This document shows positions 1-62,738 of a stretch of DNA of 62,738 bases, piece after piece (position 1 is the stretch's first letter; each line of letters opens with the position of its first letter). A model generated the notes under the pieces. The model was given only the letters and a program-made list of their open reading frames with translations, ran no database searches and had not been told where the DNA came from. A program made the position numbers and the translations under genes. Source of the stretch: a bacterium (GTDB lineage: Bacteria; Actinomycetota; Acidimicrobiia; Acidimicrobiales; CATQHL01); assembly GCA_026708055.1 (NCBI GenBank), contig JAPOVS010000040.1:93400-156137 (forward strand). Reading direction: 5' to 3'.

Positions 1-312
1 CACAAGGTGCTGATCCTGTCGCTACGAGTGGGGGGCCTCGGCCTCAACCTGCAGAATGCCTCATACGTCTTCCACCTGGACCGCTGGTGGAATCCCGCGA
101 CTGAGCGTCAGGCCGAGGACCGGGCGCACCGCTTGGGCCAAACGGTCAAGGTGAACGTGATCAAATACTCCTGCGCCGGCACGATCGAGGAGCGCATCGA
201 CCGGATCCTGGAGTCCAAGCAGGAACTGTTCGCACAGCTGGTCGACGACGTGTCGCTGGACTTGTCGACCCGGATGACCTCGGGGGAGCTCTTCGGACTG
301 TTCGACCTGTAG
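1..312 (+). CDS. SNF2/SWI2-family helicase, C-terminal end (partial)
   Basis: This is the last 103 codons of a DNA-dependent ATPase of the SNF2 superfamily; the rest lies upstream of the window, and the reading frame is open from base 1. The visible part is the end of the second RecA-like domain: a motif V region (GGLGLNLQNA) and motif VI (QAEDRAHRLGQ) with the arginine finger, followed by the usual C-terminal helix around IEERIDRILESKQEL. Family members remodel or translocate along duplex DNA; the substrate cannot be told from this fragment. The tail after motif VI has the length usual for bacterial RapA/HepA-like SNF2 proteins, so the 3' end looks intact. The next gene is convergent. Confidence 0.9.
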   Translation, partial: HKVLILSLRVGGLGLNLQNASYVFHLDRWWNPATERQAEDRAHRLGQTVKVNVIKYSCAGTIEERIDRILESKQELFAQLVDDVSLDLSTRMTSGELFGLFDL

Positions 313-437
313 CACGGAGCAGGCAGACCGAGTGCCCAAGCGTGATATCGGTTGATCGGCAGTGCCGTCGAGGCCGCGCGCAACGGCACGGCCCGCTCCA
401 GGCGGCGGCCGAGCAGTGCGGCGTACCGGCTCCGTCG

Positions 438-462
438 CCATCCCGGCAGAGGCCGGAATCCA
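438..462 (+). repeat. REP-like palindrome, copy 1
   Basis: An imperfect palindrome of the form CCGGC-AGAG-GCCGG with flanking CAT and AATC. It lies between the convergent ends of the SNF2 gene and the substrate-binding protein gene. Three further copies are at 37238, 37361 and, inverted, 55093. Confidence 0.6.
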
Positions 463-510
463 CCCTTCAGCTGGTTGATCCGCGTCTGCGGTGGATTGCC
501 CGCCCGTGCG

Positions 511-2091
511 TCACAGATCGAACTCGTCGTTGAGTGGCGAGTCCACGATCATGACGTCGCGCAGGAACACCGGCGGCCGAGTGGGGTCGAAGACCTTGAT
601 CCGCACCGCGCTGGTGGGGCGGCGGTTCTCGGGCGTGCCGTAGACGTAGTTCTCCGCGGCGAGGCCGTCGAGATCCACCTCCCCGAGCTGCGCCAGGGCG
701 TTGCGGATGCCCTCCCGGCTGAAGTCGCCCAGCTCGGCGGCTTTCTCCAGCAGGGCGTGCACGGAGATCTGCAGGAAGTAGCCCGAGAGTATGAACGTGC
801 TGATGCTGCCGCTCCCGTAGCGCTCGAACCGCTCGTGGAACTTGGCGATACCCGGAACCGACGTGTCGGTGTACTCGGGTGAGTCGAGTGCGACGTAGTA
901 CTTGGCGTACAGATCAGGGGCGCCGGCTGCGAAGAGGTTGAGGTACGTCGGCAGCAGGCCCAGCCAGACCGGGTCGAGCCCCTGGCTGGCGGCCTCGGCC
1001 AACATGGCGTGCTGCTCGGTGGGGACGGTGATGGCGAAGATCACCGTGCAGCCGGCGTCGGCGAACGCCGCCACCTGCGCCGTGAACGCCCGGTCGCCCC
1101 TGTTGATGGTCTGGGTCTCGGCCAGGGAGAACCCCAGGCGGTCGGCGGCGAACTCCACGCCCCGCAGGGAGTCCCTACCGTACTTGTCGTTGACGTAGAC
1201 CGCGCAGTACACGTCCGACGGGCTCGCCAGACCCGAGTGGTTGACGTACCAGTCGGCCAGGTTGATGGCCTCGTACTCGTAGGCGGCGCCGCTGGGCATC
1301 AGCAGCGGCTCGCGCGCCCAGGCACCCGCCAGGGAGCCCGGCACGGCCACGATGCCGTCCTCGCTCAGGAACTCCAGCAGCGCCTGAACCGGCGGCGTGG
1401 AGAGCACCTCGGCGAACATCACCACGTCGTCCTTGAGCCGCTGGTACTCCTGCACCGTCTGGCCCTCGGAGTCCTTGGTGTCGCCGACGGCCAGCTCCAC
1501 CCGGTACTTGCCGGCAATGCCGCCCAGCTCGTCGTTCACCCAGTCCCAGTAGAGCTGTGAGCCGGCCAGCAATGGGCCGCCGATGATGGCCAGCGGCCCG
1601 GATTGGTCGACCAGGTAGCCGAGCGTGAGAGTCTCGCCGTCGAAGCCGGCCGTCGGCTGCGGCACCGGCGGGGGTGCCGGCGGCGCCTCGGGCGGGGGCG
1701 GTGGGGGCTCGGGAGCCGGGGCCGCATCGTCAGCTGCCGGGGCGGGTGCAGGCTCCGGAGGCGGCGGCGGGGGATCCTCACCGGCAGGCGCCGGAGCGGG
1801 TTCGGGCGGTGGCGGCGGGGCAGCCGCGTCGTCAGCTGCCGGGGCGGGTGCAGGCTCCGGAGGCGGCGGCGGGGGATCCTCACCGGCAGGCGCCGGAGCG
1901 GGTTCGGGCGGTGGCGGCGATTCGGACGGCGCCGGAGCGGGTTCGGGCGGTGGCGGCACGGCTGTTGTGCCGTCCTCACCGCCGCATGCGGCGGCCAGCA
2001 GCAGGATGACCGCGATGAGCGCCACCCAGCGGGACCTCGAGGTCAACCGCCGCCTCAATTCGAGCCTGCGTACGGTGCGAGCCTGCTTCAT
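511..2091 (-). CDS. Branched-chain amino acid-type ABC transporter substrate-binding lipoprotein with proline-rich stalk
   Basis: A periplasmic-binding-protein-fold lipoprotein (Peripla_BP_6 type), 526 residues, that should capture a small amide or amino acid and deliver it to the LivHM permease encoded just upstream in the transcript. An Arg-rich n-region, a hydrophobic stretch and a lipobox (LLAAACGG, lipid-anchored Cys36) form the signal peptide. Residues about 41-148 are a Pro/Ala/Glu-rich spacer with repeated GEDPPPPPPEPAPAPAADDA units; the binding domain then starts near ETLTLGYLVDQSG. I chose the ATG at 2091 because a GAGGAG lies about six bases before it; another ATG at 2097 directly abuts that site. 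The long stalk is unusual for this family. The true ligand (Leu/Ile/Val, urea, amide) cannot be read from sequence. Confidence 0.88.
   Translation of the reverse strand: MKQARTVRRLELRRRLTSRSRWVALIAVILLLAAACGGEDGTTAVPPPPEPAPAPSESPPPPEPAPAPAGEDPPPPPPEPAPAPAADDAAAPPPPPEPAPAPAGEDPPPPPPEPAPAPAADDAAPAPEPPPPPPEAPPAPPPVPQPTAGFDGETLTLGYLVDQSGPLAIIGGPLLAGSQLYWDWVNDELGGIAGKYRVELAVGDTKDSEGQTVQEYQRLKDDVVMFAEVLSTPPVQALLEFLSEDGIVAVPGSLAGAWAREPLLMPSGAAYEYEAINLADWYVNHSGLASPSDVYCAVYVNDKYGRDSLRGVEFAADRLGFSLAETQTINRGDRAFTAQVAAFADAGCTVIFAITVPTEQHAMLAEAASQGLDPVWLGLLPTYLNLFAAGAPDLYAKYYVALDSPEYTDTSVPGIAKFHERFERYGSGSISTFILSGYFLQISVHALLEKAAELGDFSREGIRNALAQLGEVDLDGLAAENYVYGTPENRRPTSAVRIKVFDPTRPPVFLRDVMIVDSPLNDEFDL
1727..1919 (-). 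repeat. 91-bp perfect direct repeat within the stalk-coding region
   Basis: Bases 1727-1817 recur at 1829-1919 with an offset of 102 bp and no difference that I can see. A third, partial copy covers 1931-1957. Each 102-bp period encodes 34 residues of the Pro/Ala/Glu stalk, so copy-number change would keep frame and alter stalk length. Confidence 0.85.
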
Positions 2092-2269
2092 GGCCATCTC
2101 CTCGTGGCTCCCCGGCGGATGCGCGGCCCCGACATCGCTGTGCGCTGCCCGGCGGCGGCAGCAACCCGACCCCCGATTGCCGGCCATCCTATCCAGCGTC
2201 CGGCAGTGCCTCCGGGCAGCGCACTGCCGCGGCGCGGAGCCGCTCCCCGCAGCGGCGCATCCGCTCGAC

Positions 2270-3469
2270 TCAGTGACTCTCCTCATCAGCCCGCTGCGGC
2301 AGCACGGCAACCCGCGACCGCCCGGCGCGGCGGATCCGCAGCGACCGCACGACGCCGGCGATGCCCCGGGGCTGGAACAGCAGGGTCAGCACCAGCAGCA
2401 GGCCGAACAGCGCTTCGCTGAACGACGAGGTGCTGAACAGCGGCTCGGCCGCCACGGTGTCGGACACGAGCGGCCGACCGAGGCCAGGGACGGTCACATC
2501 CAGGTAGCTCACGAACTCCTTCACCAACTCCGGCAGCGGCCCCAGCAGCAGCGCGCCCACGACGGCCCCGTAGACGGTGCCCATGCCGCCGACGATGATG
2601 ATGGCCACGAAGCGGATCGACAGGAAGAGTTCGGCCAGAGGCTCGTTGGGGGTGATGAAGCGCAGGCCCACCGCGTAGACGGCGCCGGCCACCGAGGCCA
2701 AGGCGCTGGAGATAGCGAAGGCGGCGATCTTGTAGCGGGCGTTGCTGACCCCGATCACCTCGGCGGCCAGGTCGCGGTCCCGGATGGCCTGCATGGCCCG
2801 GCCTGGGCGGCTGCGGACCAGATTCCGCACCACCAGAGCGCTGATCCCCACCAGGATCCACGACAGGTAGAACAGCCCCTGTTGGCGGTCCAGCCGCTGG
2901 CCGAAAGCGCTCATGTCCCCGAAGTCCAGGCCGCCGAGCGCCAGCGGCGCCTTGTTGGTGGAGATCCCGTCGAAGCCGCCCGTGAAGCCTTCCCAGTTGC
3001 GGGCGACGTGAGTCACGACGAAGATCAGCGCCAGCGTCACGACCACGAGGTAGTTGCCCTTGAATCGCAGGGCGAACGGGCCCACCAGCGCCCCGATGAC
3101 GGCCCCGGTGGCGGCCGCCAGGGCCAGCCAGGCAGGAAGCGGCCAGCCCCAGCCGGCGCCGAAGAAGGCCACCAGGTAGCCGCCCACCGTCAGGAACGCC
3201 GCATGGCCCAGCGACACCTGGCCGCAGAAGCCGGTCAGCAGGCTGAGCCCCAGCGCAGCCACCGCGAAGGTGCCGGCGTTGCCCAGCACCGTGATCCAGA
3301 ACGGGTCGTCGAGCACCAGCGGGCAGATCACCACCCCCGCCACGATCGCCGCCGCCAGCAGCTTGGACCCCGCGCCGGGCAGCAGCGGGTTGACCGCGGT
3401 CGCCGACGCGACCGCTGGGCGCGCCGGATCCACCGGCGGCAGCATGCGACGCAGGAATCCCGCGCTCAT
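2270..3469 (-). CDS. livM: Branched-chain amino acid ABC transporter permease LivM
   Basis: Inner-membrane permease subunit of 399 residues with the FGLSLLTG-type conserved region (AALGLSLLTGFCGQVSLGHAAF) and the EAA-like loop (RSRPGRAMQAIRDRDLAAEVIG) that contacts the ATPases. It pairs with LivH to form the transmembrane pore. The start is the ATG at 3469, which overlaps the livH stop as ATGA, so the two are translationally coupled; the open frame extends further upstream but only as a shadow of livH. The soluble N-terminal 25 residues are short for the family. About 180 bp separate this gene from the substrate-binding protein gene, room for a processing or promoter site. Confidence 0.92.
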   Translation of the reverse strand: MSAGFLRRMLPPVDPARPAVASATAVNPLLPGAGSKLLAAAIVAGVVICPLVLDDPFWITVLGNAGTFAVAALGLSLLTGFCGQVSLGHAAFLTVGGYLVAFFGAGWGWPLPAWLALAAATGAVIGALVGPFALRFKGNYLVVVTLALIFVVTHVARNWEGFTGGFDGISTNKAPLALGGLDFGDMSAFGQRLDRQQGLFYLSWILVGISALVVRNLVRSRPGRAMQAIRDRDLAAEVIGVSNARYKIAAFAISSALASVAGAVYAVGLRFITPNEPLAELFLSIRFVAIIIVGGMGTVYGAVVGALLLGPLPELVKEFVSYLDVTVPGLGRPLVSDTVAAEPLFSTSSFSEALFGLLLVLTLLFQPRGIAGVVRSLRIRRAGRSRVAVLPQRADEESH

Positions 3470-4359
3470 ACCCGCTCCACCCGCCGGGTTCCCAGCAGTC
3501 CCTCGGGGCGCCACAGCAGCACCAGAACCATCAGCACGTAGGGAACGACCACCTCCACGTTCGACCCCAGCCAGGAGACGTCCAGGTAACCCTGGGACAT
3601 GATCTCGGCCAGGCCGATCAGCACGCCGCCGAGCACGGCACCGCCCGCGGAGTCCAGCCCGCCCAGGATCATGGCGGGGAACGCGGCCAGAGCGACGAAG
3701 CCGATGGCCGGCGAGAGGGCGCCGCCGCCGCGGCTGACCAGCATGACGCCGGCCACCGGCGCCACCGCCGCGGCGACGGCCCACGAGACCGCGAACGAGC
3801 GCGCCACCGAGATGCCCTGCGCCGCGGCCGCCTCCTGGTCCAGGGCGGTGGCACGCATACCGAGGCCGGTACGGGAGTACCGGAAGAACACGAAGAACGC
3901 CAACAGCAGCACCGCGCCCGACACCATGGTCCAGAGATCGGCGTGCCGGAGCGTGACGTTGCCGAGCTGGCTGCGCCCATTGCCCCACGGGACCTCCAGC
4001 ACCAGCCCCGGGCTGGTCCAGACAGAGCGCACAACCTGCTCGATGATCAGCAGGAGACCCAGGGTGATCAGCACCACGGTGAAGGTGGGCTTGCCCACCA
4101 TGGGCCGGATCACCAGCCGCTCCAGGAACATCCCGACGGCGGCCATGGCGATCATGACCAGCACCAGCGCCAGCCAGAATGGCAGACCCCAGTCGGTGCC
4201 GAACTGGTACACCATGTAGGCGCCGAGGGTTACGAAGCCTCCCTGGGCGAAGTTGAAGGCGCCGCTCGCCTTGTAGATCACGACGAAACCCAGCGCCACC
4301 AGGGCGTAGATGCCGCCGAGAGCGACGCCGGAGAGCAGCAGCTGCAGGAACTTGTCCAT
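3466..4359 (-). CDS. livH: Branched-chain amino acid ABC transporter permease LivH
   Basis: Inner-membrane permease of 297 residues, starting MDKFLQLLLSGVALGGIYAL with the LivH hallmark GIYALVALGFVVIYKASGAFNFAQG, followed by about eight hydrophobic segments and the cytoplasmic coupling loop RYSRTGLGMRATALDQEAAAAQGI. It ends in the usual WRPEGLLG motif. The ATG at 4359 overlaps the livG stop codon (TGATG) and the stop overlaps livM (ATGA), giving a tightly coupled livF-G-H-M order. Function as one half of the transmembrane channel is well supported by family and context. Confidence 0.93.
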   Translation of the reverse strand: MDKFLQLLLSGVALGGIYALVALGFVVIYKASGAFNFAQGGFVTLGAYMVYQFGTDWGLPFWLALVLVMIAMAAVGMFLERLVIRPMVGKPTFTVVLITLGLLLIIEQVVRSVWTSPGLVLEVPWGNGRSQLGNVTLRHADLWTMVSGAVLLLAFFVFFRYSRTGLGMRATALDQEAAAAQGISVARSFAVSWAVAAAVAPVAGVMLVSRGGGALSPAIGFVALAAFPAMILGGLDSAGGAVLGGVLIGLAEIMSQGYLDVSWLGSNVEVVVPYVLMVLVLLWRPEGLLGTRRVERV

Positions 4360-5237
4360 CAACGCTCCCCACCGGTCCCGTTCGTACCGGCGGCGCCGAG
4401 GTAGGCCTCCACCACCGCGGGATGGTTCGCCACCTCGGTGGGGGCGCCGGAGGCGATCACGGCGCCGAAGTTCATGGCCACTACCCGGTCGGCCACCTCC
4501 AGCACCAGGTGCATGTGGTGCTCCACCAGCAGCATGGTGAGTCCCATCTCGGCCCGGATGCCGCTCAGCAGCGCGCCGGCCTCGCTGCGTTCGGCCCGGG
4601 TCATGCCCGCCACCGGCTCGTCGAGCATCAACAGCCGCGGCTCTGCGGCCAGGGCACGGCCGATCTCGACGCGCTTCTGCACGCCGTAGGGCAGCAGACC
4701 CACCGGGCGACCCACATAGGGGCCGAGGCCGAGGAAGTCCACCAGTTCGGCACAGTGCTTGCGGTGCCGGATCTCCTCGCGGCGCGCCCGGCCGAGCCAC
4801 ACCGCACCCGCCAGCAGACCCGTTCGCATGAGCGTGTGGCGACCGAGCATGAGGTTGTCGACGATGTCGAGGTTCTCGAACAGCGCCAGGTTCTGGAAGG
4901 TGCGGGCGACGCCTCCCGCGGCGATGCGAGAGGGACGCATGCCGACCAGGTCGGCCCCCTCGAAGAGCAAGGCGCCCTGCTCGGGTCGGTACACACCGCT
5001 GATGCAGTTGAACAGCGAGGTCTTGCCGGCCCCGTTGGGGCCGATCAGCGCCACGAGCTCGCCGGGGCGCACGCTGAACGACACGTCATCCAGCGCCCGG
5101 AGCCCCCCGAAGGAAAGGCTCACGCCGTCGACGCGCAGCATCGGCGTGACGAGGGCGGGCGGGGTCACCTCGGCCGGTCCTCGCCGCTCCCCTCCCGGTG
5201 GCGCCGCGTCTCCGTCGGCTGCGGTGGCCTCAGCCAT
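4359..5237 (-). CDS. livG: Branched-chain amino acid ABC transporter ATPase LivG
   Basis: Cytoplasmic ATPase subunit of 292 residues. Walker A is GPNGAGKT (about residues 66-73), the signature region is LPYGVQKRVEIGRAL (a non-canonical YG in place of SGG, as is common in LivG), and Walker B is LLMLDEPVAGM followed by a VEHHMHLV switch region. The C-terminal BCA_ABC_TP_C-type tail (HPAVVEAYLG) is present. The chosen ATG at 5237 lies 8 bp inside the end of livF; residues 1-30 are an Ala/Pro-rich lead-in before the ABC fold. It should heterodimerise with LivF below the LivH/LivM pore. Confidence 0.93.
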   Translation of the reverse strand: MAEATAADGDAAPPGGERRGPAEVTPPALVTPMLRVDGVSLSFGGLRALDDVSFSVRPGELVALIGPNGAGKTSLFNCISGVYRPEQGALLFEGADLVGMRPSRIAAGGVARTFQNLALFENLDIVDNLMLGRHTLMRTGLLAGAVWLGRARREEIRHRKHCAELVDFLGLGPYVGRPVGLLPYGVQKRVEIGRALAAEPRLLMLDEPVAGMTRAERSEAGALLSGIRAEMGLTMLLVEHHMHLVLEVADRVVAMNFGAVIASGAPTEVANHPAVVEAYLGAAGTNGTGGER

Positions 5238-5982
5238 CACCCAGGTAGAGCTTCTGCACTTCGGGGTCGTCGCGCAGCACTGCGGCCGGCCCGCCCATCG
5301 CCACCCGCCCGGCCTGCAGTACGTAGGCGAACTCGGAGATCGACAGCGCCATCGCGGCGTTCTGCTCCACCAGCAGGACGGTGGTCCCGGCCGCACCCAC
5401 CGCGCTGATCCGCGCCGCGATCTGTTCGGTGATGCGCGGCGCCAGGCCGAGCGACGGCTCGTCCAGCAACAGCAGGTTCGGTGAGCTCATCAATGCCCGC
5501 CCGATGGCCAGCATCTGCTGCTCACCGCCCGACAGGTAGCCGGCCTGGTAGCCGCGCCGGCGGGCCAGTTGCGGGAACGCCTCGAAGATCTCCCGGGTCA
5601 CCGCCGCCACTTGCCGGCGGTCTCGTACCGTGACCGCACCCGCCCGCAGGTTCTCCTCCACGGTCAACTCGGCGAAGATCCGCCGCCCCTCCATCACCTG
5701 CGCCATCCCGCGCCGCACCAGGGCGGTCGCGTTGGCGCGCCCCACCGGCTTCCCCTCGAGCAGTACCTCGCCGCCGGTCACACGGCCGTGGTGGAACGGC
5801 AGCAGCCCGGTGAGCGCGCGCAGCAGGGTCGTCTTCCCGGCGCCGTTGGGTCCCAGCAGGGCCACGACCGCACCGGCCGGAACCTCGATGTCCACGCCGT
5901 GGAGGACCGTCAGGGCGGGGCCGTAGCGCACGCTGAGGCCGCGAACCTCCAGCACCGGCGTCGCTGATCGGTCCCCCACCAT
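5230..5982 (-). CDS. livF: Branched-chain amino acid ABC transporter ATPase LivF
   Basis: Second ATPase of the transporter, 250 residues: Walker A GPNGAGKTT (44-52), signature LSGGEQQMLAIGRAL, Walker B LLLLDEPSLGLAP, and switch His replaced by the LivF-typical VEQNAA. It ends DDPEVQKLYLG as LivF proteins do. It is the first gene of the run livF-G-H-M followed by the binding protein, all on the minus strand. The 208 bp upstream are shared with the divergent lhr gene. Confidence 0.93.
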   Translation of the reverse strand: MVGDRSATPVLEVRGLSVRYGPALTVLHGVDIEVPAGAVVALLGPNGAGKTTLLRALTGLLPFHHGRVTGGEVLLEGKPVGRANATALVRRGMAQVMEGRRIFAELTVEENLRAGAVTVRDRRQVAAVTREIFEAFPQLARRRGYQAGYLSGGEQQMLAIGRALMSSPNLLLLDEPSLGLAPRITEQIAARISAVGAAGTTVLLVEQNAAMALSISEFAYVLQAGRVAMGGPAAVLRDDPEVQKLYLGDG

Positions 5983-6088
5983 CGCAGGGCACCGTACCAG
6001 CGCGCGCCCCGGCGGCCGGGCACCACCGTGCAGCGGGGCACGCGCCTATCGTTCACCCCGCAGGTGGGCGCGCCACGCTAGCCTGATA

Positions 6089-6102
6089 CGAACAACCGTT
6101 CT
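6089..6102 (+). promoter_or_regulatory. Candidate LexA (SOS) box upstream of lhr
   Basis: CGAACAACCGTTCT matches the actinobacterial LexA consensus CGAAC-N4-GTTCG at nine of the ten fixed positions. It lies about 90 bp before the lhr GTG and about 107 bp before livF, in the divergent intergenic region. It overlaps a 14-bp tandem repeat. Confidence 0.45.
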
Positions 6103-6122
6103 GACCTTACCGTTCTGACCTT
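6095..6122 (+). repeat. 14-bp tandem duplication in the livF-lhr intergenic region
   Basis: ACCGTTCTGACCTT occurs twice in perfect tandem (6095-6108 and 6109-6122). The first unit contains the right half of the candidate LexA box. Confidence 0.85.
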
Positions 6123-6190
6123 GGAGCATTCTGCCGGGACCTCGCCCGGCCGGATGCCGCCGCCGGATCCCGAGGAGCCACCGACTCGAC

Positions 6191-9100
6191 GTGACCGCCG
6201 TCAACACCGACACGCCCGATCCCGGCGCCGCTCCCGCCGGTGTGATGGACGGCTTCCACCCCGCTGTCCGGGCCTGGTTCTGCGGGCGCTTCCCCGGCGG
6301 CCCGACGGCGGCTCAGGTGGGCGCCTGGCCGGCCATCCGTGCCGGCGCCGACACGCTGGTGAGCGCACCGACCGGCTCAGGCAAGACTCTGGCGGCGTTC
6401 CTCGTGGCCATCGACGCCCTTTGGCAAGCGCACGAGCGGGGCGAGCCGGTCGCCGGGCAGGCCCAGGTGGTCTATGTCTCGCCCCTGAAGGCCCTGGCCA
6501 CCGACATCGCCGAGAACCTCACGGGACCGCTCGCTGAGATCGAACGGATCGGCCGGGACATGGGCTTCGAGCCCCCGCCGCTGCGCGTCGCCGTCCGCTC
6601 CGGCGACACCACGCAGTCGGCCCGGGCCGCGATGCTGCGCAATCCGCCCAACTTCGTCATCACCACCCCGGAGTCGCTGTACCTGCTGCTGACCGCCGAA
6701 CGCAGCCGGGAGATGCTGCGCACCGCCCGCTGGGTGATCGTCGACGAGATCCACGCGGTGGCCCGCGACAAGCGCGGCTCGCACCTGGCGCTGAGCCTGG
6801 AGCGGCTGGCGCACGTGTGCGAGCAGCGGCCCCTGCGGATCGGGCTGTCGGCCACGCAGCGCCCCATCAGCGTCATCCAGCGGCTGCTCCTGGGCGCCGG
6901 CACCCCCGAATCCCCGGCCGGCCGCCCCGCGCCGGCGGTGATCGACGTCGGCCACCGCAGGCACCTGGACCTCGCCCTCGAAATGCCGCCCAGCGATTTG
7001 GAGGCCGTGGCGCCCGCCACACAGACCGCCGAGATCCTCGACCGCATCGCCGAGCTGATCACCGAGCACCGGACGACGCTGATATTCGTCAACACCCGCC
7101 GGGAGGCCGAACGCATCGCCCACCTGCTGGCCGAGCGGCTGGGCGACAGCGCGGTGGCCTCACATCACGGCTCGCTGTCGAAGGAGCGGCGCCTGCGAAT
7201 CGAGACCCGGCTCCGTGCCGGTGACCTGCGGGCTCTGGTGGCGACCGCCTCGCTGGAACTGGGCATCGACATCGGTCCCGTGGATCTGGCCTGCCAGATC
7301 GGTAGCCCGCGCAGCATGGCCACGTTCCTCCAGCGGGTGGGGCGCTCGGGCCACTCGGTCGGGGCGGTACCGAAGGGCCGCCTGTTCCCCACCACCCGCG
7401 ACCAACTGGTGGAGTGCGCCGCTCTGCTGGCGGGGGTGCGAGCCGGTCGCCTGGACGCCGTGACGCCACCGGAGGCGCCTCTCGACGTGCTGGCGCAGCA
7501 AATCACCGCCGAGTGTGCGGCGGAGCGCTGGAAGGTCGATGACCTGTTCGGGCTGGTGTGCCGGGCCGCGCCGTACGCGGACCTGTCCCGGGAGGACTTC
7601 GACGAGACGCTGCGGTTCACCAACACCGGCGTGGTGACGGGACGGGGACGGCGCGGCGACTACGTGCACGTCGACTCGGTGGCGGGCGAGGCGGCGGGAC
7701 GCCGCGGTGCCCGTCTGGCCGCGCTGACCTCGGGCGGGGCGATCCCCGACGTGGCCGACTACCGCGTGCTGCTGGACCCCGACGACACGTTCCTCGGCAC
7801 GGTCGACGAGGACTGGGCCATCGAGTCGATGGCCGGAGACGTGTTCCTGCTGGGCTCGCACAGCTGGCGGATCCGGCGCGTCGAGTCGGGCGTGGTCCGT
7901 GTGGTCGACGCCGAGGGGGCGCCCCCCACGGTGCCGTTCTGGCTGGGCGAGGCGCCGTCGCGGACCACCGAGTTGAGCACCGAGGTGAGCGATCTGCGGG
8001 CCCTGGTGGAGGGGTTCCTGGACGCCGGCGACCCCGACGGCGCCCGCACTGCGATTGCCGAGCGGTGCGGCCTCGGTGACGTCGCCGCCGAGGCCGTCGT
8101 GTCGTACCTGGCTGCGGCGCGGGCCTCCCTGGGATCCCTCCCCACGCAGAGCAGGCTCATCATCGAACGCTTCTTCGACGAGGCCGGGGGCATGCAGCTC
8201 GTGATCCACAGCCCCCACGGCGGGCGACTGAACCGGGGACTGGGGCTGGCACTGCGCAAGCGCTTCTGCCGCACCTTCGACTTCGAGCTGCAGGCCGCGG
8301 CGAACGACGACGCCGTGGTGCTGTCGCTCGGCCCCCAGCACAGCTTCCCCCTCAGCGACGTGCCGCGGATGCTGGATCCCGGGACCGTCACCGACGTTCT
8401 CACGCAGGCCATCATCGTCTCGCCGCTGTTCGGGGTCCGCTGGCGCTGGAACCTGAACCGGGCGCTGACCGTGCTGCGCTTCAAGGGCGGCAAGCGCAAC
8501 CCGCCGCCGATCCAGCGGATGGAGGCCGACGACGTGATGGCCGCCACCTTCCCGGGCCTGGCCGCCTGCCAGGACAACAATCCCGGTCCGGTCCCGATCC
8601 CCGACCACCTGCTGGTGCGCCAGACGCTGCACGACGCCCTGCACGAGGCCACCGACATCGACGGGCTCGTGGCACTCCTGGAGGCACTGCGCGCCGGGGA
8701 CGTGGCCATCGAGTTCCGCGACACTCCCGAGCCGTCACCCCTGTCGCACGAGATCCTGGGTGGCCGGCCCTTTACGTTCCTCGACGAGGCGCCGTTGGAG
8801 GAGCGGCGCACGCGGGCTGTGCGCCTGCCACGCGGCCTTCCGGTCGACCTGAGCGAGATCGGCGCCCTGCATCCGGACGCCATCGCCCGCACCTGCGCCG
8901 AGGTGGCGCCGGAGGTGCGCGACCCCGACGAGTTGCACGACCTGCTGTCGCAGATGGTGCTCTGCCGGCCGCGCTCCGACTGGGCGGACCTCTACGCACA
9001 GTTGGCGGAAGCCGGACGGGCGGTCACCGCCGGCGGCTTCTGGTGCACGACCGAGTTGCAGCCGGCCGTGCGCGCCCTGCTGGGCGAGGACACGCCGGGG

Positions 9101-10540
9101 GACGACGCTGATGACGAACCCACCGACATCGGCGACCCCGCGGATGTGACCATCGAGGCGATACGCGGCCACCTCGAGGTCATGGGACCGGTGACCGTCG
9201 CCGAGTTGGCGGCAGCCACGTCGCTGGGCCGCGGGACCACCGAGATCGCCCTGGCGGCGTTGCAGGCGGAGGGCTTCGCCCTCTCGGGCCGGTTCCGCCC
9301 CTCCGAGGCGACGGCGGCTGACGGCGACGAACTCGAGTGGTGCAGCCGCCGCCTGCTGGCGCGGATCCACGTCTACTCGCAGCGCCGGCGGCGCCGGGAC
9401 ATCCAGCCGGTCACCGCGCAGGACTTCATGCGCTTCCTGTTCCGCTGGCAGCACGTGGCGCCCGGCACGCAGGTCCGGGGCCGCGCCGGGCTCACAGCCG
9501 TCATCGAGCAGTTGCAGGGCTTCGAGGCCGCGGCCGGCACCTGGGAGCGGCAACTCCTCGCACGTCGCATCGACGGCTACCTGCCCGTCTGGCTCGACGA
9601 CCTCTGCCTGTCCGGCGAGCTGGCCTGGGGGCGCCTGGGACTGCGCCGCGGCGACGAGGGACGCCCCGGCGCCGCCACCTCACGCGCCACCCCGGTCACG
9701 CTCGGGCTGCGCGGCGACTTCGACTGGCTGACGGCGGCGGCCCGCGGCACCGAGGTGCCCACGGCGCCCGCAGCGGGCGCGCTGGCGGAGATCGTCGAGT
9801 CCCTCGAACGCCACGGCCCCCGGTTCGCCAACGAACTGACAGCCGACTGCGGGCGGCTGTTGACCGACATCGAGTCGGGACTGACCGATGGCGTGGCCCG
9901 CGGCCTGCTCACCGCCGACAGCTTCGGCGCGCTCCGCTCCCTGCTCGGCGGACCGCGCCGAGGTTCCCCCGGCGCCCGCCTCCAGCCGCGGCGAGGGCTG
10001 CGACGCGGGGCGCAGGGCCTCGCCGGGCCCGTGGGTCGCTGGTCGCTGCTCGCCGCTCCCGAGGACCGCTTCGATCCCGACGAGCTGGCCGAGGCGACCG
10101 CCGAGCAGCTCCTGGCGCGCTGGGGGGTGGTATTCCGCGACCTCCGGGCGATGGAGACGCTGGCGGTGCCCTGGCGGGAAGTGCTCTGGGCGCTGCGCCG
10201 TCTCGAGGCGCGCGGCGTCGTCCGCGGGGGACGCTTCGTCACCGGGTTCACGGGTGAGCAGTTCGCGCTGCCGGCCGCCGTCGACGAGCTCCGCCGGGTG
10301 CGGCGCAGCGAGCGGAACGGCGAGCGCCTGGAGATCCCGGCGACCGATCCGCTGAACCTCACCGGCATCGTCACGCCCGGCCCGCGGGTGGCGGCGATCG
10401 CAAGCCGCACGGTCACCTACATCGATGGGCTCCCCGACCGCGCCGCGGGCATCCCGCCAGCCTCCGACACGCACCGCGGGCAGGGCACCCACATCGGCGC
10501 GAAGGAACCGGGACCACCGGCCGTCGCGTCGCGGCCGTGA
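6191..10540 (+). CDS. lhr: Large ATP-dependent helicase Lhr
   Basis: A superfamily 2 helicase of 1449 residues, near the usual 1500 for bacterial long Lhr. Walker A is APTGSGKT (residues 59-66), the DEAH-type box is DEIH (185-188), motif III is SAT (about 220), and motif VI is QRVGRSGHS (about 381). A winged-helix and Lhr-core region follow, then the long C-terminal Lhr-CTD that oligomerises the protein. Known Lhr proteins translocate 3'-5' on single-stranded DNA and unwind RNA:DNA hybrids in repair. The GTG at 6191 is the most upstream start; the ATG at 6245 is an alternative. The last 40 residues look unconserved. A candidate LexA box upstream would fit damage induction. Confidence 0.92.
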   Translation: MTAVNTDTPDPGAAPAGVMDGFHPAVRAWFCGRFPGGPTAAQVGAWPAIRAGADTLVSAPTGSGKTLAAFLVAIDALWQAHERGEPVAGQAQVVYVSPLKALATDIAENLTGPLAEIERIGRDMGFEPPPLRVAVRSGDTTQSARAAMLRNPPNFVITTPESLYLLLTAERSREMLRTARWVIVDEIHAVARDKRGSHLALSLERLAHVCEQRPLRIGLSATQRPISVIQRLLLGAGTPESPAGRPAPAVIDVGHRRHLDLALEMPPSDLEAVAPATQTAEILDRIAELITEHRTTLIFVNTRREAERIAHLLAERLGDSAVASHHGSLSKERRLRIETRLRAGDLRALVATASLELGIDIGPVDLACQIGSPRSMATFLQRVGRSGHSVGAVPKGRLFPTTRDQLVECAALLAGVRAGRLDAVTPPEAPLDVLAQQITAECAAERWKVDDLFGLVCRAAPYADLSREDFDETLRFTNTGVVTGRGRRGDYVHVDSVAGEAAGRRGARLAALTSGGAIPDVADYRVLLDPDDTFLGTVDEDWAIESMAGDVFLLGSHSWRIRRVESGVVRVVDAEGAPPTVPFWLGEAPSRTTELSTEVSDLRALVEGFLDAGDPDGARTAIAERCGLGDVAAEAVVSYLAAARASLGSLPTQSRLIIERFFDEAGGMQLVIHSPHGGRLNRGLGLALRKRFCRTFDFELQAAANDDAVVLSLGPQHSFPLSDVPRMLDPGTVTDVLTQAIIVSPLFGVRWRWNLNRALTVLRFKGGKRNPPPIQRMEADDVMAATFPGLAACQDNNPGPVPIPDHLLVRQTLHDALHEATDIDGLVALLEALRAGDVAIEFRDTPEPSPLSHEILGGRPFTFLDEAPLEERRTRAVRLPRGLPVDLSEIGALHPDAIARTCAEVAPEVRDPDELHDLLSQMVLCRPRSDWADLYAQLAEAGRAVTAGGFWCTTELQPAVRALLGEDTPGDDADDEPTDIGDPADVTIEAIRGHLEVMGPVTVAELAAATSLGRGTTEIALAALQAEGFALSGRFRPSEATAADGDELEWCSRRLLARIHVYSQRRRRRDIQPVTAQDFMRFLFRWQHVAPGTQVRGRAGLTAVIEQLQGFEAAAGTWERQLLARRIDGYLPVWLDDLCLSGELAWGRLGLRRGDEGRPGAATSRATPVTLGLRGDFDWLTAAARGTEVPTAPAAGALAEIVESLERHGPRFANELTADCGRLLTDIESGLTDGVARGLLTADSFGALRSLLGGPRRGSPGARLQPRRGLRRGAQGLAGPVGRWSLLAAPEDRFDPDELAEATAEQLLARWGVVFRDLRAMETLAVPWREVLWALRRLEARGVVRGGRFVTGFTGEQFALPAAVDELRRVRRSERNGERLEIPATDPLNLTGIVTPGPRVAAIASRTVTYIDGLPDRAAGIPPASDTHRGQGTHIGAKEPGPPAVASRP

Positions 10541-10652
10541 GCGACGGCGAACGGCACGGGGCGGGCGGGTCACGCCGGTCCATCGCAAGCTCGCAGCCGC
10601 TCGCCCACGCCATCGAGCCGGAGACGGGGTCGCGGGGACGAGGATCGGAGCG

Positions 10653-11999
10653 ATGAGCGGGGTACCGGTCACGATCGGCATCGACGTCGGAACCACGGCG
10701 ACCAAGGCCCTCGCCGTCGACGAGGACGGAACGATCATGGCCCGGACTCGCCGTCCCCACGAATTGCGCGCCCCGGTGCCGGGACTGCTCGAAGTTGACG
10801 CCGCGGCCGCCTGGCGCCTCGGGCCCTTGCAGGCGTGGAGGGACGTCGGGGACTGCGGAGACCCCCAGGCCGCCTGCGTGGCCGCCATGCTGCCGTCACT
10901 CACGGCGGTGGACGATCGGGGCGTGCCATTCGGTCCCGGCCTCCTGTACGGCGACGCCCGCGGCGGGGCGATCGCCGGCCTGCCACCCGTGGGCAACGAG
11001 GAGTGGCTGGGATTCCTGCGTCACCTGGCCGGGCTGTGTCCCGGCGCGGCGGGGTTCTGGCCGGCGCAGACCGTCGCCAACCACGCGCTGGCCGGCGTGG
11101 CGGCCCTGGACACCGCCACCGCTATGGCGGCGGTGCCGCTTCTCGCCAGCGCGGGCTGGGAAGAGGCGCTGTGCAACGAGATCGGCGTACGACCCGAGCA
11201 ACTCCCGCGACTCGTGGCCGGATGGGAACCGGCGGGTGACGTGGACGGCGTCCCGCTCGGCGCCGGCATCCCCGACGGCCTCGCCGAATTGGCCACTGCC
11301 GGGGCCGCCGACGCGGGCGACGTCATCGTCACGCTCGGCAGCACGCTGCTGTGCTGGATCGTCCTCGACGGCTGGCAGGAGGTCGACGGACTCTGGACCA
11401 TCCCGCACGTGGTACCCGATCGCTGCCTGGTCGGTGGCCCCAGCAACGCCGGGGGGCTGTTCTGGGACCGTGTGCGCGCGGTGCTCGGAGATCCGCCCGC
11501 CGGTGAGGGTTTCGACGCCTTGCTGGCGGACCTGGATCCCGGCGACCTGCCCCTGTGGTTGCCGTCGATCCACCCCGAGCGCACGCCTGTGGCCGGCGGT
11601 GCCCGCACGGCGTCACTGCTGGGCCTCGAGGCCACGCACCGGCGCGCACACCTCTACCGGGCGGCGCTCGAGACCGCCGGGTTCGTCGTGCGCCGCCACC
11701 TCGATGTCGCCGGGGTCGCTCCCCGGCGCATCGTGGCGACCGGCGGTGGCACGGTCGTCAGGCCATTGACGCAGGCTCTGGCCGACTGCACCGGCCGTCC
11801 GGTCCACGTCGGCGCCGTCCCCGAGAGCGCCGCCCTCGGCGCCGCCTTCGCCGCCCGGCTGGTGGCCGGTCTGGAGACCGACCTCGCCGGCGGCGCGCGC
11901 TGGGCCGCCACGGCGCGCACCGTCGAGCCTGATTCCCGCTGGGTCGCCCCGGCCGAGGCGCGCTACCAGCGGTTCGTGACCCTGGCGGAACAGGCCTGA
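10653..11999 (+). CDS. FGGY-family carbohydrate kinase (xylulokinase-like)
   Basis: A 448-residue sugar kinase of the ASKHA fold. The N-terminal phosphate-1 motif is GIDVGTTATKALAVDEDG; the second half carries the adenosine-binding region IVATGGGTVVRPLTQALAD and the conserved AALGAA stretch. It should phosphorylate a ketose or polyol with ATP, but the substrate is not evident. At 448 residues it is slightly shorter than typical xylulokinase (about 490). The start is the ATG at 10653 with GGAG three bases upstream; the open frame continues further upstream but without support. No sugar isomerase or transporter gene is adjacent, so its pathway is unknown. Confidence 0.85.
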   Translation: MSGVPVTIGIDVGTTATKALAVDEDGTIMARTRRPHELRAPVPGLLEVDAAAAWRLGPLQAWRDVGDCGDPQAACVAAMLPSLTAVDDRGVPFGPGLLYGDARGGAIAGLPPVGNEEWLGFLRHLAGLCPGAAGFWPAQTVANHALAGVAALDTATAMAAVPLLASAGWEEALCNEIGVRPEQLPRLVAGWEPAGDVDGVPLGAGIPDGLAELATAGAADAGDVIVTLGSTLLCWIVLDGWQEVDGLWTIPHVVPDRCLVGGPSNAGGLFWDRVRAVLGDPPAGEGFDALLADLDPGDLPLWLPSIHPERTPVAGGARTASLLGLEATHRRAHLYRAALETAGFVVRRHLDVAGVAPRRIVATGGGTVVRPLTQALADCTGRPVHVGAVPESAALGAAFAARLVAGLETDLAGGARWAATARTVEPDSRWVAPAEARYQRFVTLAEQA

Positions 12000-12000
12000 C

Positions 12001-12092
12001 GGACCCTCAGCCGTCCGTCGCCGGCTCGTCACAACTCGGTGAGGTCGGCGCTCTCGAGGTCGACGGCGATGGACCCTCAGCCGTCCGTCGCC
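12001..12092 (-). repeat. Short duplication of the 3' end of the mhpD-like gene
   Basis: A 22-bp sequence at 12071-12092, spanning the hydratase stop codon, recurs exactly at 12001-12022 just downstream; similarity extends about 8 bp further with one indel. The 48 bp between the copies read IAVDLESADLTEL-stop on the minus strand, in the frame that follows the first copy. It looks like debris of a recombination at the gene end. Confidence 0.75.
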
Positions 12093-12871
12093 AGCCTCGT
12101 CGCAACCCCGCCGACATCTATCTCGTCGCCGGGCGAGAGCGGGACCATGGGACCGAGCGAGCCGGTCATGACGCACTCCCCCGCCGCCAGCGGCGTGCCG
12201 CGGTCGCACATCGCGTCGGCCAGCCAGACCAGGGCGTGCAACGGGTGGCCACCGAGCGCCGCCCACTCAGGCCCCTCATCGGGCCAGGCCCGCTTCCCGT
12301 TCAGCCGCAGATTCATGCGCACCTCGCCTTTCCGGATTCTGAGGTCCGAGAGCGACATCGGCGTGCTGCCGACCACGTAGAACCCGCTGCAGGCGTTGTC
12401 GGCGACCATGTCCACGACGGTCAGGTCCCAGTCGGCGATGCGGCTGTCGACGATCTCGATCGCCGGCAGGACATAGGCGATCGCACTGATGATGTCGACG
12501 ACGGTGTGAGTGCCCTTGTCGAGGTCGTCGCCGAGCACGACGGCGATCTCGGCCTCGGCGCGCGGCTGCATGAGGGTCCCCGCGGCGACATCGATCCCGT
12601 CCGCGACGCACCGGTCGGCGAAGAGGACGCCGCTCACAGGCTGACCGAAGCCGAGCTGCTGCTGCACCGCCTCGGAGGTGAGTCCGATCTTGCGGCCGGT
12701 GATCCGGCGACCCTCGGAGACGGCCAGATCCGTGTTCACCTGCTGAACGGCGTAGGCGGCGCTCACGTCGGAGTCGCTGCCGAGCAGGTGACGCACGGGC
12801 TCGCACTGCCGCCCCGACTCGGCCGCCTCACGAAGCCGCCGCGCGGCCACGGCGATCGACGATTGCAGCAT
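12077..12871 (-). CDS. 2-keto-4-pentenoate hydratase / FAH-family protein (MhpD-like)
   Basis: A 264-residue member of the fumarylacetoacetase-hydrolase superfamily, close in length to E. coli MhpD (269). It holds the metal-binding acidic cluster (QPRAEAEIAVVLG), the GRKIGLTSEAVQQQLG motif and the family's C-terminal MTGSLGPMVPLSPGDEI. Such enzymes hydrate 2-hydroxypentadienoate in meta-cleavage of aromatic compounds or decarboxylate related keto acids. The ATG at 12871, preceded by a purine-rich AGGAAGGGG, fits the family start better than the longer frame to 12958. No other aromatic-degradation genes are adjacent, so the physiological substrate is open. Confidence 0.85.
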   Translation of the reverse strand: MLQSSIAVAARRLREAAESGRQCEPVRHLLGSDSDVSAAYAVQQVNTDLAVSEGRRITGRKIGLTSEAVQQQLGFGQPVSGVLFADRCVADGIDVAAGTLMQPRAEAEIAVVLGDDLDKGTHTVVDIISAIAYVLPAIEIVDSRIADWDLTVVDMVADNACSGFYVVGSTPMSLSDLRIRKGEVRMNLRLNGKRAWPDEGPEWAALGGHPLHALVWLADAMCDRGTPLAAGECVMTGSLGPMVPLSPGDEIDVGGVATRLATDG

Positions 12872-13047
12872 CCCCGCCCCTTCCTGGTCGACGAACCCGT
12901 CACAAAGTAGCTGAGCGCGCGCCTCGCATTGCATCGTCCCCAGGTCCGAGCGATACACGGAGTTCCTGCGCGCCGGTGCGGATGTCGTTACCGGCGCCGG
13001 AGTGCCGCAATTGCCAGCAGCCGGCTGCGCGCTTCTAGTCTGCGGTG

Positions 13048-13905
13048 ATGGCGACCTCCGTGATGATCACCGGCAGCGGGATACCGATGCCGTCGCCCGG
13101 CCGCGCCGGAGCGGGCGCGCTGGTGCGCCACGACGACACGCTCGTCCAGGTCGACGCGGGCCCGGCGACGCTGTTTCGCCTCACCGAGGCCGGCGTGGAC
13201 ATCACGCGGCTGGCGGCGATGGCCATCACCCACCACCACAGCGACCACCTCATGGGGATCCCCGAGTTGGTGCTCACCCGCTGGATCCGCAACGGGGTGC
13301 GCCCCTGTGAGGCCCTGCCGATCCACTGCCCCGCCGGCCCCGCCGTCGGCTACCTGGAGTCGCTGCTGGACAACCTGGAGCCGGACATCGCCGCGCGCAT
13401 CGCCCTCGCCGGGTTCCCGGACCGGCCAGAACCCGCCGTCCGGCCCTTCGAACCGGGGCCCGCACCGGCTGCGGTGGCGACCGTCGGCGAGGTGCTCATC
13501 GAGTCGGTGCTCGTGGATCACGGCGAGATCCACCCCGCCGTCGCCTACCGGTTCACGACGCCCGACGGCGTGGTGGTGGTCTCCGGCGACACGCGTGCCT
13601 GCGACGCCGTCGAGAGCCTGGCCGACGGCGCCGACATCCTGGTGCACGAGGTCCTGAGCAGCCGGCGCCTCCTCGAAGAGGGGCTCTCACAACGCCGTGT
13701 CGAGCGGCTCGCCGGCTATCACGCGGAGGCGCCGACGGTGGGCGCACTGGCGCGGCGTGCCGGTGTGGCGCAACTCGTGCTCACCCACCTCATGCCGGCG
13801 CCACGGGGCGACGACGACGCGGCCGCGCTGGTCGCGGATGTCCGCTCGGGCGGGTTCGAGGGCGACATCGCCGCGGCATCCGACCTGTACACCGCCGCCG
13901 TATGA
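13048..13905 (+). CDS. MBL-fold metallo-hydrolase (RNase Z-like superfamily)
   Basis: A 285-residue metallo-beta-lactamase-fold protein. The Zn-binding motif THHHSDHLMGIPEL is HxHxDH, and later metal ligands appear in VVVSGDTRACDA and LTHLMP. The order N-terminal glycine-rich strand (ITGSGIPMPSPGRAGAG), H-motif, then SGDT is that of the RNase Z/arylsulfatase/AtsA-like group, but the tRNase Z exosite is not apparent, so a small-molecule ester or phosphodiester hydrolase is as likely. ATG at 13048 follows directly after a GTG at 13045; either could be used. The gene ends 35 bp before a strong hairpin shared with the convergent permease gene. Confidence 0.82.
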   Translation: MATSVMITGSGIPMPSPGRAGAGALVRHDDTLVQVDAGPATLFRLTEAGVDITRLAAMAITHHHSDHLMGIPELVLTRWIRNGVRPCEALPIHCPAGPAVGYLESLLDNLEPDIAARIALAGFPDRPEPAVRPFEPGPAPAAVATVGEVLIESVLVDHGEIHPAVAYRFTTPDGVVVVSGDTRACDAVESLADGADILVHEVLSSRRLLEEGLSQRRVERLAGYHAEAPTVGALARRAGVAQLVLTHLMPAPRGDDDAAALVADVRSGGFEGDIAAASDLYTAAV

Positions 13906-13939
13906 CGCCGCTGGCGGCGCTCGGCCCGGCACGCCGTCG

Positions 13940-13974
13940 CTAGCTGCGACAACCTCTCAGGTTGTCGCAGCTAG
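13940..13974. terminator. Perfect 16-bp hairpin between convergent genes
   Basis: CTAGCTGCGACAACCT, a 3-base loop CTC, then the exact complement. No T-run follows on either strand. It lies between the MBL hydrolase (+) and NCS2 permease (-) ends, and its right arm contains the permease stop codon (TAG, 13971-13973). It most likely acts as a bidirectional terminator or 3'-end stabiliser. Confidence 0.8.
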
Positions 13975-15740
13975 TCGTCGCCGGTCTCCGTGGCCACCAC
14001 CGCGGTGATGATCTCGGCTTCGTGGTACTGGCGGTGGTTCACCGATGTGGCGTAGTGGTGGAGCAGCCGGAGCGAGACGTCGCGCTCGATCTCCAGTTCG
14101 GACATGTCGGACTCGGGCCCGGAGAGGAGCGCGATCCGATCCTCGAGGTTCTCCGCCTCGGTGGGACCGCTGGCGAACTCCAACTCCACCGCCGAGCCGC
14201 GGGCGGTGGCGGTGACGCGCAGGCGCCGGTAGTCCTCGTCGCCGGTGCCGGCGATCCGCTCGGTCAGGACCAGGAGCGCCTCCTCAGCGACGGCGTCGAG
14301 CCGTGCCTCGGTTGCTTCGTTCCATGACCTCCGTGCGGCGAAGTCGCGCATGAACTCCCTGATCACGCCGAGACTGGTCACGCTCAGCTTCGTCTCCAGA
14401 TGACGGCGGTACTCCGCCGCGTTGAACGCCAGCGCCAGGACGACGAGAAGCAGGCTCCCGGCCAGCAGTCCGTGCCGCGTCACGGCCTCCCAGAAGGCGT
14501 TGTCGCCGAAGTCCACGAAACCGATCTCGATGATCAACCCGGCCAGGACGGGAAGACCTATCAGGATGATGTTCCGCACCTGCTCGAAGGACTGCCTCTG
14601 CGACTTGGCGATGCGGTAGACCAGTGGAGCCAGGATGAACGCGAAGTAGACGACCACGAGCGCGCGCGGCATGGCGATGACGGCCGTCCACACCTTCGGC
14701 AGCATGGCCATGACCAGGAACGGCACGGCGACCACGGCTCCCACGCGGCGGGAGGCGCATTTCGTCTGGGAGATGAACCGGATGCCCATGGGCGCGGCGC
14801 TGACGGGTATCGAACCCGCCAACCCGGAGGCGATGGTTCCCAGCCCGAGCCGGGTGTTGGCGCGTTGAACCTCCCGGAAGTCGATCGACAGCAGCCGGCG
14901 CCACGACACGAGCTGCGTGATGATCGACGCGCCGTGGGTCCGGATGAGCACGACCAGGCCCAGGATCAGGAAGGACGGGAGGAGCGTGAAGAACGTGGCG
15001 CCGAAGGGGCCCTCGTCGCCCTGGGGGCCGAACAACCCCCAGCCGCCCTCGGGGAGTCCGAACCAGGCGGCCTCCCGCACCCTGTCGAAGTCGTAGAGCC
15101 CGAAACCGATCGCCACGACGAGTCCCGCCACCATGCCGATCGGCGCGGCCCAGAGCTTCAGGGCATCGCGACCCTTTGCGTTCACACCGATCATGACCAC
15201 CAGGGCGATGACCATGCAGAGGAGAATGCCGAGGCGCCCGCTCCGCGCCTGCCCCGCGCCGACGGTGCTCGCGAGCACCGGGATCAACGACATGACCGAG
15301 AGCACGACCAGCGTGCTGCTCACGGTTGGGGTGATGAGCCTTCGCAGCAGCGACAGGCGCATGCCGACCACGACCTGGAACAGCCCGGTCACGAGAACCA
15401 ATGCGGCGAGCGTGGCCGTCCCCCCGCCGCGCAGCGCCAGGATGCAGAACGGCACGCTGATCGGGTCGACGGCGGCGACGTAGAGGTTCTCGGTCCTGAG
15501 CCGCCCGAAGCCGACGGTCGTGACCAGCATCAGCAGGCTGCACACCACGAGGGAGGCCAGCACGACACGGGATTCGAGCGCGCTGCGCCCGCCGGCCACC
15601 GTCACCACCAGCAGCGGCAGCAGAATCATCCGGGGCACCAGCATCAGCGCCAGTTGCGTCGCGGTCGCCAGCGCCCGCCGCGCCGGCGGTGTCTCGTGCG
15701 GCTCGTACCTGCCGTCGGGAGAGGGCACGCGCTGAGCCAT
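13971..15740 (-). CDS. NCS2 (xanthine/uracil-type) permease with C-terminal cytoplasmic domain
   Basis: A 589-residue membrane protein. Residues about 25-450 hold 12-14 hydrophobic segments and the NCS2-like conserved stretch LGTIASGLAGSIPVSAAPMGIRF followed by FLVMAMLPKV, indicating a proton- or sodium-coupled nucleobase or related carrier. Residues about 460-589 form a hydrophilic tail (EATEARLDAVAEEALLVLTERI, then alternating beta-like segments, then IALLSGPESDMSELEIER) resembling the shape of a histidine-kinase-type ATPase or anti-sigma fold, without clear N/G boxes. Canonical NCS2 permeases stop near residue 450, so the tail is an addition, probably regulatory. Start is the ATG at 15740. 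Substrate not determinable. Confidence 0.75.
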   Translation of the reverse strand: MAQRVPSPDGRYEPHETPPARRALATATQLALMLVPRMILLPLLVVTVAGGRSALESRVVLASLVVCSLLMLVTTVGFGRLRTENLYVAAVDPISVPFCILALRGGGTATLAALVLVTGLFQVVVGMRLSLLRRLITPTVSSTLVVLSVMSLIPVLASTVGAGQARSGRLGILLCMVIALVVMIGVNAKGRDALKLWAAPIGMVAGLVVAIGFGLYDFDRVREAAWFGLPEGGWGLFGPQGDEGPFGATFFTLLPSFLILGLVVLIRTHGASIITQLVSWRRLLSIDFREVQRANTRLGLGTIASGLAGSIPVSAAPMGIRFISQTKCASRRVGAVVAVPFLVMAMLPKVWTAVIAMPRALVVVYFAFILAPLVYRIAKSQRQSFEQVRNIILIGLPVLAGLIIEIGFVDFGDNAFWEAVTRHGLLAGSLLLVVLALAFNAAEYRRHLETKLSVTSLGVIREFMRDFAARRSWNEATEARLDAVAEEALLVLTERIAGTGDEDYRRLRVTATARGSAVELEFASGPTEAENLEDRIALLSGPESDMSELEIERDVSLRLLHHYATSVNHRQYHEAEIITAVVATETGDD

Positions 15741-15995
15741 AGCCGAAAACTAGACGCCCGGAATCCTGCGACGGGCCGCCGAGCGGCACTCGACTGGCAC
15801 CCCAAGGCGCCTCAGGGCCGGCGGCCGACCCCCCGGAGCCATCGACCGGCGTGCACCCGAAGTGCTCCGATCATGCCGTCATCCCGACACCTGTCACAGC
15901 CGAAGGACTTTCAGCGCTATCGACGTCAGCGCCGGTCACGGGCACGGCGGTCATGGGCGTCGCCCTCCCCTCCTGCGCGTTGCCAGGTGTCGGGG

Positions 15996-16205
15996 TCAGA
16001 TTCGTTCGAACGTGGCCCTGTCGAGTCCGAGATCTCGCAGGATGACTCTGATAGTGCCGGCTCGCAGGTCTCTACCACCCCAGTTCGGGATGGTCGTGCG
16101 ACCGCCTGTGGCGGGGTTGCGCCAGACCTCGTGGGAGCCTCGCGCCTGGCGGTCGAACTCGCACCCGAGCCGCCGGAGTTTCCCCGTCAGTTCCCGGTGG
16201 GTCAC
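15996..16205 (-). CDS. hicA: HicA-type mRNA interferase toxin
   Basis: A 69-residue double-stranded RNA-binding-fold toxin. It shows the HicA core THRELTGKLRRLGCEF, the catalytic-histidine stretch ARGSHEVWRNP and the ending TIRVILRDLGL. HicA enzymes cleave translated mRNA and arrest growth. The GTG start at 16205 overlaps the hicB stop as GTGA, so the antitoxin is translated first (hicB-hicA order). It lies on the minus strand, beside a decayed helicase/ATPase locus. Confidence 0.88.
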   Translation of the reverse strand: MTHRELTGKLRRLGCEFDRQARGSHEVWRNPATGGRTTIPNWGGRDLRAGTIRVILRDLGLDRATFERI

Positions 16206-16456
16206 ACCGCAATCACGAGTTCGCCGGCGCTCACGATGCCTCCGGGGAGTTCGTCCCCGTGGTGCTTGTAGGAGGCGACGAACTCCGATGCCACCCCGTC
16301 GAGGTTGTGCAGGGCCTCCTCGGGTGTGGCGCCCCACGCCCGGCATCCCGGCAGCACCGGCACCTCCGCCAAGAACATGTTCTCGGTGTCGGTACACGGC
16401 CCCCGCAGCGTGTACGGCAGCCTGTATTGCTCCGGCATCTCACGTCCCGTCGGCAT
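16202..16456 (-). CDS. hicB: HicB-type antitoxin
   Basis: An 84-residue partial-RNase H-fold antitoxin with the HicB pattern FLAEVPVLPGCRAWGATPEEALHNL. It lacks a C-terminal ribbon-helix-helix or HTH DNA-binding domain, so autoregulation would need another factor or the complex with HicA. It is coupled to hicA by a 4-base overlap. The ATG at 16438 is an alternative start; neither start has a clear ribosome-binding site. Confidence 0.85.
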   Translation of the reverse strand: MPTGREMPEQYRLPYTLRGPCTDTENMFLAEVPVLPGCRAWGATPEEALHNLDGVASEFVASYKHHGDELPGGIVSAGELVIAV

Positions 16457-16643
16457 CGGCGGTCGTCACGGCAACGATACCGGTCGTTCACACGAGGCAC
16501 TCCTCGAACGCCGTCTCAGGCTCTCTACTCATGCTGTTCTGCCTTGCGTGACGAAGCGCTGTCGGCTCGGCGGACGCGGCCCACGTAGTCCGGGCTGGTG
16601 CCGGAGCGCGCGGCGATGGCGGCGGGGGTGTCAGACAGGCGGG

Positions 16644-17888
16644 ATGTTCGATCCGTCGGGGCTGGTGCCGGGTGCTCAGGTGCGGTTGCCGGGTGACGGG
16701 GAGGCAGTGACGCTCGTCCAGGTCCGGGAGGGGCCGTTCTGGGAGTTCGTGTTCCGCGATGGGCTCGGCGCTCTGGACGAGGCGACCCTGATCGAGGACG
16801 AGATTCCCGGAATCGAGATCGTCTCGTCCTCCAGCACGCCGTTCTTCGACGGTGACCCGCGCTCCTTCCGTCTCGGTGTGGAGGCGTTGCGGATCGAGAA
16901 CGCGTTTCGCCATGACATGCCCGGGTTGGCGGTGTCGCGGATGTCGGGCGGCGGATCGGGTCCTGATCGTGGTGCCTGCGAATCTGCGCCCTCAGTGGCA
17001 GCGCGAGTTGGCGGAGCGCTTCGACATCCACTGTCTGCAGTTCGACGCATCGACGTTCGAAGTGAGCCCGACGCAGAACCCCTGGGATCTGCACGACTGT
17101 GTGATCGTGTCGCGAGACTGGCTGAAGCGCGAGGACGTGCTCGGTGCGTTCGAGGCGGCTGACAAGCGGTGGGATCTGGCGATTCTCGATGAGGCCCACG
17201 GCTACACGCTGCAGGTCGATGCCGCAGGCCGGGTCAGCAAGCGCAGCGAGCGCTACCGGGCGGCGGAGTCGGTGGCGGAGCGGGCGCACCGGCTGATCTG
17301 TCTGACGGCCACGCCGCATTCGGGTCGCAACTCGTCGCTGTGGGGTCTGCTGCGCCTCGTGGACCGGGATGCCTACGGCGACGTGTGCCCGACCGGGCGG
17401 ATCGACTTGAGTCCGCAGCACTATCGCAAGGTGCCCAAGGAGCGGATGGTCGACATGGCGGGCAACAACCTGTTCAAGCCTCGTCATCCCCACACGGTGG
17501 GCTACGAGTTGGCGGGCGCCGAGTTGGACCTGTATGAGGCGGTCACCCGGTTCGTGTCGACCGAGCTGGCCCGGATCCGCCGCGACGGGGCGACGGGCGC
17601 CGCCGGGTTCGCGCTCACGGTGATGCAGCGCCGCCTGGCGTCGTCGGTACGGGCGATCAAGCGGACCTTGGAGCGCCGGATCGCCCGACTCGAACAGGCA
17701 CTGGAGGATCCCGCGGCGTACCTGAAGAGCCGACGCGACTTCGCTTCGCTGATCAATCCCGACGATCCCGAGGCGGGCGCCGACCTCGCCGAGGAGGACC
17801 GGTGGGGACTGGAGGAGCGAGCACTCGACGAGTGGCTCCCCACCACGGTGGCCGAGTTGCGGGCCGAACTCGACGTGGTGCGCCCGCT
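16644..17888 (+). pseudogene. Decayed SNF2-type helicase (DISARM-like defence group)
   Basis: The first 100 codons, from ATG 16644 (MFDPSGLVPGAQVRLPGDGE), match the start of the helicase found in DISARM-like loci. Near 16940-16960 the reading frame shifts and roughly 60 codons are missing, including the Walker A region: the sequence jumps from the SRM of GLAVSRM to VLIVVPANLRPQWQREL in another frame. The DEAH box (LDEAHGYTL) and motif III (LTATPHSG) remain. It stops making sense at about 17888, far short of the family's 900+ residues, where it fuses to unrelated ATPase sequence. It cannot encode an active helicase. Assignment to this group is from remembered family motifs. Confidence 0.8.
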
Positions 17889-18330
17889 GAGACGATCCTC
17901 AACAACCGCGGCGGATCCAACCGCGTCAACAAGAACGCCGTCGTCATCATCGCTGCTGACGGGGCGGGCATAACTCGTGCCCGCCAAACGGCGCGCACCG
18001 TTGCCGCCATGCAGGACATCACCCGTGACGAAGCGCGGCTCAAGCGCTTCAACAAGGAGCAGCGGGAGCAGCTGACCGACCGGCGAACCCGCAGACCCAC
18101 CAAGCCCCGACACCAGAACCGTCGTCGTCACCGCCACCCGCATCCCCGCCGACAAGGTCCGCGACGTCGTAAAGGTCGCAGTCACTCCCCTTGTCGCAAC
18201 CGGGGCCGACGTCACCGTCACCCTCGAAATCAACGCCGCGCACGCCGAAGGCATCCCCCAGGACAGACTCGACCTCGTCGTCAAGGAAGGCCTACGCCAA
18301 CTCGGCATCGACCATGAAGTCAAGCAGTAG
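17889..18330 (+). pseudogene. Fragments of a DUF499-type AAA ATPase
   Basis: Two pieces follow the helicase remnant. About 17889-18105 reads ETILNNRGGSNRVNKNAVVI and LKRFNKEQREQL, which resembles the middle of DUF499 ATPases seen beside helicases and DUF1156 methylases in anti-phage loci. After another deletion and frame change, about 18117-18330 encodes a C-terminal end (RIPADKVRDVVKVAVTPLVA to HEVKQ-stop). Neither has a start codon of its own. Together with the upstream gene they look like a whole operon collapsed by internal deletions. Confidence 0.65.
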
Positions 18331-18373
18331 CCGCACAGAAATGACAACGATTGACCGCGGCTCAAACGAGGAG

Positions 18374-18403
18374 TTGCCGGTACCGCGAATCTGATAGCAT
18401 AAT
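18374..18403 (+). promoter_or_regulatory. Candidate promoter of vapBC, probably leaderless
   Basis: TTGCCG (18374-18379), an 18-base spacer and CATAAT (18398-18403). The ATG of vapB is at 18410, so the transcript would begin at or within a few bases of the start codon; there is no convincing ribosome-binding site. Confidence 0.45.
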
Positions 18404-18409
18404 GAAAGC

Positions 18410-18640
18410 ATGGTGAACGTACTGATACGGGACCTGCCGGAGGAGACGCATGCCGAGTTGCGCCGCCGGGCCGAGCGCGAGGGCAAGTCGCTCCAGCAGT
18501 ACCTCGTCGGTGAGTTGAAGCGGCTTGTGGAGCACCCCACGATCGACGATGTCCTCGATTGGGTGGAGACCCGCTCCGGAGGCCGTGTGGGCGCGAGGCA
18601 GGCGGTAGCGGACTTGGCCGAGGACCGGCAGCGGCGTTGA
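18410..18640 (+). CDS. vapB: VapB-type antitoxin (FitA-like ribbon-helix-helix)
   Basis: A 76-residue protein with an N-terminal ribbon-helix-helix: VNVLIRDLPEETHAELRRRAEREGKSL, the classic FitA/VapB DNA-binding sheet and helix. The C-terminal half (VLDWVETRSGG) would wrap the toxin. It overlaps the next gene by four bases (TTGA), so toxin translation depends on it. It likely represses its own promoter together with VapC. Confidence 0.88.
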   Translation: MVNVLIRDLPEETHAELRRRAEREGKSLQQYLVGELKRLVEHPTIDDVLDWVETRSGGRVGARQAVADLAEDRQRR

Positions 18641-19035
18641 TCGTCGTCGACGCCTCCGTGCTGGCCAATGCGGTGGGTGACGACGGCGGCGACGGCAGCG
18701 ATGCCCGGCGCGAACTGCGCCGCGCCCGCGACGCCGCCGTTCCCTTCCTGGCAGATATCGAGGTCGTCTCCGTGCTCCGGAAGCGCTGGCTTGCCGGTGA
18801 TCTCACTGACGAGCGCTTCGCGGACGCTGTCGAGGCCCTCGTCAACCTGAGCGTCGCACGACATTCCATGGTCCCACTGCTGCACAGGATCTATGAACTG
18901 CGGGCCAACGTGACACCATACGACGCTGCCTACGTCGCGCTAGCAGAATCGCTCGACTGCCCGCTCCTGACCAATGACAGGCGTCTTGCCGGCGCATCCG
19001 GCCCGCAGTGCGAGATCCGCGTTGTGACGCCCTGA
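18637..19035 (+). CDS. vapC: VapC-type PIN-domain ribonuclease toxin
   Basis: A 132-residue PIN-domain protein starting at the TTG overlapping the vapB stop (IVVDASVLANAV). The acidic metal-binding residues are visible: Asp5 in VDAS, the Glu of ADIEVVSVLRKR, Asp in TPYDAAYVALAE, and Asp in LLTNDRRLA. PIN toxins cut tRNA or rRNA. The pair sits on the other side of the decayed helicase from hicBA, so two toxin-antitoxin modules bracket the remnant. Confidence 0.88.
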   Translation: MIVVDASVLANAVGDDGGDGSDARRELRRARDAAVPFLADIEVVSVLRKRWLAGDLTDERFADAVEALVNLSVARHSMVPLLHRIYELRANVTPYDAAYVALAESLDCPLLTNDRRLAGASGPQCEIRVVTP

Positions 19036-19041
19036 ACAGCC

Positions 19042-19527
19042 TCAGGGCCGGCGGCCGATGGGGTGCATCGACCCCCGGTGGAAGTTCTTCATGCCCGCCA
19101 CGCGCAGCACCATCTCGGCGATGCGCCAGCGGGCGGCGGTGCGCCGGACCCGGCAGTGGTACTGCCCCCACATGTCACCGTCGGGCGCGCCGCTGCGATA
19201 GCTGGTCCAGGAGTAGACGTAGGCCGTGACCGCGGCCTCGCCCGCCCCGTCGGGGCTGATCCGGACGTTGGAGATGTGATGGGAGCAGCCGCTGAAGATC
19301 TCCCGCTGCCCGCGAGCGACGGCCTCGACGATCTCCCGGCGCCCCACGATGGTGGGGAACTCCGGCCCGTAGTCGAGCGAGGCGTCCTCACAGAACACGT
19401 CGCCCACCTCCTCGGGCTCGTTGCGGTCGAGGTGCCAGGCGTAGGCGTACAGCAGGTCGGCGATCGCGGCGCGGTCGTCGGCACCGAGGGGCGCCCCGGG
19501 ATCGCCACCGGCAGGAATCTCTGTCAC
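19042..19527 (-). CDS. SnoaL-like (NTF2-fold) protein
   Basis: A 161-residue single-domain protein of the NTF2/SnoaL-like superfamily: ADDRAAIADLLYAYAWHLDRNEPEEV followed by VFCEDASLDYGPEFPTIVGRREI, and the C-terminal WRIAEMVLRVAGMKNF. In this superfamily the cone-shaped fold holds a small ligand and members serve as dehydratases, isomerases or ring-hydroxylating dioxygenase beta subunits; no specific activity can be named. It is convergent with vapC (6 bp apart) and divergent from the oxidoreductase gene. Confidence 0.8.
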   Translation of the reverse strand: MTEIPAGGDPGAPLGADDRAAIADLLYAYAWHLDRNEPEEVGDVFCEDASLDYGPEFPTIVGRREIVEAVARGQREIFSGCSHHISNVRISPDGAGEAAVTAYVYSWTSYRSGAPDGDMWGQYHCRVRRTAARWRIAEMVLRVAGMKNFHRGSMHPIGRRP

Positions 19528-19589
19528 GGAGCCGAAGCTTAGGCCGAGAGCCGGAAGCCGGACCGGTGGGCGCAGGCCATAATGCAGCC

Positions 19590-20525
19590 ATGCGATTCGG
19601 ATTCTGGCTCGACACCTCCAATTCCTTCGAACACATGCAGCACGTCTGCGGGGTCGCCGAGGCGGCCGGTTGGGACGGCATCTGGGCTCCCGACCACTTC
19701 ATGCCGCCGCCCGAGGGGTACCCCATGAAGACCGGATATCCCGACGGCCAACCCGAGTTGGCCGATGTGAACGAGTCCTGGGTGCTGCTCGCCGCTCTGG
19801 CCGCCACCGTGCCCCGGGTCCGTCTGGGGCATCTGGTGTCGGGCAACACTTACCGCCACCCCGCGGTCACGGCCAAGATGGCCGCCACCATCGACGGGAT
19901 ATCCGGCGGGCGCTTCGTGTTGGGCCTCGGCGCCGCCTGGCAGGAGAACGAGCACCGCCGCTACGGCATTCGCTACGGCACCGTGGGCGAGCGGTCGGAC
20001 CGTTTCGAAGAGGCCTGCGAGATCATCAAGGGCATGATCACCAACAAGCGGACCGACTTCGCCGGCCGCTACTACCAACTCGACGGTGCGCCGCTGGCGC
20101 CCAAGCCGGTGGGAAGGCTCCCGCTCATGATCGGCGGTGCCGGGGAGCAGCGAACGATCCCCACGACGGCCCGTTTCGCCGACGAGTGGAATACCTGGGG
20201 CGGCCCCGAGCGGCTGATCCAGAAGATGGCCGTGCTGGACCGCGCCTGTGAGGCGATCGGCCGCGACCCGGCCGCTGTGCAACGCTCGGCCGCCCTGCTG
20301 GTGGACGTGCGCGGCGCTCCCGCCGACGGCGCCGAGCGCGTTGCGGGGCTCGCCAGGCCACATCCCCACGTGATCGGGACCACCGAGCAGATCACCGAGA
20401 CGTTCGCGGAGTACCAGGCCGCCGGCGTCGACGAGGTCATCATCCCCGACTTCAACTGGACCGCGGAGGAGACCCCCGACCGCCTGCAGCAAATCGCGAC
20501 CGAAGTCATCCCCAACTTCCGCTGA
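19590..20525 (+). CDS. LLM-class flavin-dependent (F420-type) oxidoreductase
   Basis: A 311-residue TIM-barrel oxidoreductase of the luciferase-like monooxygenase class: MRFGFWLDTSNSFEHMQHVC, then AAGWDGIWAPDHFM, RVRLGHLVSGNTYRHPAVTAKM and GGRFVLGLGAAWQENEHRRYGI. The subgroup with these features often binds cofactor F420 in actinobacteria, though FMN cannot be excluded. The start chosen is the ATG at 19590 rather than 19566, because the barrel's first strand begins immediately there. The substrate is unknown. Confidence 0.88.
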   Translation: MRFGFWLDTSNSFEHMQHVCGVAEAAGWDGIWAPDHFMPPPEGYPMKTGYPDGQPELADVNESWVLLAALAATVPRVRLGHLVSGNTYRHPAVTAKMAATIDGISGGRFVLGLGAAWQENEHRRYGIRYGTVGERSDRFEEACEIIKGMITNKRTDFAGRYYQLDGAPLAPKPVGRLPLMIGGAGEQRTIPTTARFADEWNTWGGPERLIQKMAVLDRACEAIGRDPAAVQRSAALLVDVRGAPADGAERVAGLARPHPHVIGTTEQITETFAEYQAAGVDEVIIPDFNWTAEETPDRLQQIATEVIPNFR

Positions 20526-20653
20526 CCCTCATCCATCGCCGAAGAGCGAAGGGGCCCAGTCCGCGGGGCGCGCAACCGCCGGTAGTACCGTGCCCTCCGG
20601 TGGTGTGAACCGCCGCCGGAGGCGCCGCTCACCCGTAACGAACCCGACCCCGC

Positions 20654-22042
20654 ATGCTGTTCCCCACCTTCACCTTCGCCCTCTTCTTCGTCGTGGTGCT
20701 GACGGTGGGATGGTTCGTGCCGGGGCGGCGCGCCTGGTGGAAGCTGTTCATGCTGGCCGCCAGCTACTTCTTCTACGCCTACTGGGACGCCCGCTTCGTG
20801 GGTCTCATCGCGGCCTCCACGGTGCTGAACCAGACGGCCGCGGTGTGGCTGGCCCGCCTGCAGCACCCCGGCGCCCGGCGCGCCGTCGTGAGCGTGGCGG
20901 TGGGGGCGAACCTGGCCTCGCTGGGGTTCTTCAAGTACGCCGGCTTCTTCGTGGACAGCGCCGAGAGCGCCCTGGAGGGCCTCGGGATCGCCGCCGACCT
21001 GCCGCTGCTGAACATCATCCTGCCGGTGGGGATCTCGTTCTTCACCTTCCAGGCCATCAGCTACACCCTCGACGTCTACCGGGGCGACGCCGAGCCGGCC
21101 AGACCACTGGACTTCGCCGTCTACCTGGCCTTCTTCCCCCAACTCGTGGCCGGACCGATCGTGCGCGCCCACGAGTTGATCCCCCAACTGGACGAGCCGA
21201 GGATCCTCCGCCACACCGACTTCACGCGGGCCACCGTCCTCATCGCCGCGGGCCTGTTCAAGAAGATGGTGGTGGCGACCTATCTCGCCGAGGCGTTGGT
21301 GGACGACGTGTTCGCCTTTCCCGAGCGCTTCAGCTCCGTGGAGGTGCTGCTTGGGGTCTACGGCTACGCCATCCAGATCTACGCCGACTTCAGCGGCTAC
21401 ACCGACATCGCCATCGGCGTGGCGCTGCTGCTGGGCATCCGGCTGCCCGACAACTTCAACCAGCCCTACCGGGCGGCGTCGATCCAGGACTTCTGGCGGC
21501 GCTGGCACATGTCGCTGTCCCGCTGGCTGCGGGACTACCTGTACATCCCCCTCGGCGGCAACCGGGGCGGCGAGTGGCGCCGGGACCGCAACCTGCTGCT
21601 GACTATGCTGCTCGGGGGTCTGTGGCATGGCGCCGCCTGGACGTTCGTGCTGTGGGGGGTGTTCCACGGTCTCGGCCTGCTCGTCGAGCGGCGTCTGGGG
21701 CTGCGCCTGCCCGGGATCGTGGCCCGGCTGATCACGTTCCACTTCGTCTGCTTCGGCTGGATCCTCTTCCGGGCCGAGTCGCTGGGCGCAGCCGGGGGCG
21801 TGCTGGCCCGGCTGTTCAGCGCCTGGGCGGTCGAGCCGAGCCGACTCGCGTGGGTCGTCCCGGCGCTGATCGCCGCCGCGCTGGCGACCCAGTTCTGGCC
21901 GAGGACCGCCACCGGGCCCGCGCTCCGGGCGGCCAGCCACCTGCCAGTACTCGTCGTGGCGCTGGCCTTCGCCTTCTGGCTCGTCGTGCTCGAACAGTTC
22001 GGCCCCGAGGGCGTGGCGCCCTTCATCTACTTCCAGTTCTGA
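20654..22042 (+). CDS. MBOAT-family membrane O-acyltransferase (AlgI/DltB-like)
   Basis: A 462-residue polytopic membrane protein, starting MLFPTFTFALFFVVVL. It contains the AlgI-type PVGISFFTFQAISYTLDVYRG, the FWRRWHMSLSRWLRDYLYIPLGG loop and GGLWHGAAWTFVLWG, whose His is the proposed catalytic residue of MBOAT enzymes. Such proteins pass acyl groups across the membrane to a surface polysaccharide. The next gene, 3 bp downstream, encodes an extracytoplasmic SGNH protein, the usual partner that completes transfer to the acceptor. Confidence 0.92.
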   Translation: MLFPTFTFALFFVVVLTVGWFVPGRRAWWKLFMLAASYFFYAYWDARFVGLIAASTVLNQTAAVWLARLQHPGARRAVVSVAVGANLASLGFFKYAGFFVDSAESALEGLGIAADLPLLNIILPVGISFFTFQAISYTLDVYRGDAEPARPLDFAVYLAFFPQLVAGPIVRAHELIPQLDEPRILRHTDFTRATVLIAAGLFKKMVVATYLAEALVDDVFAFPERFSSVEVLLGVYGYAIQIYADFSGYTDIAIGVALLLGIRLPDNFNQPYRAASIQDFWRRWHMSLSRWLRDYLYIPLGGNRGGEWRRDRNLLLTMLLGGLWHGAAWTFVLWGVFHGLGLLVERRLGLRLPGIVARLITFHFVCFGWILFRAESLGAAGGVLARLFSAWAVEPSRLAWVVPALIAAALATQFWPRTATGPALRAASHLPVLVVALAFAFWLVVLEQFGPEGVAPFIYFQF

Positions 22043-22045
22043 GCC

Positions 22046-23638
22046 ATGGCACGCCGTCCACCCCCCGACTCGACCCCACCGCCCCCGCAAGGGCCACCGC
22101 AGGCGGGCCGGCGTCGGGCGCCCCGGAGCCCGCTGACGCCGCAGGGGGCTCCCCCCGAGGACCGGCCCCCCTGGCCGCCCATCCGGCCCCTGGCCGGGGA
22201 CGGGCCGCGGCCCGACCGCCGCCGGCCGCTGCGTCCCCGCCAGATCATCGTGGCGGTGCTGGTGGCGCTGGGGGTCGGGGCGCTGCTGGGATCCGGCGCC
22301 CTCGTGGGGCTCGCCGAGCGCCAACCCCTCGGCACCCAACGCGACGTCGCCCTGGGTACCGCCAAGGTCGTCGACCGCCTGGCCCACGGCCTCTCGCTCA
22401 ACCGTCCCGCCGAGCGGCTCGCCGAGGCGCTCGACGGCGAGGAGCAGGTGTACGACGTCGAGGCGCTGATCGCACGCGCCCGGGCGACCACGCCGACCAC
22501 CACCGAGCCCCCGCAACCGGTCGCCGAGGACCCGGAGGTCGACGAGCCGACACCTCCACCCGCCGAGCCGGAACAGATCCCCGACCGGGACCCGGCGGCG
22601 GCCACCGAACCCGACCCCGACGAGGGTCCGCCCGCTGACGGGATCATCGCGCCGATCGAGGGGCTGGACTGCGTCCCGCCCGATCCGAGCGACGGCGCCG
22701 GTCCCGGCGAGGGCGCGGGCGCAGACGGATCCGGCGACGGCATCGAACCCTCCGACGCGAACGCGGCGCCGGGCGCAGCCACCGAGGTCCCGCCTGCGCC
22801 CGCGGATCCGGCCGCCGCGGCCGATCCGGCGGCCGGCGAGGACGGCGCGGGATCCGCCGATCGGGTGGAATGCCCGCCCGGCTACGTCGCCGCCGGCCCC
22901 GACGGGACACCCCTCGCCGCGGAGACCGCCGGGGCGGCGCAAGACGGAGCCGGCGCGGACGCCGACCCCGGGGAGGAGGCGCCGGCGGAGGTTGCGTTCG
23001 ACGCCCCCCGCATCCCCGGCGAGGAGGACCCCCTGGAGATGTACGTGGGCGGCGACTCCATCAGCCGCGACCTGGGCGAGGGGCTGGCCCGGGTCACACC
23101 TGCAAGCGTCGTGCGGATCGATCTGGATCCGCGACCGGCAACCGGGCTGTCGCGCCCGGACTTCTTCGACTGGTCCCAGCATCTGGCCGGCGTGCTCACC
23201 GAGAGCCGACCGGATGTGATCGTGGTGCTCTTCGGAGCCAACGACTTCCAGAACGTGGAGCACGAGGGTCAGATCCTGGACCGGTTCGGCGACGAGTGGC
23301 TGGACCTCTACCGCCAGCGCGTCGACCGCATCATGATCCTGTTGAGCCAGCCCGACACCCAGACGATCTGGGTCGGCCAGCCGCCGGTCCGCGAGACTCG
23401 GCTGTCCGGCGGCCTGGAGCGTCTCAACACGGTCTACACCGAGGTGGCCGCTCTGCACCCCCAGGTCACGTACCTCGATACGTGGGCGCTCTTCAGCAAC
23501 GACGAAGGCGGCTATGTCGACGAGATCGACGGCACCCGGCTGCGGCGCGAGGACGGCGTCCACCTCACCGTCGAAGGCGGGAATCGTCTGGCCGAGGCGG
23601 TGTGGGACATGATCGCGCCCGCCTGGGGGCTCGGCTGA
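22046..23638 (+). CDS. Membrane-anchored SGNH-hydrolase-fold protein (DUF459-like)
   Basis: A 530-residue protein. A Pro/Arg-rich cytoplasmic N-terminus (residues 1-65) is followed by one membrane helix (IIVAVLVALGVGALLGSGAL), a long acidic Pro/Ala/Glu linker (about 150-320) and a C-terminal SGNH domain: block I GGDSISRDLG with the Ser nucleophile, block III VVLFGANDFQN and block V DGVHLTVEGG with Asp and His. It would sit outside the cell, tethered by the linker, and act with the MBOAT gene product in O-acylation of a glycan. Partner and substrate are inferred from gene order only. Confidence 0.83.
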   Translation: MARRPPPDSTPPPPQGPPQAGRRRAPRSPLTPQGAPPEDRPPWPPIRPLAGDGPRPDRRRPLRPRQIIVAVLVALGVGALLGSGALVGLAERQPLGTQRDVALGTAKVVDRLAHGLSLNRPAERLAEALDGEEQVYDVEALIARARATTPTTTEPPQPVAEDPEVDEPTPPPAEPEQIPDRDPAAATEPDPDEGPPADGIIAPIEGLDCVPPDPSDGAGPGEGAGADGSGDGIEPSDANAAPGAATEVPPAPADPAAAADPAAGEDGAGSADRVECPPGYVAAGPDGTPLAAETAGAAQDGAGADADPGEEAPAEVAFDAPRIPGEEDPLEMYVGGDSISRDLGEGLARVTPASVVRIDLDPRPATGLSRPDFFDWSQHLAGVLTESRPDVIVVLFGANDFQNVEHEGQILDRFGDEWLDLYRQRVDRIMILLSQPDTQTIWVGQPPVRETRLSGGLERLNTVYTEVAALHPQVTYLDTWALFSNDEGGYVDEIDGTRLRREDGVHLTVEGGNRLAEAVWDMIAPAWGLG

Positions 23639-23689
23639 GAGCCGGAGCCGTTCGGCGAAGCAGACGAGGGGGTCAGCTAAGGTTCGGCC

Positions 23690-24040
23690 ATGGCCGACAC
23701 TCTCGTGTACCACAACCCCGGTTGAGGCTCCTCCCGCACCACTCTCGAGCTTTTGCGGGAGCGGGACGTCGAGTTCGACGTCGTTCAATACCTCAAGAAT
23801 CCCCTCGACCGTGCCGGCCTGGAGTCCCTGCTGGCGATCCTCGAGAACGAGCCGACCGAGTTGGTGCGGCGGGACAAGTACTTCAGCGACCTGGGCCTGA
23901 GCGACGAGGACGCCGGCGACGCCACCCAAGTGGTGGAACTGCTGGTGGCGCACCCCCGGCTCATGCAGCGCCCGGTCGTGGTGCGCGGCGGGCGGGCGAT
24001 CATCAGCCGGCCCCCGAGCACCGTCCTCGAGCTGCTCTGA
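23690..24040 (+). CDS. arsC: ArsC-type arsenate reductase with in-frame TGA (candidate selenocysteine) at the catalytic Cys12 position
   Basis: From ATG 23690 (an AAGG lies upstream) the frame reads MADTLVYHNPG-TGA-GSSRTTLELLRE and continues open to 24040, 116 residues if TGA is read through. E. coli ArsC reads YHNPACGTSRNTLE, so the TGA (23723-23725) falls exactly on catalytic Cys12. Arg60, Arg94 (QRPVVV) and Arg107 (SRPPS), the other three arsenate-binding residues of E. coli ArsC, are all at identical positions. An 8-bp stem follows the TGA. This is best explained as selenocysteine in place of cysteine; a plain stop would leave an 11-residue peptide. The protein would use glutathione/glutaredoxin or another thiol system to reduce arsenate. 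It is shorter than E. coli ArsC (141) at the C-terminus. No selenium-insertion genes are in the window. Confidence 0.8.
23731..23761 (+). promoter_or_regulatory. Candidate bacterial SECIS stem-loop after the arsC TGA
   Basis: CTCCCGCA (23731-23738) pairs perfectly with TGCGGGAG (23754-23761), leaving a 15-base loop. The stem begins five bases after the TGA, the place where SelB-binding SECIS hairpins lie in bacteria. The loop sequence cannot be matched to a strict consensus by eye. Confidence 0.5.
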
Positions 24041-24098
24041 AGGCCCCGCCCGTCGGCGCCCTCGAACCGCCCAGAATGCGGGCCCGGCGGTTACGCGG

Positions 24099-25175
24099 GT
24101 GACTCTCCCCACACTGGTCGTCGAGGATCTGCACACCTCGTTCGCCACCGACCGGGGTGGTCTGAAGGCGGTCGACGGCGTCTCGTTCAGCGTGCCGCAA
24201 GGCCGGACGCTGGGCGTCGTGGGCGAGTCCGGCTCCGGAAAGTCGGCCACCGCGCGCTCGATCATGAACCTCCTGCCACCGGGCACCTCGACGAGCACCG
24301 GGCGGATCCTGCTGGGCGGGCGCGATGTGCGCGACCTGCCCCGCGCCGAGGCGCGGCGCGTCTGGGGCACCGAGGCCGCCATGATCTTCCAGGACCCCAT
24401 GAACTCGCTGAACCCGGTGATGCAGGTGGGCCGGCAGATCGGCGAGGGGCTCCGTTACCACCGAAGGCTCCCGCGCGAGGCGGCCATGCGCAGGGCCCGG
24501 GAGCTGCTGGAGCAGGTCGGCATCGCCGATCCGGACCGGCGGCTGCGGGAGTATCCCCACCAGCTCTCCGGCGGGATGCGCCAGCGTGTCATGATCGCCA
24601 TGGCCCTGGCCTGCGAGCCGAAGCTGCTGATCGCGGATGAGCCCACCACAGCGCTCGACGTGACGGTGCAGAAGCAGATCCTGGACCTGCTGGACCGCCT
24701 GCGGCTGGAGCACAGCATGGCGATGATCCTCATCACCCACGACCTCGGCGTGGTGGCGGGGCGGGCCGACGAGGTCGCCGTGATGTACGCCGGGCGGATC
24801 GTGGAGAAGGCGCCCACGCTGCGGCTCTTCACGGCGATGCGCCATCCCTACACGAAGGCCCTGTTCGAGTCGATCCCCAAGATCGCCAGCCCCAGCCACA
24901 CACGCCTGCGGGTCATCGGTGGGCGCCCACCCGACCTGGCCGCCCTGCCGCCCGGCTGCGCGTTCGCCCCGCGCTGCAGGCATGCCCAGGCCCGCTGCCT
25001 CAGCGAATCGCCCGCCCTCTCCGGCGCCGGCGACGACGAGCACCGCTTCGCCTGCTTCTACCCGTCCGGAACCAGCGACGGCGAGGCCGCCTCGGCCGCC
25101 AACCAAGCCGCCGGGCGGACCGCCGCGGGCCTGCAGCTGACCGAGCCGGGCCCCGTGCCGGCGGGAGCCGGCTGA
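24099..25175 (+). CDS. dppD: Oligopeptide/dipeptide ABC transporter ATPase, DppD-like
   Basis: A 358-residue ATPase: Walker A GESGSGKSAT, signature LSGGMRQRVMIAMAL, Walker B LLIADEPTTALDVTV, then the peptide-transporter extension with HPYTKALFESIP and the Cys-rich CAFAPRCRHAQARC region (oligo_HPY domain). The start is the GTG at 24099 (VTLPTLVVEDLHTSF). It overlaps the next gene as TGATG. No permease or binding-protein genes are adjacent, which is unusual for this operon type; they are either elsewhere or the pair works with a distant permease. Confidence 0.92.
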   Translation: MTLPTLVVEDLHTSFATDRGGLKAVDGVSFSVPQGRTLGVVGESGSGKSATARSIMNLLPPGTSTSTGRILLGGRDVRDLPRAEARRVWGTEAAMIFQDPMNSLNPVMQVGRQIGEGLRYHRRLPREAAMRRARELLEQVGIADPDRRLREYPHQLSGGMRQRVMIAMALACEPKLLIADEPTTALDVTVQKQILDLLDRLRLEHSMAMILITHDLGVVAGRADEVAVMYAGRIVEKAPTLRLFTAMRHPYTKALFESIPKIASPSHTRLRVIGGRPPDLAALPPGCAFAPRCRHAQARCLSESPALSGAGDDEHRFACFYPSGTSDGEAASAANQAAGRTAAGLQLTEPGPVPAGAG

Positions 25176-26233
25176 TGGCCGGCGTCGGCACGGACCACCT
25201 GCGGCCGCCCGCCGACGTGCTGCTGCAGGTCACCGAACTCGAAGTGGACTTTCCGGCAGGCCGGGGTCACCGGGTGCACGCCGTCAGCGGCGTGAGCTTC
25301 GACGTGGCCACCGGCGAGACGCTGGGGCTCGTCGGCGAGTCGGGTTGCGGCAAGTCCTCGACGGCTCGCGCCATTCTGCAACTTCCCCGCCCCACGTCGG
25401 GCAGCGTCGTCTTCGACGGGGCGGAACTCACGACGTTGCGGGGTGAGGATCTCCGCCGGGTACGCACCGGCCTGCAGATGATCTTCCAGGATCCGATCGC
25501 CTCGCTGAACCCGCGCCGCCGCGTCGCCGACATCGTGCGGGAGGGCCTGGACATCTGGCCCGAGGCCTCCGAGCAGGCCGCCGAGCGGGTGCGCACCGCC
25601 CTGTCCGACGTCGGCATGGACTTCGAGGAGGCCGGCAACCGCCGCCCGCACGAGTTCTCCGGCGGGCAGTGCCAGCGGATCTGCATCGCCCGGGCGCTGG
25701 CGCTGGAGCCCCGCGTGCTGATCTGCGACGAGCCGGTGTCTGCCCTCGACGTGTCGATCCAGGCGCAGATCCTGAATCTCCTGGAGGACCTGAAGGAGTT
25801 GTACGGCCTGACGATGCTGTTCATCGCCCACGATCTGGCCGTGGTGAAGAGCATCAGCGACCGGGTCTGCGTGATGTACCTGGGCCGGATCTGCGAGATC
25901 GGCCCGACCGACGCCATCTTCGACCGCCCTGCCCATCCCTACACGGAGGCTCTGCTGGCGTCGATACCGCAGTTGGATTCCGCAGCGGCCGAGGGGGGCG
26001 CGCTGCGCGGCGACCCCCCGTCTCCCTTCGAGGCGCCCTCGGGTTGCCGCTTCCGCACCCGCTGCGACCGGGCCACCGACCTCTGCGCCGAGCAGGTTCC
26101 CGAGCTGCGCCGGGCACCGTCGGGACAGTTCGTGGCCTGCCATTTCCCGCTGACCGGCGAACCGGCCCCCGCGGACCACCCGGCTGACGACGACGCAGCC
26201 GTCGGACACTCCATCACCCCCGCTTCCCCATAG
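25175..26233 (+). CDS. dppF: Oligopeptide/dipeptide ABC transporter ATPase, DppF-like
   Basis: The 352-residue partner ATPase: Walker A GESGCGKSSTAR, signature FSGGQCQRICIARAL, Walker B VLICDEPVSALDVSI, the DppF-typical MIFQDPIASLNPRR, and an oligo_HPY tail (HPYTEALLASIP, CRFRTRCDRA). It is translationally coupled to dppD by a one-base overlap. The two form the nucleotide-binding heterodimer of a peptide or nickel-type importer; the substrate is unknown without the binding protein. Confidence 0.92.
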   Translation: MAGVGTDHLRPPADVLLQVTELEVDFPAGRGHRVHAVSGVSFDVATGETLGLVGESGCGKSSTARAILQLPRPTSGSVVFDGAELTTLRGEDLRRVRTGLQMIFQDPIASLNPRRRVADIVREGLDIWPEASEQAAERVRTALSDVGMDFEEAGNRRPHEFSGGQCQRICIARALALEPRVLICDEPVSALDVSIQAQILNLLEDLKELYGLTMLFIAHDLAVVKSISDRVCVMYLGRICEIGPTDAIFDRPAHPYTEALLASIPQLDSAAAEGGALRGDPPSPFEAPSGCRFRTRCDRATDLCAEQVPELRRAPSGQFVACHFPLTGEPAPADHPADDDAAVGHSITPASP

Positions 26234-26244
26234 CCGACAACGGA

Positions 26245-27459
26245 ATGAAGATTCGGCGGATGGGCGAGCGCGAGTTCATCGCGCTCATGGCCGCACTCAC
26301 CGCCAGCACCGCCCTGGGCGTTGACGTGATGCTGCCCGCACTCGGCGAGATCCGCGATGCCTTCGGGCTGCCGGCGGACTCCACGACCCTCTCCTGGACG
26401 GTGAGCCTCTACCTGCTGGGCTTGGGCTTCGCCCAACTCGTGTTCGGACCTCTCGCCGACCGGTTCGGCCGCAAGCCGACGCTGTATGCCGGGCTGGCCC
26501 TGTACGTGGCGGGAGCGGCCGGTGCCGCCCTGGCGCCCTCGCTGGGGTTCCTGCTGGCGAGCCGCCTCGTCTGGGGCTTCGGCGCCGCCTCCCCGCGGGT
26601 CATGGCTCTGACGATCACCCGTGACCGGTATGTGGGCGACCGCATGGCACGGGTGATGTCGCTGATCATCGCAGTGTTCCTGATCGCCCCGATCCTCGGG
26701 CCGGCGATGGGAGAGTTGCTGCTGCTGAGCGGGACGTGGCGGTGGGTGTTCGGCTTCTCCGTCGTGACTGCGGTGACGCTGAGCCTCTGGCTGTTCCGCC
26801 TCGACGAGACTCTCGACCCCGCCCACCGGCTGCCCCTCGACCTCGAGCGCCTCCGGGGGGCTTTCCGTACCATCGTCGGGACCCGCGTCACGCTGGGCTA
26901 CGGCTTGGCCCTCACGTTCGAGTTGAGCGCGTTCACGGCCTTCCTGGCCAGTTTCGAGTTGCTACTCGACGACGTGTACGACCGCAGCGGGCAGTTCGCC
27001 CTGCTGTTCGGCGCCAGCGCGGCCGTCATGGCGATGACCGCGCTGGGCGGCGCCCGCACCATCGCCGCCGTGGGCTCGCAGACAGTGTTGCGGATGGCGA
27101 TCGTCGCCCATGCGGTCGGGGGGTCGGCGCTGGTGGCAATCTCCCTGGCCGGAGGAGGCGCCCCATCGTTCTGGCTCTGGTACGTCGTGCTGACCGGATT
27201 GAACGCTCTCCACGTCGTGATCACTCCCATCTGCAACTCCCTGGCCATGGCCCCAATGGGCGAGATCGCCGGGACCGCCTCGGCGGTCATCGGTGCCGTC
27301 TCCCTCGTCGTCGCCTCCCTGCTCTCGTCGATCACCAACAACCTCATCGCGGGATCGGTGACGCCACTGTCGTTGGGGTATCTCTGCTACGGAGCGCTCG
27401 CCGGTGCGTGCATCTTCTGGGCCGGCCGGCAGGTCGCGCCGGCGCACCGAGCCGGTTAG
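26245..27459 (+). CDS. MFS multidrug efflux transporter, Bcr/CflA type
   Basis: A 404-residue major-facilitator protein with about 12 hydrophobic segments. The motif A loop GPLADRFGRKPTLYAG sits between segments 2 and 3, and the Bcr/CflA-like start (STALGVDVMLPALGEIRDAFG, then SWTVSLYLLGLGFAQLVFGP) is clear. Proteins of this subgroup export drugs such as bicyclomycin, or small metabolites, in exchange for protons. It begins 11 bp after dppF and may be cotranscribed with it; the SDR gene follows 9 bp later. Confidence 0.88.
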   Translation: MKIRRMGEREFIALMAALTASTALGVDVMLPALGEIRDAFGLPADSTTLSWTVSLYLLGLGFAQLVFGPLADRFGRKPTLYAGLALYVAGAAGAALAPSLGFLLASRLVWGFGAASPRVMALTITRDRYVGDRMARVMSLIIAVFLIAPILGPAMGELLLLSGTWRWVFGFSVVTAVTLSLWLFRLDETLDPAHRLPLDLERLRGAFRTIVGTRVTLGYGLALTFELSAFTAFLASFELLLDDVYDRSGQFALLFGASAAVMAMTALGGARTIAAVGSQTVLRMAIVAHAVGGSALVAISLAGGGAPSFWLWYVVLTGLNALHVVITPICNSLAMAPMGEIAGTASAVIGAVSLVVASLLSSITNNLIAGSVTPLSLGYLCYGALAGACIFWAGRQVAPAHRAG

Positions 27460-27468
27460 CGTGCGCGC

Positions 27469-28299
27469 ATGGATTTCTCGGGCAGGTCCGTCATCGTTAC
27501 CGGGGCGAGCCGCGGCATCGGTGCCGCCATCGCCACCGAGTTGGGACGCAGGGGCGCCAACGTGGTTTGCGCCGCCCGTGCCAGCGCCGCCAACCCGCTG
27601 CGGCTGCCCGGCACGGTCGACGAGACGGCCCGGGCGGTCGACGAGGCCGGCGGTGTGGGGCTGGCGGTGCCGTGCGACCTGAGCAGCGACGACGACATCG
27701 AGCGCCTCATCACCGTCACCACCGAACGCTTCGGACGGTTGGACATGCTGGTCAACAACGCCGCAGTCAGCTTCGGCGGCGACCTGGACATCCCGCTGCG
27801 ACGCTTCGAGGTGCTCATGCGGATCAACGTGCGGGCGCCGCTGCTTGCCACCCGCCTGGCCCGCCCGTACCTGGCGGCTGCGCCCGGCGGCGGGCGCATC
27901 CTCAACGTGGGCTCGGTGACGGCCACCGGGTACTTCCCCACCATGCTCACCTACGGCATGTCCAAGGCGGCGCTCGAGCACCTCACCGTCACCTCCGCGG
28001 CGGTGCTGGCACCCGACGGCATCGCCGTCAACTGCTACCGGATCGACGTCCAGGTGGCCTCGGAGGGGTACGTCATGAACGCGCCCGACGCCGACCACTC
28101 GACCTGGGCCGAGGTCGCCACCGCTGCCGACGGGGCGGTCTGGATGCTGTCGCAGCCCACCGACTGGACGGGACGGGTCGTGCCGATGCTGGCGCTGGCC
28201 GACGTGGTGCCCTCCATCGCCCGCCTGGGCCAGGATCCGTTCACCCCCACCGGGCGCTGGACGATGGCGGGGGCTCTCGGGGAGGCGCTCGACCCCTGA
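27469..28299 (+). CDS. Short-chain dehydrogenase/reductase
   Basis: A 276-residue classical SDR. The cofactor glycine motif is TGASRGIG (residues 11-18), NNAA is at 96-99, and the active-site triad is Ser149, Tyr162 and Lys166 (TYGMSKAALEHL). The Arg in ASRGIG favours NADP(H). The absence of the usual PG motif after Lys (the sequence there is NCYRIDVQVASEG) suggests a divergent substrate lid. It is close behind the MFS gene and the two may be cotranscribed. No substrate can be named. Confidence 0.9.
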   Translation: MDFSGRSVIVTGASRGIGAAIATELGRRGANVVCAARASAANPLRLPGTVDETARAVDEAGGVGLAVPCDLSSDDDIERLITVTTERFGRLDMLVNNAAVSFGGDLDIPLRRFEVLMRINVRAPLLATRLARPYLAAAPGGGRILNVGSVTATGYFPTMLTYGMSKAALEHLTVTSAAVLAPDGIAVNCYRIDVQVASEGYVMNAPDADHSTWAEVATAADGAVWMLSQPTDWTGRVVPMLALADVVPSIARLGQDPFTPTGRWTMAGALGEALDP

Positions 28300-28315
28300 G
28301 CCGGCCCGGGGACCG

Positions 28316-29986
28316 CTAGTCCGCCGGCACCACCACCGGCACGATCATGGGGCGGCGCTGGGAGCGGTTGGCCACGAGGGTTCCGGCGGTGCGGCGCACC
28401 ACGCGACGCACCTCCGCGGCGGCGGCGTCCGGCTCGGCGCGCAGGAAGTCCCCCACCGTCTCGGCCAGCTCGCCCTCCATCTCCACCTCCAAGGGGTCGG
28501 CGTCGGCTTCGTCGAGCCAGCCCCGGCTGGTGACCCGCGGCGCGCCGAGGAGGGCAGCCGCCTCGAAGTCCACCACCACCGTGGCGACCACGACACCCTG
28601 GTTGCCCAGAATGCGCCGCTCCCCCAGCACGCCGCGGTCGGGCCCGCTGAACGGCCCGTGCACCAGCACGTGGTCGCCTGCGCTCACGCCGGCCTCCACC
28701 CGCAGGCCGGCGTCGCTGAGGACCAACTGGTCGCCGTCGAGCGCCACGAGCACCCGCTCGGCGGGCATGCCCAGCCGGCGCGCCAGGGCGGCGTGCGCCC
28801 GCAGGTGGCGCAGCTCGCCGTGCACGGGGACGAACCACTCCGGCGACGCCGCCTGGTGCAGCGCCGCCAGCTCGTCCTGGCGACCGTGGCCGGAGGTGTG
28901 GATCTCGATCTCCCCGGAGTGCACCACCCGGGCCCCGCGCTCGATGAGGTCGTTGATCATGCGGCTGACCCGGACCTCGTTGCCCGGGATGGGGTTGGAA
29001 CTCAACACGACGGTGTCGGCGGGTCCGATCCGGATCCAGCGGCTGTCGCCGGCGGCTGCCGACGCCAGCGAGGAGCGCTCCTCGGCCTGCGACCCCGTGG
29101 AGATGACGCACAACTCGCCGGATGCCATGCCGGCGGTCTCGGCGATGTCCACGAAGGCGCTGTCGGGTCCCCGCAGCAGCCCCAACTCCCGGCCCAACGC
29201 CACGTTCTTCTTCATCGACAGCCCCAACGTGGCCACGCGCCGGCCGTCGGCAATCGCGGCGCTGACGATCTGCTGCACGCGGTGCAGGTGGCTGGAGAAG
29301 CACGCCGTCAGGATGCGGCGCCCTGCGTTGGCGGCGAAGACTCCCGCCAGCACCGGGCCGATGTCGCTCTCGGAGCGTGAACTGCCGGGCTGCTCGGCGT
29401 TGGTGGAGTCGGCCAGCAGCAGGCGCACCCCCGGGTCCTGGGAGATGGCGCCGATGCGGGCGAGGTCGGTGCGACGCCCGTCGACGGGGAAGAAGTCCAG
29501 CTTGAAGTCACAGGAGTGCAGCAGCACCCCCTGCGGCGTGCCGATGGCGGTGATCACGCCCCCGGGCACCGAGTGGGTGACCGGCACGAACTCGCAGTCG
29601 AACGGCCCGATTCGCCGCCTCTCCCCGTCGGCGACGGGGATCAGGCGCGCCCGGTCGCCGTAGCCGGCCTCGACGATCCGCCGGCGGGCCAGCCCCAGGG
29701 TGAAGGGCGTGCCGTAGACGTCGCAGGACAGCCGGTCGAACAGGTGGCTCAGCGCCCCCACGTGGTCCTCGTGGCCGTGGGTGGCGATGCAGCCCACGAT
29801 CCGCTCGGACCGCTCGAACACGTAGGAGAGATCGGGCAGGACCGAGTCCACACCGGGCCGATCCTCGCCCGCGAACATCTGCCCGCAGTCCAGCAGCAGC
29901 AGGGCTTCGCCGGTTTCGATGGCCGCGCAGTTGCGGCCGATGTCGCCCAGGCCGCCGAGGAAGGTGACCCGTACCTCTTCAGCCAA
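28316..29986 (-). CDS. rnj: Ribonuclease J
   Basis: A 556-residue metallo-beta-lactamase/beta-CASP RNase. The metal-binding motif is HGHEDHVGAL (His70, His72, Asp74, His75), the N-terminal LGGLGDIGRNCAAIE is typical, and the beta-CASP part holds SGHGRQDELAAL and the motif with PVHGELRHL. The enzyme combines 5'-3' exonuclease and endonuclease activity in mRNA decay and rRNA processing. The start is a TTG at 29986, overlapping dapA by 8 bp. The dapA-rnj coupling is the standard actinobacterial arrangement. Confidence 0.93.
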   Translation of the reverse strand: MAEEVRVTFLGGLGDIGRNCAAIETGEALLLLDCGQMFAGEDRPGVDSVLPDLSYVFERSERIVGCIATHGHEDHVGALSHLFDRLSCDVYGTPFTLGLARRRIVEAGYGDRARLIPVADGERRRIGPFDCEFVPVTHSVPGGVITAIGTPQGVLLHSCDFKLDFFPVDGRRTDLARIGAISQDPGVRLLLADSTNAEQPGSSRSESDIGPVLAGVFAANAGRRILTACFSSHLHRVQQIVSAAIADGRRVATLGLSMKKNVALGRELGLLRGPDSAFVDIAETAGMASGELCVISTGSQAEERSSLASAAAGDSRWIRIGPADTVVLSSNPIPGNEVRVSRMINDLIERGARVVHSGEIEIHTSGHGRQDELAALHQAASPEWFVPVHGELRHLRAHAALARRLGMPAERVLVALDGDQLVLSDAGLRVEAGVSAGDHVLVHGPFSGPDRGVLGERRILGNQGVVVATVVVDFEAAALLGAPRVTSRGWLDEADADPLEVEMEGELAETVGDFLRAEPDAAAAEVRRVVRRTAGTLVANRSQRRPMIVPVVVPAD

Positions 29987-30902
29987 AGCCGAGTTCCCGG
30001 CCCAGGCGAGTGGTCGCCAGCGTGGCCCTGGCGTCGTCGGCCAGGCCCGCCGGCTCGGCAGCCATCGGGGGACGGCACGGTCCGGCCGGGCGGCCCAGCA
30101 CCCGCAGGAGCGCCTTGGTGGGGATGGGGTTGGGAGCGGCGAGACCGGTCTCGTAGTCGAACGACGGGCCCATCGAAGCGTTGATCTCCCGGGCGGCTGC
30201 GGTGTCGCCGCGCTCCCACGCCGCGAACATGTCCAGGTGCTCGGCTGCGGTCCAGTGCGTGGCCACGCCGATCACACCGACCGCCCCGACCGCCAGCAAC
30301 GGCAGGGTGAGGGCGTCGTCGCCGCTGTAGACCTCGAAACCCTCCGGGGCCGCGGCGATGAGACGCCCGGTCTCGGCGGGGTCGCCGGCGGCGTCCTTGA
30401 TGCCGGCCATGTTCTCGGTGTCGTGCGCCAGCGACAGCAGCGTGGCGGTGTCCACCTTGCGGCCGGTGCGCACGGGGATGTCGTAGATGATCACAGGCAG
30501 GTGGGTGGATTCGATGATGGTCCGGAAGTGGTCGTACAGGCCGGCCTGCGGAGGGCGGTTGTAGTACGGGGCGACCGACAGGATGCCGGCGGCGCCCACC
30601 GCGGTGGCCCGCTCGGTCAACTCGACGGCGGCGGCCGTGTCGTTGCTGCCGGCGCCGGCCAGGACCGGCACGTCGACGGCGTCGGTGACCGCCGCGATCA
30701 GGTCGATCTGCTCGTCGTGGCTGAGGGTGGGCGACTCGCCGGTGGTGCCCGCCACGACCAGCCCCTCGTTGCCGCAGGCCACCAACCAGCGAGCCAGCTC
30801 GGCGGCGCCGTCGAGATCCAGGTCGCCGGCGTCGCTGAACGGGGTGACCATGGCGCAGATGACGCGACCGAAGCGCGGCGAGGGATGGCCGTGGTGTGCC
30901 AT
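29979..30902 (-). CDS. dapA: 4-hydroxy-tetrahydrodipicolinate synthase
   Basis: A 307-residue class I aldolase that condenses pyruvate with aspartate semialdehyde at the entry to lysine and diaminopimelate synthesis. The Schiff-base lysine is Lys169 (AGIKDAAGD), the proton-relay tyrosine is Tyr140 (VIIYDIP), and the pyruvate-binding TTGES is at 53-57. YYNRPP and the GAxGxIG-like AVGAVGVIGVATHW are as expected. It starts at the ATG at 30902. The related dapB is 24 kb away instead of nearby. Confidence 0.95.
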   Translation of the reverse strand: MAHHGHPSPRFGRVICAMVTPFSDAGDLDLDGAAELARWLVACGNEGLVVAGTTGESPTLSHDEQIDLIAAVTDAVDVPVLAGAGSNDTAAAVELTERATAVGAAGILSVAPYYNRPPQAGLYDHFRTIIESTHLPVIIYDIPVRTGRKVDTATLLSLAHDTENMAGIKDAAGDPAETGRLIAAAPEGFEVYSGDDALTLPLLAVGAVGVIGVATHWTAAEHLDMFAAWERGDTAAAREINASMGPSFDYETGLAAPNPIPTKALLRVLGRPAGPCRPPMAAEPAGLADDARATLATTRLGRELGFG

Positions 30903-30953
30903 GGCGCCGAGGCTACCTGTCGCCGGCGGCAGGTGCGTTCGGGGCCGCGAGGC

Positions 30954-33900
30954 TCAGCGGAAGTCCCGGGAGGCCGGAGCCCGGCTGACCGGGAGCGCTT
31001 CGAGCCTCTCGGCGACGACGTTCAGCACCCCCTCGGAGTGCTCGAGGCGTCCCCGGATAAGCATCGCCGGGGCTCCGGTGGCCACCTTGCGGTGGTGCTG
31101 CCAGCAGCCCCGGGAAACGACCACGTTGATCAGCCCGGTCTCGTCCTCGAGGCTCAGGAAGGTGACGCCCCCGGCCGTGGCGGGACGCTGGCGATGCGTC
31201 ACCACTCCCCCCACGAGCACCCGCTCGCCGTCGCCGCGGCTCCTCAGGTCCGCCGCCGTCACCACGCCGGCGTCGGCGAGCCGGTCCCGGATGAAGCGGG
31301 TGGGGTGGCCGTCGGGCGCCACGCCGGTGGCCCAGAGATCGGCCCGGGCAACCTCCGCCGGTGACATCGCCGGCAGCGGGGGCGCCTCGGTGCCGCCGAC
31401 GACCCCGGGCAACTGGTCGGCCGTCTCCTGGGCCAAGGCCCCCGCCGTCCACAACCCCGAGCGGCGATCGATGCCGAAGCAGCCGAAGGTCCCCGAGATC
31501 GCGAGCCCCTCCAGCGCTGCGGCCGAGATGGTCGGCACCCGGCGGCGCAGGTCCGCCACCGAGTCATAGGGCCGGCCAGCGTCGATCTCCGCGGCCAGCT
31601 CCTCGCCGACCCCCCGCACATAGTCGAGACCCAGCCGCACCGCCCAGCCGCCGGTGGAGTCCTCCTCCCGCTCCAGGCCGGCGGTCGCCGCCGAGGCGTT
31701 GAGATCGGGGGTGCGCACCACGACCCCGTGGCGGCGGGCGTCGCCGACCAGGGTGTGGGGCGACCAGAACCCCATGGGCTGTGCCCGCAGCAGGGCGGCG
31801 CAGAAGGCCGCCGGGTAGTGGTACTTGATCCACGACGAGGCGTAGACGAGGTACGAGAACGACACGGCGTGGCTCTCGGGGAAGCCGTAGTTGGCGAAGG
31901 CGTCCAGCTTCCGCCAGATCTGCTCGCCGACCTCGTCGTCGATGCCATTGGCCGCCATGCCCTCGAAGAACCGGCCCTTCAGTTGCTCCAGACGCTGGTG
32001 GCTGCGCTTCGAGCCGATCGCCTGGCGGAGCCGGTCGGCCTCGGCTGCGCTGAAGCCCGCCACGTCGATGGCGATCTGCATGAGCTGCTCTTGGAAGAGC
32101 GGCACCCCGAGGGTCTTGGCGAGCGCCCCCTCCAGCAGCGGATGCGGGTAGGTGACCGCCTCGGCGCCGTTGCGGCGCCGGATGTAGGGGTGGACCGAGC
32201 CGCCCTGGATGGGGCCGGGCCGGATGAGGGCCACCTCGACGACGAGGTCGTAGAAGCAGCGGGGCTTCAACCGGGGCAGCGTGGCCATCTGGGCGCGCGA
32301 CTCCACCTGAAACACACCGATGGTGTCGGCGGCGCAGAGCATCTCGTAGACCTCGGGCTCCTGGGGCAGGGCGGCGAGATCGACCTCGATGCCATCGGAA
32401 GCGGCGACGAGGTCGATGGCGTACCGCAGCGCCGACAGCATCCCGAGCCCCAGCAGGTCGAATTTCACCAGCCCCACCGCGGCGCAGTCGTCCTTGTCCC
32501 ACTGCAGGACGCTGCGGTCCTGCTTGCGCGCCCACTCCACGGGACACACCTCGATGACGGGCCGGTCACAGATCACCATTCCGCCGGAGTGGATCCCCAG
32601 ATGGCGGGGGAAGTGCTCGATCTCGGTGGCCAGTTCGAGCACCGGCGCGGGGACGGGGCTCTCGGGATCAGCCGCCTCGGCGGCGAGACCTCGCCGATGG
32701 TCGATCAGCTTGGAGAGGGAATCCTGGTGCCCTGCCCCGTGGCCCAGGGCCCGGGCCGCATCACGGACCGCCGAGCGAGGACGGTAGGTGATGACGTTGG
32801 CCACCTGGGCGCAGTTGTGGCGCCCGTAGCGGTCGTAGACGTACTGGATGACCTCCTCGCGGCGGTCGCTCTCGATGTCGATGTCGATGTCGGGCGGCTC
32901 GTCGCGCTCGGAGGACAGGAACCGCTCGAACAGCAGGTCCAGCGAGACGGCGTCCACGTTGGTGATGCCGAGGGCGTAACACACCGCCGAGTTGGCGGCC
33001 GAGCCGCGCCCCTGGCAGAGGATCCCGGACCGCCGGCAGAACTCCACGATGTCCCACACCACCAGGAAGTAGCCGGGGAACCCGAGCGCCTCGATGACAT
33101 CGAGTTCCCGGTCGAGTTGCGCCCAGGCGCCCCCCACCCGCTCGGCGGTGCGCGCCCCGTAGTGGCGTGCGCCCCCCTCGGCGACCAGACGGCGCAGGTA
33201 GACCATCTCGTCGAGGCCCTCGGGGCAGGGATAGGGCGGCAGATCGGGGGCGACGAGCTGCAGATCGAAGGCACACTGGCGCCCCAGTTCCGCGGCCGTC
33301 TCGACGGCTCCCGGCCAGCGGGCGAAGCGTGCCGCCTGCTCGGCGCCGGAGCGCAGATGCCGACCGGCCGGGGGGAGCCAGCCGTCGATCTCGTCGAGGC
33401 TGCGACGGGCCCGCAGCGCGGCCAGCGCGGCGGCGAGCCGCTGCCGGTCCACCGAGTGGTGGTGCACGTTGCCGGTGGCGACGAGGGAGAGGTTGGCCCT
33501 GGCGGCCAGAGCGGCAAGAGCGTCGTTGCGCACCGAATCGCCGGGCAGACCGTGATCCCACAGCTCGACGGCCACGTTGTCCGGACCGAAGTCTGCGGTG
33601 AGCCGATCCAGTGCCCGGCGGGCTGCGGGCATGCCCCCGTCCGCCAGGGCCCGCGGCACCGACCCCTTGCGGCAGCCGGTGAGGATCAGCCAGTGGTCGC
33701 CGGTGCCCGCTCCGCCGAGGGTGACGAGGCGCTGGTAGTCGATCCGGGGCGCATTCTTGGCCCCTGCCAGCTGGCCCTCGCTGATGGCTCGCGCCAGCAG
33801 CGCGTAGCCGCGGGGATCGCGGGCCAGCACCAGCAGGTGGACGCCGTCGGGGTCGGGCACCCCGGCGCGCTCGGGATCCTTCCGGCGGCGCCGTGCCGGA

Positions 33901-34376
33901 GAGGCCGCCTGCGAGGAGGCCCCCTGCGACCGGAGCGCCTGCGGGATGGCCGCCTGCGAAGGGGGTGCCTCCAGGGCCAGCGTGAGTTCGGCGCCGAAGA
34001 CCGTCGGGAGCCCGAGCGCTCCGGCCGCCTCGGCGAAACGGACGATGCCGTAGAAGCCGTTGTGATCGCAGATGGCGAGTGCCTCGAGCCCGAGCCGGAC
34101 CGCCTCGGCGGCTAGTTCCTCGGGGTGGGAGGCCCCGTCGAGGAAGGAGAAGTTGGAGTGGCAGTGCAGTTCCGCGTAGCGGACCGGGCCCCGGCATCGC
34201 TGGAGATCGGCCGGCGGCAGGTACGCCCGCCGCTTGCGTGACCATGCCGGGCTGTCGTTCCCGTCGCCCGCCCAAGTGTCGGCGGGGCGGCCGGCGGGTG
34301 TCCGGTCCGAGAAGGGCCGGTCCGAGAGTAGGCGCTCGATGCCGCTCCAGGGCACACGGGGATTGTTCCAATCCAT
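30954..34376 (-). CDS. dnaE2: Error-prone DNA polymerase III alpha subunit DnaE2 (ImuC)
   Basis: A 1140-residue C-family polymerase used in damage-induced mutagenesis with ImuA' and ImuB. The PHP domain begins HCHSNFSFLDG (71-81) and the active-site aspartates lie in PDIDIDIESDRREEVIQYVY (near residue 494). The fingers/thumb region with LPLFQEQLMQIAIDVAGF, a helix-hairpin-helix region (LDYVRGVGEELAAEI) and an OB-fold end (GVVTHRQRPATAGGVTFLSLED) follow. It starts at the ATG at 34376, right behind a LexA-box palindrome. The open frame upstream to 34841 is not coding. It has its own SOS promoter rather than being read only from imuB. Confidence 0.94.
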   Translation of the reverse strand: MDWNNPRVPWSGIERLLSDRPFSDRTPAGRPADTWAGDGNDSPAWSRKRRAYLPPADLQRCRGPVRYAELHCHSNFSFLDGASHPEELAAEAVRLGLEALAICDHNGFYGIVRFAEAAGALGLPTVFGAELTLALEAPPSQAAIPQALRSQGASSQAASPARRRRKDPERAGVPDPDGVHLLVLARDPRGYALLARAISEGQLAGAKNAPRIDYQRLVTLGGAGTGDHWLILTGCRKGSVPRALADGGMPAARRALDRLTADFGPDNVAVELWDHGLPGDSVRNDALAALAARANLSLVATGNVHHHSVDRQRLAAALAALRARRSLDEIDGWLPPAGRHLRSGAEQAARFARWPGAVETAAELGRQCAFDLQLVAPDLPPYPCPEGLDEMVYLRRLVAEGGARHYGARTAERVGGAWAQLDRELDVIEALGFPGYFLVVWDIVEFCRRSGILCQGRGSAANSAVCYALGITNVDAVSLDLLFERFLSSERDEPPDIDIDIESDRREEVIQYVYDRYGRHNCAQVANVITYRPRSAVRDAARALGHGAGHQDSLSKLIDHRRGLAAEAADPESPVPAPVLELATEIEHFPRHLGIHSGGMVICDRPVIEVCPVEWARKQDRSVLQWDKDDCAAVGLVKFDLLGLGMLSALRYAIDLVAASDGIEVDLAALPQEPEVYEMLCAADTIGVFQVESRAQMATLPRLKPRCFYDLVVEVALIRPGPIQGGSVHPYIRRRNGAEAVTYPHPLLEGALAKTLGVPLFQEQLMQIAIDVAGFSAAEADRLRQAIGSKRSHQRLEQLKGRFFEGMAANGIDDEVGEQIWRKLDAFANYGFPESHAVSFSYLVYASSWIKYHYPAAFCAALLRAQPMGFWSPHTLVGDARRHGVVVRTPDLNASAATAGLEREEDSTGGWAVRLGLDYVRGVGEELAAEIDAGRPYDSVADLRRRVPTISAAALEGLAISGTFGCFGIDRRSGLWTAGALAQETADQLPGVVGGTEAPPLPAMSPAEVARADLWATGVAPDGHPTRFIRDRLADAGVVTAADLRSRGDGERVLVGGVVTHRQRPATAGGVTFLSLEDETGLINVVVSRGCWQHHRKVATGAPAMLIRGRLEHSEGVLNVVAERLEALPVSRAPASRDFR

Positions 34377-34385
34377 CCCTGTACC

Positions 34386-34409
34386 GTATACGAATACATG
34401 TTCGTATAC
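34386..34409 (-). promoter_or_regulatory. LexA box of dnaE2
   Basis: A perfect inverted repeat, GTATACGAA (34386-34394), six bases, then TTCGTATAC (34401-34409). On the minus strand the core is CGAACATGTATTCG, one base off the CGAAC-N4-GTTCG consensus. It lies 10-33 bp upstream of the dnaE2 ATG. Confidence 0.8.
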
Positions 34410-34570
34410 CAAGCGGGTGCAGCGCCGCTGGCGACATCGGGTGACGACGTGGCCACGGGCGGCGGTCACAAGCAGAGACGTGGCCACGGGCGACGACCGC
34501 GCGCACCGGCCTGCGGTCACCGTGGCTGCTGTGCCGGGGCGATGGCGGATCCGGTCCGCCGCCGGGCCGG

Positions 34571-36163
34571 TCAGTCCCACACGGCGGTCACCCCCCAGTG
34601 ACCCCGCTCGAGGGTCACGAGGCAGGCCGAACCGTCGCCGGTGAGGATCTGGAGGCGGGCACGGCGGCGATGCCGGGCGCCGTCCCACCAACGCTCGTTG
34701 CTGGGCCAGGGACCGGCCCAGGCGACCACCGCCGTCGGAGTCCGGCCGTCGATCACCAGCCGGGACGGCGCCGCCGAGAGCGATCCCCGACCGGTGACCC
34801 GCACCGGGGCATCCGCCGCATCGTGGAGTTCGGCGGCCCACGGGACCGGCAGCAGGCGCGCCGGCGACGGGGCCGGCAGCCGGCCGGGCCAGGGGCGGTC
34901 GTCATCGGCGAGCCGGCGGTCACGGAGATCGACGGTGACCGCCGGCACCAGGGCGAATTGCTCGTCAGGGTGACGGCCGCCGCGCCGGTCCGGAACCCGG
35001 ACCGCTTCGGGGCCGAGGCGACCGCAGAGGTGGGCGGCGACCCGGACCGCCCGCTCATCGGCCTCGGCCTCGCCGCCCCAGAAACCCATCTGGCGACTCC
35101 GGGCCGGGGTGACCTCGTCGCCGGTGAGCGCCAGCCGGACGATCCCGCCGCCCTGCCGGGAGCCACCGGAAACAGCCGGGCCGTCGGAGCCGGTGGGGCG
35201 ACTGTCGGAGCCGAGCCGGGAACCGTCGAGGAACCAGCGCACCCGGTCGGCGATGTCGGTCGCCGACAGGCCCCCTTCGTGACGCCAGAGCCGCACGAGG
35301 CTCTCACCCTCACTGGTCTCGACCTCGACGGCGATCCGCACACACGACATCCCCGCCTTCTCGAGGCGCCGCCGCAGTTGCCCGGCCAGGGCGCGGGCGC
35401 AGAAGGCCAGTTGGTCCAGGCGGTCGGCGGGCGGGTCGAACTCGGTGCTCACCGACCAGTCGGGGGGAGGCGCCCGGAGGGCGAGAGGCCGCTCGTCGCT
35501 CCCGGCGGCAAGGCACTGGGCATGCCGGCCCTCGGTGCCGAAGCGGGCCAGGACGTCAGCCGCAGGCAGGCCGGCGAAGGCACCGAGGGTGCCGATGCCC
35601 AGGCGGACCAGCACGTCGGTCAGTTGGGGGTTGCCCAGCAGCCGCACCGGCAGGGGTGCCAGGAACGCGGCGCTCCCTGCCAGCTCGACGATGCAGGTCG
35701 GATCCGCCACTTCCGCGGCCACCGCCGCGGTGAAGGGACCGTCGGCGATGCCGACCCGCACCTCGGCGCGCCCCCCGAGGGCCTGCGTCACCCTTTCGAG
35801 GACCTTCCCGGCGAGGATCCCGTCACCGCCGAAATAGCGGGACGGCCCCCGGGCGGCGAAGGAACACATACCGGGGCACGACACCTCCAGGGCCGGGGTG
35901 ACGTCGTCGAGGGCCGCGACGACCGGCTCGAAGGCGCGGGCCTCGGCGTCGAGGTCGCGCTCGCGCACCACCAGATCGACGCACCGGGCCGCCGCGGTCC
36001 GCAACCGGAGCCCCGGGACCACACCGCGGCTGCGAGCCTCCACCGAGGCCGCCACGACGCGGCCCGCCGCCACCACCACCATCGGCTCGGTGAGCGGGTA
36101 TCCGAGAGCCACCACCGGCCAGTGGGCACAGCGGGCGACGAGTGTGCGGACCGGGGCGGTCAC
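34571..36163 (-). CDS. imuB: ImuB, inactive Y-family polymerase of the SOS mutasome
   Basis: A 530-residue Y-family polymerase homologue. The palm begins near VVALGYPLTEPMVVVAAGRVVAAS, where the catalytic DxD of active Y-family enzymes is missing, as expected for ImuB. The little-finger part holds RLDQLAFCARALAGQLRRRLEKAG. A long C-terminal tail with LPVPWAAELHDAADAPVRVTG precedes an ending GHWGVTAVWD that is typical of ImuB. In known systems ImuB is the hub joining ImuA, DnaE2 and the beta clamp. The start is a GTG at 36163. It is 127 bp from imuA. Confidence 0.88.
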   Translation of the reverse strand: MTAPVRTLVARCAHWPVVALGYPLTEPMVVVAAGRVVAASVEARSRGVVPGLRLRTAAARCVDLVVRERDLDAEARAFEPVVAALDDVTPALEVSCPGMCSFAARGPSRYFGGDGILAGKVLERVTQALGGRAEVRVGIADGPFTAAVAAEVADPTCIVELAGSAAFLAPLPVRLLGNPQLTDVLVRLGIGTLGAFAGLPAADVLARFGTEGRHAQCLAAGSDERPLALRAPPPDWSVSTEFDPPADRLDQLAFCARALAGQLRRRLEKAGMSCVRIAVEVETSEGESLVRLWRHEGGLSATDIADRVRWFLDGSRLGSDSRPTGSDGPAVSGGSRQGGGIVRLALTGDEVTPARSRQMGFWGGEAEADERAVRVAAHLCGRLGPEAVRVPDRRGGRHPDEQFALVPAVTVDLRDRRLADDDRPWPGRLPAPSPARLLPVPWAAELHDAADAPVRVTGRGSLSAAPSRLVIDGRTPTAVVAWAGPWPSNERWWDGARHRRRARLQILTGDGSACLVTLERGHWGVTAVWD

Positions 36164-36290
36164 GCGACGATCGCCGAGGCTCCGGCGTCCGGATGCCCCG
36201 GGTCGGCCGGGTGCAGACCGGTGGAGTGCAACGGGACGGCGGTATCCGCCGCGGCGGGCTCCCACAGGGCCGGCGAACCGTCAGGATCGA

Positions 36291-37160
36291 TCATGCAACC
36301 ACCGCCGATCCCCCGACACCCGAATACCCCAGGTCGGCCGGCCCCTCATCGGCGGACCGCAGTGGGGCGGTCGCATCCCTCGCAACAGGGCCCAGCAGGA
36401 CCGGCGCACCGTCCGGGCCCGGCAGCAGCAGGTCGACCGAACGTGGCCGGCCCGCCGCGCCACGACCCTGAACCTGCACCGATACGTGACGGGAACGCAG
36501 CAGACCCCAGCCGTCCTCCAGGCCGCACCAGCGCGACGACATGACCTGCAGGCGCACGTCCGCGTTGGGCGGCCCGCCAACCCTCCTACCCGGCGATCTC
36601 GCCCCGCCCGTCCACACGTCTGCGCCATGTCCCCTGCCCTCAGCGAGGCGGATCAGCACCGATCCCCGCTCCCGCAGCCGGGCCGCCAGCCGGCGGTGAT
36701 CGGCCGCTCCGAGCCTGGTCTCCGAGCCCAGCAGCACGATGTCCACCGCACCCACCAGCGCGGCAACGGCCTCGAGGGCGGCACGGGGTTCGGGAGCGTC
36801 GACCATCAGGAGCCGTTCGAGCATCACCCCGGCCTCGACCGCGGCGGCGAGACCGAGGCCGGGATCCCCCACCACCGCAGTCCACGAGCCGGCTGCGGAC
36901 GGACCCGCGGCAACGGCGAGAGCCAGAGAGGTGGCGCCCTCGCCGCCGGTGGCGATCACCCACCCTCTCTGCAGGGCTCCACCACCGAACAGATCCCGCA
37001 GCGGACCCAGCACCGGCAGGGTCCGCTCGCGGGCACCGGCGATCGGGGCGACCCTCTCACCGAGCAGCCGCAGATGATCCCGCCCACTGCGAGCCGGGCT
37101 CCCAACGGCGAGGTTCTCCGGGATGTTCTCCGGTCCGGGCATCCGACCAGTATCGAACAT
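36291..37160 (-). CDS. imuA: ImuA-type RecA-like mutasome protein
   Basis: A 289-residue RecA/SulA-like accessory protein of translesion synthesis. It shows a degraded P-loop region (WVIATGGEGATSLALAVAAG), a Walker B-like VDIVLLGSETR, and the C-terminal part common to actinobacterial ImuA' proteins. The ATG at 37160 lies inside the LexA box (37154-37167), so either the message is leaderless or the ATG at 37142 is the true start. Order imuA-imuB-dnaE2 on one strand is the typical mutasome cassette. Confidence 0.82.
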   Translation of the reverse strand: MFDTGRMPGPENIPENLAVGSPARSGRDHLRLLGERVAPIAGARERTLPVLGPLRDLFGGGALQRGWVIATGGEGATSLALAVAAGPSAAGSWTAVVGDPGLGLAAAVEAGVMLERLLMVDAPEPRAALEAVAALVGAVDIVLLGSETRLGAADHRRLAARLRERGSVLIRLAEGRGHGADVWTGGARSPGRRVGGPPNADVRLQVMSSRWCGLEDGWGLLRSRHVSVQVQGRGAAGRPRSVDLLLPGPDGAPVLLGPVARDATAPLRSADEGPADLGYSGVGGSAVVA

Positions 37161-37167
37161 GTGTTCG
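37154..37167 (-). promoter_or_regulatory. LexA box of imuA (perfect consensus)
   Basis: CGAACATGTGTTCG, an exact match to the actinobacterial SOS box CGAAC-N4-GTTCG. It overlaps the first annotated ATG of imuA at 37158-37160. Confidence 0.9.
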
Positions 37168-37237
37168 TCTCTGGCAAATCCAGACCCGCATCGCTCTCCC
37201 CCACGGCCTCGGGGTCACTCCGGCCATCCCGCCCCAC

Positions 37238-37262
37238 GTCATTCCGGCGGAGGCCGGAATCA
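37238..37262 (+). repeat. REP-like palindrome, copy 2
   Basis: GTCATTCCGGCGGAGGCCGG followed by AATCA, the same family as the copies at 438, 37361 and 55093. It lies in the 269-bp gap between imuA and mazF. Confidence 0.65.
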
Positions 37263-37360
37263 ATTCGGTGGCTGTCCGGGCGGGGGGACGCCGGTGTCGG
37301 TCAGGCTTGCTCCTACGTAATCGATCCGGACTTCGACTCCGGCATCCCCCACCCTCGCCC

Positions 37361-37386
37361 GGTCATCCCGGCGCAGGCCGGAATCA
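37361..37386 (+). repeat. REP-like palindrome, copy 3
   Basis: GGTCATCCCGGCGCAGGCCG followed by GAATCA, in the same orientation as copy 2 and 123 bp from it. Confidence 0.65.
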
Positions 37387-37429
37387 ATGTTGGTGAGATC
37401 CGGCGGTTTCCCGCGCCGGTAGATGGAAC

Positions 37430-37741
37430 TCAGCAGTTGGCCATTGCCCGGAGCGCATGGCACATCCGGAGGTGCCCGACCCCATCCAGTTGTCCGAGCC
37501 GCAGCGTGAGCACCGACTTCGGCACCGCGGCGAGATTGTCGAACGATACGACGCTGTCGCGGTCGATTCCCTCGTCCGGTCCGACGGGGACACAGGTCGG
37601 AATCGAGCGAATCGTGCTCGTCACCGGCGCCACGACCACGTTTTTGAGCACGGGGATCGCCTCGTCACGTGAGACGACCAACGCCGGGCGACGCTTCTGG
37701 TTGGGTGGCTCCATGAGCCACAGTTCGCCTTGGGCTACCAC
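37430..37741 (-). CDS. mazF: MazF/PemK-type mRNA interferase toxin
   Basis: A 103-residue SH3-like-barrel toxin: QGELWLMEPPNQKRRPALVVSRDE (PemK start and the RRPALVV strand with the catalytic Arg), VVVAPVTSTIRSIPT with the conserved Thr, and the ending LRLGQLDGVGHLRMCHALRA. MazF enzymes cleave single-stranded mRNA at short sequence motifs. The GTG at 37741 overlaps the antitoxin stop by 7 bp. The pair is antitoxin first, then toxin. Confidence 0.92.
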   Translation of the reverse strand: MVAQGELWLMEPPNQKRRPALVVSRDEAIPVLKNVVVAPVTSTIRSIPTCVPVGPDEGIDRDSVVSFDNLAAVPKSVLTLRLGQLDGVGHLRMCHALRAMANC

Positions 37742-37974
37742 GGCTCGGCTTCGGTCATGGCGATCGCGTTGGCCATCGCCTGGGCGTCGTCATCGACTGT
37801 TTGCGGCTGCGCCCGGTACGAGTCGGCGATGGCCTTGCCGATGCGCGCTCGCTCGACCGACTCGGCGAGATGCTCGACCGCCCGGCGGATCACCGCCGAG
37901 CGCGTGTCGCCGACGCCCGCAGCGACGAGACGGTCGATGGTCTCGATCTGCCGGGAACTGAATCGTGTCGGCAC
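37735..37974 (-). CDS. mazE: MazE-type antitoxin (ribbon-helix-helix)
   Basis: A 79-residue antitoxin. The N-terminal VPTRFSSRQIETIDRLVAAGVGDTRSAVIRRAVEHL is an RHH DNA-binding region, and the acidic tail ending EAEPW should fill the toxin's RNA groove. It starts with a GTG at 37974 close behind an inverted repeat that overlaps a TATAAC -10 element. Autoregulation with MazF is expected. Confidence 0.85.
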   Translation of the reverse strand: MPTRFSSRQIETIDRLVAAGVGDTRSAVIRRAVEHLAESVERARIGKAIADSYRAQPQTVDDDAQAMANAIAMTEAEPW

Positions 37975-37983
37975 CGCAGTTGT

Positions 37984-37998
37984 TATACAAACAGTATA
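37984..37998 (-). promoter_or_regulatory. Candidate mazEF operator and -10 element
   Basis: TATAC-N5-GTATA inverted repeat (37984-37988 and 37994-37998) overlapping a TATAAC (minus strand, 37982-37987) about 8 bp before the mazE start codon. The arrangement suits repression by the RHH antitoxin. Confidence 0.5.
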
Positions 37999-38040
37999 CG
38001 GACATGGCCGGACTCTCCAGAATCATGTCAACGCCACGTC

Positions 38041-39498
38041 TCAGTTCCGTTGGATGGGGTTGGTGGACGGCGGGGGGTGGGCCCGGCGGAGGTGCTCAGG
38101 AGGTCGGAGTTCGGGTCGCCCGGCGGCCGGTGTGTGGACCTCGTAGTCGTGTTCGTGCACGAGGTCGTGGCAGGAGTAGCACAACAAGGCCAGGTTGGGG
38201 ACGAGGGTGAGGCCGCCGTTACGCCAGAACTTGATGTGATGCCCCTCGGATTCCTCCACCGTCGCCCGGCAGCCGATGCAACCGCCGTCGCGGGCCGCCA
38301 GCAGCATGCGTTGGGCCTCGTTGGGATTGCGGCTGGTGCCGATGGCGATGTTCTGCCAGTTGGCGTCGAACAGCACCGGCATCACCCTGGCGTTCACCGC
38401 CAACTCTGCGGCCACCTCGACAGGGATCGGGGTGCCGTCGTCGAGCCGCGGGTTGAGCAAGTGGCCGCTGGCGTGGTCGTAGTCGGTGAGCACCAGCAGG
38501 CTGGTCTGCTGGCGGTTGCAGTCGCTGTGAGTGCCGAAGAGTTCAGCGACCACGTCGGCTGCCCGCTGGGGGTAGCTGTGCTCGGCGGAGCCGGGGCGGT
38601 TGCGCATAGCGCGCATGGCGGACTGGTAGATCTGGTGCAGACGCTTGCCGGTGATCGAGTCGAACTGCGCCGACAGGTGCCACATGCCGTCCTCGCCCTG
38701 GAACATGCGTGCCCGCCGCTCGTCACGCTGGGCGCGTAGTTCCTCGGCCACCGGGCCGGTGCCGTAGCGGTCGTCCTCGCCTTCCGAGCCTTCCGCGGAA
38801 CCCGTCGCCGGCCTGTCGTGGATCACCATGTGGCGCGCCACCACGTCGGAGGGGTACACCCGGCCCAACTCCAGCAGATCCGCTTCCGAGCGGGCGTGCT
38901 CCTTGTACGCGGCGCGGGCAACCACACGGGCGTGGGACAGGGTGATCTCTCCCGCCGACAGTGCCGCCAGCGTCTCATCACGCCCCTCGGCGACCAGCGT
39001 GTACGCCATGCCCGCCTCGGCGCGTGCCTGAATCGCCGGCACACGGTTGTACTCACGCATCAACCAAGCAGCGGCCTCCCAGCCATTGCGCCGCCCCACC
39101 TCCGCCGCCACGGTCATCAACATGCCCTCGAGGCGGGCACGCGCCTCGCCCAAATCCACCATCAGGTCCAGCAACTCCCCCACCCGCACCGAGCCCACGT
39201 CCAGGGACCCGACACACACCGGGAGGCCGCAGCCACAATCGCCGCAGCCCACATAGCCGCTGTCGCCCACCGACGCAGACGAGCCCACGATGCCCAACTC
39301 GCCGCACGCCGCCGACTCCGCCACCGTCCGGGTCTGGGGATCCACCACCGCCACAGCCCGGGCTCGCTGCTGCAACTCCAGAGCCGCCGGATCAACAACC
39401 CGATTCTCCCCAACCGGAGGCTTCACGACCCCAGGTCCCTCGACAGGAGCTTGCAGGACTTCGTGGTCTCGGACGGATGTTTCGATCCCGGACTTCAT
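38041..39498 (-). CDS. DUF222/HNH endonuclease family protein
   Basis: A 485-residue protein of the actinobacterial DUF222-HNH group, often present in many copies per genome. Residues about 70-370 form the DUF222 helical region (LGEARARLEGMLMTVAAEVGRRNG; GEITLSHARVVARAAY). The C-terminal HNH nuclease shows CIGC, then HHIKFWRNGGLTLVPNLALLCYSCHDLVHEHDYEV with the metal-binding His and zinc Cys pairs. The N-terminal CGDCGCG cluster (near residue 71) is unusual. The start is the ATG at 39498, directly behind a TATAAT, so the message may be leaderless. The role is unknown; such genes are thought to be mobile or defence related. Confidence 0.85.
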   Translation of the reverse strand: MKSGIETSVRDHEVLQAPVEGPGVVKPPVGENRVVDPAALELQQRARAVAVVDPQTRTVAESAACGELGIVGSSASVGDSGYVGCGDCGCGLPVCVGSLDVGSVRVGELLDLMVDLGEARARLEGMLMTVAAEVGRRNGWEAAAWLMREYNRVPAIQARAEAGMAYTLVAEGRDETLAALSAGEITLSHARVVARAAYKEHARSEADLLELGRVYPSDVVARHMVIHDRPATGSAEGSEGEDDRYGTGPVAEELRAQRDERRARMFQGEDGMWHLSAQFDSITGKRLHQIYQSAMRAMRNRPGSAEHSYPQRAADVVAELFGTHSDCNRQQTSLLVLTDYDHASGHLLNPRLDDGTPIPVEVAAELAVNARVMPVLFDANWQNIAIGTSRNPNEAQRMLLAARDGGCIGCRATVEESEGHHIKFWRNGGLTLVPNLALLCYSCHDLVHEHDYEVHTPAAGRPELRPPEHLRRAHPPPSTNPIQRN

Positions 39499-39505
39499 GG
39501 TCTCT

Positions 39506-39534
39506 ATTATACGGATATTCTCAGCAAAAGCAAA
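39506..39534 (-). promoter_or_regulatory. Strong promoter of the HNH gene, probably leaderless
   Basis: On the minus strand TTTGCT (39529-39534), a 17-base spacer and a perfect TATAAT (39506-39511) end 7 bp before the ATG. The stretch 39500-39560 is much more AT-rich than its surroundings. A 12-bp palindrome CCGAATATTCGG lies at 39546-39557, 12 bp upstream of the -35. Confidence 0.7.
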
Positions 39535-39583
39535 CATTTGTGTGCCCGAATATTCGGAATTCTCCAGAGACCCGCCCGCGTGA

Positions 39584-39596
39584 CCCCCCCCCCCCC
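39584..39596 (+). repeat. Homopolymer tract of 13 C
   Basis: A run of 13 cytosines about 50 bp upstream of the HNH-gene -35 element. It lies outside any gene. Tracts this long are prone to slippage and to sequencing length error. Confidence 0.8.
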
Positions 39597-39789
39597 GATA
39601 CCGGTGACGGGTTCGGGACCCGGCAATAGTCGGCAGCCGCCGGGGCGACGGCCGGGCTACCGTGCCGGCTCTGGATTCCTGCCCGCGATCGAGTTGGGGA
39701 CCGGCTCTGCGCAGGAACGACGTACTACGCCGGGCGACTCGGCGGCGAGACGGGCTCAATCCGGCGCGGTTGGAGCGGCGAGCGACGGC

Positions 39790-39867
39790 GGCTGCTCCTC
39801 AGGGAATCTCGCCGGAGACCGGGTCCACCTCCCCCTCAAGGGCGGTCTCGTCGACGAGGAGGGCGGC
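39790..39867 (-). repeat. Diverged duplicate of the SURF1 gene 3' end
   Basis: This 78-bp stretch matches 39895-39972, the last codons and tail of the SURF1 gene, at about four bases in five, with no gap and an offset of 105 bp. On the minus strand it encodes DETALEGEVDPVSGEIP-stop against the genuine DETALEGDADPVPGEAS-stop. Confidence 0.8.
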
Positions 39868-39903
39868 CCCTGGAGCGCAGCGGTGCCCGTCAGCGGCTGC
39901 TTC

Positions 39904-40713
39904 TCAGGAGGCCTCGCCGGGCACCGGGTCGGCGTCGCCCTCGAGCGCGGTCTCGTCGTCGGGGAGGGCGGCACGGTCGGGGCGGCGGGAGACGTGCCGC
40001 AGCACCAGCGGGTAGCCCACCACGGCAATGGCGGTGAAGATGAACCACTGCACCGCGTAGCCCAGATGCGGGCCGTCGCCGGGAGCCGGCAGCGCCACCA
40101 TCACCGGATAGTCGCCCGGCGGCGGATCCTGGCTGGTCATCTGCACGTAGAAGGGGTGCACGGCGTAGTCCAGTTGGGCGGCGTACCGCTCGATGTCGGG
40201 CCGCGCCAGGCTCGCCAGGCGCCCCTCGGCCGGATCGGCCACACCCAGGCCCGCCCGCCGCTCGCTGAGGCGCACATGTCCCCGAACGGTCACCTCACCG
40301 TCGGGCACGGGCGCGGGTGGGCGCGCTGCCGGATCGCTGGAGGACTGCGGAACCCACCCCCGGTTGACGACGACGGCGGGACCCTCGGCGGGCACCAAAG
40401 GGGTCAGCAACCAAACACCGGGGAGACCACCCAGGGTGCGGTTGCGCACCGCCACCTCGTCGGCGGCGCGGTAACGCCCGGTCACTTCCACCACCCGGTA
40501 CTCGACAGCCTCCACGCCGCCGGCAGCGACCTCAGAACTCAGCGCACCGGCCACCACCGCCGCCGCAGCCGTGCGCTCGGCCTGAAGGGTGTTCAGATCA
40601 CGCCGCTCCTCCAACCGCCGCAACTGCCAGAACCCCAGGTTGAGCATCACCACGATCAACGCCAGCACCAGCACATGCGACACAACCCACCAGGGCCGAA
40701 GAAACCGCCGCAT
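39904..40713 (-). CDS. SURF1-family cytochrome oxidase assembly protein
   Basis: A 269-residue membrane protein with two transmembrane helices, one near the start (VVSHVLVLALIVVMLNLGFWQLRRLEER) and one near the end (YAVQWFIFTAIAVVGYPLVL), bracketing an extracytoplasmic domain with VVEVTGRY and VVVNRGWVP. This is the SURF1 layout; in bacteria the protein helps insert heme a into cytochrome c oxidase. The start is the ATG at 40713. It marks the last core-type gene before the accessory island on this side. Confidence 0.9.
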   Translation of the reverse strand: MRRFLRPWWVVSHVLVLALIVVMLNLGFWQLRRLEERRDLNTLQAERTAAAAVVAGALSSEVAAGGVEAVEYRVVEVTGRYRAADEVAVRNRTLGGLPGVWLLTPLVPAEGPAVVVNRGWVPQSSSDPAARPPAPVPDGEVTVRGHVRLSERRAGLGVADPAEGRLASLARPDIERYAAQLDYAVHPFYVQMTSQDPPPGDYPVMVALPAPGDGPHLGYAVQWFIFTAIAVVGYPLVLRHVSRRPDRAALPDDETALEGDADPVPGEAS

Positions 40714-40900
40714 GCCCGCCAGTATGCCGGAGCGTCCGACGTCACTCCGGTCAAGTTGATGACCGCAGTCGTCACCCGCCGCCGCAATGTCCGCCTCGAC
40801 CAGCGCCGGACCCCCCACCTAGCGCGGTGTGCCGCCTTGAGGCCGGATTTCATACCGGAATCCGTAGGGCAGTAACGGGTAGCCGAAGATTGTTGTCGCG

Positions 40901-41467
40901 ATGCCACCCGATGAAGTCACGGAACGCGAAGCACTTCGACAGGCATTCGGGAACTGCGAGGCCTTCGCTGAGTTGCACGACCAGATGGCGAAGGATCAAC
41001 CCCTCGACCATGTCCGTATTGGAAATCAGGCGGTGCACGGGTTCGGCGTTGCTCCGAACAGAGCAAGGCTGTTCGCCCGATCCTTCGCGGCGAGCGCCAT
41101 CGCTGCGCAGTTGGCCAAGACTGATGATGAGGGAAGGTTGATTCTCCTGGGGGCTGGCAACGACGCGCAACCTGAGGATGGTGATCTGCCACACCAAGTG
41201 CCGATCATCGCGGAGGCAGACGACGCTCCGCCCACACAGACGGGGCGTCCGATCGACCGCGAGCCACCCAGTGCGCTGCGTCCAACGATTCGGCAGTCGT
41301 GGCCGATAGCCGGAGGTGAGATCATTCTGGAGGTCCGGTCCGAGGAGGCCCTACCCGCGACGGTCTTCGTCGCCATCGGCGAGGTGGTGATGAAGCTCGA
41401 GGAATTATCTTCGTCTCTGAGCCGGCCTGAAGGCTCAGAAGCCGCTGAGGGGGGCGGTGAATCGTAG
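40901..41467 (+). CDS. Hypothetical protein at the edge of the island
   Basis: A 188-residue protein I do not recognise. The N-terminal half is helical (EREALRQAFGNCEAFAELHDQM; ARLFARSFAASAIAAQLAK), the middle is Pro/Asp-rich and likely disordered (about 95-125), and the end is a strand followed by a helix (GGEIILEVRSEEALPATVFV then IGEVVMKLEELSSS). That strand-helix ending loosely recalls the small protein at 52392-52622. It is followed 2 bp later by a RelE/Gp49-like toxin gene on the same strand and may be cotranscribed with it. Codon use is less GC-biased than in the core genes. Confidence 0.6.
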   Translation: MPPDEVTEREALRQAFGNCEAFAELHDQMAKDQPLDHVRIGNQAVHGFGVAPNRARLFARSFAASAIAAQLAKTDDEGRLILLGAGNDAQPEDGDLPHQVPIIAEADDAPPTQTGRPIDREPPSALRPTIRQSWPIAGGEIILEVRSEEALPATVFVAIGEVVMKLEELSSSLSRPEGSEAAEGGGES

Positions 41468-41469
41468 CC

Positions 41470-41898
41470 GTGGCTACTTCGCCTACTCGCCGTCCGTGGC
41501 TCATCCACTTCTTCAGGCGCGCCTCCGCCGACGATGCAAGCGAATCGGTGCCGACTGTCCAATTCTTGGACGGGCTACCCCCCAAGGTCGCCGCCGAGAT
41601 CCACGCTGTCCTCGACGCAGTCGCCGACGCGCCGCCACCGGCGTTCGCTGGCGGTGGGAAGTGGGAGGCCATGCACGGCGAAATGGCTGGCTTCTACGAG
41701 GTGCGGGTCCGAGGCGGCGGAATGAACCATCGCCTCTTCTGCCTGTTGATCCGTCACGCCGAGGACTTGGGCGGTTCCTCGATCGTCTGCCTGGGCGGGC
41801 TGTCCAAGCCACGCGGAGAACGGGCAAACCCGCGGGACTGCAGAAGAATCAAGATGTACCGCGAAGAGTTCGAGAGGCACCGCGAGGTCCTCAGCTAG
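41470..41898 (+). CDS. RelE/HigB-superfamily (phage Gp49-like) toxin
   Basis: A 142-residue protein. The middle and end follow the Gp49-like HigB fold: PKVAAEIHAVLDAVADAP, GKWEAMHGEMAGFYEVRVRGGGMNHRLFCLL, SIVCLGGLSKP and RRIKMYREEFERHREVL. HigB-type toxins cut mRNA on the ribosome. It starts with a GTG at 41470. The likely antitoxin, an XRE regulator, is encoded on the opposite strand, overlapping it tail to tail by 8 bp; that arrangement is unusual because such pairs are normally cotranscribed. Confidence 0.75.
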   Translation: MATSPTRRPWLIHFFRRASADDASESVPTVQFLDGLPPKVAAEIHAVLDAVADAPPPAFAGGGKWEAMHGEMAGFYEVRVRGGGMNHRLFCLLIRHAEDLGGSSIVCLGGLSKPRGERANPRDCRRIKMYREEFERHREVLS

Positions 41899-42205
41899 CG
41901 CGGCTGTCCTCAAATGGCTCGGCTGTCAGTTCAAGTTCCAATGCCCCGGCAAGGGCAACAACGGTCGACAAGGTCGGATTGGGGGTTTCCGCGGAGAACA
42001 GCCGCCGAATCACCTCCGGGCGAAGATCTGCCCGACGAGCGAGTTCCGCCTTACTCAGCTTCAAGTTGCATCGACGCTGGTCCAGCGCGCGAATGATGGC
42101 ATCGATCTGGTCGATGTTTCGTCGGGCCGCCGTATACGCGCGGTCGTAGGCCGGATCCGCTCGTCGGTCCCTGAGGTATCGCTCAGCCCCGGTGAGTTCG
42201 GACAT
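41891..42205 (-). CDS. XRE-family HTH regulator / HigA-like antitoxin
   Basis: A 104-residue protein. An N-terminal helix (LTGAERYLRDRRADPAYDRAYTAARRNIDQIDAII) precedes an XRE helix-turn-helix: LKLSKAELARRADLRPEVIRRLFSAETPNPTLSTVVALAGAL. This long N-terminal helix plus HTH is the layout of HigA-like antitoxins paired with Gp49-like toxins. It converges on the toxin gene at 41470. A possible operator (GTGAC-N6-GTTAC, 42220-42235) lies upstream of its ATG at 42205. Confidence 0.8.
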   Translation of the reverse strand: MSELTGAERYLRDRRADPAYDRAYTAARRNIDQIDAIIRALDQRRCNLKLSKAELARRADLRPEVIRRLFSAETPNPTLSTVVALAGALELELTAEPFEDSRAS

Positions 42206-42403
42206 TGCTTCAGGATAGCGTGACATAAGAGTTACGGCCTGTACCGATACGCGACCTCGTAGCGCCGTCCCGCGTCCCCGGCGCAACCTGTCTGAGTATC
42301 TCCAATCCGGGGCGCGAGGTCGGGGCGGTGGACCATCGGCGGAGGCTGCGGGGCTAGCCTGCGCGGATGGCGGAGTGGGCAACGGTCTGAGGCGGACGCG
42401 TCG

Positions 42404-43978
42404 ATGAGCACCACCAACAGCGCTACCACCGGATATGAGGCCGAGCTTTGGGAGATGGCCGACGCGCTGCGCGGCAACATGGACGCCGCCGAGTACAAGC
42501 ACGTCGTGCTCGGCCTCATCTTCTTGAAGTACGTCTCGGACGCCTTCGAGGAGACCCGCGCCCAACTCACCGCCGAGATCGACGAGGGCGCCGACCCCGA
42601 ACAGCCCGACGAGTACCGCGCCAGGAACGTCCTCTGGGTGCCGCGCGAGGCGCGCTGGGAACGGCTGCAGGCGCAAGCCCGCCAACCGACCATCGGCCAA
42701 GCCACCGACGACGCCATGGAGGCCGTCGAGGAGGCGAACCCCGCGCTCGACGACGTGCTGCCGAAGATCTACGGGCTGCCGGCTCTCGACAAGCAGCGGC
42801 TGGGCCGGCTGATCGACGTCATCGGCAACATCACCGTCGGCGACGCCGAGGCCCGCTCGCGGGACGTACTCGGGCGGGTCTACGAGTACTTCCTCTCCGG
42901 CTTCGCCGGCGCCGAGGGCAAGCGCGGCGGCGAGTTCTACACGCCGCGCTGCGTGGTGCGACTGCTGGTGGAGATGTTGGAGCCCTACGAGGGGCGCGTC
43001 TACGACCCGTGCTGCGGCTCTTCGGGGATGTTCGTGCAGTCCCTCGAGTTCATTCGTGCCCACACCTCGGGCAACGGCAACGGCGGGCGGGCCGCCGCCC
43101 CGATCTCGATCTGGGGCCAGGAGTCCAACTACACCACTTGGCGGCTGGCGAGGATGAACCTGGCGATCCGGGGCATCGAGGGCCAGATCGCCCACGGCGA
43201 CAGCTTCCACAACGACCGGCATCCCGACCTACGGGCCGACTACATCCTCGCCAACCCGCCGTTCAACGTCTCGGACTGGGGCGGCGAGCGACTCGCCGAC
43301 GACCAGCGCTGGCAGTACGGCGCCCCGCCGCCGGGCAACGCCAACTTCGCCTGGGTGCAGCACATCGTCCACCACCTCGCCCCGACGGGAATAGCCGGGT
43401 TCGTGCTGGCCAACGGCTCCATGTCCTCCACCCGCTCGAGCGAGGGCGAGATCCGCGAGCGCCTCGTGGAGGCGGAACTGGTCGATTGCATGGTCGCCCT
43501 GCCGGGGCAGCTCTTCTACTCCACGCAGATCCCGGCCTGCCTGTGGTTCCTCGCCCGCGACCGCCGCGACGGCGCCTTCCGCGACCGCCGAGGCGAAGTG
43601 CTGTTCATCGACGCCCGCCAGCTAGGACGCATGGTCGACCGCACACACCGCGAACTGACCGACGAGGACATCGCCCGCATCGCCGACACCTACCACGCCT
43701 GGCGTAGCGAGGATGGGTCCGACGCCTACAGCGACGTTCCGGGCTTCTGCAAGTCGGCGGACCTCGAGGAGGTACGCCACCACGGCCACGTGCTCACCCC
43801 CGGCCGCTACGTCGGCGCCGAACCCACTCCCGACGACAGCGAACCCTTCGAGGAGAAAATGGCCCGCCTCAGCGCCCAATGGCGCGAACAACAGGCCGAG
43901 GCCGCCCGCCTCGACACAGCCATCGAGGAGAACCTACGGACGCTCGGCTTCGGCCCGGCACACTCCAAGGAAGCCTAA
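42404..43978 (+). CDS. hsdM: Type I restriction-modification methyltransferase subunit HsdM
   Basis: A 524-residue N6-adenine methyltransferase. It has the N-terminal HsdM helical domain ([35 protein letters not shown]), the SAM-binding motif [10 protein letters not shown] (about 201-210) and the catalytic NPPFN (about 284-288). With HsdS it methylates one adenine in each half of a bipartite site. It starts the operon hsdM-hepT-hepT-mntA::hsdS. The hepT genes follow 11 bp later. I could not identify a convincing promoter in the 198 bp upstream. Confidence 0.95.
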
Positions 43979-43989
43979 GGGAGAGCGCG

Positions 43990-44412
43990 ATGCCTATTGA
44001 TCTGACTCCGCTACGTAACTCTCTCAACTCTCTCACCGAGTCACTGCACCTCTGCGACTCCCGGCTTGCAGAGGGGAACTTAGCCGTCGGTGAGCACAGC
44101 TCGCTGCGCGCCGGGGCGATCAAACATTTCGAGATCGCCTACGAATTGTCGTGGAAAATGATGCAACGGTGGCTCAACACTAACGTAGGCCCCGATGCCG
44201 CAGATCCTCTCACGAGGCACGGTCTCTTTCGCTTGTCGTGCGAGAAAAGACTCATTTCTGATGTAGGTGCCTGGATCGGACACAACAAAGCGCGCAATCA
44301 GACGGCTCACATCTACGACGAGAAGATCGCTATTGCTGTCTATGAGGGGATCAGCGCATTTATTGAAGACGCTCGAGAACTGCTGGGTTCGCTGGAAGTC
44401 CGCAATGATTGA
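43990..44412 (+). CDS. HepT-like HEPN protein 1 (HI0074 family)
   Basis: A 140-residue helical protein of the nucleotidyltransferase-substrate-binding (HI0074) HEPN family. SLRAGAIKHFEIAYELSWKMMQRWL is the family core, and RNQTAHIY (Arg102, His107, Tyr109) is the RX4HXY motif that in HepT toxins holds the RNase residues and the tyrosine AMPylated by MntA. A GGGAGAG ribosome-binding site precedes the ATG at 43990. It overlaps hepT2 by 8 bp and sits inside the type I R-M operon. Toxic RNase activity is inferred from the motif. Confidence 0.88.
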   Translation: MPIDLTPLRNSLNSLTESLHLCDSRLAEGNLAVGEHSSLRAGAIKHFEIAYELSWKMMQRWLNTNVGPDAADPLTRHGLFRLSCEKRLISDVGAWIGHNKARNQTAHIYDEKIAIAVYEGISAFIEDARELLGSLEVRND

Positions 44413-44824
44413 CCTAGCGACCCTACGATCGGTGCTGACCAATCTGGAGGAACAGCACAATCACCTGCGTCAGCTGGAATCGGATACTCCGCGATTGACC
44501 CGCGAGGGGATCAGGGAATCTGTGATACAGCGATTCGAGATTTGCTACGATATGGCTTGGAAGGTGCTTCGCCGACACTTGCATGTGGAATTGCGAATCC
44601 CCGATATTCCCAACAGTCCCAGACCCGTCTTTCGCATCGCAGCCGAGAACCACCTAGTGGGTGGCGGGGGCCAGCGCTGGCAGGACTATTCTAGTACGCG
44701 CATCCAAACAACACACATGTACAGTGAGGAGATTGTGGACTCGGCGATTGCACTCATACCGACATTCCTCCGTGACACCGCCGATCTGATCCAGCGCATG
44801 GAGCAGGGTACTCGGCATGACTAG
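44405..44824 (+). CDS. HepT-like HEPN protein 2 (HI0074 family)
   Basis: A 139-residue relative of the preceding protein, with clear but distant similarity: EGIRESVIQRFEICYDMAWKVLRRHL and RIQTTHMY (Arg99, His104, Tyr106), again RX4HXY. Two tandem HepT-like genes serving one nucleotidyltransferase domain is unusual. It overlaps both neighbours by 8 bp, so hepT1, hepT2 and mntA::hsdS are translationally coupled. Possible roles: a heteromeric HEPN complex with the first protein, or a toxin/adaptor split. Confidence 0.86.
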   Translation: MIDLATLRSVLTNLEEQHNHLRQLESDTPRLTREGIRESVIQRFEICYDMAWKVLRRHLHVELRIPDIPNSPRPVFRIAAENHLVGGGGQRWQDYSSTRIQTTHMYSEEIVDSAIALIPTFLRDTADLIQRMEQGTRHD

Positions 44825-46424
44825 CCCGATAGATCTGAACCCCCGAAGCCTCCAGACAGTAGAACGAATTCTCGCAGACTACGTACCGCACTGCGAGGTA
44901 CGGGCCTACGGCTCGCGGGCTCGATGGGAGGCAAAGGACTACTCCGACTTGGACTTGGCCATCGTCGGAGCTGACAAGTGTGACGGTCGGATACTCGGTG
45001 ATCTGCGTGAGGCATTCGAGGAATCCGACCTGCCGATACGTGTCGAAGTGGTCGACTGGCACGCCATAGACGACGCTTTCCGCAGCAGGATCGAGCCGGA
45101 CTGCGTCGTGATCCGGCAGGCGGGCAAGCGGATCGAGATCATGCTGGGAGACGTGTGTGTAAAGATCGGCAGCGGAGCAACACCCCGCGGCGGCAAGCAA
45201 GCCTACGTCCGGAACGGACCCTGCTCGCTGATCCGAAGCCAAAATGTTCATAACACAGGGTTCTCCCACGACGGCTTGGCATCCATAACCCAAGAGCAGG
45301 CGGAATCCCTCCAGAACGTCGAAGTCCTACGCGATGATGTGCTGCTGAATATAACCGGGGACTCCGTTGCGCGAGTGTGTCAAGTAGATCCGCTGGTCCT
45401 GCCGGCTCGCGTTAACCAGCATGTCGCAATCGTCCGGCCGGATGCCAGCAAATTGGAGCCGGAATACCTTCGGTACTACTTGGCTTCGCCGGAAAGTCAG
45501 TCGACACTCTTGAGATGGGCAAGCTCGGGCGGCACGCGGAATGCGCTGACCAAGCACATGATCGAATCGTTTGTCGTGCAGGCACCGGCAGACCTGAGTG
45601 AACAACGGACCATCGCCCGATCCCTCGGTGCGCTGGATGACAAGATCGAACTCAACCGGCGCATGAGCGAGACGCTCGATGAGATGGGGCGGGCACTGTT
45701 CAAGTCGTGGTTTGTGGACTTCGACCCGGTCCACGCCAAGGCCGAAGGCCGCCCCACCGGCCTGCCGACCGAAATCGACGAGCTGTTCCCCGACTCCTTC
45801 GAGCCATCCGAACTGGGCCCCATCCCCGCCGGCTGGCAGGTCAAGGCACTGGGCGACGTGATCAACGTAAATCCCCGCAGGAGTATCCGTCGCGGAGACG
45901 TGGCGACTCATGTCGAAATGGCAGCAATGCCGACGACTGGACCACAGGTCACAGCGTTGGGCCGTCGATCCTACACGTCGGGTAGCCGCTTCACGCGCAG
46001 CGACACACTCTTGGCACGAATCACTCCTTCCCTGGAAAACGGCAAGGCGGCGCTCGTTGACTTCCTTGATGACGGCGAGATCGGGTGGGGGTCAACAGAG
46101 TTGATCGTGTTGCGCCCGAAGCCCCCGTGGCCGCCCGAGATCGCATACGCCATAGCGCGCGAGCCCAACTTCCGCGAACATGCGATCGTCAACACGACAG
46201 GCACGAGCGGACGACAACGCGTACCAGCTGAAGCGATCGCGGCCTACATCCTGGCATCTCCTCCGCCAGGAGTAGCCTTGGCTTTCGGCAGCCTCATCCA
46301 CCCGTGGTTCGAACGCGTGACCTGTCTCGGCCGTCAGTCGTGCGCCCTCGAGACCCTTCGGGACACGCTGCTGCCGAGACTGCTCTCCGGCGAGATGCGG
46401 ATGCCGACCGCCGAGGTGGCGTGA
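44817..46424 (+). CDS. Fusion of MntA-type nucleotidyltransferase with type I R-M specificity subunit HsdS
   Basis: A 535-residue fusion. Residues 1-100 are a minimal nucleotidyltransferase: GSRARWEAKDYSDLDLAI is GSX10DXD (Gly32-Ser33, Asp44, Asp46) with a third Asp at about 80. This is MntA, the antitoxin that AMPylates HepT. From about residue 106 it is an HsdS: LGDVCVKIGSGATPRGG opens target-recognition domain 1, the central conserved helix is QRTIARSLGALDDKIELNRRMSETL with FKSWFVDFDPVHAK, domain 2 starts IPAGWQVKALGDVI, and the end is LRDTLLPRLLSGEM. The join is in frame with no stop or duplicated sequence. HsdS sets the DNA target of the complex, so the antitoxin is tied to it physically. 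Confidence 0.9.
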   Translation: MTSPIDLNPRSLQTVERILADYVPHCEVRAYGSRARWEAKDYSDLDLAIVGADKCDGRILGDLREAFEESDLPIRVEVVDWHAIDDAFRSRIEPDCVVIRQAGKRIEIMLGDVCVKIGSGATPRGGKQAYVRNGPCSLIRSQNVHNTGFSHDGLASITQEQAESLQNVEVLRDDVLLNITGDSVARVCQVDPLVLPARVNQHVAIVRPDASKLEPEYLRYYLASPESQSTLLRWASSGGTRNALTKHMIESFVVQAPADLSEQRTIARSLGALDDKIELNRRMSETLDEMGRALFKSWFVDFDPVHAKAEGRPTGLPTEIDELFPDSFEPSELGPIPAGWQVKALGDVINVNPRRSIRRGDVATHVEMAAMPTTGPQVTALGRRSYTSGSRFTRSDTLLARITPSLENGKAALVDFLDDGEIGWGSTELIVLRPKPPWPPEIAYAIAREPNFREHAIVNTTGTSGRQRVPAEAIAAYILASPPPGVALAFGSLIHPWFERVTCLGRQSCALETLRDTLLPRLLSGEMRMPTAEVA

Positions 46425-46430
46425 ACACCC

Positions 46431-46760
46431 ATGACGAGCTTGCTTGACGAGGAGCGGAAGCTCGGTCGGTTTCCTGGAGTCGTCTATCGAGACGGTCCTG
46501 CCGGACGACGCGCGGCTCTTGCGGACGGGCCCGACGTCTGGGAGATCATTCGAGAACTCCGCACCCTGCCCTTCGCAAGGATGGCGGGCGCGCAGTTCCT
46601 AGCCGACGAGGTCGCCCTACCGTTGGCCTCGATCGTGCTGGCCGCGGACTTCTACGAGGCGCACCCCGACGAGATCGACCACCTCATCGAGGCCAACGAA
46701 CGCGCCGCCGAGGACATCCGAGCCCAGCTCGACCGCCCGGAGCGCCAGCCGTCCCGATGA
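46431..46760 (+). CDS. DUF433-type antitoxin-like protein
   Basis: A 109-residue protein with the DUF433 start RFPGVVYRDGPAGRRAALADGPDVWEII and the end EAHPDEIDHLIEANERAAEDIRAQLDR. Proteins of this type are usually VapB-like antitoxins next to a DUF5615 PIN toxin. No such partner is present: the following genes are a Phd/PIN pair of another kind, so it appears orphaned or recruited. It begins 6 bp after hsdS. Confidence 0.7.
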   Translation: MTSLLDEERKLGRFPGVVYRDGPAGRRAALADGPDVWEIIRELRTLPFARMAGAQFLADEVALPLASIVLAADFYEAHPDEIDHLIEANERAAEDIRAQLDRPERQPSR

Positions 46761-46805
46761 TGTAGACCTCGAGGTGGGGCTCGCCACCTCAATGCCAGCG
46801 ATGTA

Positions 46806-46830
46806 GTCCAGATTCCAAGCTATACTGGAC
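46806..46830 (+). promoter_or_regulatory. Internal promoter and operator upstream of phd-vapC-hsdR
   Basis: GTCCAG (46806-46811), 13 bases, then CTGGAC (46825-46830) form an inverted repeat that overlaps a TATACT -10-like element (46821-46826). The phd ATG is at 46853 with a strong GGAGGG (46844-46849). I see no good -35. A Phd-type antitoxin would be expected to bind such a site. Confidence 0.55.
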
Positions 46831-46852
46831 CAGGTAGCTGATCGGAGGGAAC

Positions 46853-47164
46853 ATGGCAATCGAGCATCCCGCACCGCGCCCTGCTTGGACCGTGGCCGAG
46901 GCGAAGGCCCGGCTGTCGGAGATCCTGCGGCTGGCCGAGGAAGAGGGACCGCAGCGCATCGGGCGACGCAAGCCGTTCGTGGTCGTTCCCGAGCGCCTAT
47001 GGCGTGATGAGCGGAAGGAGCCGAGCGTTCACATGGGGCGGTGGCTCGTCGAGAATATGACCAGAGGAACGAACCTCGAACCTCCCGACCGCAGCCTGGA
47101 CAAGCCTCGCCCGCCCTTCTGGCACGACTGGACCGACGAGGACTGGGGCGTACCTGACGAATGA
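46853..47164 (+). CDS. Phd/YefM-type antitoxin
   Basis: A 103-residue antitoxin: WTVAEAKARLSEILRLAEEEGPQRIGRRKPFVVVPERLW is the Phd/YefM DNA-binding fold, and the tail after residue 60 (DRSLDKPRPPFWHDWTDEDWG) is Trp- and acid-rich and should block the toxin. It overlaps vapC by ATGA. Its own promoter and operator lie just upstream. Confidence 0.85.
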   Translation: MAIEHPAPRPAWTVAEAKARLSEILRLAEEEGPQRIGRRKPFVVVPERLWRDERKEPSVHMGRWLVENMTRGTNLEPPDRSLDKPRPPFWHDWTDEDWGVPDE

Positions 47165-47595
47165 CTGGATTTGTGCTGGACACCAACGTCGTATCCGAGT
47201 TGACCAAGGACCGTCCCGAGCCGCGGGTTCTCGCCTTCCTCAACCGGACCGCCGACACTTGGCTCTCGTCGGTTGTCGTCCACGAAATCCGGTTCGGCAT
47301 GCATACCATGCCGGCGGGTAGGCGTCGAGATCAGGTTCGCGCCGATCTGTCGGCATTGCTCGCGAGCCACTCCGACCGCATCCTGCCCCTGGATCGCGCC
47401 GGGGCGGAATGGGCGGCACATGCCCGGGCGAAGATGATACGCGCCGGGCACGACCCGGGTCTCGCCGACTTGCTCATCGCCGGGACAGCGGCGGCTCACA
47501 ACCTGGCCGTGGCCACCCGGAACGTGCGGGATTTCGAGGGTCTGGGAATCGAGGTCGTCAACCCTTGGACGATTGATCTCCAAGACCGGCCATGA
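47161..47595 (+). CDS. VapC-type PIN-domain toxin (FitB-like)
   Basis: A 144-residue PIN ribonuclease: [10 protein letters not shown] (Asp7), the Glu of [23 protein letters not shown] with the third acid, and [11 protein letters not shown] with the fourth. It overlaps the upstream antitoxin gene and the downstream hsdR by ATGA each, so toxin and restriction subunit are translated as a coupled unit. It is the second toxin-antitoxin module inside the R-M operon. Confidence 0.9.
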
Positions 47596-50500
47596 CCGCG
47601 TTCGGGGAGGCCGACGTCGAGCGGGCGGCGCTGGACTGGTTGGCGGGTCTCGGCTGGGCGGTGGCGTACGGGCCGGACCTCTCCCCCGGCGGCGGCCGGC
47701 AAGAGCGAGCCGACTACAGCGCCGTGGTGCTGGAGCGGCGGTTGCGGGGCGCTCTGGCGCGCCTCAACCCGGCGCTGCCTGCGGACGCCCTCGATGACGC
47801 ATGCCGCAGGGTGGCCCGGCCGGAGGGTTCGACCCTCGAGACACGCAACCGGGCCTTCCATCGGCTGTTGATCGAGGGCGTCGCAGTGGAGCGCCGCACC
47901 GCCGGCGGAGCGGCCCGCGGCGCGCAGGCGCACGTCATCGACTTCGGGAATCCGGCGGCCAATGACTGGCTGGCGGTCAACCAGTTCACGGTCACCGAAC
48001 GCAAATGCACGCGGCGCCCCGACATCGTGCTGTTCGTGAACGGGCTGCCGCTGGGCGTCGTCGAACTCAAGAACCCGGCCGATACCGATGCCGACGTGTG
48101 GGCCGCGTGGCGACAGCTGCAGACCTACAAGGCCGAGCTGCCGACGCTGTTCTCGATGAACGAGCTGCTCATCGTCTCCGATGGGCTCGCCGCGCGGCTC
48201 GGGACGCTCACGGCGGGTCGGGAGTGGTTCAAACCGTGGCGCACGATCTCCGGCGAGGAACTGGCCGCCCCCGATCTCTCGGGCCTGCAGGTGCTGTTGG
48301 AGGGCGTCTGCGCGCCCGAACGGCTGCTCCCCCTGATCCGTGACTTCATCGTCTTCGATGACGACGGGAGCGGCGTGCTGGTCAAGAAGATAGCCGGCTA
48401 CCACCAGTTCGGTGCCGTGCGCACCGCGGTCGCCGAGACCCTGCGCGCCGCACGGCTGCGAGGCGCGGAGGCCAGCGTTGGAGCCGACCGGCAGCGCGCC
48501 GAGGACACCCACCGCGCAGCGCCGCCGACCAGCGCAAGCGGCTCCGGTGCCGCGGCCGGCTTGCGGAGCACCTCAGACGCCGTGCTCGGCGCCGATGCCG
48601 CAACTCCAGGTGGCGGAACCGCCGCGTCCGCCGCGTCCGGCGAGTCTCAGAACCGTCGGGGCGGGAAGTCCGGCGACCGTCGCATCGGTGTGGTGTGGCA
48701 CACCCAAGGGGCGGGCAAGAGCCTGACGATGGCCTTCTACGCCGGGGCGATCATCCGTGAGCGGGCAATGGAGAACCCGACGATCGTGGTGCTGACCGAC
48801 CGCAACGACCTCGACGACCAGCTCTTCGGCACGTTCTCGCGCTGCGCGGATCTGCTGCGCCAGGCGCCGGTGCAGGCCGAGAGCCGCGCCGACCTGCGGC
48901 GGAAGCTGTCGGTGCCGTCCGGCGGGGTGGTGTTCACGACGATCCAGAAGTTCTTCCCCACCGAGCGCGGCGACGCGCACCCGGCGCTGTCGGACCGCCG
49001 CAACATCGTCGTCATCGCGGATGAGGCGCACCGCAGCCAGTACGACTTCATCGACGGCTTCGCCCGGCACATGCGCGACGCCCTGCCGAACGCCTCTTTC
49101 GTCGGCTTCACCGGGACGCCCGTGGAGCTGCGCGACGCCAACACCCGCGCCGTGTTCGGCGACTACATCAGCATCTACGACATCCAGCGGTCGGTGGAGG
49201 ACGAGGCCACCGTGCCGATCTACTACGAGAGCCGGCTCGCCCAGCTGTCGCTCGACGAGCGGCTGAGGCTCCGCATCGACGAGGACTTCGACGAGGCCAC
49301 CGAGGGCGAGGAGATCCAGCGCAGGGAGCAGCTCAAGACCCGCTGGGCGCAACTCGAGGCGATCGTCGGCGCCGAAGGGCGGATCCGCCAGGTCGCCGGC
49401 GACATCGTGGAGCACTACTCGCGGCGGCTCGAGGCGCTCGAGGGGAAGGCGATGGTGGTGTGCATGAGCCGCCGCATCTGCGTCGACCTCTACGGGGAGT
49501 TGGTGCGGCTCCGCCCGGAGTGGGAGCACGCCGACGACGAGGCGGGCGAGATCAAGGTGGTGATGACCGGCTCGGCGTCCGATCCGCCGGACTGGCAGCC
49601 GCACATCCGCAACAAGGCCCGTCGTGAGGCGCTCGCCCGGCGCTTCCGCGACGCCGACGATCCGCTGCGCATCGTGGTCGTGCGCGACATGTGGCTCACC
49701 GGCTTCGACGCCCCGAGCCTGCACACCATGTACGTGGACAAGCCGATGCGCGGCCACGGCCTGATGCAGGCCATCGCCCGAGTCAACCGGGTGTTCAAGG
49801 ACAAGCCCGGCGGCCTGGTCGTCGACTACCTGGGGCTCGCGCACGAGTTGAAACGCGCCCTCGCCGCCTACACGCGAGACGGCGGAACAGGGCGGACGGC
49901 AATCGACCAGTCCGAGGCCGTGGCGATCATGCAGGAGCGCTACGAGATCTGCTGCGGGCTGCTCGGTGGCTTCGACTGGTCGCGCTGGACGACCGGCAGC
50001 CCCGGCGAACGGCTCGGGCTCCTGCCGGCGGCTCAGGAGCACCTGCTCGCGCAGGAGGAGGGCAAGGAGCGCTTCCTCGCTCATGTGCGCGCCCTGGAGC
50101 AGGCGTTCGCCCTGGCTGTGCCCCACGAACGCGCCCTGGCGATCCGCGACGACGTGGCGTTCTTCCAGGCCGTCCGCTCCGCGCTCGTCAAACGCACCGT
50201 CGGCGAGGCGCGGACAGACGAGGAACTGGATCATGCGATCCGCCAGATCATCGCCGGCGCGGTGGCACCCGAGGGCGTCGTGGACATCTTCGCCGCCGCC
50301 GGACTCGACAAGCCCGACATCTCGATCCTCTCCGACGAGTTCCTCGCCGAGGTGCGGGGCATGCCCCACCGGAACCTGGCCGTGGAACTGCTGCAGAAGC
50401 TGCTCAAGGGCGAGCTGTCCGCCCGGCGGCGCACCAACGTCGTGCAGGCACGGTCGTTCTCGGAGATGCTGGAGCGGAGCCTGCGCCGCTACCAGAACAG

Positions 50501-50873
50501 GGCCATCGAGGCCGCGCAGGTGATCGAGGAACTGATCGAACTGGCACGGGAGATGCGCGAGGCCGCCGCCCGCGGCGAGACACTGGGGCTCAACGACGAC
50601 GAACTGGCCTTCTACGACGCCCTGGGCGCCAACGACAGCGCAGTCAGCGTGCTCGGCGACGGGACGCTCCGAGACATCGCCCGAGAACTGGTCGAGACCG
50701 TCCGCGCCAACGTCACCATCGACTGGACACTGCGCGAGAGCGTGCGGGCGCAGCTACGCGTCCTAGTCCGCCGCACCCTCAACCGCCACGGCTACCCACC
50801 CGACAAACAGGAACAAGCCACGCTAACCGTCATCGAACAGGCAGAAGTCCTCTCAGAACGCTGGGCCGCCTGA
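47592..50873 (+). CDS. hsdR: Type I restriction endonuclease subunit HsdR
   Basis: A 1093-residue motor and nuclease. The N-terminal PD-(D/E)XK domain shows [21 protein letters not shown] (about 143-162). A low-complexity Ala/Ser/Gly-rich insert (about 290-360) precedes the helicase: [12 protein letters not shown] (Walker A, near 373), DEAHRSQ (near 477), GFTGTP and RVNRVF. A C-terminal helical region for HsdM contact follows. It cuts unmethylated DNA after translocation. It is coupled to vapC by a 4-base overlap and separated from hsdM-hsdS by about 1.1 kb of toxin-antitoxin genes, with a private promoter at 46806-46830. Confidence 0.95.
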
Positions 50874-51016
50874 GAGATCGAGAAGCGGTCGACCCCGCCC
50901 GCAAATTCTTCGGGCCCGTCTCACTCGATGATTCGCCGCAACCTGTCACGGATGCCGTCTTCCTTCGAGCAACACCACTGAAGGCTCCATGCCGACGATT
51001 ACTGGCGCTTCGGAAA

Positions 51017-51142
51017 TTAGCGGGGAGTGACGCTGGCGAGGAGCGCCCAGTTGGGCTTTCCGGCGTAGAGCAGGGCGCGGATGCGGCAGTGGGCGAAGCG
51101 GCGGAACCCGAAGGCGGCGCGTTTGACGCGTTTGATGAGGTC
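51017..51142 (-). pseudogene. ISL3-family transposase, C-terminal remnant
   Basis: The last 41 codons of an ISL3-type transposase: DLIKRVKRAAFGFRRFAHCR and IRALLYAGKPNW, then a stop. It has no start and is fused in a different frame to an IS30 fragment at about 51143-51146. Confidence 0.75.
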
Positions 51143-51146
51143 GGGG

Positions 51147-51366
51147 CCAACGACAGCGGCGCCATCCCTCCAGCCTGTCGGAACCACCGCGCCCCCACCG
51201 CCGGCGACACCCCCGCCACACCGGCAGCGTCCTCGCTTGAGACCCCCTCCGCGGTCGCCTCCCAGAACCGAACCCGATCCGCACGCCACCCCGCCGACGG
51301 TCGTCCCGGCGAGGCCATCTCGCCCCGCATCGCACGAATCGCCTGCTGACGCTTCCCAACCCCCAT
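51147..51366 (-). pseudogene. IS30-family transposase, N-terminal remnant
   Basis: About 73 codons: FWEATAEGVSSEDAAGVAGV and GARWFRQAGGM match the start of actinobacterial IS30 transposases, including the HTH. It breaks off where the ISL3 fragment begins. The composite shows successive insertions and deletions. Confidence 0.75.
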
Positions 51367-51405
51367 CGCCGACCACCTCCATCACGAAGGTGTTGCAACG
51401 ACCAC

Positions 51406-51734
51406 TTGAATCCACCCAATATCTGTCGATCCGCTACACCGAACGCCTCGCCGCAAACGACATCGTCGCCTCAGTCGGCTCACGGGGCGACAGCTACGAC
51501 AACGCCCTGGCCGAGTCGATCATCGGCCTCTACAAGACCGAACTGGTCCGCAACCGCGGCCCCTGGCGGAGCCTCGAGGACCTCGAACTGGCGACCCTGG
51601 AATGGGTCGACTGGTTCAACCACCGGCGGCTCCTGCACGGAAACGGGCGCGTCCCGCCCGCCGAAGCCGAAGACGCCTACTACCGTCAACACCACCCAGG
51701 CCACCAAACCCAGGGACCCCCACAGCCTGCGTGA
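51406..51734 (+). pseudogene. IS3-family transposase (OrfB), C-terminal remnant
   Basis: The end of an IS3-type integrase core: SVGSRGDSYDNALAESIIGL carries the last D/E region of the DDE triad, followed by GPWRSLEDLELATLEWVDWF and VPPAEAEDAYYRQ. The upstream two thirds are missing. It runs opposite to the other two IS fragments. Confidence 0.8.
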
Positions 51735-51868
51735 ATCCCGGGGAGGTTCACCCTCGCCCTCGCCGCTTGACAAGGGAGCGTCTGACAATCCCGCCGCTGA
51801 CCTCGTCGGTGGGTTGATCCTCGGCCATGGCGAGCTGAGCGCGGGGAGCCGCCGAGCCGAAGTCGGGT

Positions 51869-52405
51869 CTACGACCCCTCGATAACCGCTGAGCGAGCGA
51901 TTCTGACCAGGTGATTCGCCAGACCAAGCAACTCCAGAGCGGTTACAGGGTCGTCGAGGTACGCATGCTCGTGAGCCCGGGGATTGCGTATGCCTGTCAT
52001 GACGGCGCCGAACATCTCCATGTAGCCCCGCTGCTGGTTCTTCTCGGACTGCGTCCGCAACTCGTTCAGCTTCAGCACCGGGTTGTTCAACGAGAAGGCG
52101 TTCTGCATCAAGTCGACGCCATCCAGATGATGTAGACCAGTCAGATCCTTCACGACGTTGTTGAGGCACTTGTACGCCTCCTCGACTGCAAGCGCGTAGT
52201 AGCCGTCAAGGAACAGCTTCCGGCTCGTTCGCCGCAACTCGTCGTCATCAACCACCTGGTCGAAGGTCGGCGACTCGAACTCACCGGGCGGCAACGACGG
52301 GAGCGGGCCAGCAAGTCCCACCGATCCCGCATCCTCGGAGATCGCCTTCGCCAGTGCAAGACCTCGCACCGGACCATCGCCCCGTCGTCGGCTACTCGCC
52401 GCCAT
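51869..52405 (-). CDS. TIGR02391-family HEPN-like protein
   Basis: A 178-residue protein. The core LFLDGYYALAVEEAYKCLNN, LMQNAFS, and GAVMTGIRNPRAHEH is that of the TIGR02391 (Ymh) group; RNPRAH is an RX4H HEPN motif. These proteins are found in accessory regions and are suspected defence or abortive-infection RNases. The ATG at 52405 overlaps the end of the small upstream gene by 14 bp, suggesting an operon. Function is inferred from the motif only. Confidence 0.72.
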   Translation of the reverse strand: MAASSRRRGDGPVRGLALAKAISEDAGSVGLAGPLPSLPPGEFESPTFDQVVDDDELRRTSRKLFLDGYYALAVEEAYKCLNNVVKDLTGLHHLDGVDLMQNAFSLNNPVLKLNELRTQSEKNQQRGYMEMFGAVMTGIRNPRAHEHAYLDDPVTALELLGLANHLVRIARSAVIEGS

Positions 52406-52622
52406 ACAGGTGCTGGGCCATGCTCTTGAAGATCTGGTCGATCTGTCCGGCGGAGGCATCTGAGGAGATATGGATCTGGACGTTGATGTTGAGCTCCGGA
52501 TCGGGGCGCCGGTTCTTCACCGCCTCCCCGCCCTCATCCACGAAACCAGGGCTAACTCTCGGCGTCTTTGCGGTCGCCTTCGTCGCGGCGGTCCTCTTCT
52601 GCGTCGGTGCCGCCTTCGTCAC
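52392..52622 (-). CDS. Small hypothetical protein upstream of the HEPN-like gene
   Basis: A 76-residue protein from GTG 52622. The N-terminal 30 residues are Lys/Ala/Thr-rich; the end (LNINVQIHISSDASAGQIDQIFKSMAQHLYGG) is a beta strand and helix seen at the C-terminus of some DUF5343-like defence-island proteins. It may be a truncated relic of such a protein or a genuine small partner of the HEPN-like protein; the 14-bp overlap favours the second. Confidence 0.6.
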   Translation of the reverse strand: MTKAAPTQKRTAATKATAKTPRVSPGFVDEGGEAVKNRRPDPELNINVQIHISSDASAGQIDQIFKSMAQHLYGGE

Positions 52623-53217
52623 CGCCGCGTCGGTGGGGAGGCTTCAGGCGGCGTTGGCGCGTGAGGGTCGACCGCCGACGTTGGCGAAGGCGCCGTGTTC
52701 ACGGCTGGGGTCGTGCTTGATGCGGCGGGTTCGCAGCACCTCGCCGCCGGAGGCGTGCGGACTCGAATCGAACGCGAATCAGCAGGTCAGAGCATATGTC
52801 CAGGAACGTCTCGGGGGCTCTCCCACGATCATTCCCACGCGCTGTACGGGAGGGCTGTACGGGAGGGCTTACCCAGCCCGTCGTGGTCCGGCTGACGATG
52901 CACGGAACTTCGGGGTATGGGCCCGTTCGATTCGGCGCCGGATCGCATCAACCCATGCCGGAGATTGCGCTCTAACGGGGGCCTCACGATTTTGTCGGGT
53001 CGGTCTGGCCCGGTCCGTGATACTGCGTCCCGTCGCGTTCATTGGACAACGCATTCGACATCGAGCCGCGACGTGCTGGGCGAAGCGCAGTGACCCTCCC
53101 CGGGCATTGGGCAGGCCCGGCGGCCTGTGACCGTCCACTCTCTGGTCGTTACGCTGCGCCGCACCATATTGCCTGGTGTGCCCGTCAACACGTTCGAACG
53201 CACGCTGAGGAGGACGC
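52623..53217. other. 595-bp gap with no convincing gene
   Basis: Open frames cross it but none shows a recognisable protein. It contains a 13-bp tandem repeat (52842-52867) and ends in a GAGGAGG ribosome-binding site for the next gene. It is probably eroded mobile-element sequence. Confidence 0.6.
52842..52867 (+). repeat. 13-bp tandem duplication
   Basis: CTGTACGGGAGGG occurs twice in perfect tandem (52842-52854, 52855-52867) within the gene-poor gap. Confidence 0.85.
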
Positions 53218-53973
53218 GTGGCAATCAACCCCGATAGTGCGCTTGAGGTGCTTACCGAGTTCCGCGACCTGCTTCGACTGAACGAGCAACTCCACGGTCA
53301 GTACGGCTCCGCAGCGGCAGAAGGTCACGAATCCAATCAACGACTCCGCGAACTGGAGCCGCTCGTCGAGAAGATCGCCGCCGCGATCGAGGTTGATCGC
53401 AACAGGCATCGCCCGCACGGCCACATGCTGATGACCGCCGGCATGTGGTGGTGGTCCAACCGCGTCGGATGGGTCGATCGCCTCATCGGCATCCTGCGGA
53501 ACCGCACGCGAGAAGACGACGTCTTCACGCCAGCGGGTCCGAAGCTCGATGCCGCCAATCTCCATCGATGGGTTTGGCACGCCGCCACGGACCTCTGGGA
53601 CAGTGGCCACTACCGGGAAGCCGTACAGAGGGCCGCGACAGCCGTGGAGGAGCAAACACGCCTAAAGCTTGAGAGCACGGAGCCAAGCGCAGCCGATCTC
53701 TACATGAACGCATTCAAGTCCAAGACCGACCCCGGGGACCGACGCTTGCGGTTCGTGGATCTCCAAGCCGCAACTGTCGATGGTCAGAAAACCCCCGACT
53801 GGCGATCCGCCCACGATGGAGCAGCACACTTCGGGCGCGGATGCGCACAAGCCATTCGAAATCTCGCCACGCACAGGACTGATGACCTCACCGAACAAGT
53901 CGCGCTCGAATACCTCGCCGCTCTCAGCGTCCTTGCCCGATGGGTCGACACGGCAACTCTCGAGGTCGGCTAG
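53218..53973 (+). CDS. TIGR02391-family HEPN-like protein (Ymh type)
   Basis: A 251-residue protein. After a helical N-terminal domain (about 1-120, with Trp-rich GMWWWSNRVGWVDRLIG), the C-terminal half has the TIGR02391 pattern: HAATDLWDSGHYREAVQRAATAVEE, LYMNAFKSKTD, GAAHFGRGCAQAIRNLATH. RNLATH is an RX4H motif. The start is a GTG at 53218 with a strong GAGGAGG. It converges with the Fic gene, the two stop codons sharing a CTAG. A second member of the same family lies 0.8 kb away on the other strand. Confidence 0.8.
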   Translation: MAINPDSALEVLTEFRDLLRLNEQLHGQYGSAAAEGHESNQRLRELEPLVEKIAAAIEVDRNRHRPHGHMLMTAGMWWWSNRVGWVDRLIGILRNRTREDDVFTPAGPKLDAANLHRWVWHAATDLWDSGHYREAVQRAATAVEEQTRLKLESTEPSAADLYMNAFKSKTDPGDRRLRFVDLQAATVDGQKTPDWRSAHDGAAHFGRGCAQAIRNLATHRTDDLTEQVALEYLAALSVLARWVDTATLEVG

Positions 53974-54557
53974 CTGCGTGCGAATGCGAGCAGTTCGTCG
54001 ATCTCTCCCGCGTCTGCTCGCTGGAGGGCTTGGTGGTAGGCGGCCCTCAAGTCCTCGGTGTTGACGTCGAGACTGATTCCCCAACCGAAGCGGGGATGGC
54101 CGAGGGCCGTCACGAGGTAGTCCGCTGCGATCCGGCTGTGCCGGCCGTTGCCGTTGGGGAAGGGGTGGATGGCAACTAGGCGGTGGTGGAAGCGCACGGC
54201 TAGCTCGTCGGGCTCGTACGCCTCGTGGTCGACCCAGGCGATGGCGTCGTCGACGAGCGTCCTCACAGATACGGAGATCTGCGACGGATCGATGCCGATG
54301 TTGGTCGCGCGGAGGCGGTAGCGGCCGGCCCAATCCCAGACCTCGCTGAACATGTCCCGATGGAGATTCCGCAGGTAGCCGTCGTCGAGAAGCGAGCGGA
54401 CTGACGGGGGCCGGCGGAGTAGCGCCAGGGCGATGTTGCGCTGCTCCGCGGCGAACAGGTCACCGCGAGTGATGATGTGGCTGGGGATCAGCCCGACACG
54501 ATCATCCTCGGTGAGTTCCGTGTGGCCGTCACCGACGGGAAGGAGCGGATCGCTCAC
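53970..54557 (-). CDS. Mobile mystery protein B (Fic-domain AMP transferase)
   Basis: A 195-residue Fic protein. The active site is HPFPNGNGRHSR (131-142), with the catalytic His and phosphate-binding GNGR intact; Asn replaces the usual Asp/Glu that positions Mg, as in other members of this family. DMFSEVWDWAGRYR is the typical upstream helix. The GTG start at 54557 overlaps the stop of mobile mystery protein A (GTGA). The A/B pair behaves in genomes like a toxin-antitoxin unit; the target protein is unknown. Confidence 0.9.
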   Translation of the reverse strand: MSDPLLPVGDGHTELTEDDRVGLIPSHIITRGDLFAAEQRNIALALLRRPPSVRSLLDDGYLRNLHRDMFSEVWDWAGRYRLRATNIGIDPSQISVSVRTLVDDAIAWVDHEAYEPDELAVRFHHRLVAIHPFPNGNGRHSRIAADYLVTALGHPRFGWGISLDVNTEDLRAAYHQALQRADAGEIDELLAFARS

Positions 54558-55021
54558 GTGGTCTGACCCTCGATCCACAGACCGCGGTGGTCGGCGAACC
54601 AGGAGGCGAGTTCCTCCACTTGGGCTGCAAGCTCGTCCTCGGAAACCTCCTGGGCCTCCAGGCGTCCGTGATGAACGACGTGAGCCAGATGCCGCACGGC
54701 CTTGCGTCGCGCCTGGGTACGGACGATCTCCTCCAGTGTCGTGCGCGGTACGAGGGCGTAGACGAGTTCGCAGTCCATTGCCTCCGCGGCCCGCGACAGG
54801 GTCTCGAGCCTCGCTGTGGCCAGCCGCTCGCTGCGTTCGATCTCCGACACCACCTGCTGGCTGACCCCCATGCGCGCGGCCAGTTCGGTGCCGGACATTC
54901 CGAGGGCGTCGCGGATTGCCCGGATCCACCCCTTGTTCGGGCGGCCTAGGTCGCCGAGACTGCGGACCGACTCGTAACGATCGTCGAGTTGCCGTCGAGC
55001 TTGAAGTTGGGTGCGCTCCAT
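54554..55021 (-). CDS. Mobile mystery protein A (XRE-type HTH regulator)
   Basis: A 155-residue protein: RPNKGWIRAIRDALGMSGTELAARMGVSQQVVSEIERSE is an XRE helix-turn-helix, followed by LSRAAEAMDCELVYALVP and a helical C-terminal region. It is the constant partner of mobile mystery protein B and probably its antitoxin and repressor. Two copies of TACAG-N8-CTGTA lie immediately upstream of its ATG at 55021. Confidence 0.9.
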   Translation of the reverse strand: MERTQLQARRQLDDRYESVRSLGDLGRPNKGWIRAIRDALGMSGTELAARMGVSQQVVSEIERSERLATARLETLSRAAEAMDCELVYALVPRTTLEEIVRTQARRKAVRHLAHVVHHGRLEAQEVSEDELAAQVEELASWFADHRGLWIEGQTT

Positions 55022-55032
55022 GAAACAAAGTC

Positions 55033-55082
55033 TACAGGTTCTAGACTGTATTTACCAGAAGTTCTACAGTGTATAGCCTGTA
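55033..55082 (-). promoter_or_regulatory. Paired operators TACAG-N8-CTGTA upstream of mobile mystery protein A
   Basis: Two identical-arm inverted repeats at 55033-55050 and 55065-55082, centres 32 bp apart, about three DNA turns. The nearer begins 12 bp before the start codon and should overlap the promoter. The stretch is AT-rich compared with its surroundings. Confidence 0.7.
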
Positions 55083-55092
55083 GCTCCTGCTC

Positions 55093-55118
55093 TGGATTCC
55101 GGCCTTCGCCGGAATGAC
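55093..55118 (-). repeat. REP-like palindrome, copy 4 (inverted)
   Basis: ATTCCGGCCTTCGCCGGAAT with flanks TGG and GAC, the most perfect of the four copies and in opposite orientation to the others. It lies between mobile mystery protein A and dapB, at the island boundary. Confidence 0.7.
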
Positions 55119-55173
55119 GAACGGGAGAGGTGGGACGACGAACGGGCGTGAGCGCTCGATTTGGGGGGGCCGG

Positions 55174-55974
55174 TTAGAGGCCGAGGAGGGGTTCGAGGCC
55201 GATGGTTAGGCCGGGGCGGTTGGCTACTGCTCGGACTGCCAGCAGGGTTCCTGGCATGAATGAGGACCGGTCGTAGGAGTCGGCGCGGAGTGTGAGGGTT
55301 TGGCCCTGGGCGCCGAGGATGACCTCCTGGTGTGCCACCAGGCCGGCTAGGCGCACCGAGTGGACTCTGATGCCGGCGGGGCCTAGTCCGCCTCGGGCGC
55401 CGGGGAGTAGCTCGGTGCGGGTTGGGTCGGGGTTCCATTCGCCCGAGGCGGCGGCCATGCGTTCGGCGGTCATCATGGCGGTGCCGGAGGGGGCGTCCAC
55501 CTTGGCGTCGTGGTGCAGCTCGATCACCTCGGCGCTGTCGAACAGCGGCGCCGCCAGCTCGGCGAAGCGCATCATCAGCACCGCGGAGAGGGCGAAGTTG
55601 GGGGCGATGATGCAGTTGCTGCGCTCGAACAAGCCGGCGATGTGCTCCAGGTCCTCGGGGGTGAATCCGGTCGTGCCGACGACGGCGTGGATGCCGCCGG
55701 CGGCCAGGCCGGCCAGGTTCCGACGGGCCGAGTCCAGCACCGTGAAGTCCACGGCGACCTCCACGGCCGTCGCGACGAAGGCGTCCGGATCGGCAGCCAC
55801 GGTCACCCCGCCCGCATCGCCGGCCGCCTCCTCGCCGATCAGTTCGGCGACGGTCGCTCCGGCCGCGGCGGGATCCACCGCAGCCACCAATTGCAGGTCC
55901 TCCGCGGCCACGACCGCCGCGCACACGGTCCGCCCCATGCGGCCGGCGGCGCCGAGCACACCGACTCGGATCAT
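55174..55974 (-). CDS. dapB: 4-hydroxy-tetrahydrodipicolinate reductase
   Basis: A 266-residue NAD(P)H-dependent reductase for the second step of the diaminopimelate pathway. The nucleotide-binding VGVLGAAGRMGRTV is at 4-17; VVGTTGF and the catalytic ELHHDAKVDAPSGTA (His-His and Lys) are present, and the end is complete. It is shown on the minus strand downstream of pnp, as in other actinobacteria. In those genomes dapA and rnj lie a few genes further on, but here the island intervenes. Confidence 0.95.
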   Translation of the reverse strand: MIRVGVLGAAGRMGRTVCAAVVAAEDLQLVAAVDPAAAGATVAELIGEEAAGDAGGVTVAADPDAFVATAVEVAVDFTVLDSARRNLAGLAAGGIHAVVGTTGFTPEDLEHIAGLFERSNCIIAPNFALSAVLMMRFAELAAPLFDSAEVIELHHDAKVDAPSGTAMMTAERMAAASGEWNPDPTRTELLPGARGGLGPAGIRVHSVRLAGLVAHQEVILGAQGQTLTLRADSYDRSSFMPGTLLAVRAVANRPGLTIGLEPLLGL

Positions 55975-56079
55975 GCCCCCACCGTATTCCGGCCGGAGGA
56001 GGGCCAGCGGCCCGCACTGCCGGGCGCGGCCTGCGCTCTCGAACGCGGCCCGCCGGCGTGCACAGCCGACCCGATCGGG

Positions 56080-58608
56080 TCAGTTACGCCGGCGGCGCGG
56101 CCGACCCGGCGCATCGGCGGGACCCAGATCGCCGAAATCCTGGGCGACCATCCGGTCGAACTCCTCGGCGAAGGAGACCTCCTCGATCCCGGTGGAGGTC
56201 TCGGCGGCCAGCTGCTCGGACCGCGGCCCCTGGCGCTCACGCCCGCCGCCACGGCCCCGATCACGGCCACCGTCGCGACCCCTGTCACGCCCGCCGTCGC
56301 CGCCCCTGTCACGCCCGCCGTCGCGGCCCCTGTCACGCCCGCCGTCGCGGCCCCTGTCGCGGCCACCGTCGCGGCCACCGTCACGGGAGGGCCGCTCGCG
56401 CTCGGGGCGCCCGCCGGCTCCGTCGCTGCCGTCGTCCTCGCCACCCACGGGGATCAGGCTGATGCGGTTGTTGCCGTCCACCTGGTCGACCCGCACGGTG
56501 ATCTCGTCGTCGAGCGAGAGCACCTCCTCGACGCGGTCCAGGCGGCGCCCGCCGCCCAGCTTGGAGATGTGCACGAGCCCGTCGCGCCCCGGCAGGATGT
56601 TGACGAACGCACCGAAACCGGTGATGTTCACGACCTTGCCGGTGTAGACCGCCCCGATCTCGACCTCGGGCGGGAACACGATCGCCCGGATCCGCTCCTC
56701 GGCGGCGGCGACCGCAGCGCGGTCCGCGGCGGCAATCGCGACCCTGGCACCGGTGGCGTCCTCGTCGACCATGATCTCGGCGCCGGTCTCCTCCTGCAGA
56801 GCGTTGATGACCTTGCCCTTGGGGCCGATGACCTCGCCGATCTTGTCGGTCGGGATCTCGAAGGAGAGGATCTTGGGGGCCGTCTCGCCGACGTCCGGCC
56901 GCGGGGCGTCGATGGCGCCGCGCATCACCTCCAGAACCTCGAGCCGTGCCTCGCGGGCCTGTTCCAAGGCCGCGGCCAGCACCGAGGCGGGGATCCCGTC
57001 GATCTTGGTGTCGAGTTGCAGCGCCGTGACGTACTCCTCGGTGCCCGCCACCTTGAAGTCCATGTCGCCGAAGGCGTCCTCGGCGCCGAGGATGTCGGTG
57101 AGAGCCACGTAGCGGTCGCCCTCGTTGATGAGGCCCATGGCGATCCCGGCGACCGGCGCCTTGATGGGAACGCCGGCATCCATGAGCGACAGGCTCGAGC
57201 CGCACACCGAGGCCATGGAGCTGGAGCCGTTGGAGGACAGCACCTCCGAGACCAGCCGGATGGTGTACGGGAACTCATCGAGGCCCGGAACGACCGGCAG
57301 CAGCGCCTTCTCGGCGAGCGCTCCGTGGCCGACCTCCCGCCGGCGCGGCCCGCGCATGAAACCCGCCTCGCCGGTGCTGAAGGGCGGGAAGTTGTAGTGG
57401 TGCAGGTAGCGCTTGCGCTCGGTGGGGTCGATGCCGTCCACGATCTGGTCCATGCGCTGGGTGCCGAGCGTGGTGACGTTGAGGACCTGCGTCTCGCCGC
57501 GCTGGAACAGCCCCGAGCCGTGGGTCATGGCGATCACACCCACCTCGGCCGACAGCGGCCGCAGGTCGCTGGTGCCCCGGCCGTCGATGCGGCGGCCGTC
57601 GGAGAGGATGCGCTCCCGGACGATGGTCTTGGAGAGCGAGCGAACGGCCGAGCGGGCCTGCTGCTCCACGCCGTCGACATCCTCGAAGCGTTCGGCCACC
57701 GCTGCGATGATCGACTCGGCGGCGCTGCGCTCGGCGGCGAGGCGTGCGGCCTTGTCGGCCACCTGCAGCGCCTCGGCGAGCTGGTCGCGGCCGATCTCGG
57801 CCACCGCCTCGGCGACCTCGGGGCTGTAGTCGACCATGAGTTCGTGGTCCATGGTGGGCTTGACGCCCGCCATGGCGATGAGGCGCCGCTGCAGGGCGAC
57901 CGCCTCGGACACCCAGCGCTTGGAGGCCTCGAGCCCCTCGGCCAGGACCGTCTCGTCGACCTTGGGGGCGCCGGCCTCGTAGTGGCCCACCGAGCCCGGC
58001 GTGCCGGCGGCCTCGACCATCATCACCGCCACGTCACCGTCGGCGAGGACCCGCCCGGCGACCACCATCTCGAAGGTGCAGCCGTCGGCCTCGGGATAGG
58101 TGGGGTGCGGGATCCACTGGCCGTCGGTGCTGTAGCCGATGCGCACGGCACCGACGGGACCCCCGAAGGGGATGCCCGACATTCCCAGGGCGGCGGACGC
58201 CGCGTTGAGAGCCAGAACGTCGTAGGGGTTCTGCTGGTCGGCGCCCAGCACGATGCCGACGACGTGCACGTCGTTGCGGAAGCCGTCGGGGAAGGCGGGA
58301 CGCAGGGGACGGTCGATGAGACGGCACGCCAGGGTCGCCTGCTCGCTGGCCCGGCCCTCCCGGCGGAAGAACGACCCCGGGATCTTGCCCGCGGAGAACA
58401 TGCGCTCCTCGATGTCGACGGTCAGCGGGAAGAAGTTGGCGCCCTCCCGAGCGCTCTCGGAGGCCGTGGCGGTGACGAGCACCTCGGTCCGTCCGAGCCG
58501 GGCCAACACGGCGCCTCCCGCAAGTGCGGCCAGCCGGCCGGTCTCCAGGGTCATCTCCTTGCCGTCGGCCCCGCCGATCGCCCCGGAGACGCTGATTGCC
58601 TCGTTCAT
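56080..58608 (-). CDS. pnp: Polyribonucleotide nucleotidyltransferase
   Basis: An 842-residue 3'-5' phosphorolytic exoribonuclease. Two RNase PH domains are present (first from LAALAGGAVLARLGRTEVLVTATAS; second with HGSGLFQRGETQVLNVTTLGT and SNGSSSMASVCGSSLSLMDAG), then a KH domain (GEVIGPKGKVINAL, near 595) and an S1 domain (YTGKVVNITGFGAFVNILPG). From about residue 716 there is a disordered tail with repeats of RDGGRDRG. The tail is an addition to the canonical fold. The start is the ATG at 58608 with AAGGA upstream; the open frame further upstream is not coding. Confidence 0.95.
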   Translation of the reverse strand: MNEAISVSGAIGGADGKEMTLETGRLAALAGGAVLARLGRTEVLVTATASESAREGANFFPLTVDIEERMFSAGKIPGSFFRREGRASEQATLACRLIDRPLRPAFPDGFRNDVHVVGIVLGADQQNPYDVLALNAASAALGMSGIPFGGPVGAVRIGYSTDGQWIPHPTYPEADGCTFEMVVAGRVLADGDVAVMMVEAAGTPGSVGHYEAGAPKVDETVLAEGLEASKRWVSEAVALQRRLIAMAGVKPTMDHELMVDYSPEVAEAVAEIGRDQLAEALQVADKAARLAAERSAAESIIAAVAERFEDVDGVEQQARSAVRSLSKTIVRERILSDGRRIDGRGTSDLRPLSAEVGVIAMTHGSGLFQRGETQVLNVTTLGTQRMDQIVDGIDPTERKRYLHHYNFPPFSTGEAGFMRGPRRREVGHGALAEKALLPVVPGLDEFPYTIRLVSEVLSSNGSSSMASVCGSSLSLMDAGVPIKAPVAGIAMGLINEGDRYVALTDILGAEDAFGDMDFKVAGTEEYVTALQLDTKIDGIPASVLAAALEQAREARLEVLEVMRGAIDAPRPDVGETAPKILSFEIPTDKIGEVIGPKGKVINALQEETGAEIMVDEDATGARVAIAAADRAAVAAAEERIRAIVFPPEVEIGAVYTGKVVNITGFGAFVNILPGRDGLVHISKLGGGRRLDRVEEVLSLDDEITVRVDQVDGNNRISLIPVGGEDDGSDGAGGRPERERPSRDGGRDGGRDRGRDGGRDRGRDGGRDRGGDGGRDRGRDGGRDRGRGGGRERQGPRSEQLAAETSTGIEEVSFAEEFDRMVAQDFGDLGPADAPGRPRRRRN
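56254..56390 (-). repeat. 24-bp tandem repeats encoding the PNPase tail
   Basis: Units close to CCCCTGTCACGCCCGCCGTC plus four bases recur about five times in frame and encode an Arg/Gly/Asp octapeptide. Minor base changes between units are mostly silent or conservative. Confidence 0.75.
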
Positions 58609-58635
58609 GGAATTCCTTTCGAATCGATCACCGCA

Positions 58636-58687
58636 GCCCCAAACGGGGCGAGGCTCCTCGAGCCACCACATAACGGCCGAGAGGCCG
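58636..58687 (-). promoter_or_regulatory. Hairpins in the rpsO-pnp intergenic leader
   Basis: GCCCC-AAAC-GGGGC (58636-58649) and CGGCC-GAGA-GGCCG (58674-58687) lie in the 119-bp leader upstream of pnp. In E. coli this leader is the target of RNase III/PNPase autoregulation; here the hairpins are short, and a weak rpsO terminator is as likely. Confidence 0.45.
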
Positions 58688-58727
58688 GAGGTTCGCGGAT
58701 TGTGCCTGCGTGAAGTATCTGTGGTTG

Positions 58728-59000
58728 TCAGCGACGCAGGCCGAGCTTGGTGATCAGCGCGCGGTAGCGCTCGATGTCCTCGTTGCGGAGGTAGTCAAGC
58801 AATCGCCGGCGGCGACCGACCAGCATCAGAAGACCACGACGGCTGTGGTGGTCCTTCTTGTGCACCTTCAGGTGCTCGGTCAGGTGACTGATGCGATCCG
58901 TGAGCAGCGCCACCTGAACTTCGGTGGAGCCCACGTCGGTGTCGTGCCGACGGTGTTTCGCGATCGTGTCGGCCTTCGGAGGCAGGTGTTCGGCCATCAT
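58728..59000 (-). CDS. rpsO: 30S ribosomal protein S15
   Basis: A 90-residue S15 with the conserved DTGSxEVQ-like [50 protein letters not shown] and the end [12 protein letters not shown]. It binds 16S rRNA helices 20-22. There are two adjacent ATG codons (59000 and 58997); the Shine-Dalgarno-like GGGA directly before the first makes the second slightly more plausible. It is followed by pnp, the universal arrangement. Confidence 0.95.
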
Positions 59001-59006
59001 TCCCGA

Positions 59007-59028
59007 CGGCCCGCGCTTGTGCGGGCCG
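59007..59028 (-). terminator. Hairpin before rpsO
   Basis: CGGCCCGC-GCTTGT-GCGGGCCG, an 8-bp GC stem with a 6-base loop, between truB and rpsO and 7 bp upstream of the rpsO start codon. It may be a terminator for truB transcripts, or part of an S15 autoregulatory leader. Confidence 0.5.
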
Positions 59029-59083
59029 ATTCCAACTCTTGCGTGTGATTCCGCGTCATCGTCTCTGCGTTGCCGGGATCAGG

Positions 59084-60013
59084 CTACCGGTCCGGGGGTC
59101 CCGCTCCACCACCGGCCGGGCCGGGCCGCGGCGGCCGATTCTCCGCAGCCACCACCACAACCGGCTGGAGCGCGTCGCCGCGCCGTTCGCACATCGCCAG
59201 CAGCGATCCCGACTCGTCGAGCACAGCCCACGGCCCGTCGCCCTGCAGCCCGGTGGCCGGGAGACGCCGGCCCTGGGCGACGGCCCGGGCTCCTGCCTCG
59301 GGCACCGTGAGGAGGTCGTAGTCCCGTACACCGGTCGCCGGTGCCAGGAGTTCCAGGCGCTCCAGCGGCCGGGCCTCGGACTCCGTGAACGACCCGACCG
59401 CTGTCCGGCGCAGCGTTGCCAGGTGCGCTCCTCCCCCCAGCGCGGCACCCCAGTCGGCGGCGAGGGTCCGGACGTAAGTGCCCGACGAACAGGTCAGGGT
59501 CACGCTCGCCCGGGGCCGGTCCCCGGCGCGGAAGCCGGTCACCTCCAAGCTCTCGACGCGGACCGTGCGAGGCTCCCGGGGCACGGTCAGCCCTTCCCGC
59601 GCCAGTTCGTGCAGGCGCCGCCCGCCCACCTTCACCGCGGAGACCATCGGCGGGATCTGCTGGATCTCGCCCACGAAGGCGGCCGCCGCCGCCCGGGCGC
59701 GGGCCTCGGTCAGGTCCGACATGTCCCAGGTGCCGACGACGCTGCCGGCGGCGTCGCAGGTGTCGGTGGCAGCGCCGAAGACGACCGTGGCCCGGTACGT
59801 CTTGCCGAGCGCGGTGACATAGCGGAGCAGGCGCGTGGCCCGTCCCACGCCGAGGATCAGCACGCCCGTGGCGTCGGGGTCCAGCGTGCCGGCATGACCC
59901 ACCTTTCGGATGCCGAGCAGGCGCCGCGCCCGCGCCACCACGTCGTGGGAAGTGCATCCCGGCTCCTTGTCGATCACCGCGAAGCCGTCGCGGTGCGGGC
60001 CCGGGTGGCTCAC
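59084..60013 (-). CDS. truB: tRNA pseudouridine(55) synthase
   Basis: A 309-residue enzyme that makes pseudouridine 55 in tRNA. The start is GFAVIDKEPGCTSHDVV, the catalytic GTLDPDATGVLILGVGRAT contains the Asp nucleophile, and the tRNA-binding CSSGTYVRTLAAD is present. It starts with GTG at 60013, which overlaps the rbfA stop as GTGA. A ribF gene, often found next, is absent between truB and rpsO. The Pro/Gly-rich C-terminal tail is unconserved. Confidence 0.94.
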   Translation of the reverse strand: MSHPGPHRDGFAVIDKEPGCTSHDVVARARRLLGIRKVGHAGTLDPDATGVLILGVGRATRLLRYVTALGKTYRATVVFGAATDTCDAAGSVVGTWDMSDLTEARARAAAAAFVGEIQQIPPMVSAVKVGGRRLHELAREGLTVPREPRTVRVESLEVTGFRAGDRPRASVTLTCSSGTYVRTLAADWGAALGGGAHLATLRRTAVGSFTESEARPLERLELLAPATGVRDYDLLTVPEAGARAVAQGRRLPATGLQGDGPWAVLDESGSLLAMCERRGDALQPVVVVAAENRPPRPGPAGGGAGPPDR

Positions 60014-60426
60014 CGCCCCGCAGCGTCGCCGCCGACAACCTCCGGCGGGGGTTCGGGCGCCTCGCCGGCCTCCTCCCGCAGGCTGCGCAGGATCTCCTCC
60101 ACCCTGGCTCCGGCGCGCATGCCCTCGTCGGGGTGGAACCGCAGGGCGGGCACCCGGCGCACGTGCGCTTGCCGGCCCACCGCCGACTGGAGCCGGCGCC
60201 GGTGGCGTGCCAATGTCTCCGCCGCGGCGGCCTCCACGTCGGCGTCCAGATCCACGGTGGAGAAATAGACGTCGGCGAACGCCAGGTCGCGATCCACCTC
60301 CACCCCGGTGATGGTCACGAACGTGAGCCGGTCGTCGTCGATGCGGGCGAGCTCGTCGGCCAGGATCTCTCGCAGCAACTCGCCCAGCCGGTCCCCCCGG
60401 GCGAAGCCGCGCCGCCGGGTGGGCAT
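60010..60426 (-). CDS. rbfA: 30S ribosome-binding factor A
   Basis: A 138-residue KH-like protein for 16S rRNA 5'-end maturation: LGELLREILADELARIDDDRLTFVTITGVEVDRDLAFADVYFS, and the C-terminal VPALRFHPDEGMRAGARVEEIL. It lies in infB-ylxP-rbfA-truB order. A Pro/Glu-rich extension of about 18 residues follows the fold. Confidence 0.93.
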   Translation of the reverse strand: MPTRRRGFARGDRLGELLREILADELARIDDDRLTFVTITGVEVDRDLAFADVYFSTVDLDADVEAAAAETLARHRRRLQSAVGRQAHVRRVPALRFHPDEGMRAGARVEEILRSLREEAGEAPEPPPEVVGGDAAGR

Positions 60427-60427
60427 G

Positions 60428-60727
60428 TCAGTCGGCCTCCAGCCAGTAGCGGCGCGCCTCGATCACCTCGATGTCGGCCTGTGCCCACACGTAGCGCTCC
60501 ACGTCGTCCAGCAGGTGTCCGAGGACCGCGGTCGAGCCGCTGACCGCGGCCACGCCGAGCCCGGCCCGCTGCCAGAGATCCTGATGGTCCACCTCGGCGA
60601 CCGACACCCCGAAGCGGCGCTGCAGCCTCTCCAGGATGGGGCGCAGCACCGATCGCTTCTCCTTCAACGACCGGCAGCCGGGCAGGCGCACGTCCAGGAT
60701 CATCGCCGCCACGGTCGCCTCGGTCAC
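60428..60727 (-). CDS. DUF503 family protein (YlxP)
   Basis: A 99-residue ferredoxin-like protein: ATVAAMILDVRLPGCRSLKEKRSVLRPILERLQRRFGVSVAEVDHQDLWQRAGLGVAAVSG. It is always found between infB and rbfA in these genomes and is thought to act in ribosome maturation (YlxP/RbfA related), but its biochemical role is not settled. The start is GTG at 60727; 1 bp separates its stop from the rbfA start. Confidence 0.9.
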   Translation of the reverse strand: MTEATVAAMILDVRLPGCRSLKEKRSVLRPILERLQRRFGVSVAEVDHQDLWQRAGLGVAAVSGSTAVLGHLLDDVERYVWAQADIEVIEARRYWLEAD

Positions 60728-60744
60728 GCCGACCTCCCGCCGAC

Positions 60745-62738
60745 TCAGGTGGGGAGGACCTCGCGCTCCTCGTACGTCTCGATGACGTCGCCCGACTTGA
60801 GGTCCTGGAAGTTCGACAGGCCGACGCCGCATTCGAACCCCGAGCGCACTTCGGCGACGTCGTCCTTGAAGCGCCGGAGCGAGCGGATGTCGCCCTTCCA
60901 GATGACGGTGCCGTCGCGCAGGAAGCGCACCTTCGCCCCCCGGGCGATGGCGCCGTGCTGCACGTAACAGCCTGCCACCGCACCCAGGCCGCGGATCCGG
61001 AACACCTCGCGCACCTCTGCCTCGCCGGTGACGTGCTCCTCGTAGCTGGGGGCCAGCATGCCCAGCAGCGCGGCCTGGACATCGTCGATGATCTGGTAGA
61101 TCACCTCGTAGGTGCGGATCTCCACCTGCTCGGTGTCCGCCAGCGACCGGGCCTTGCGATCCGGGCGGACGTTGAAGCCGATGATCGTGGCACCGGAGGT
61201 GGCGGCCAGCTGGATGTCGTTCTCGGAGATGGCGCCGACGGCCCGGTGCACGAAGACCATCTTCACGTCTTCGCGTTCGATCTTGCGCAGGGCGTCGATC
61301 ACCGCTTCGAGCGAGCCGTTCATGTCGGCCTTCACGATGAGCTTCAGGGTGGCCGTCTCGCCCGCCTGGATCTCCTGGAAGATGTCCTCGAGACGGCCCC
61401 CGCCGGCCACGACGGACAGGTCGCGGCCCAGGCTGGCGATCCGCTGCCAGTGCTCGCGCGTGCTCGCCACCCGCGCCGCCACCTTCTCGTTCGGCGCCAC
61501 CACGAAGGTCGCTCCGGCCACAGCGACCGTCGACAGGCCCAGCACGCGGATCGGCGTGCCGGGCGTGGCCTCGCTCACCTGCTCGCCGCGGTCGTTGATG
61601 AGGGCCCGCACGCGGCCCCAGGCCGCGCCCGCCACGACCGGCTCCCCGACGCGCAGGCAACCGTCCTGAACCAGCAGGGTGGCCACCGGTCCACGGCCCA
61701 CATCCAGGTGGGACTCCAGAACCACGCCCTCGGCGCGCCCGCTCGAGTGGGCCTGCAGTTCCTCCAACTCGGCGACCACCAGGATGTGCTCCAGCAGTTC
61801 GTCGATGCCGAGGTTCTCCAGGGCCGAGACCTCCACGGTGACGGTATTGCCGCCCCACTGCTCGGGAACCAGGTCGTGTTCGGCGAGTTGCTGCATCACG
61901 CGGCTGGGGTTGGCGTTGGGCCGGTCGATCTTGTTCACCGCCACCACGATCGGCACCTCGGCGGCCTGGGCGTGGCTGATGGCCTCGACCGTCTGGGGCA
62001 TCACGCCGTCATCGGCCGCCACGACCAGGACCACGATGTCGGTCGCCTCGGCGCCCCGCGCCCGCATGGCCGTGAAGGCCTCGTGGCCCGGTGTGTCGAT
62101 GAAAGTGATCCGGTGACCGTTCTTGCGCACCTGGTAGGCGCCGATGTGCTGGGTGATCCCGCCCGCCTCACCGGCCACGACGTCGGCGTTGCGGATCTGG
62201 TCCAGCAGCTTGGTCTTGCCATGGTCGACGTGGCCCATCACGGTCACGACGGGGGGACGCTCGCTGACCTCGGCCTCGTCGTCGCGCTCGACGGCCAGCA
62301 GCGCCTGCAGTTCGGTTTCCTTCTCCTCGCCGGGATCCACCAGCCGGATCTCCACACCCAGGTCGGCTGCGAAGAGTTCGATCATCTCGTCGGCCAGGGA
62401 CTGCGTGGCGGTCACCATCTCGCCGTTCTGCAAGAGGAAACGCACGACGTCGGCAGCGGTGCGGTTGAGCTTCGGTCCGAGTTCCTGGGGGGTGGAGAGC
62501 CGTTCCACGACCACTTCGCCCTCCGGGACCGGCGCGTTCTCGGGCGTGTAGGTGGGCGCGTCGACCGGCCGCAGCTCCTCGACGAGACGGCGGCGGCGGC
62601 GGGTCTTCCGGCGCCGCTGAGGCTGGCGCCCCAGGCCTCCCCGTCCCGGCCCTCGGCTCCCCGGAGGCCCGCCGGGCGCGCCAGTCGGGGCCCGCGGCGC
62701 TCCCGCGCCGGGGGGCCGGCCACCGGGGACGCCCGCCG
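60745..62738 (-). CDS. infB: Translation initiation factor IF-2 (5' end beyond the window)
   Basis: The C-terminal 663 codons of IF-2; the frame stays open to the window edge, where Arg/Gly/Pro-rich sequence typical of the actinobacterial IF-2 N-terminal region is read. The GTPase domain has G1 [13 protein letters not shown]3 DTPGHEAF and G4 NKID, followed by EF-Tu-like domain 2, IF2 domain 3 and domain 4 (VLPT end). It delivers initiator tRNA to the ribosome. The region just before the G domain ([21 protein letters not shown]) is the IF2_N motif. Confidence 0.95.

Follow-up and report, generated by a model that had tools for sequence, protein, structure and literature searches.

Phased palindromes as probable operators of mobile mystery A/B genes and a partial code relating their half-sites to the recognition helix of protein A

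Mobile mystery proteins A and B are named for being unexplained, and the locus described here raised the question of what the two palindromes directly before the A gene do and which protein reads them. An earlier note, made from the sequence alone, had placed two TACAG-N8-CTGTA operators in the window, i.e., the whole stretch of 62,738 nucleotides that was analyzed, with 32 bp between their centres. Both were found exactly as claimed (Table 1); their starts, and hence their centres, are 32 bp apart, and the distal centre lies upstream of the proximal one. The homologous operator position in relatives supported the proximal site. The exact motif occurred in the window at these two sites only, whereas 0.00 occurrences were expected from 100 dinucleotide shuffles and 0.011 from base composition. 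In the 3.9-Mb genome, the exact motif was again confined to these two places and one mismatch added five more; a reversed control pattern with one mismatch allowed gave 20 matches, compared with 7 for the motif. As composition alone predicts 0.67 exact copies in the genome, the lack of further copies is unsurprising, whereas the pair is surprising. The operators fall within a 42% G+C patch of the 70% G+C window, and their centres lie approximately 20 bp (proximal) and 52 bp (distal) from the ATG of the A gene. The pair is real and non-random, and in all likelihood it is functional.

Table 1. Coordinates of the operators, genes, and neighbouring features in the window.
Feature	Position	Strand	Remarks
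Proximal operator, TACAG-N8-CTGTA	55033..55050		TACAGGTTCTAGACTGTA; minus-strand reading TACAGTCTAGAACCTGTA
Distal operator, TACAG-N8-CTGTA	55065..55082		TACAGTGTATAGCCTGTA; minus-strand reading TACAGGCTATACACTGTA
Presumed -10 element, TAGACT (TANNNT)	55029..55034	-	First two bases within the gene-side arm of the proximal operator; by comparison with relatives
Putative -35 position, TGGTAA	55052..55057	-	Weak, 3/6 consensus bases; inferred; TTGA near this offset in homologs
Mobile mystery protein A (XRE HTH)	54554..55021	-	155 aa; directly downstream of the operators
Conserved L-E-x-Q of A (residues 118-124)	54650..54670		End of the long C-terminal helix
Mobile mystery protein B (Fic domain)	53970..54557	-	195 aa; GTG start
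Dispersed palindromic element	55093..55115	-	ATTCCGGCGAAGGCCGGAATCCA; directly upstream of the distal operator
dapB	55174..55974	-	Next gene upstream
Hypoth_Ymh (PF09509) protein	53218..53973	+	Downstream of A/B
Hypoth_Ymh (PF09509) protein	51869..52459	-	Downstream of A/B; passes the TIGR02391 cut-off

The gene behind the operators had been named as mobile mystery A, an XRE protein, with the Fic protein B as its partner, and profile searches bore this out. The A product scored 158.6 bits against TIGR02612 mob_myst_A (cut-off 122.6) and contains the Pfam domain HTH_3; the B product scored 206.6 bits against TIGR02613 mob_myst_B (cut-off 124.4) and contains the Pfam domain Fic. The start of B overlaps the stop of A by 4 nt. 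The layout of a type II toxin-antitoxin system was present, with adjacent or overlapping genes and the DNA-binding partner first. Among the homologous loci with room for a further gene, B was the downstream neighbour of A in 113 of 128. No B was detected downstream of A in 15 of the 128 (L005, L012, L013, L030, L031, L085, L096, L108, L117, L119, L141, L151, L175, L192, and L194), which may represent solitary A genes, an overlooked B, or a broken B. No operator or DNA target for mobile mystery A/B was met in passages of the literature that name the family; the terms operator, promoter, autoregul, and represses were absent from PMC13327609, and no Xre-Fic pair was named in the portion of PMC2701414 consulted. 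A passage of PMC3936711 terms a relative of A beside a Fic gene in a cas locus an antitoxin. A tblastn search of phage records with A gave no match.

We collected homologs from genome contigs, further stretches, 20 plasmid stretches, and whole genomes, the last drawn from the order and phylum of the window and from the phyla to which the loci with Opitutaceae and Pseudobdellovibrionaceae in their titles belong. The 141 loci were reduced to 120 with an A protein of at least 105 bits and 150 nt upstream, to 108 distinct loci, and finally to 90 below 85% identity, which formed the discovery set; an upstream region of 220 nt was examined. A held-out set of 48 new loci gave 41 non-redundant ones, which together with the discovery set made 131, and the lag prediction was fixed in writing ahead of these loci. 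Taxon labels were taken from record titles and search centres; locus L007 is titled Acidobacteria, but its own phylum draw gave genomes of the window's phylum.

Inverted repeats with 5-bp arms upstream of A were counted in the 90 discovery loci at each spacer. N4, N6, and N8 repeats numbered 85, 110, and 98, against 32, 33, and 31 expected, respectively; odd spacers from N1 to N11 gave 23-56 against 31-32 expected, with N5 (56) and N7 (46) mildly raised. Lag identity, in which an upstream sequence is compared with itself shifted and which is free of any motif, reached its maximum at 33 bp in the discovery set (excess 0.070, z 8.5, 90 loci) as well as in the held-out set (excess 0.069, z 5.8, 41 loci); three control sets gave z values of 1.3-1.6. 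A second peak appeared at 66 bp with an excess of 0.029. Within the range 28-38, the best lag was 32-34 in 67 of the 90 discovery loci (24.5 expected) and in 32 of the 41 held-out loci (11.2 expected), the latter comprising 6/10 from Acidimicrobiales and 26/31 from Bdellovibrionota. The corresponding figures were 23/90 (24.5 expected) and 44/122 (33.3 expected) in two control regions taken from these loci, and other XRE genes, used as a control, gave 7/14 (3.8 expected). When the lag was left free between 18 and 60, 33 was best in 45/90 discovery and 20/41 held-out loci, against 6/131 after shuffling, and 32 was best in 12/90 and 5/41.

The array model, with 7-bp half-sites and a spacing of 31-34 bp, surpassed the 95% shuffle level in 104 of the 131 loci (72/90 discovery, 32/41 held-out) and the 99% level in 59/90 and 25/41, respectively; an array above the 95% level was lacking in 27 of the 131 homologs. 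By group, the 95% level was exceeded in 23/29 loci of Actinomycetota, 59/76 of Bdellovibrionota, 12/14 of Verrucomicrobiota, 1/1 of Fermentibacterota, and 9/11 of Pseudomonadota plasmids. The model replaced a best-arm scan without array constraint, which was noisy and exceeded the 95% shuffle level in 53/90 loci. Its spacing counts are conditioned on 31-34 bp, the unconditioned tests of spacing being the lag-identity and free-lag analyses; the fitted arrays also include spacings of 31, 32, and 34 bp. The fitted copies numbered two in 28, three in 66, and four in 9 of 103 loci, counts that may include false sites because the third site fitted at the window locus (L001) was the dispersed palindrome of Table 1, which we rejected as an operator. 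This element has 131 copies in the window's own genome with at most one mismatch (74 forward, 57 reverse), and its reversed control has none.

Operators 33 bp apart repeated one another with an excess identity of 0.46 (122 pairs); the corresponding value for the linkers was 0.06, falling to approximately 0 in mid-linker. Because the linkers hardly repeat while the operators do, a recent tandem duplication is an unlikely source of the arrays. The fixed spacing also makes cooperativity of two A dimers likely, as a prediction. The earlier note had put the two dimers on one DNA face at three helical turns; this stood approximately, as, with a turn of 10.5 bp, the modal spacing of 33 bp corresponds to 3.14 turns and a spacing of 32 bp to 3.05.

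We assessed the motif itself across the family, as the earlier note had called for a comparison of regions upstream of other A/B pairs. The architecture proved widespread (104/131), whereas the literal TACAG failed for most pairs. Among the first 22 loci, the exact TACAG-N8-CTGTA was found in the window locus and its close relatives L003 and L004 alone, and TACAG was the consensus half-site in 5/103 loci. Half-sites were clade-specific, with TACAA, GTCTA, TTCCG, GATGC, GGTGC, and others besides TACAG. TACAG as a family motif was therefore dropped in favour of the architecture and a recognition code. The code was analyzed in 103 loci, L013 having been removed by hand from 104 as the best array fitted there fell on a spurious GC-rich stretch.

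Every well-filled column of A was compared with bases 1-7 of the half-site using mutual information with APC correction. In the top four couplings, residue 57 was paired with base 5, residue 55 with base 2, residue 60 with base 6, and residue 56 with base 3. These pairs run collinearly along the recognition helix, which spans residues 55-66 in the structure model. In the window's A protein, the helix starts at Q55, and Q55, Q56, V57, and E60 are the presumed specificity residues. The preferences, for which the four residue-base pairs were chosen and counted on the same data, were pronounced at the first two positions: Q55 occurred with A2 in 30/31 loci and Q56 with C3 in 33/35. At residue 57, alanine (19/22) and arginine (14/15) went with A5, threonine with G5 (20/25), and serine with G5 more weakly (15/25). 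At residue 60, aspartate or glutamate went with G6 (15/18), lysine with C6 (7/10), and glutamine with T6 (24/34). In the table reading, Q55Q56 was accompanied by ACA at bases 2-4 in 15/15 loci, and ACA occurred in none of the remaining 88.

Couplings outside the helix ranked close behind, that of residue 131 with base 2 being fifth, and shared ancestry accounts for part of this coupling. Among protein pairs below 50% identity, sharing of the four residues predicted sharing of the bases with a partial r of 0.34, compared with at most 0.055 in 300 permutations and at most 0.116 when four other HTH columns were drawn at random 300 times. When whole clades were left out, the accuracy was 64-70% for residue 55 to base 2, 58-61% for 56 to 3, 71-73% for 57 to 5, and 53-60% for 60 to 6. 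For bases 3, 5, and 6, the coupled residue beat all 52 other HTH columns at four of four cut-offs; for base 2, residue 55 was best at two of four, and another HTH column was better at the other two. The code is therefore partial, given the leave-clade-out accuracy of 53-73% and the better column at base 2. Six of the genomes with two A genes were also compared: two pairs of A proteins with 78-79% identity had the same half-site, and four pairs with 34-38% identity had differing half-sites. Because the half-site covaries with the recognition helix of A, A itself is very probably the binder of the array.

We examined where the operators lie relative to the promoter. A sigma-70 consensus scanner called no promoter between 53900 and 55250, and the layout was deduced from homologs. 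When TTGA was scanned at 85 offsets around the proximal centre, 24 of 60 occurrences started at -19 to -16, once each in 24/103 loci. TANNNT, scanned in the 101 of 103 loci with a usable start codon, had a peak at +7 from the proximal centre (16/101) and a bigger one at 0 (20), which reflects the TATA-like centre of the operator. Given TTGA at -19 to -16 and TANNNT at +7, the proximal operator appears to fill the spacer between the -35 and -10 elements in part of the homologs (at least 24/103). The median distance between start codon and operator centre was 19 nt, and 27/101 loci had a Shine-Dalgarno-like string; therefore, leaderless or short-leader A/B transcripts are likely in homologs. In the window, the presumed -10 element ends 7 nt before the ATG of A, which makes a leaderless transcript likely there. 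Operator centres leaned to TATA, with T at base 8 in 0.75 and A at base 9 in 0.63; such centres would fit DNA bending like that of the HipB complex described in passages of PMC3376134.

We propose, with considerable confidence, that A dimers bind a phased array of their own operators and thereby auto-repress the A/B operon. Repression of the A/B pair through these operators had been suggested earlier, and we consider it very likely in view of the arrays in 104/131 loci, the covariation of helix and half-site, and the overlap with the promoter. An A dimer would insert the opening turns of both recognition helices (Q55, Q56, V57, and E60) into the two ACAG half-sites of a palindrome. The proximal dimer would then mask the region from the -35 to the -10 element and switch the operon off, and a second dimer, followed by a third in most relatives, would sit 32-33 bp upstream, about three helical turns away. 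Neighbouring dimers would probably touch, so that the array fills jointly. The A/B genes would thus be auto-repressed in the manner of a type II toxin-antitoxin operon in which A responds to its own abundance and perhaps to the ratio of A to B. Binding, repression, contact between dimers, co-repression by B, and the role of B as a toxin held by A are what we infer from the sequences and models.

Several other explanations were weighed against auto-repression by A. A chance pair of palindromes or a dispersed repeat is barely conceivable: a dispersed palindrome with 131 copies does adjoin the distal operator, but it differs from the operators in sequence, shuffling predicted 0.00 exact copies, the operators were kept in relatives with diverged flanks, and the family array was confirmed in the held-out loci. 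The operators could instead serve another regulator, such as a global or SOS-type repressor, with A just as its target, and the CTGT/ACAG arms do resemble SOS boxes, which are read in the opposite arrangement, CTGT-N8-ACAG. Further sites in the genome would be expected for a global regulator, whereas the exact motif stands here alone, and the half-site shifts clade by clade with the recognition helix of A. We therefore regard another regulator as very improbable.

Two further alternatives keep A as the binder. It is rather unlikely, though far from negligible, that A dimers act singly and that the 33-bp spacing goes back to a tandem duplication or results from promoter geometry. Fitted spacings of 31, 32, and 34 bp and the tie between the proximal site and the promoter position in many homologs would agree with dimers acting singly; however, linkers that are almost unrelated (0.06) mark the copies as old with their distance kept, and promoter geometry leaves unexplained a further operator another 33 bp on (lag 66). 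A more serious possibility, to which we give appreciable but clearly less than even weight, is that the repressor is a complex of A and B that bridges neighbouring operators, A alone being a weak binder. The neighbourhood of A and B in 113 of the 128 loci with room and the gene overlap in the window are consistent with such a complex, as is the co-repression by HipA with HipB according to a passage of PMC3920265; the 15 loci without a detected B downstream argue against it.

For the auto-repressed array of A operators, HipB offered the closest layout, and an HipB-like architecture with a pitch of 32-33 bp instead of 28 bp is the best reading. According to passages of PMC3376134 and PMC3920265, the Xre antitoxin HipB binds cooperatively to four TATCC-N8-GGATA sites; as in A/B, the hipBA operon has the Xre antitoxin gene first, preceded by several 18-bp palindromes with 5-bp arms and N8. 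HipB also carries glutamine at the position of residue 55 together with A at base 2, in agreement with the code of A, whereas its threonine at the position of residue 57 occurs with C at base 5, against the code table. The systems differ in the spacings of the hip operators (28, 39, and 28 bp in the E. coli record, compared with 32-33 bp in the A/B arrays), in the partner, which is the kinase HipA rather than a Fic protein, and in the protein itself, as HipB (88 aa) is without the long N-terminal helix and C-terminal helical region of A. A scored 30.8 bits against TIGR03070 couple_hipB, under the cut-off of 71.65, and a two-sequence BLASTP of A and HipB gave no meaningful similarity; therefore, the alignment of the two rests on the shared HTH fold. 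The structure model of A (pLDDT 92) matched HigA, HipB, and other XRE HTH proteins over approximately residues 25-95 with Z scores of 7-9. No XRE match stood out, HipB chains scoring 7.4-8.2 against the HTH part, much as other XRE proteins did, and the comparison hardly extended to the long helices at the N and C termini.

The phage 434 repressor and 434 Cro were weak sequence matches of A (E 0.1-0.8); their recognition helix, which starts Q-Q, reads ACAA-type half-sites. We take the coupled residues of A to be the classical contact positions. The 434 operators are 14 bp long, and ACAR thus lies one base further from the dyad in the A/B operators. Unlike A, the 434 repressor is not a toxin-antitoxin partner.

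We also compared A and B with class I Fic pairs (VbhT/VbhA, EcFicT/EcFicA, and Fic-1/AntF), which resemble them in being two-gene operons. Class I Fic antitoxins are small and have the motif (S/T)xxxE(G/N). The structure model of B (pLDDT 92.7) was closest to Fic-1, FICD, VbhT, and EcFicT, tied at a Z score of approximately 17. In A proteins, E122 was conserved in 122/131, Q124 in 121/131, and S/T at -4 in 76/131. Around E122, the window's A protein carries H at -4 together with A at +1 and therefore departs from the strict motif. E122 of A could, by analogy, be the Fic-inhibitory glutamate of class I Fic antitoxins; since the window's protein is without the flanking residues of the strict motif, we put this forward as a suggestion. 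In the consulted part of PMC3667792, class I Fic antitoxins are described as providing an inhibitory helix with a glutamate, whereas A is an HTH protein. The same source gives HxFx(D/E)GNGRxxR as the motif of AMPylating Fic enzymes. The window's B departs from this motif, its active site reading HPFPNGNGRHSR, with asparagine at the D/E position. The same position was N in 99 of 102 readable motifs of B homologs and D in 3, the motif being unreadable by the pattern used in 12 of 114 B proteins. The asparagine variant suggests a changed chemistry or regulation of B.

The family thus gains a probable target on the DNA, an outline of its promoter, and a code that can be read in part, so that every member lends itself to direct tests of binding, auto-repression, and antitoxin function. 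The constant pitch of 32-33 bp across phyla, with linkers nearly unrelated, points to a strong structural constraint on how dimers meet. With the table relating helix residues to bases, the operator of a member yet to be characterised can be guessed to a first approximation, so far with limited accuracy; the table also offers candidate orthogonal repressor-operator pairs. Speculatively, and with more doubt than belief on our part, mob_myst_A may be a natural library of largely orthogonal repressors that spans phyla on a fixed 33-bp lattice with the promoter in the first site; the half-site and four helix residues would change together under an almost collinear code, and the pitch would come from B, an Asn-variant Fic protein with possibly other chemistry, linking neighbouring A dimers.

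Some smaller observations concern expression and the neighbouring genes. The mobile mystery B gene mll2066 is listed with 4.02, in unverified units, in a table excerpt of a Mesorhizobium loti heat-shock paper (PMC3989490). The A/B unit of the window lies between dapB and the Ymh genes. The dapB gene (209.3 bits) is on the same strand as A/B, and of the two Hypoth_Ymh proteins downstream, the minus-strand one alone passed the TIGR02391 cut-off.
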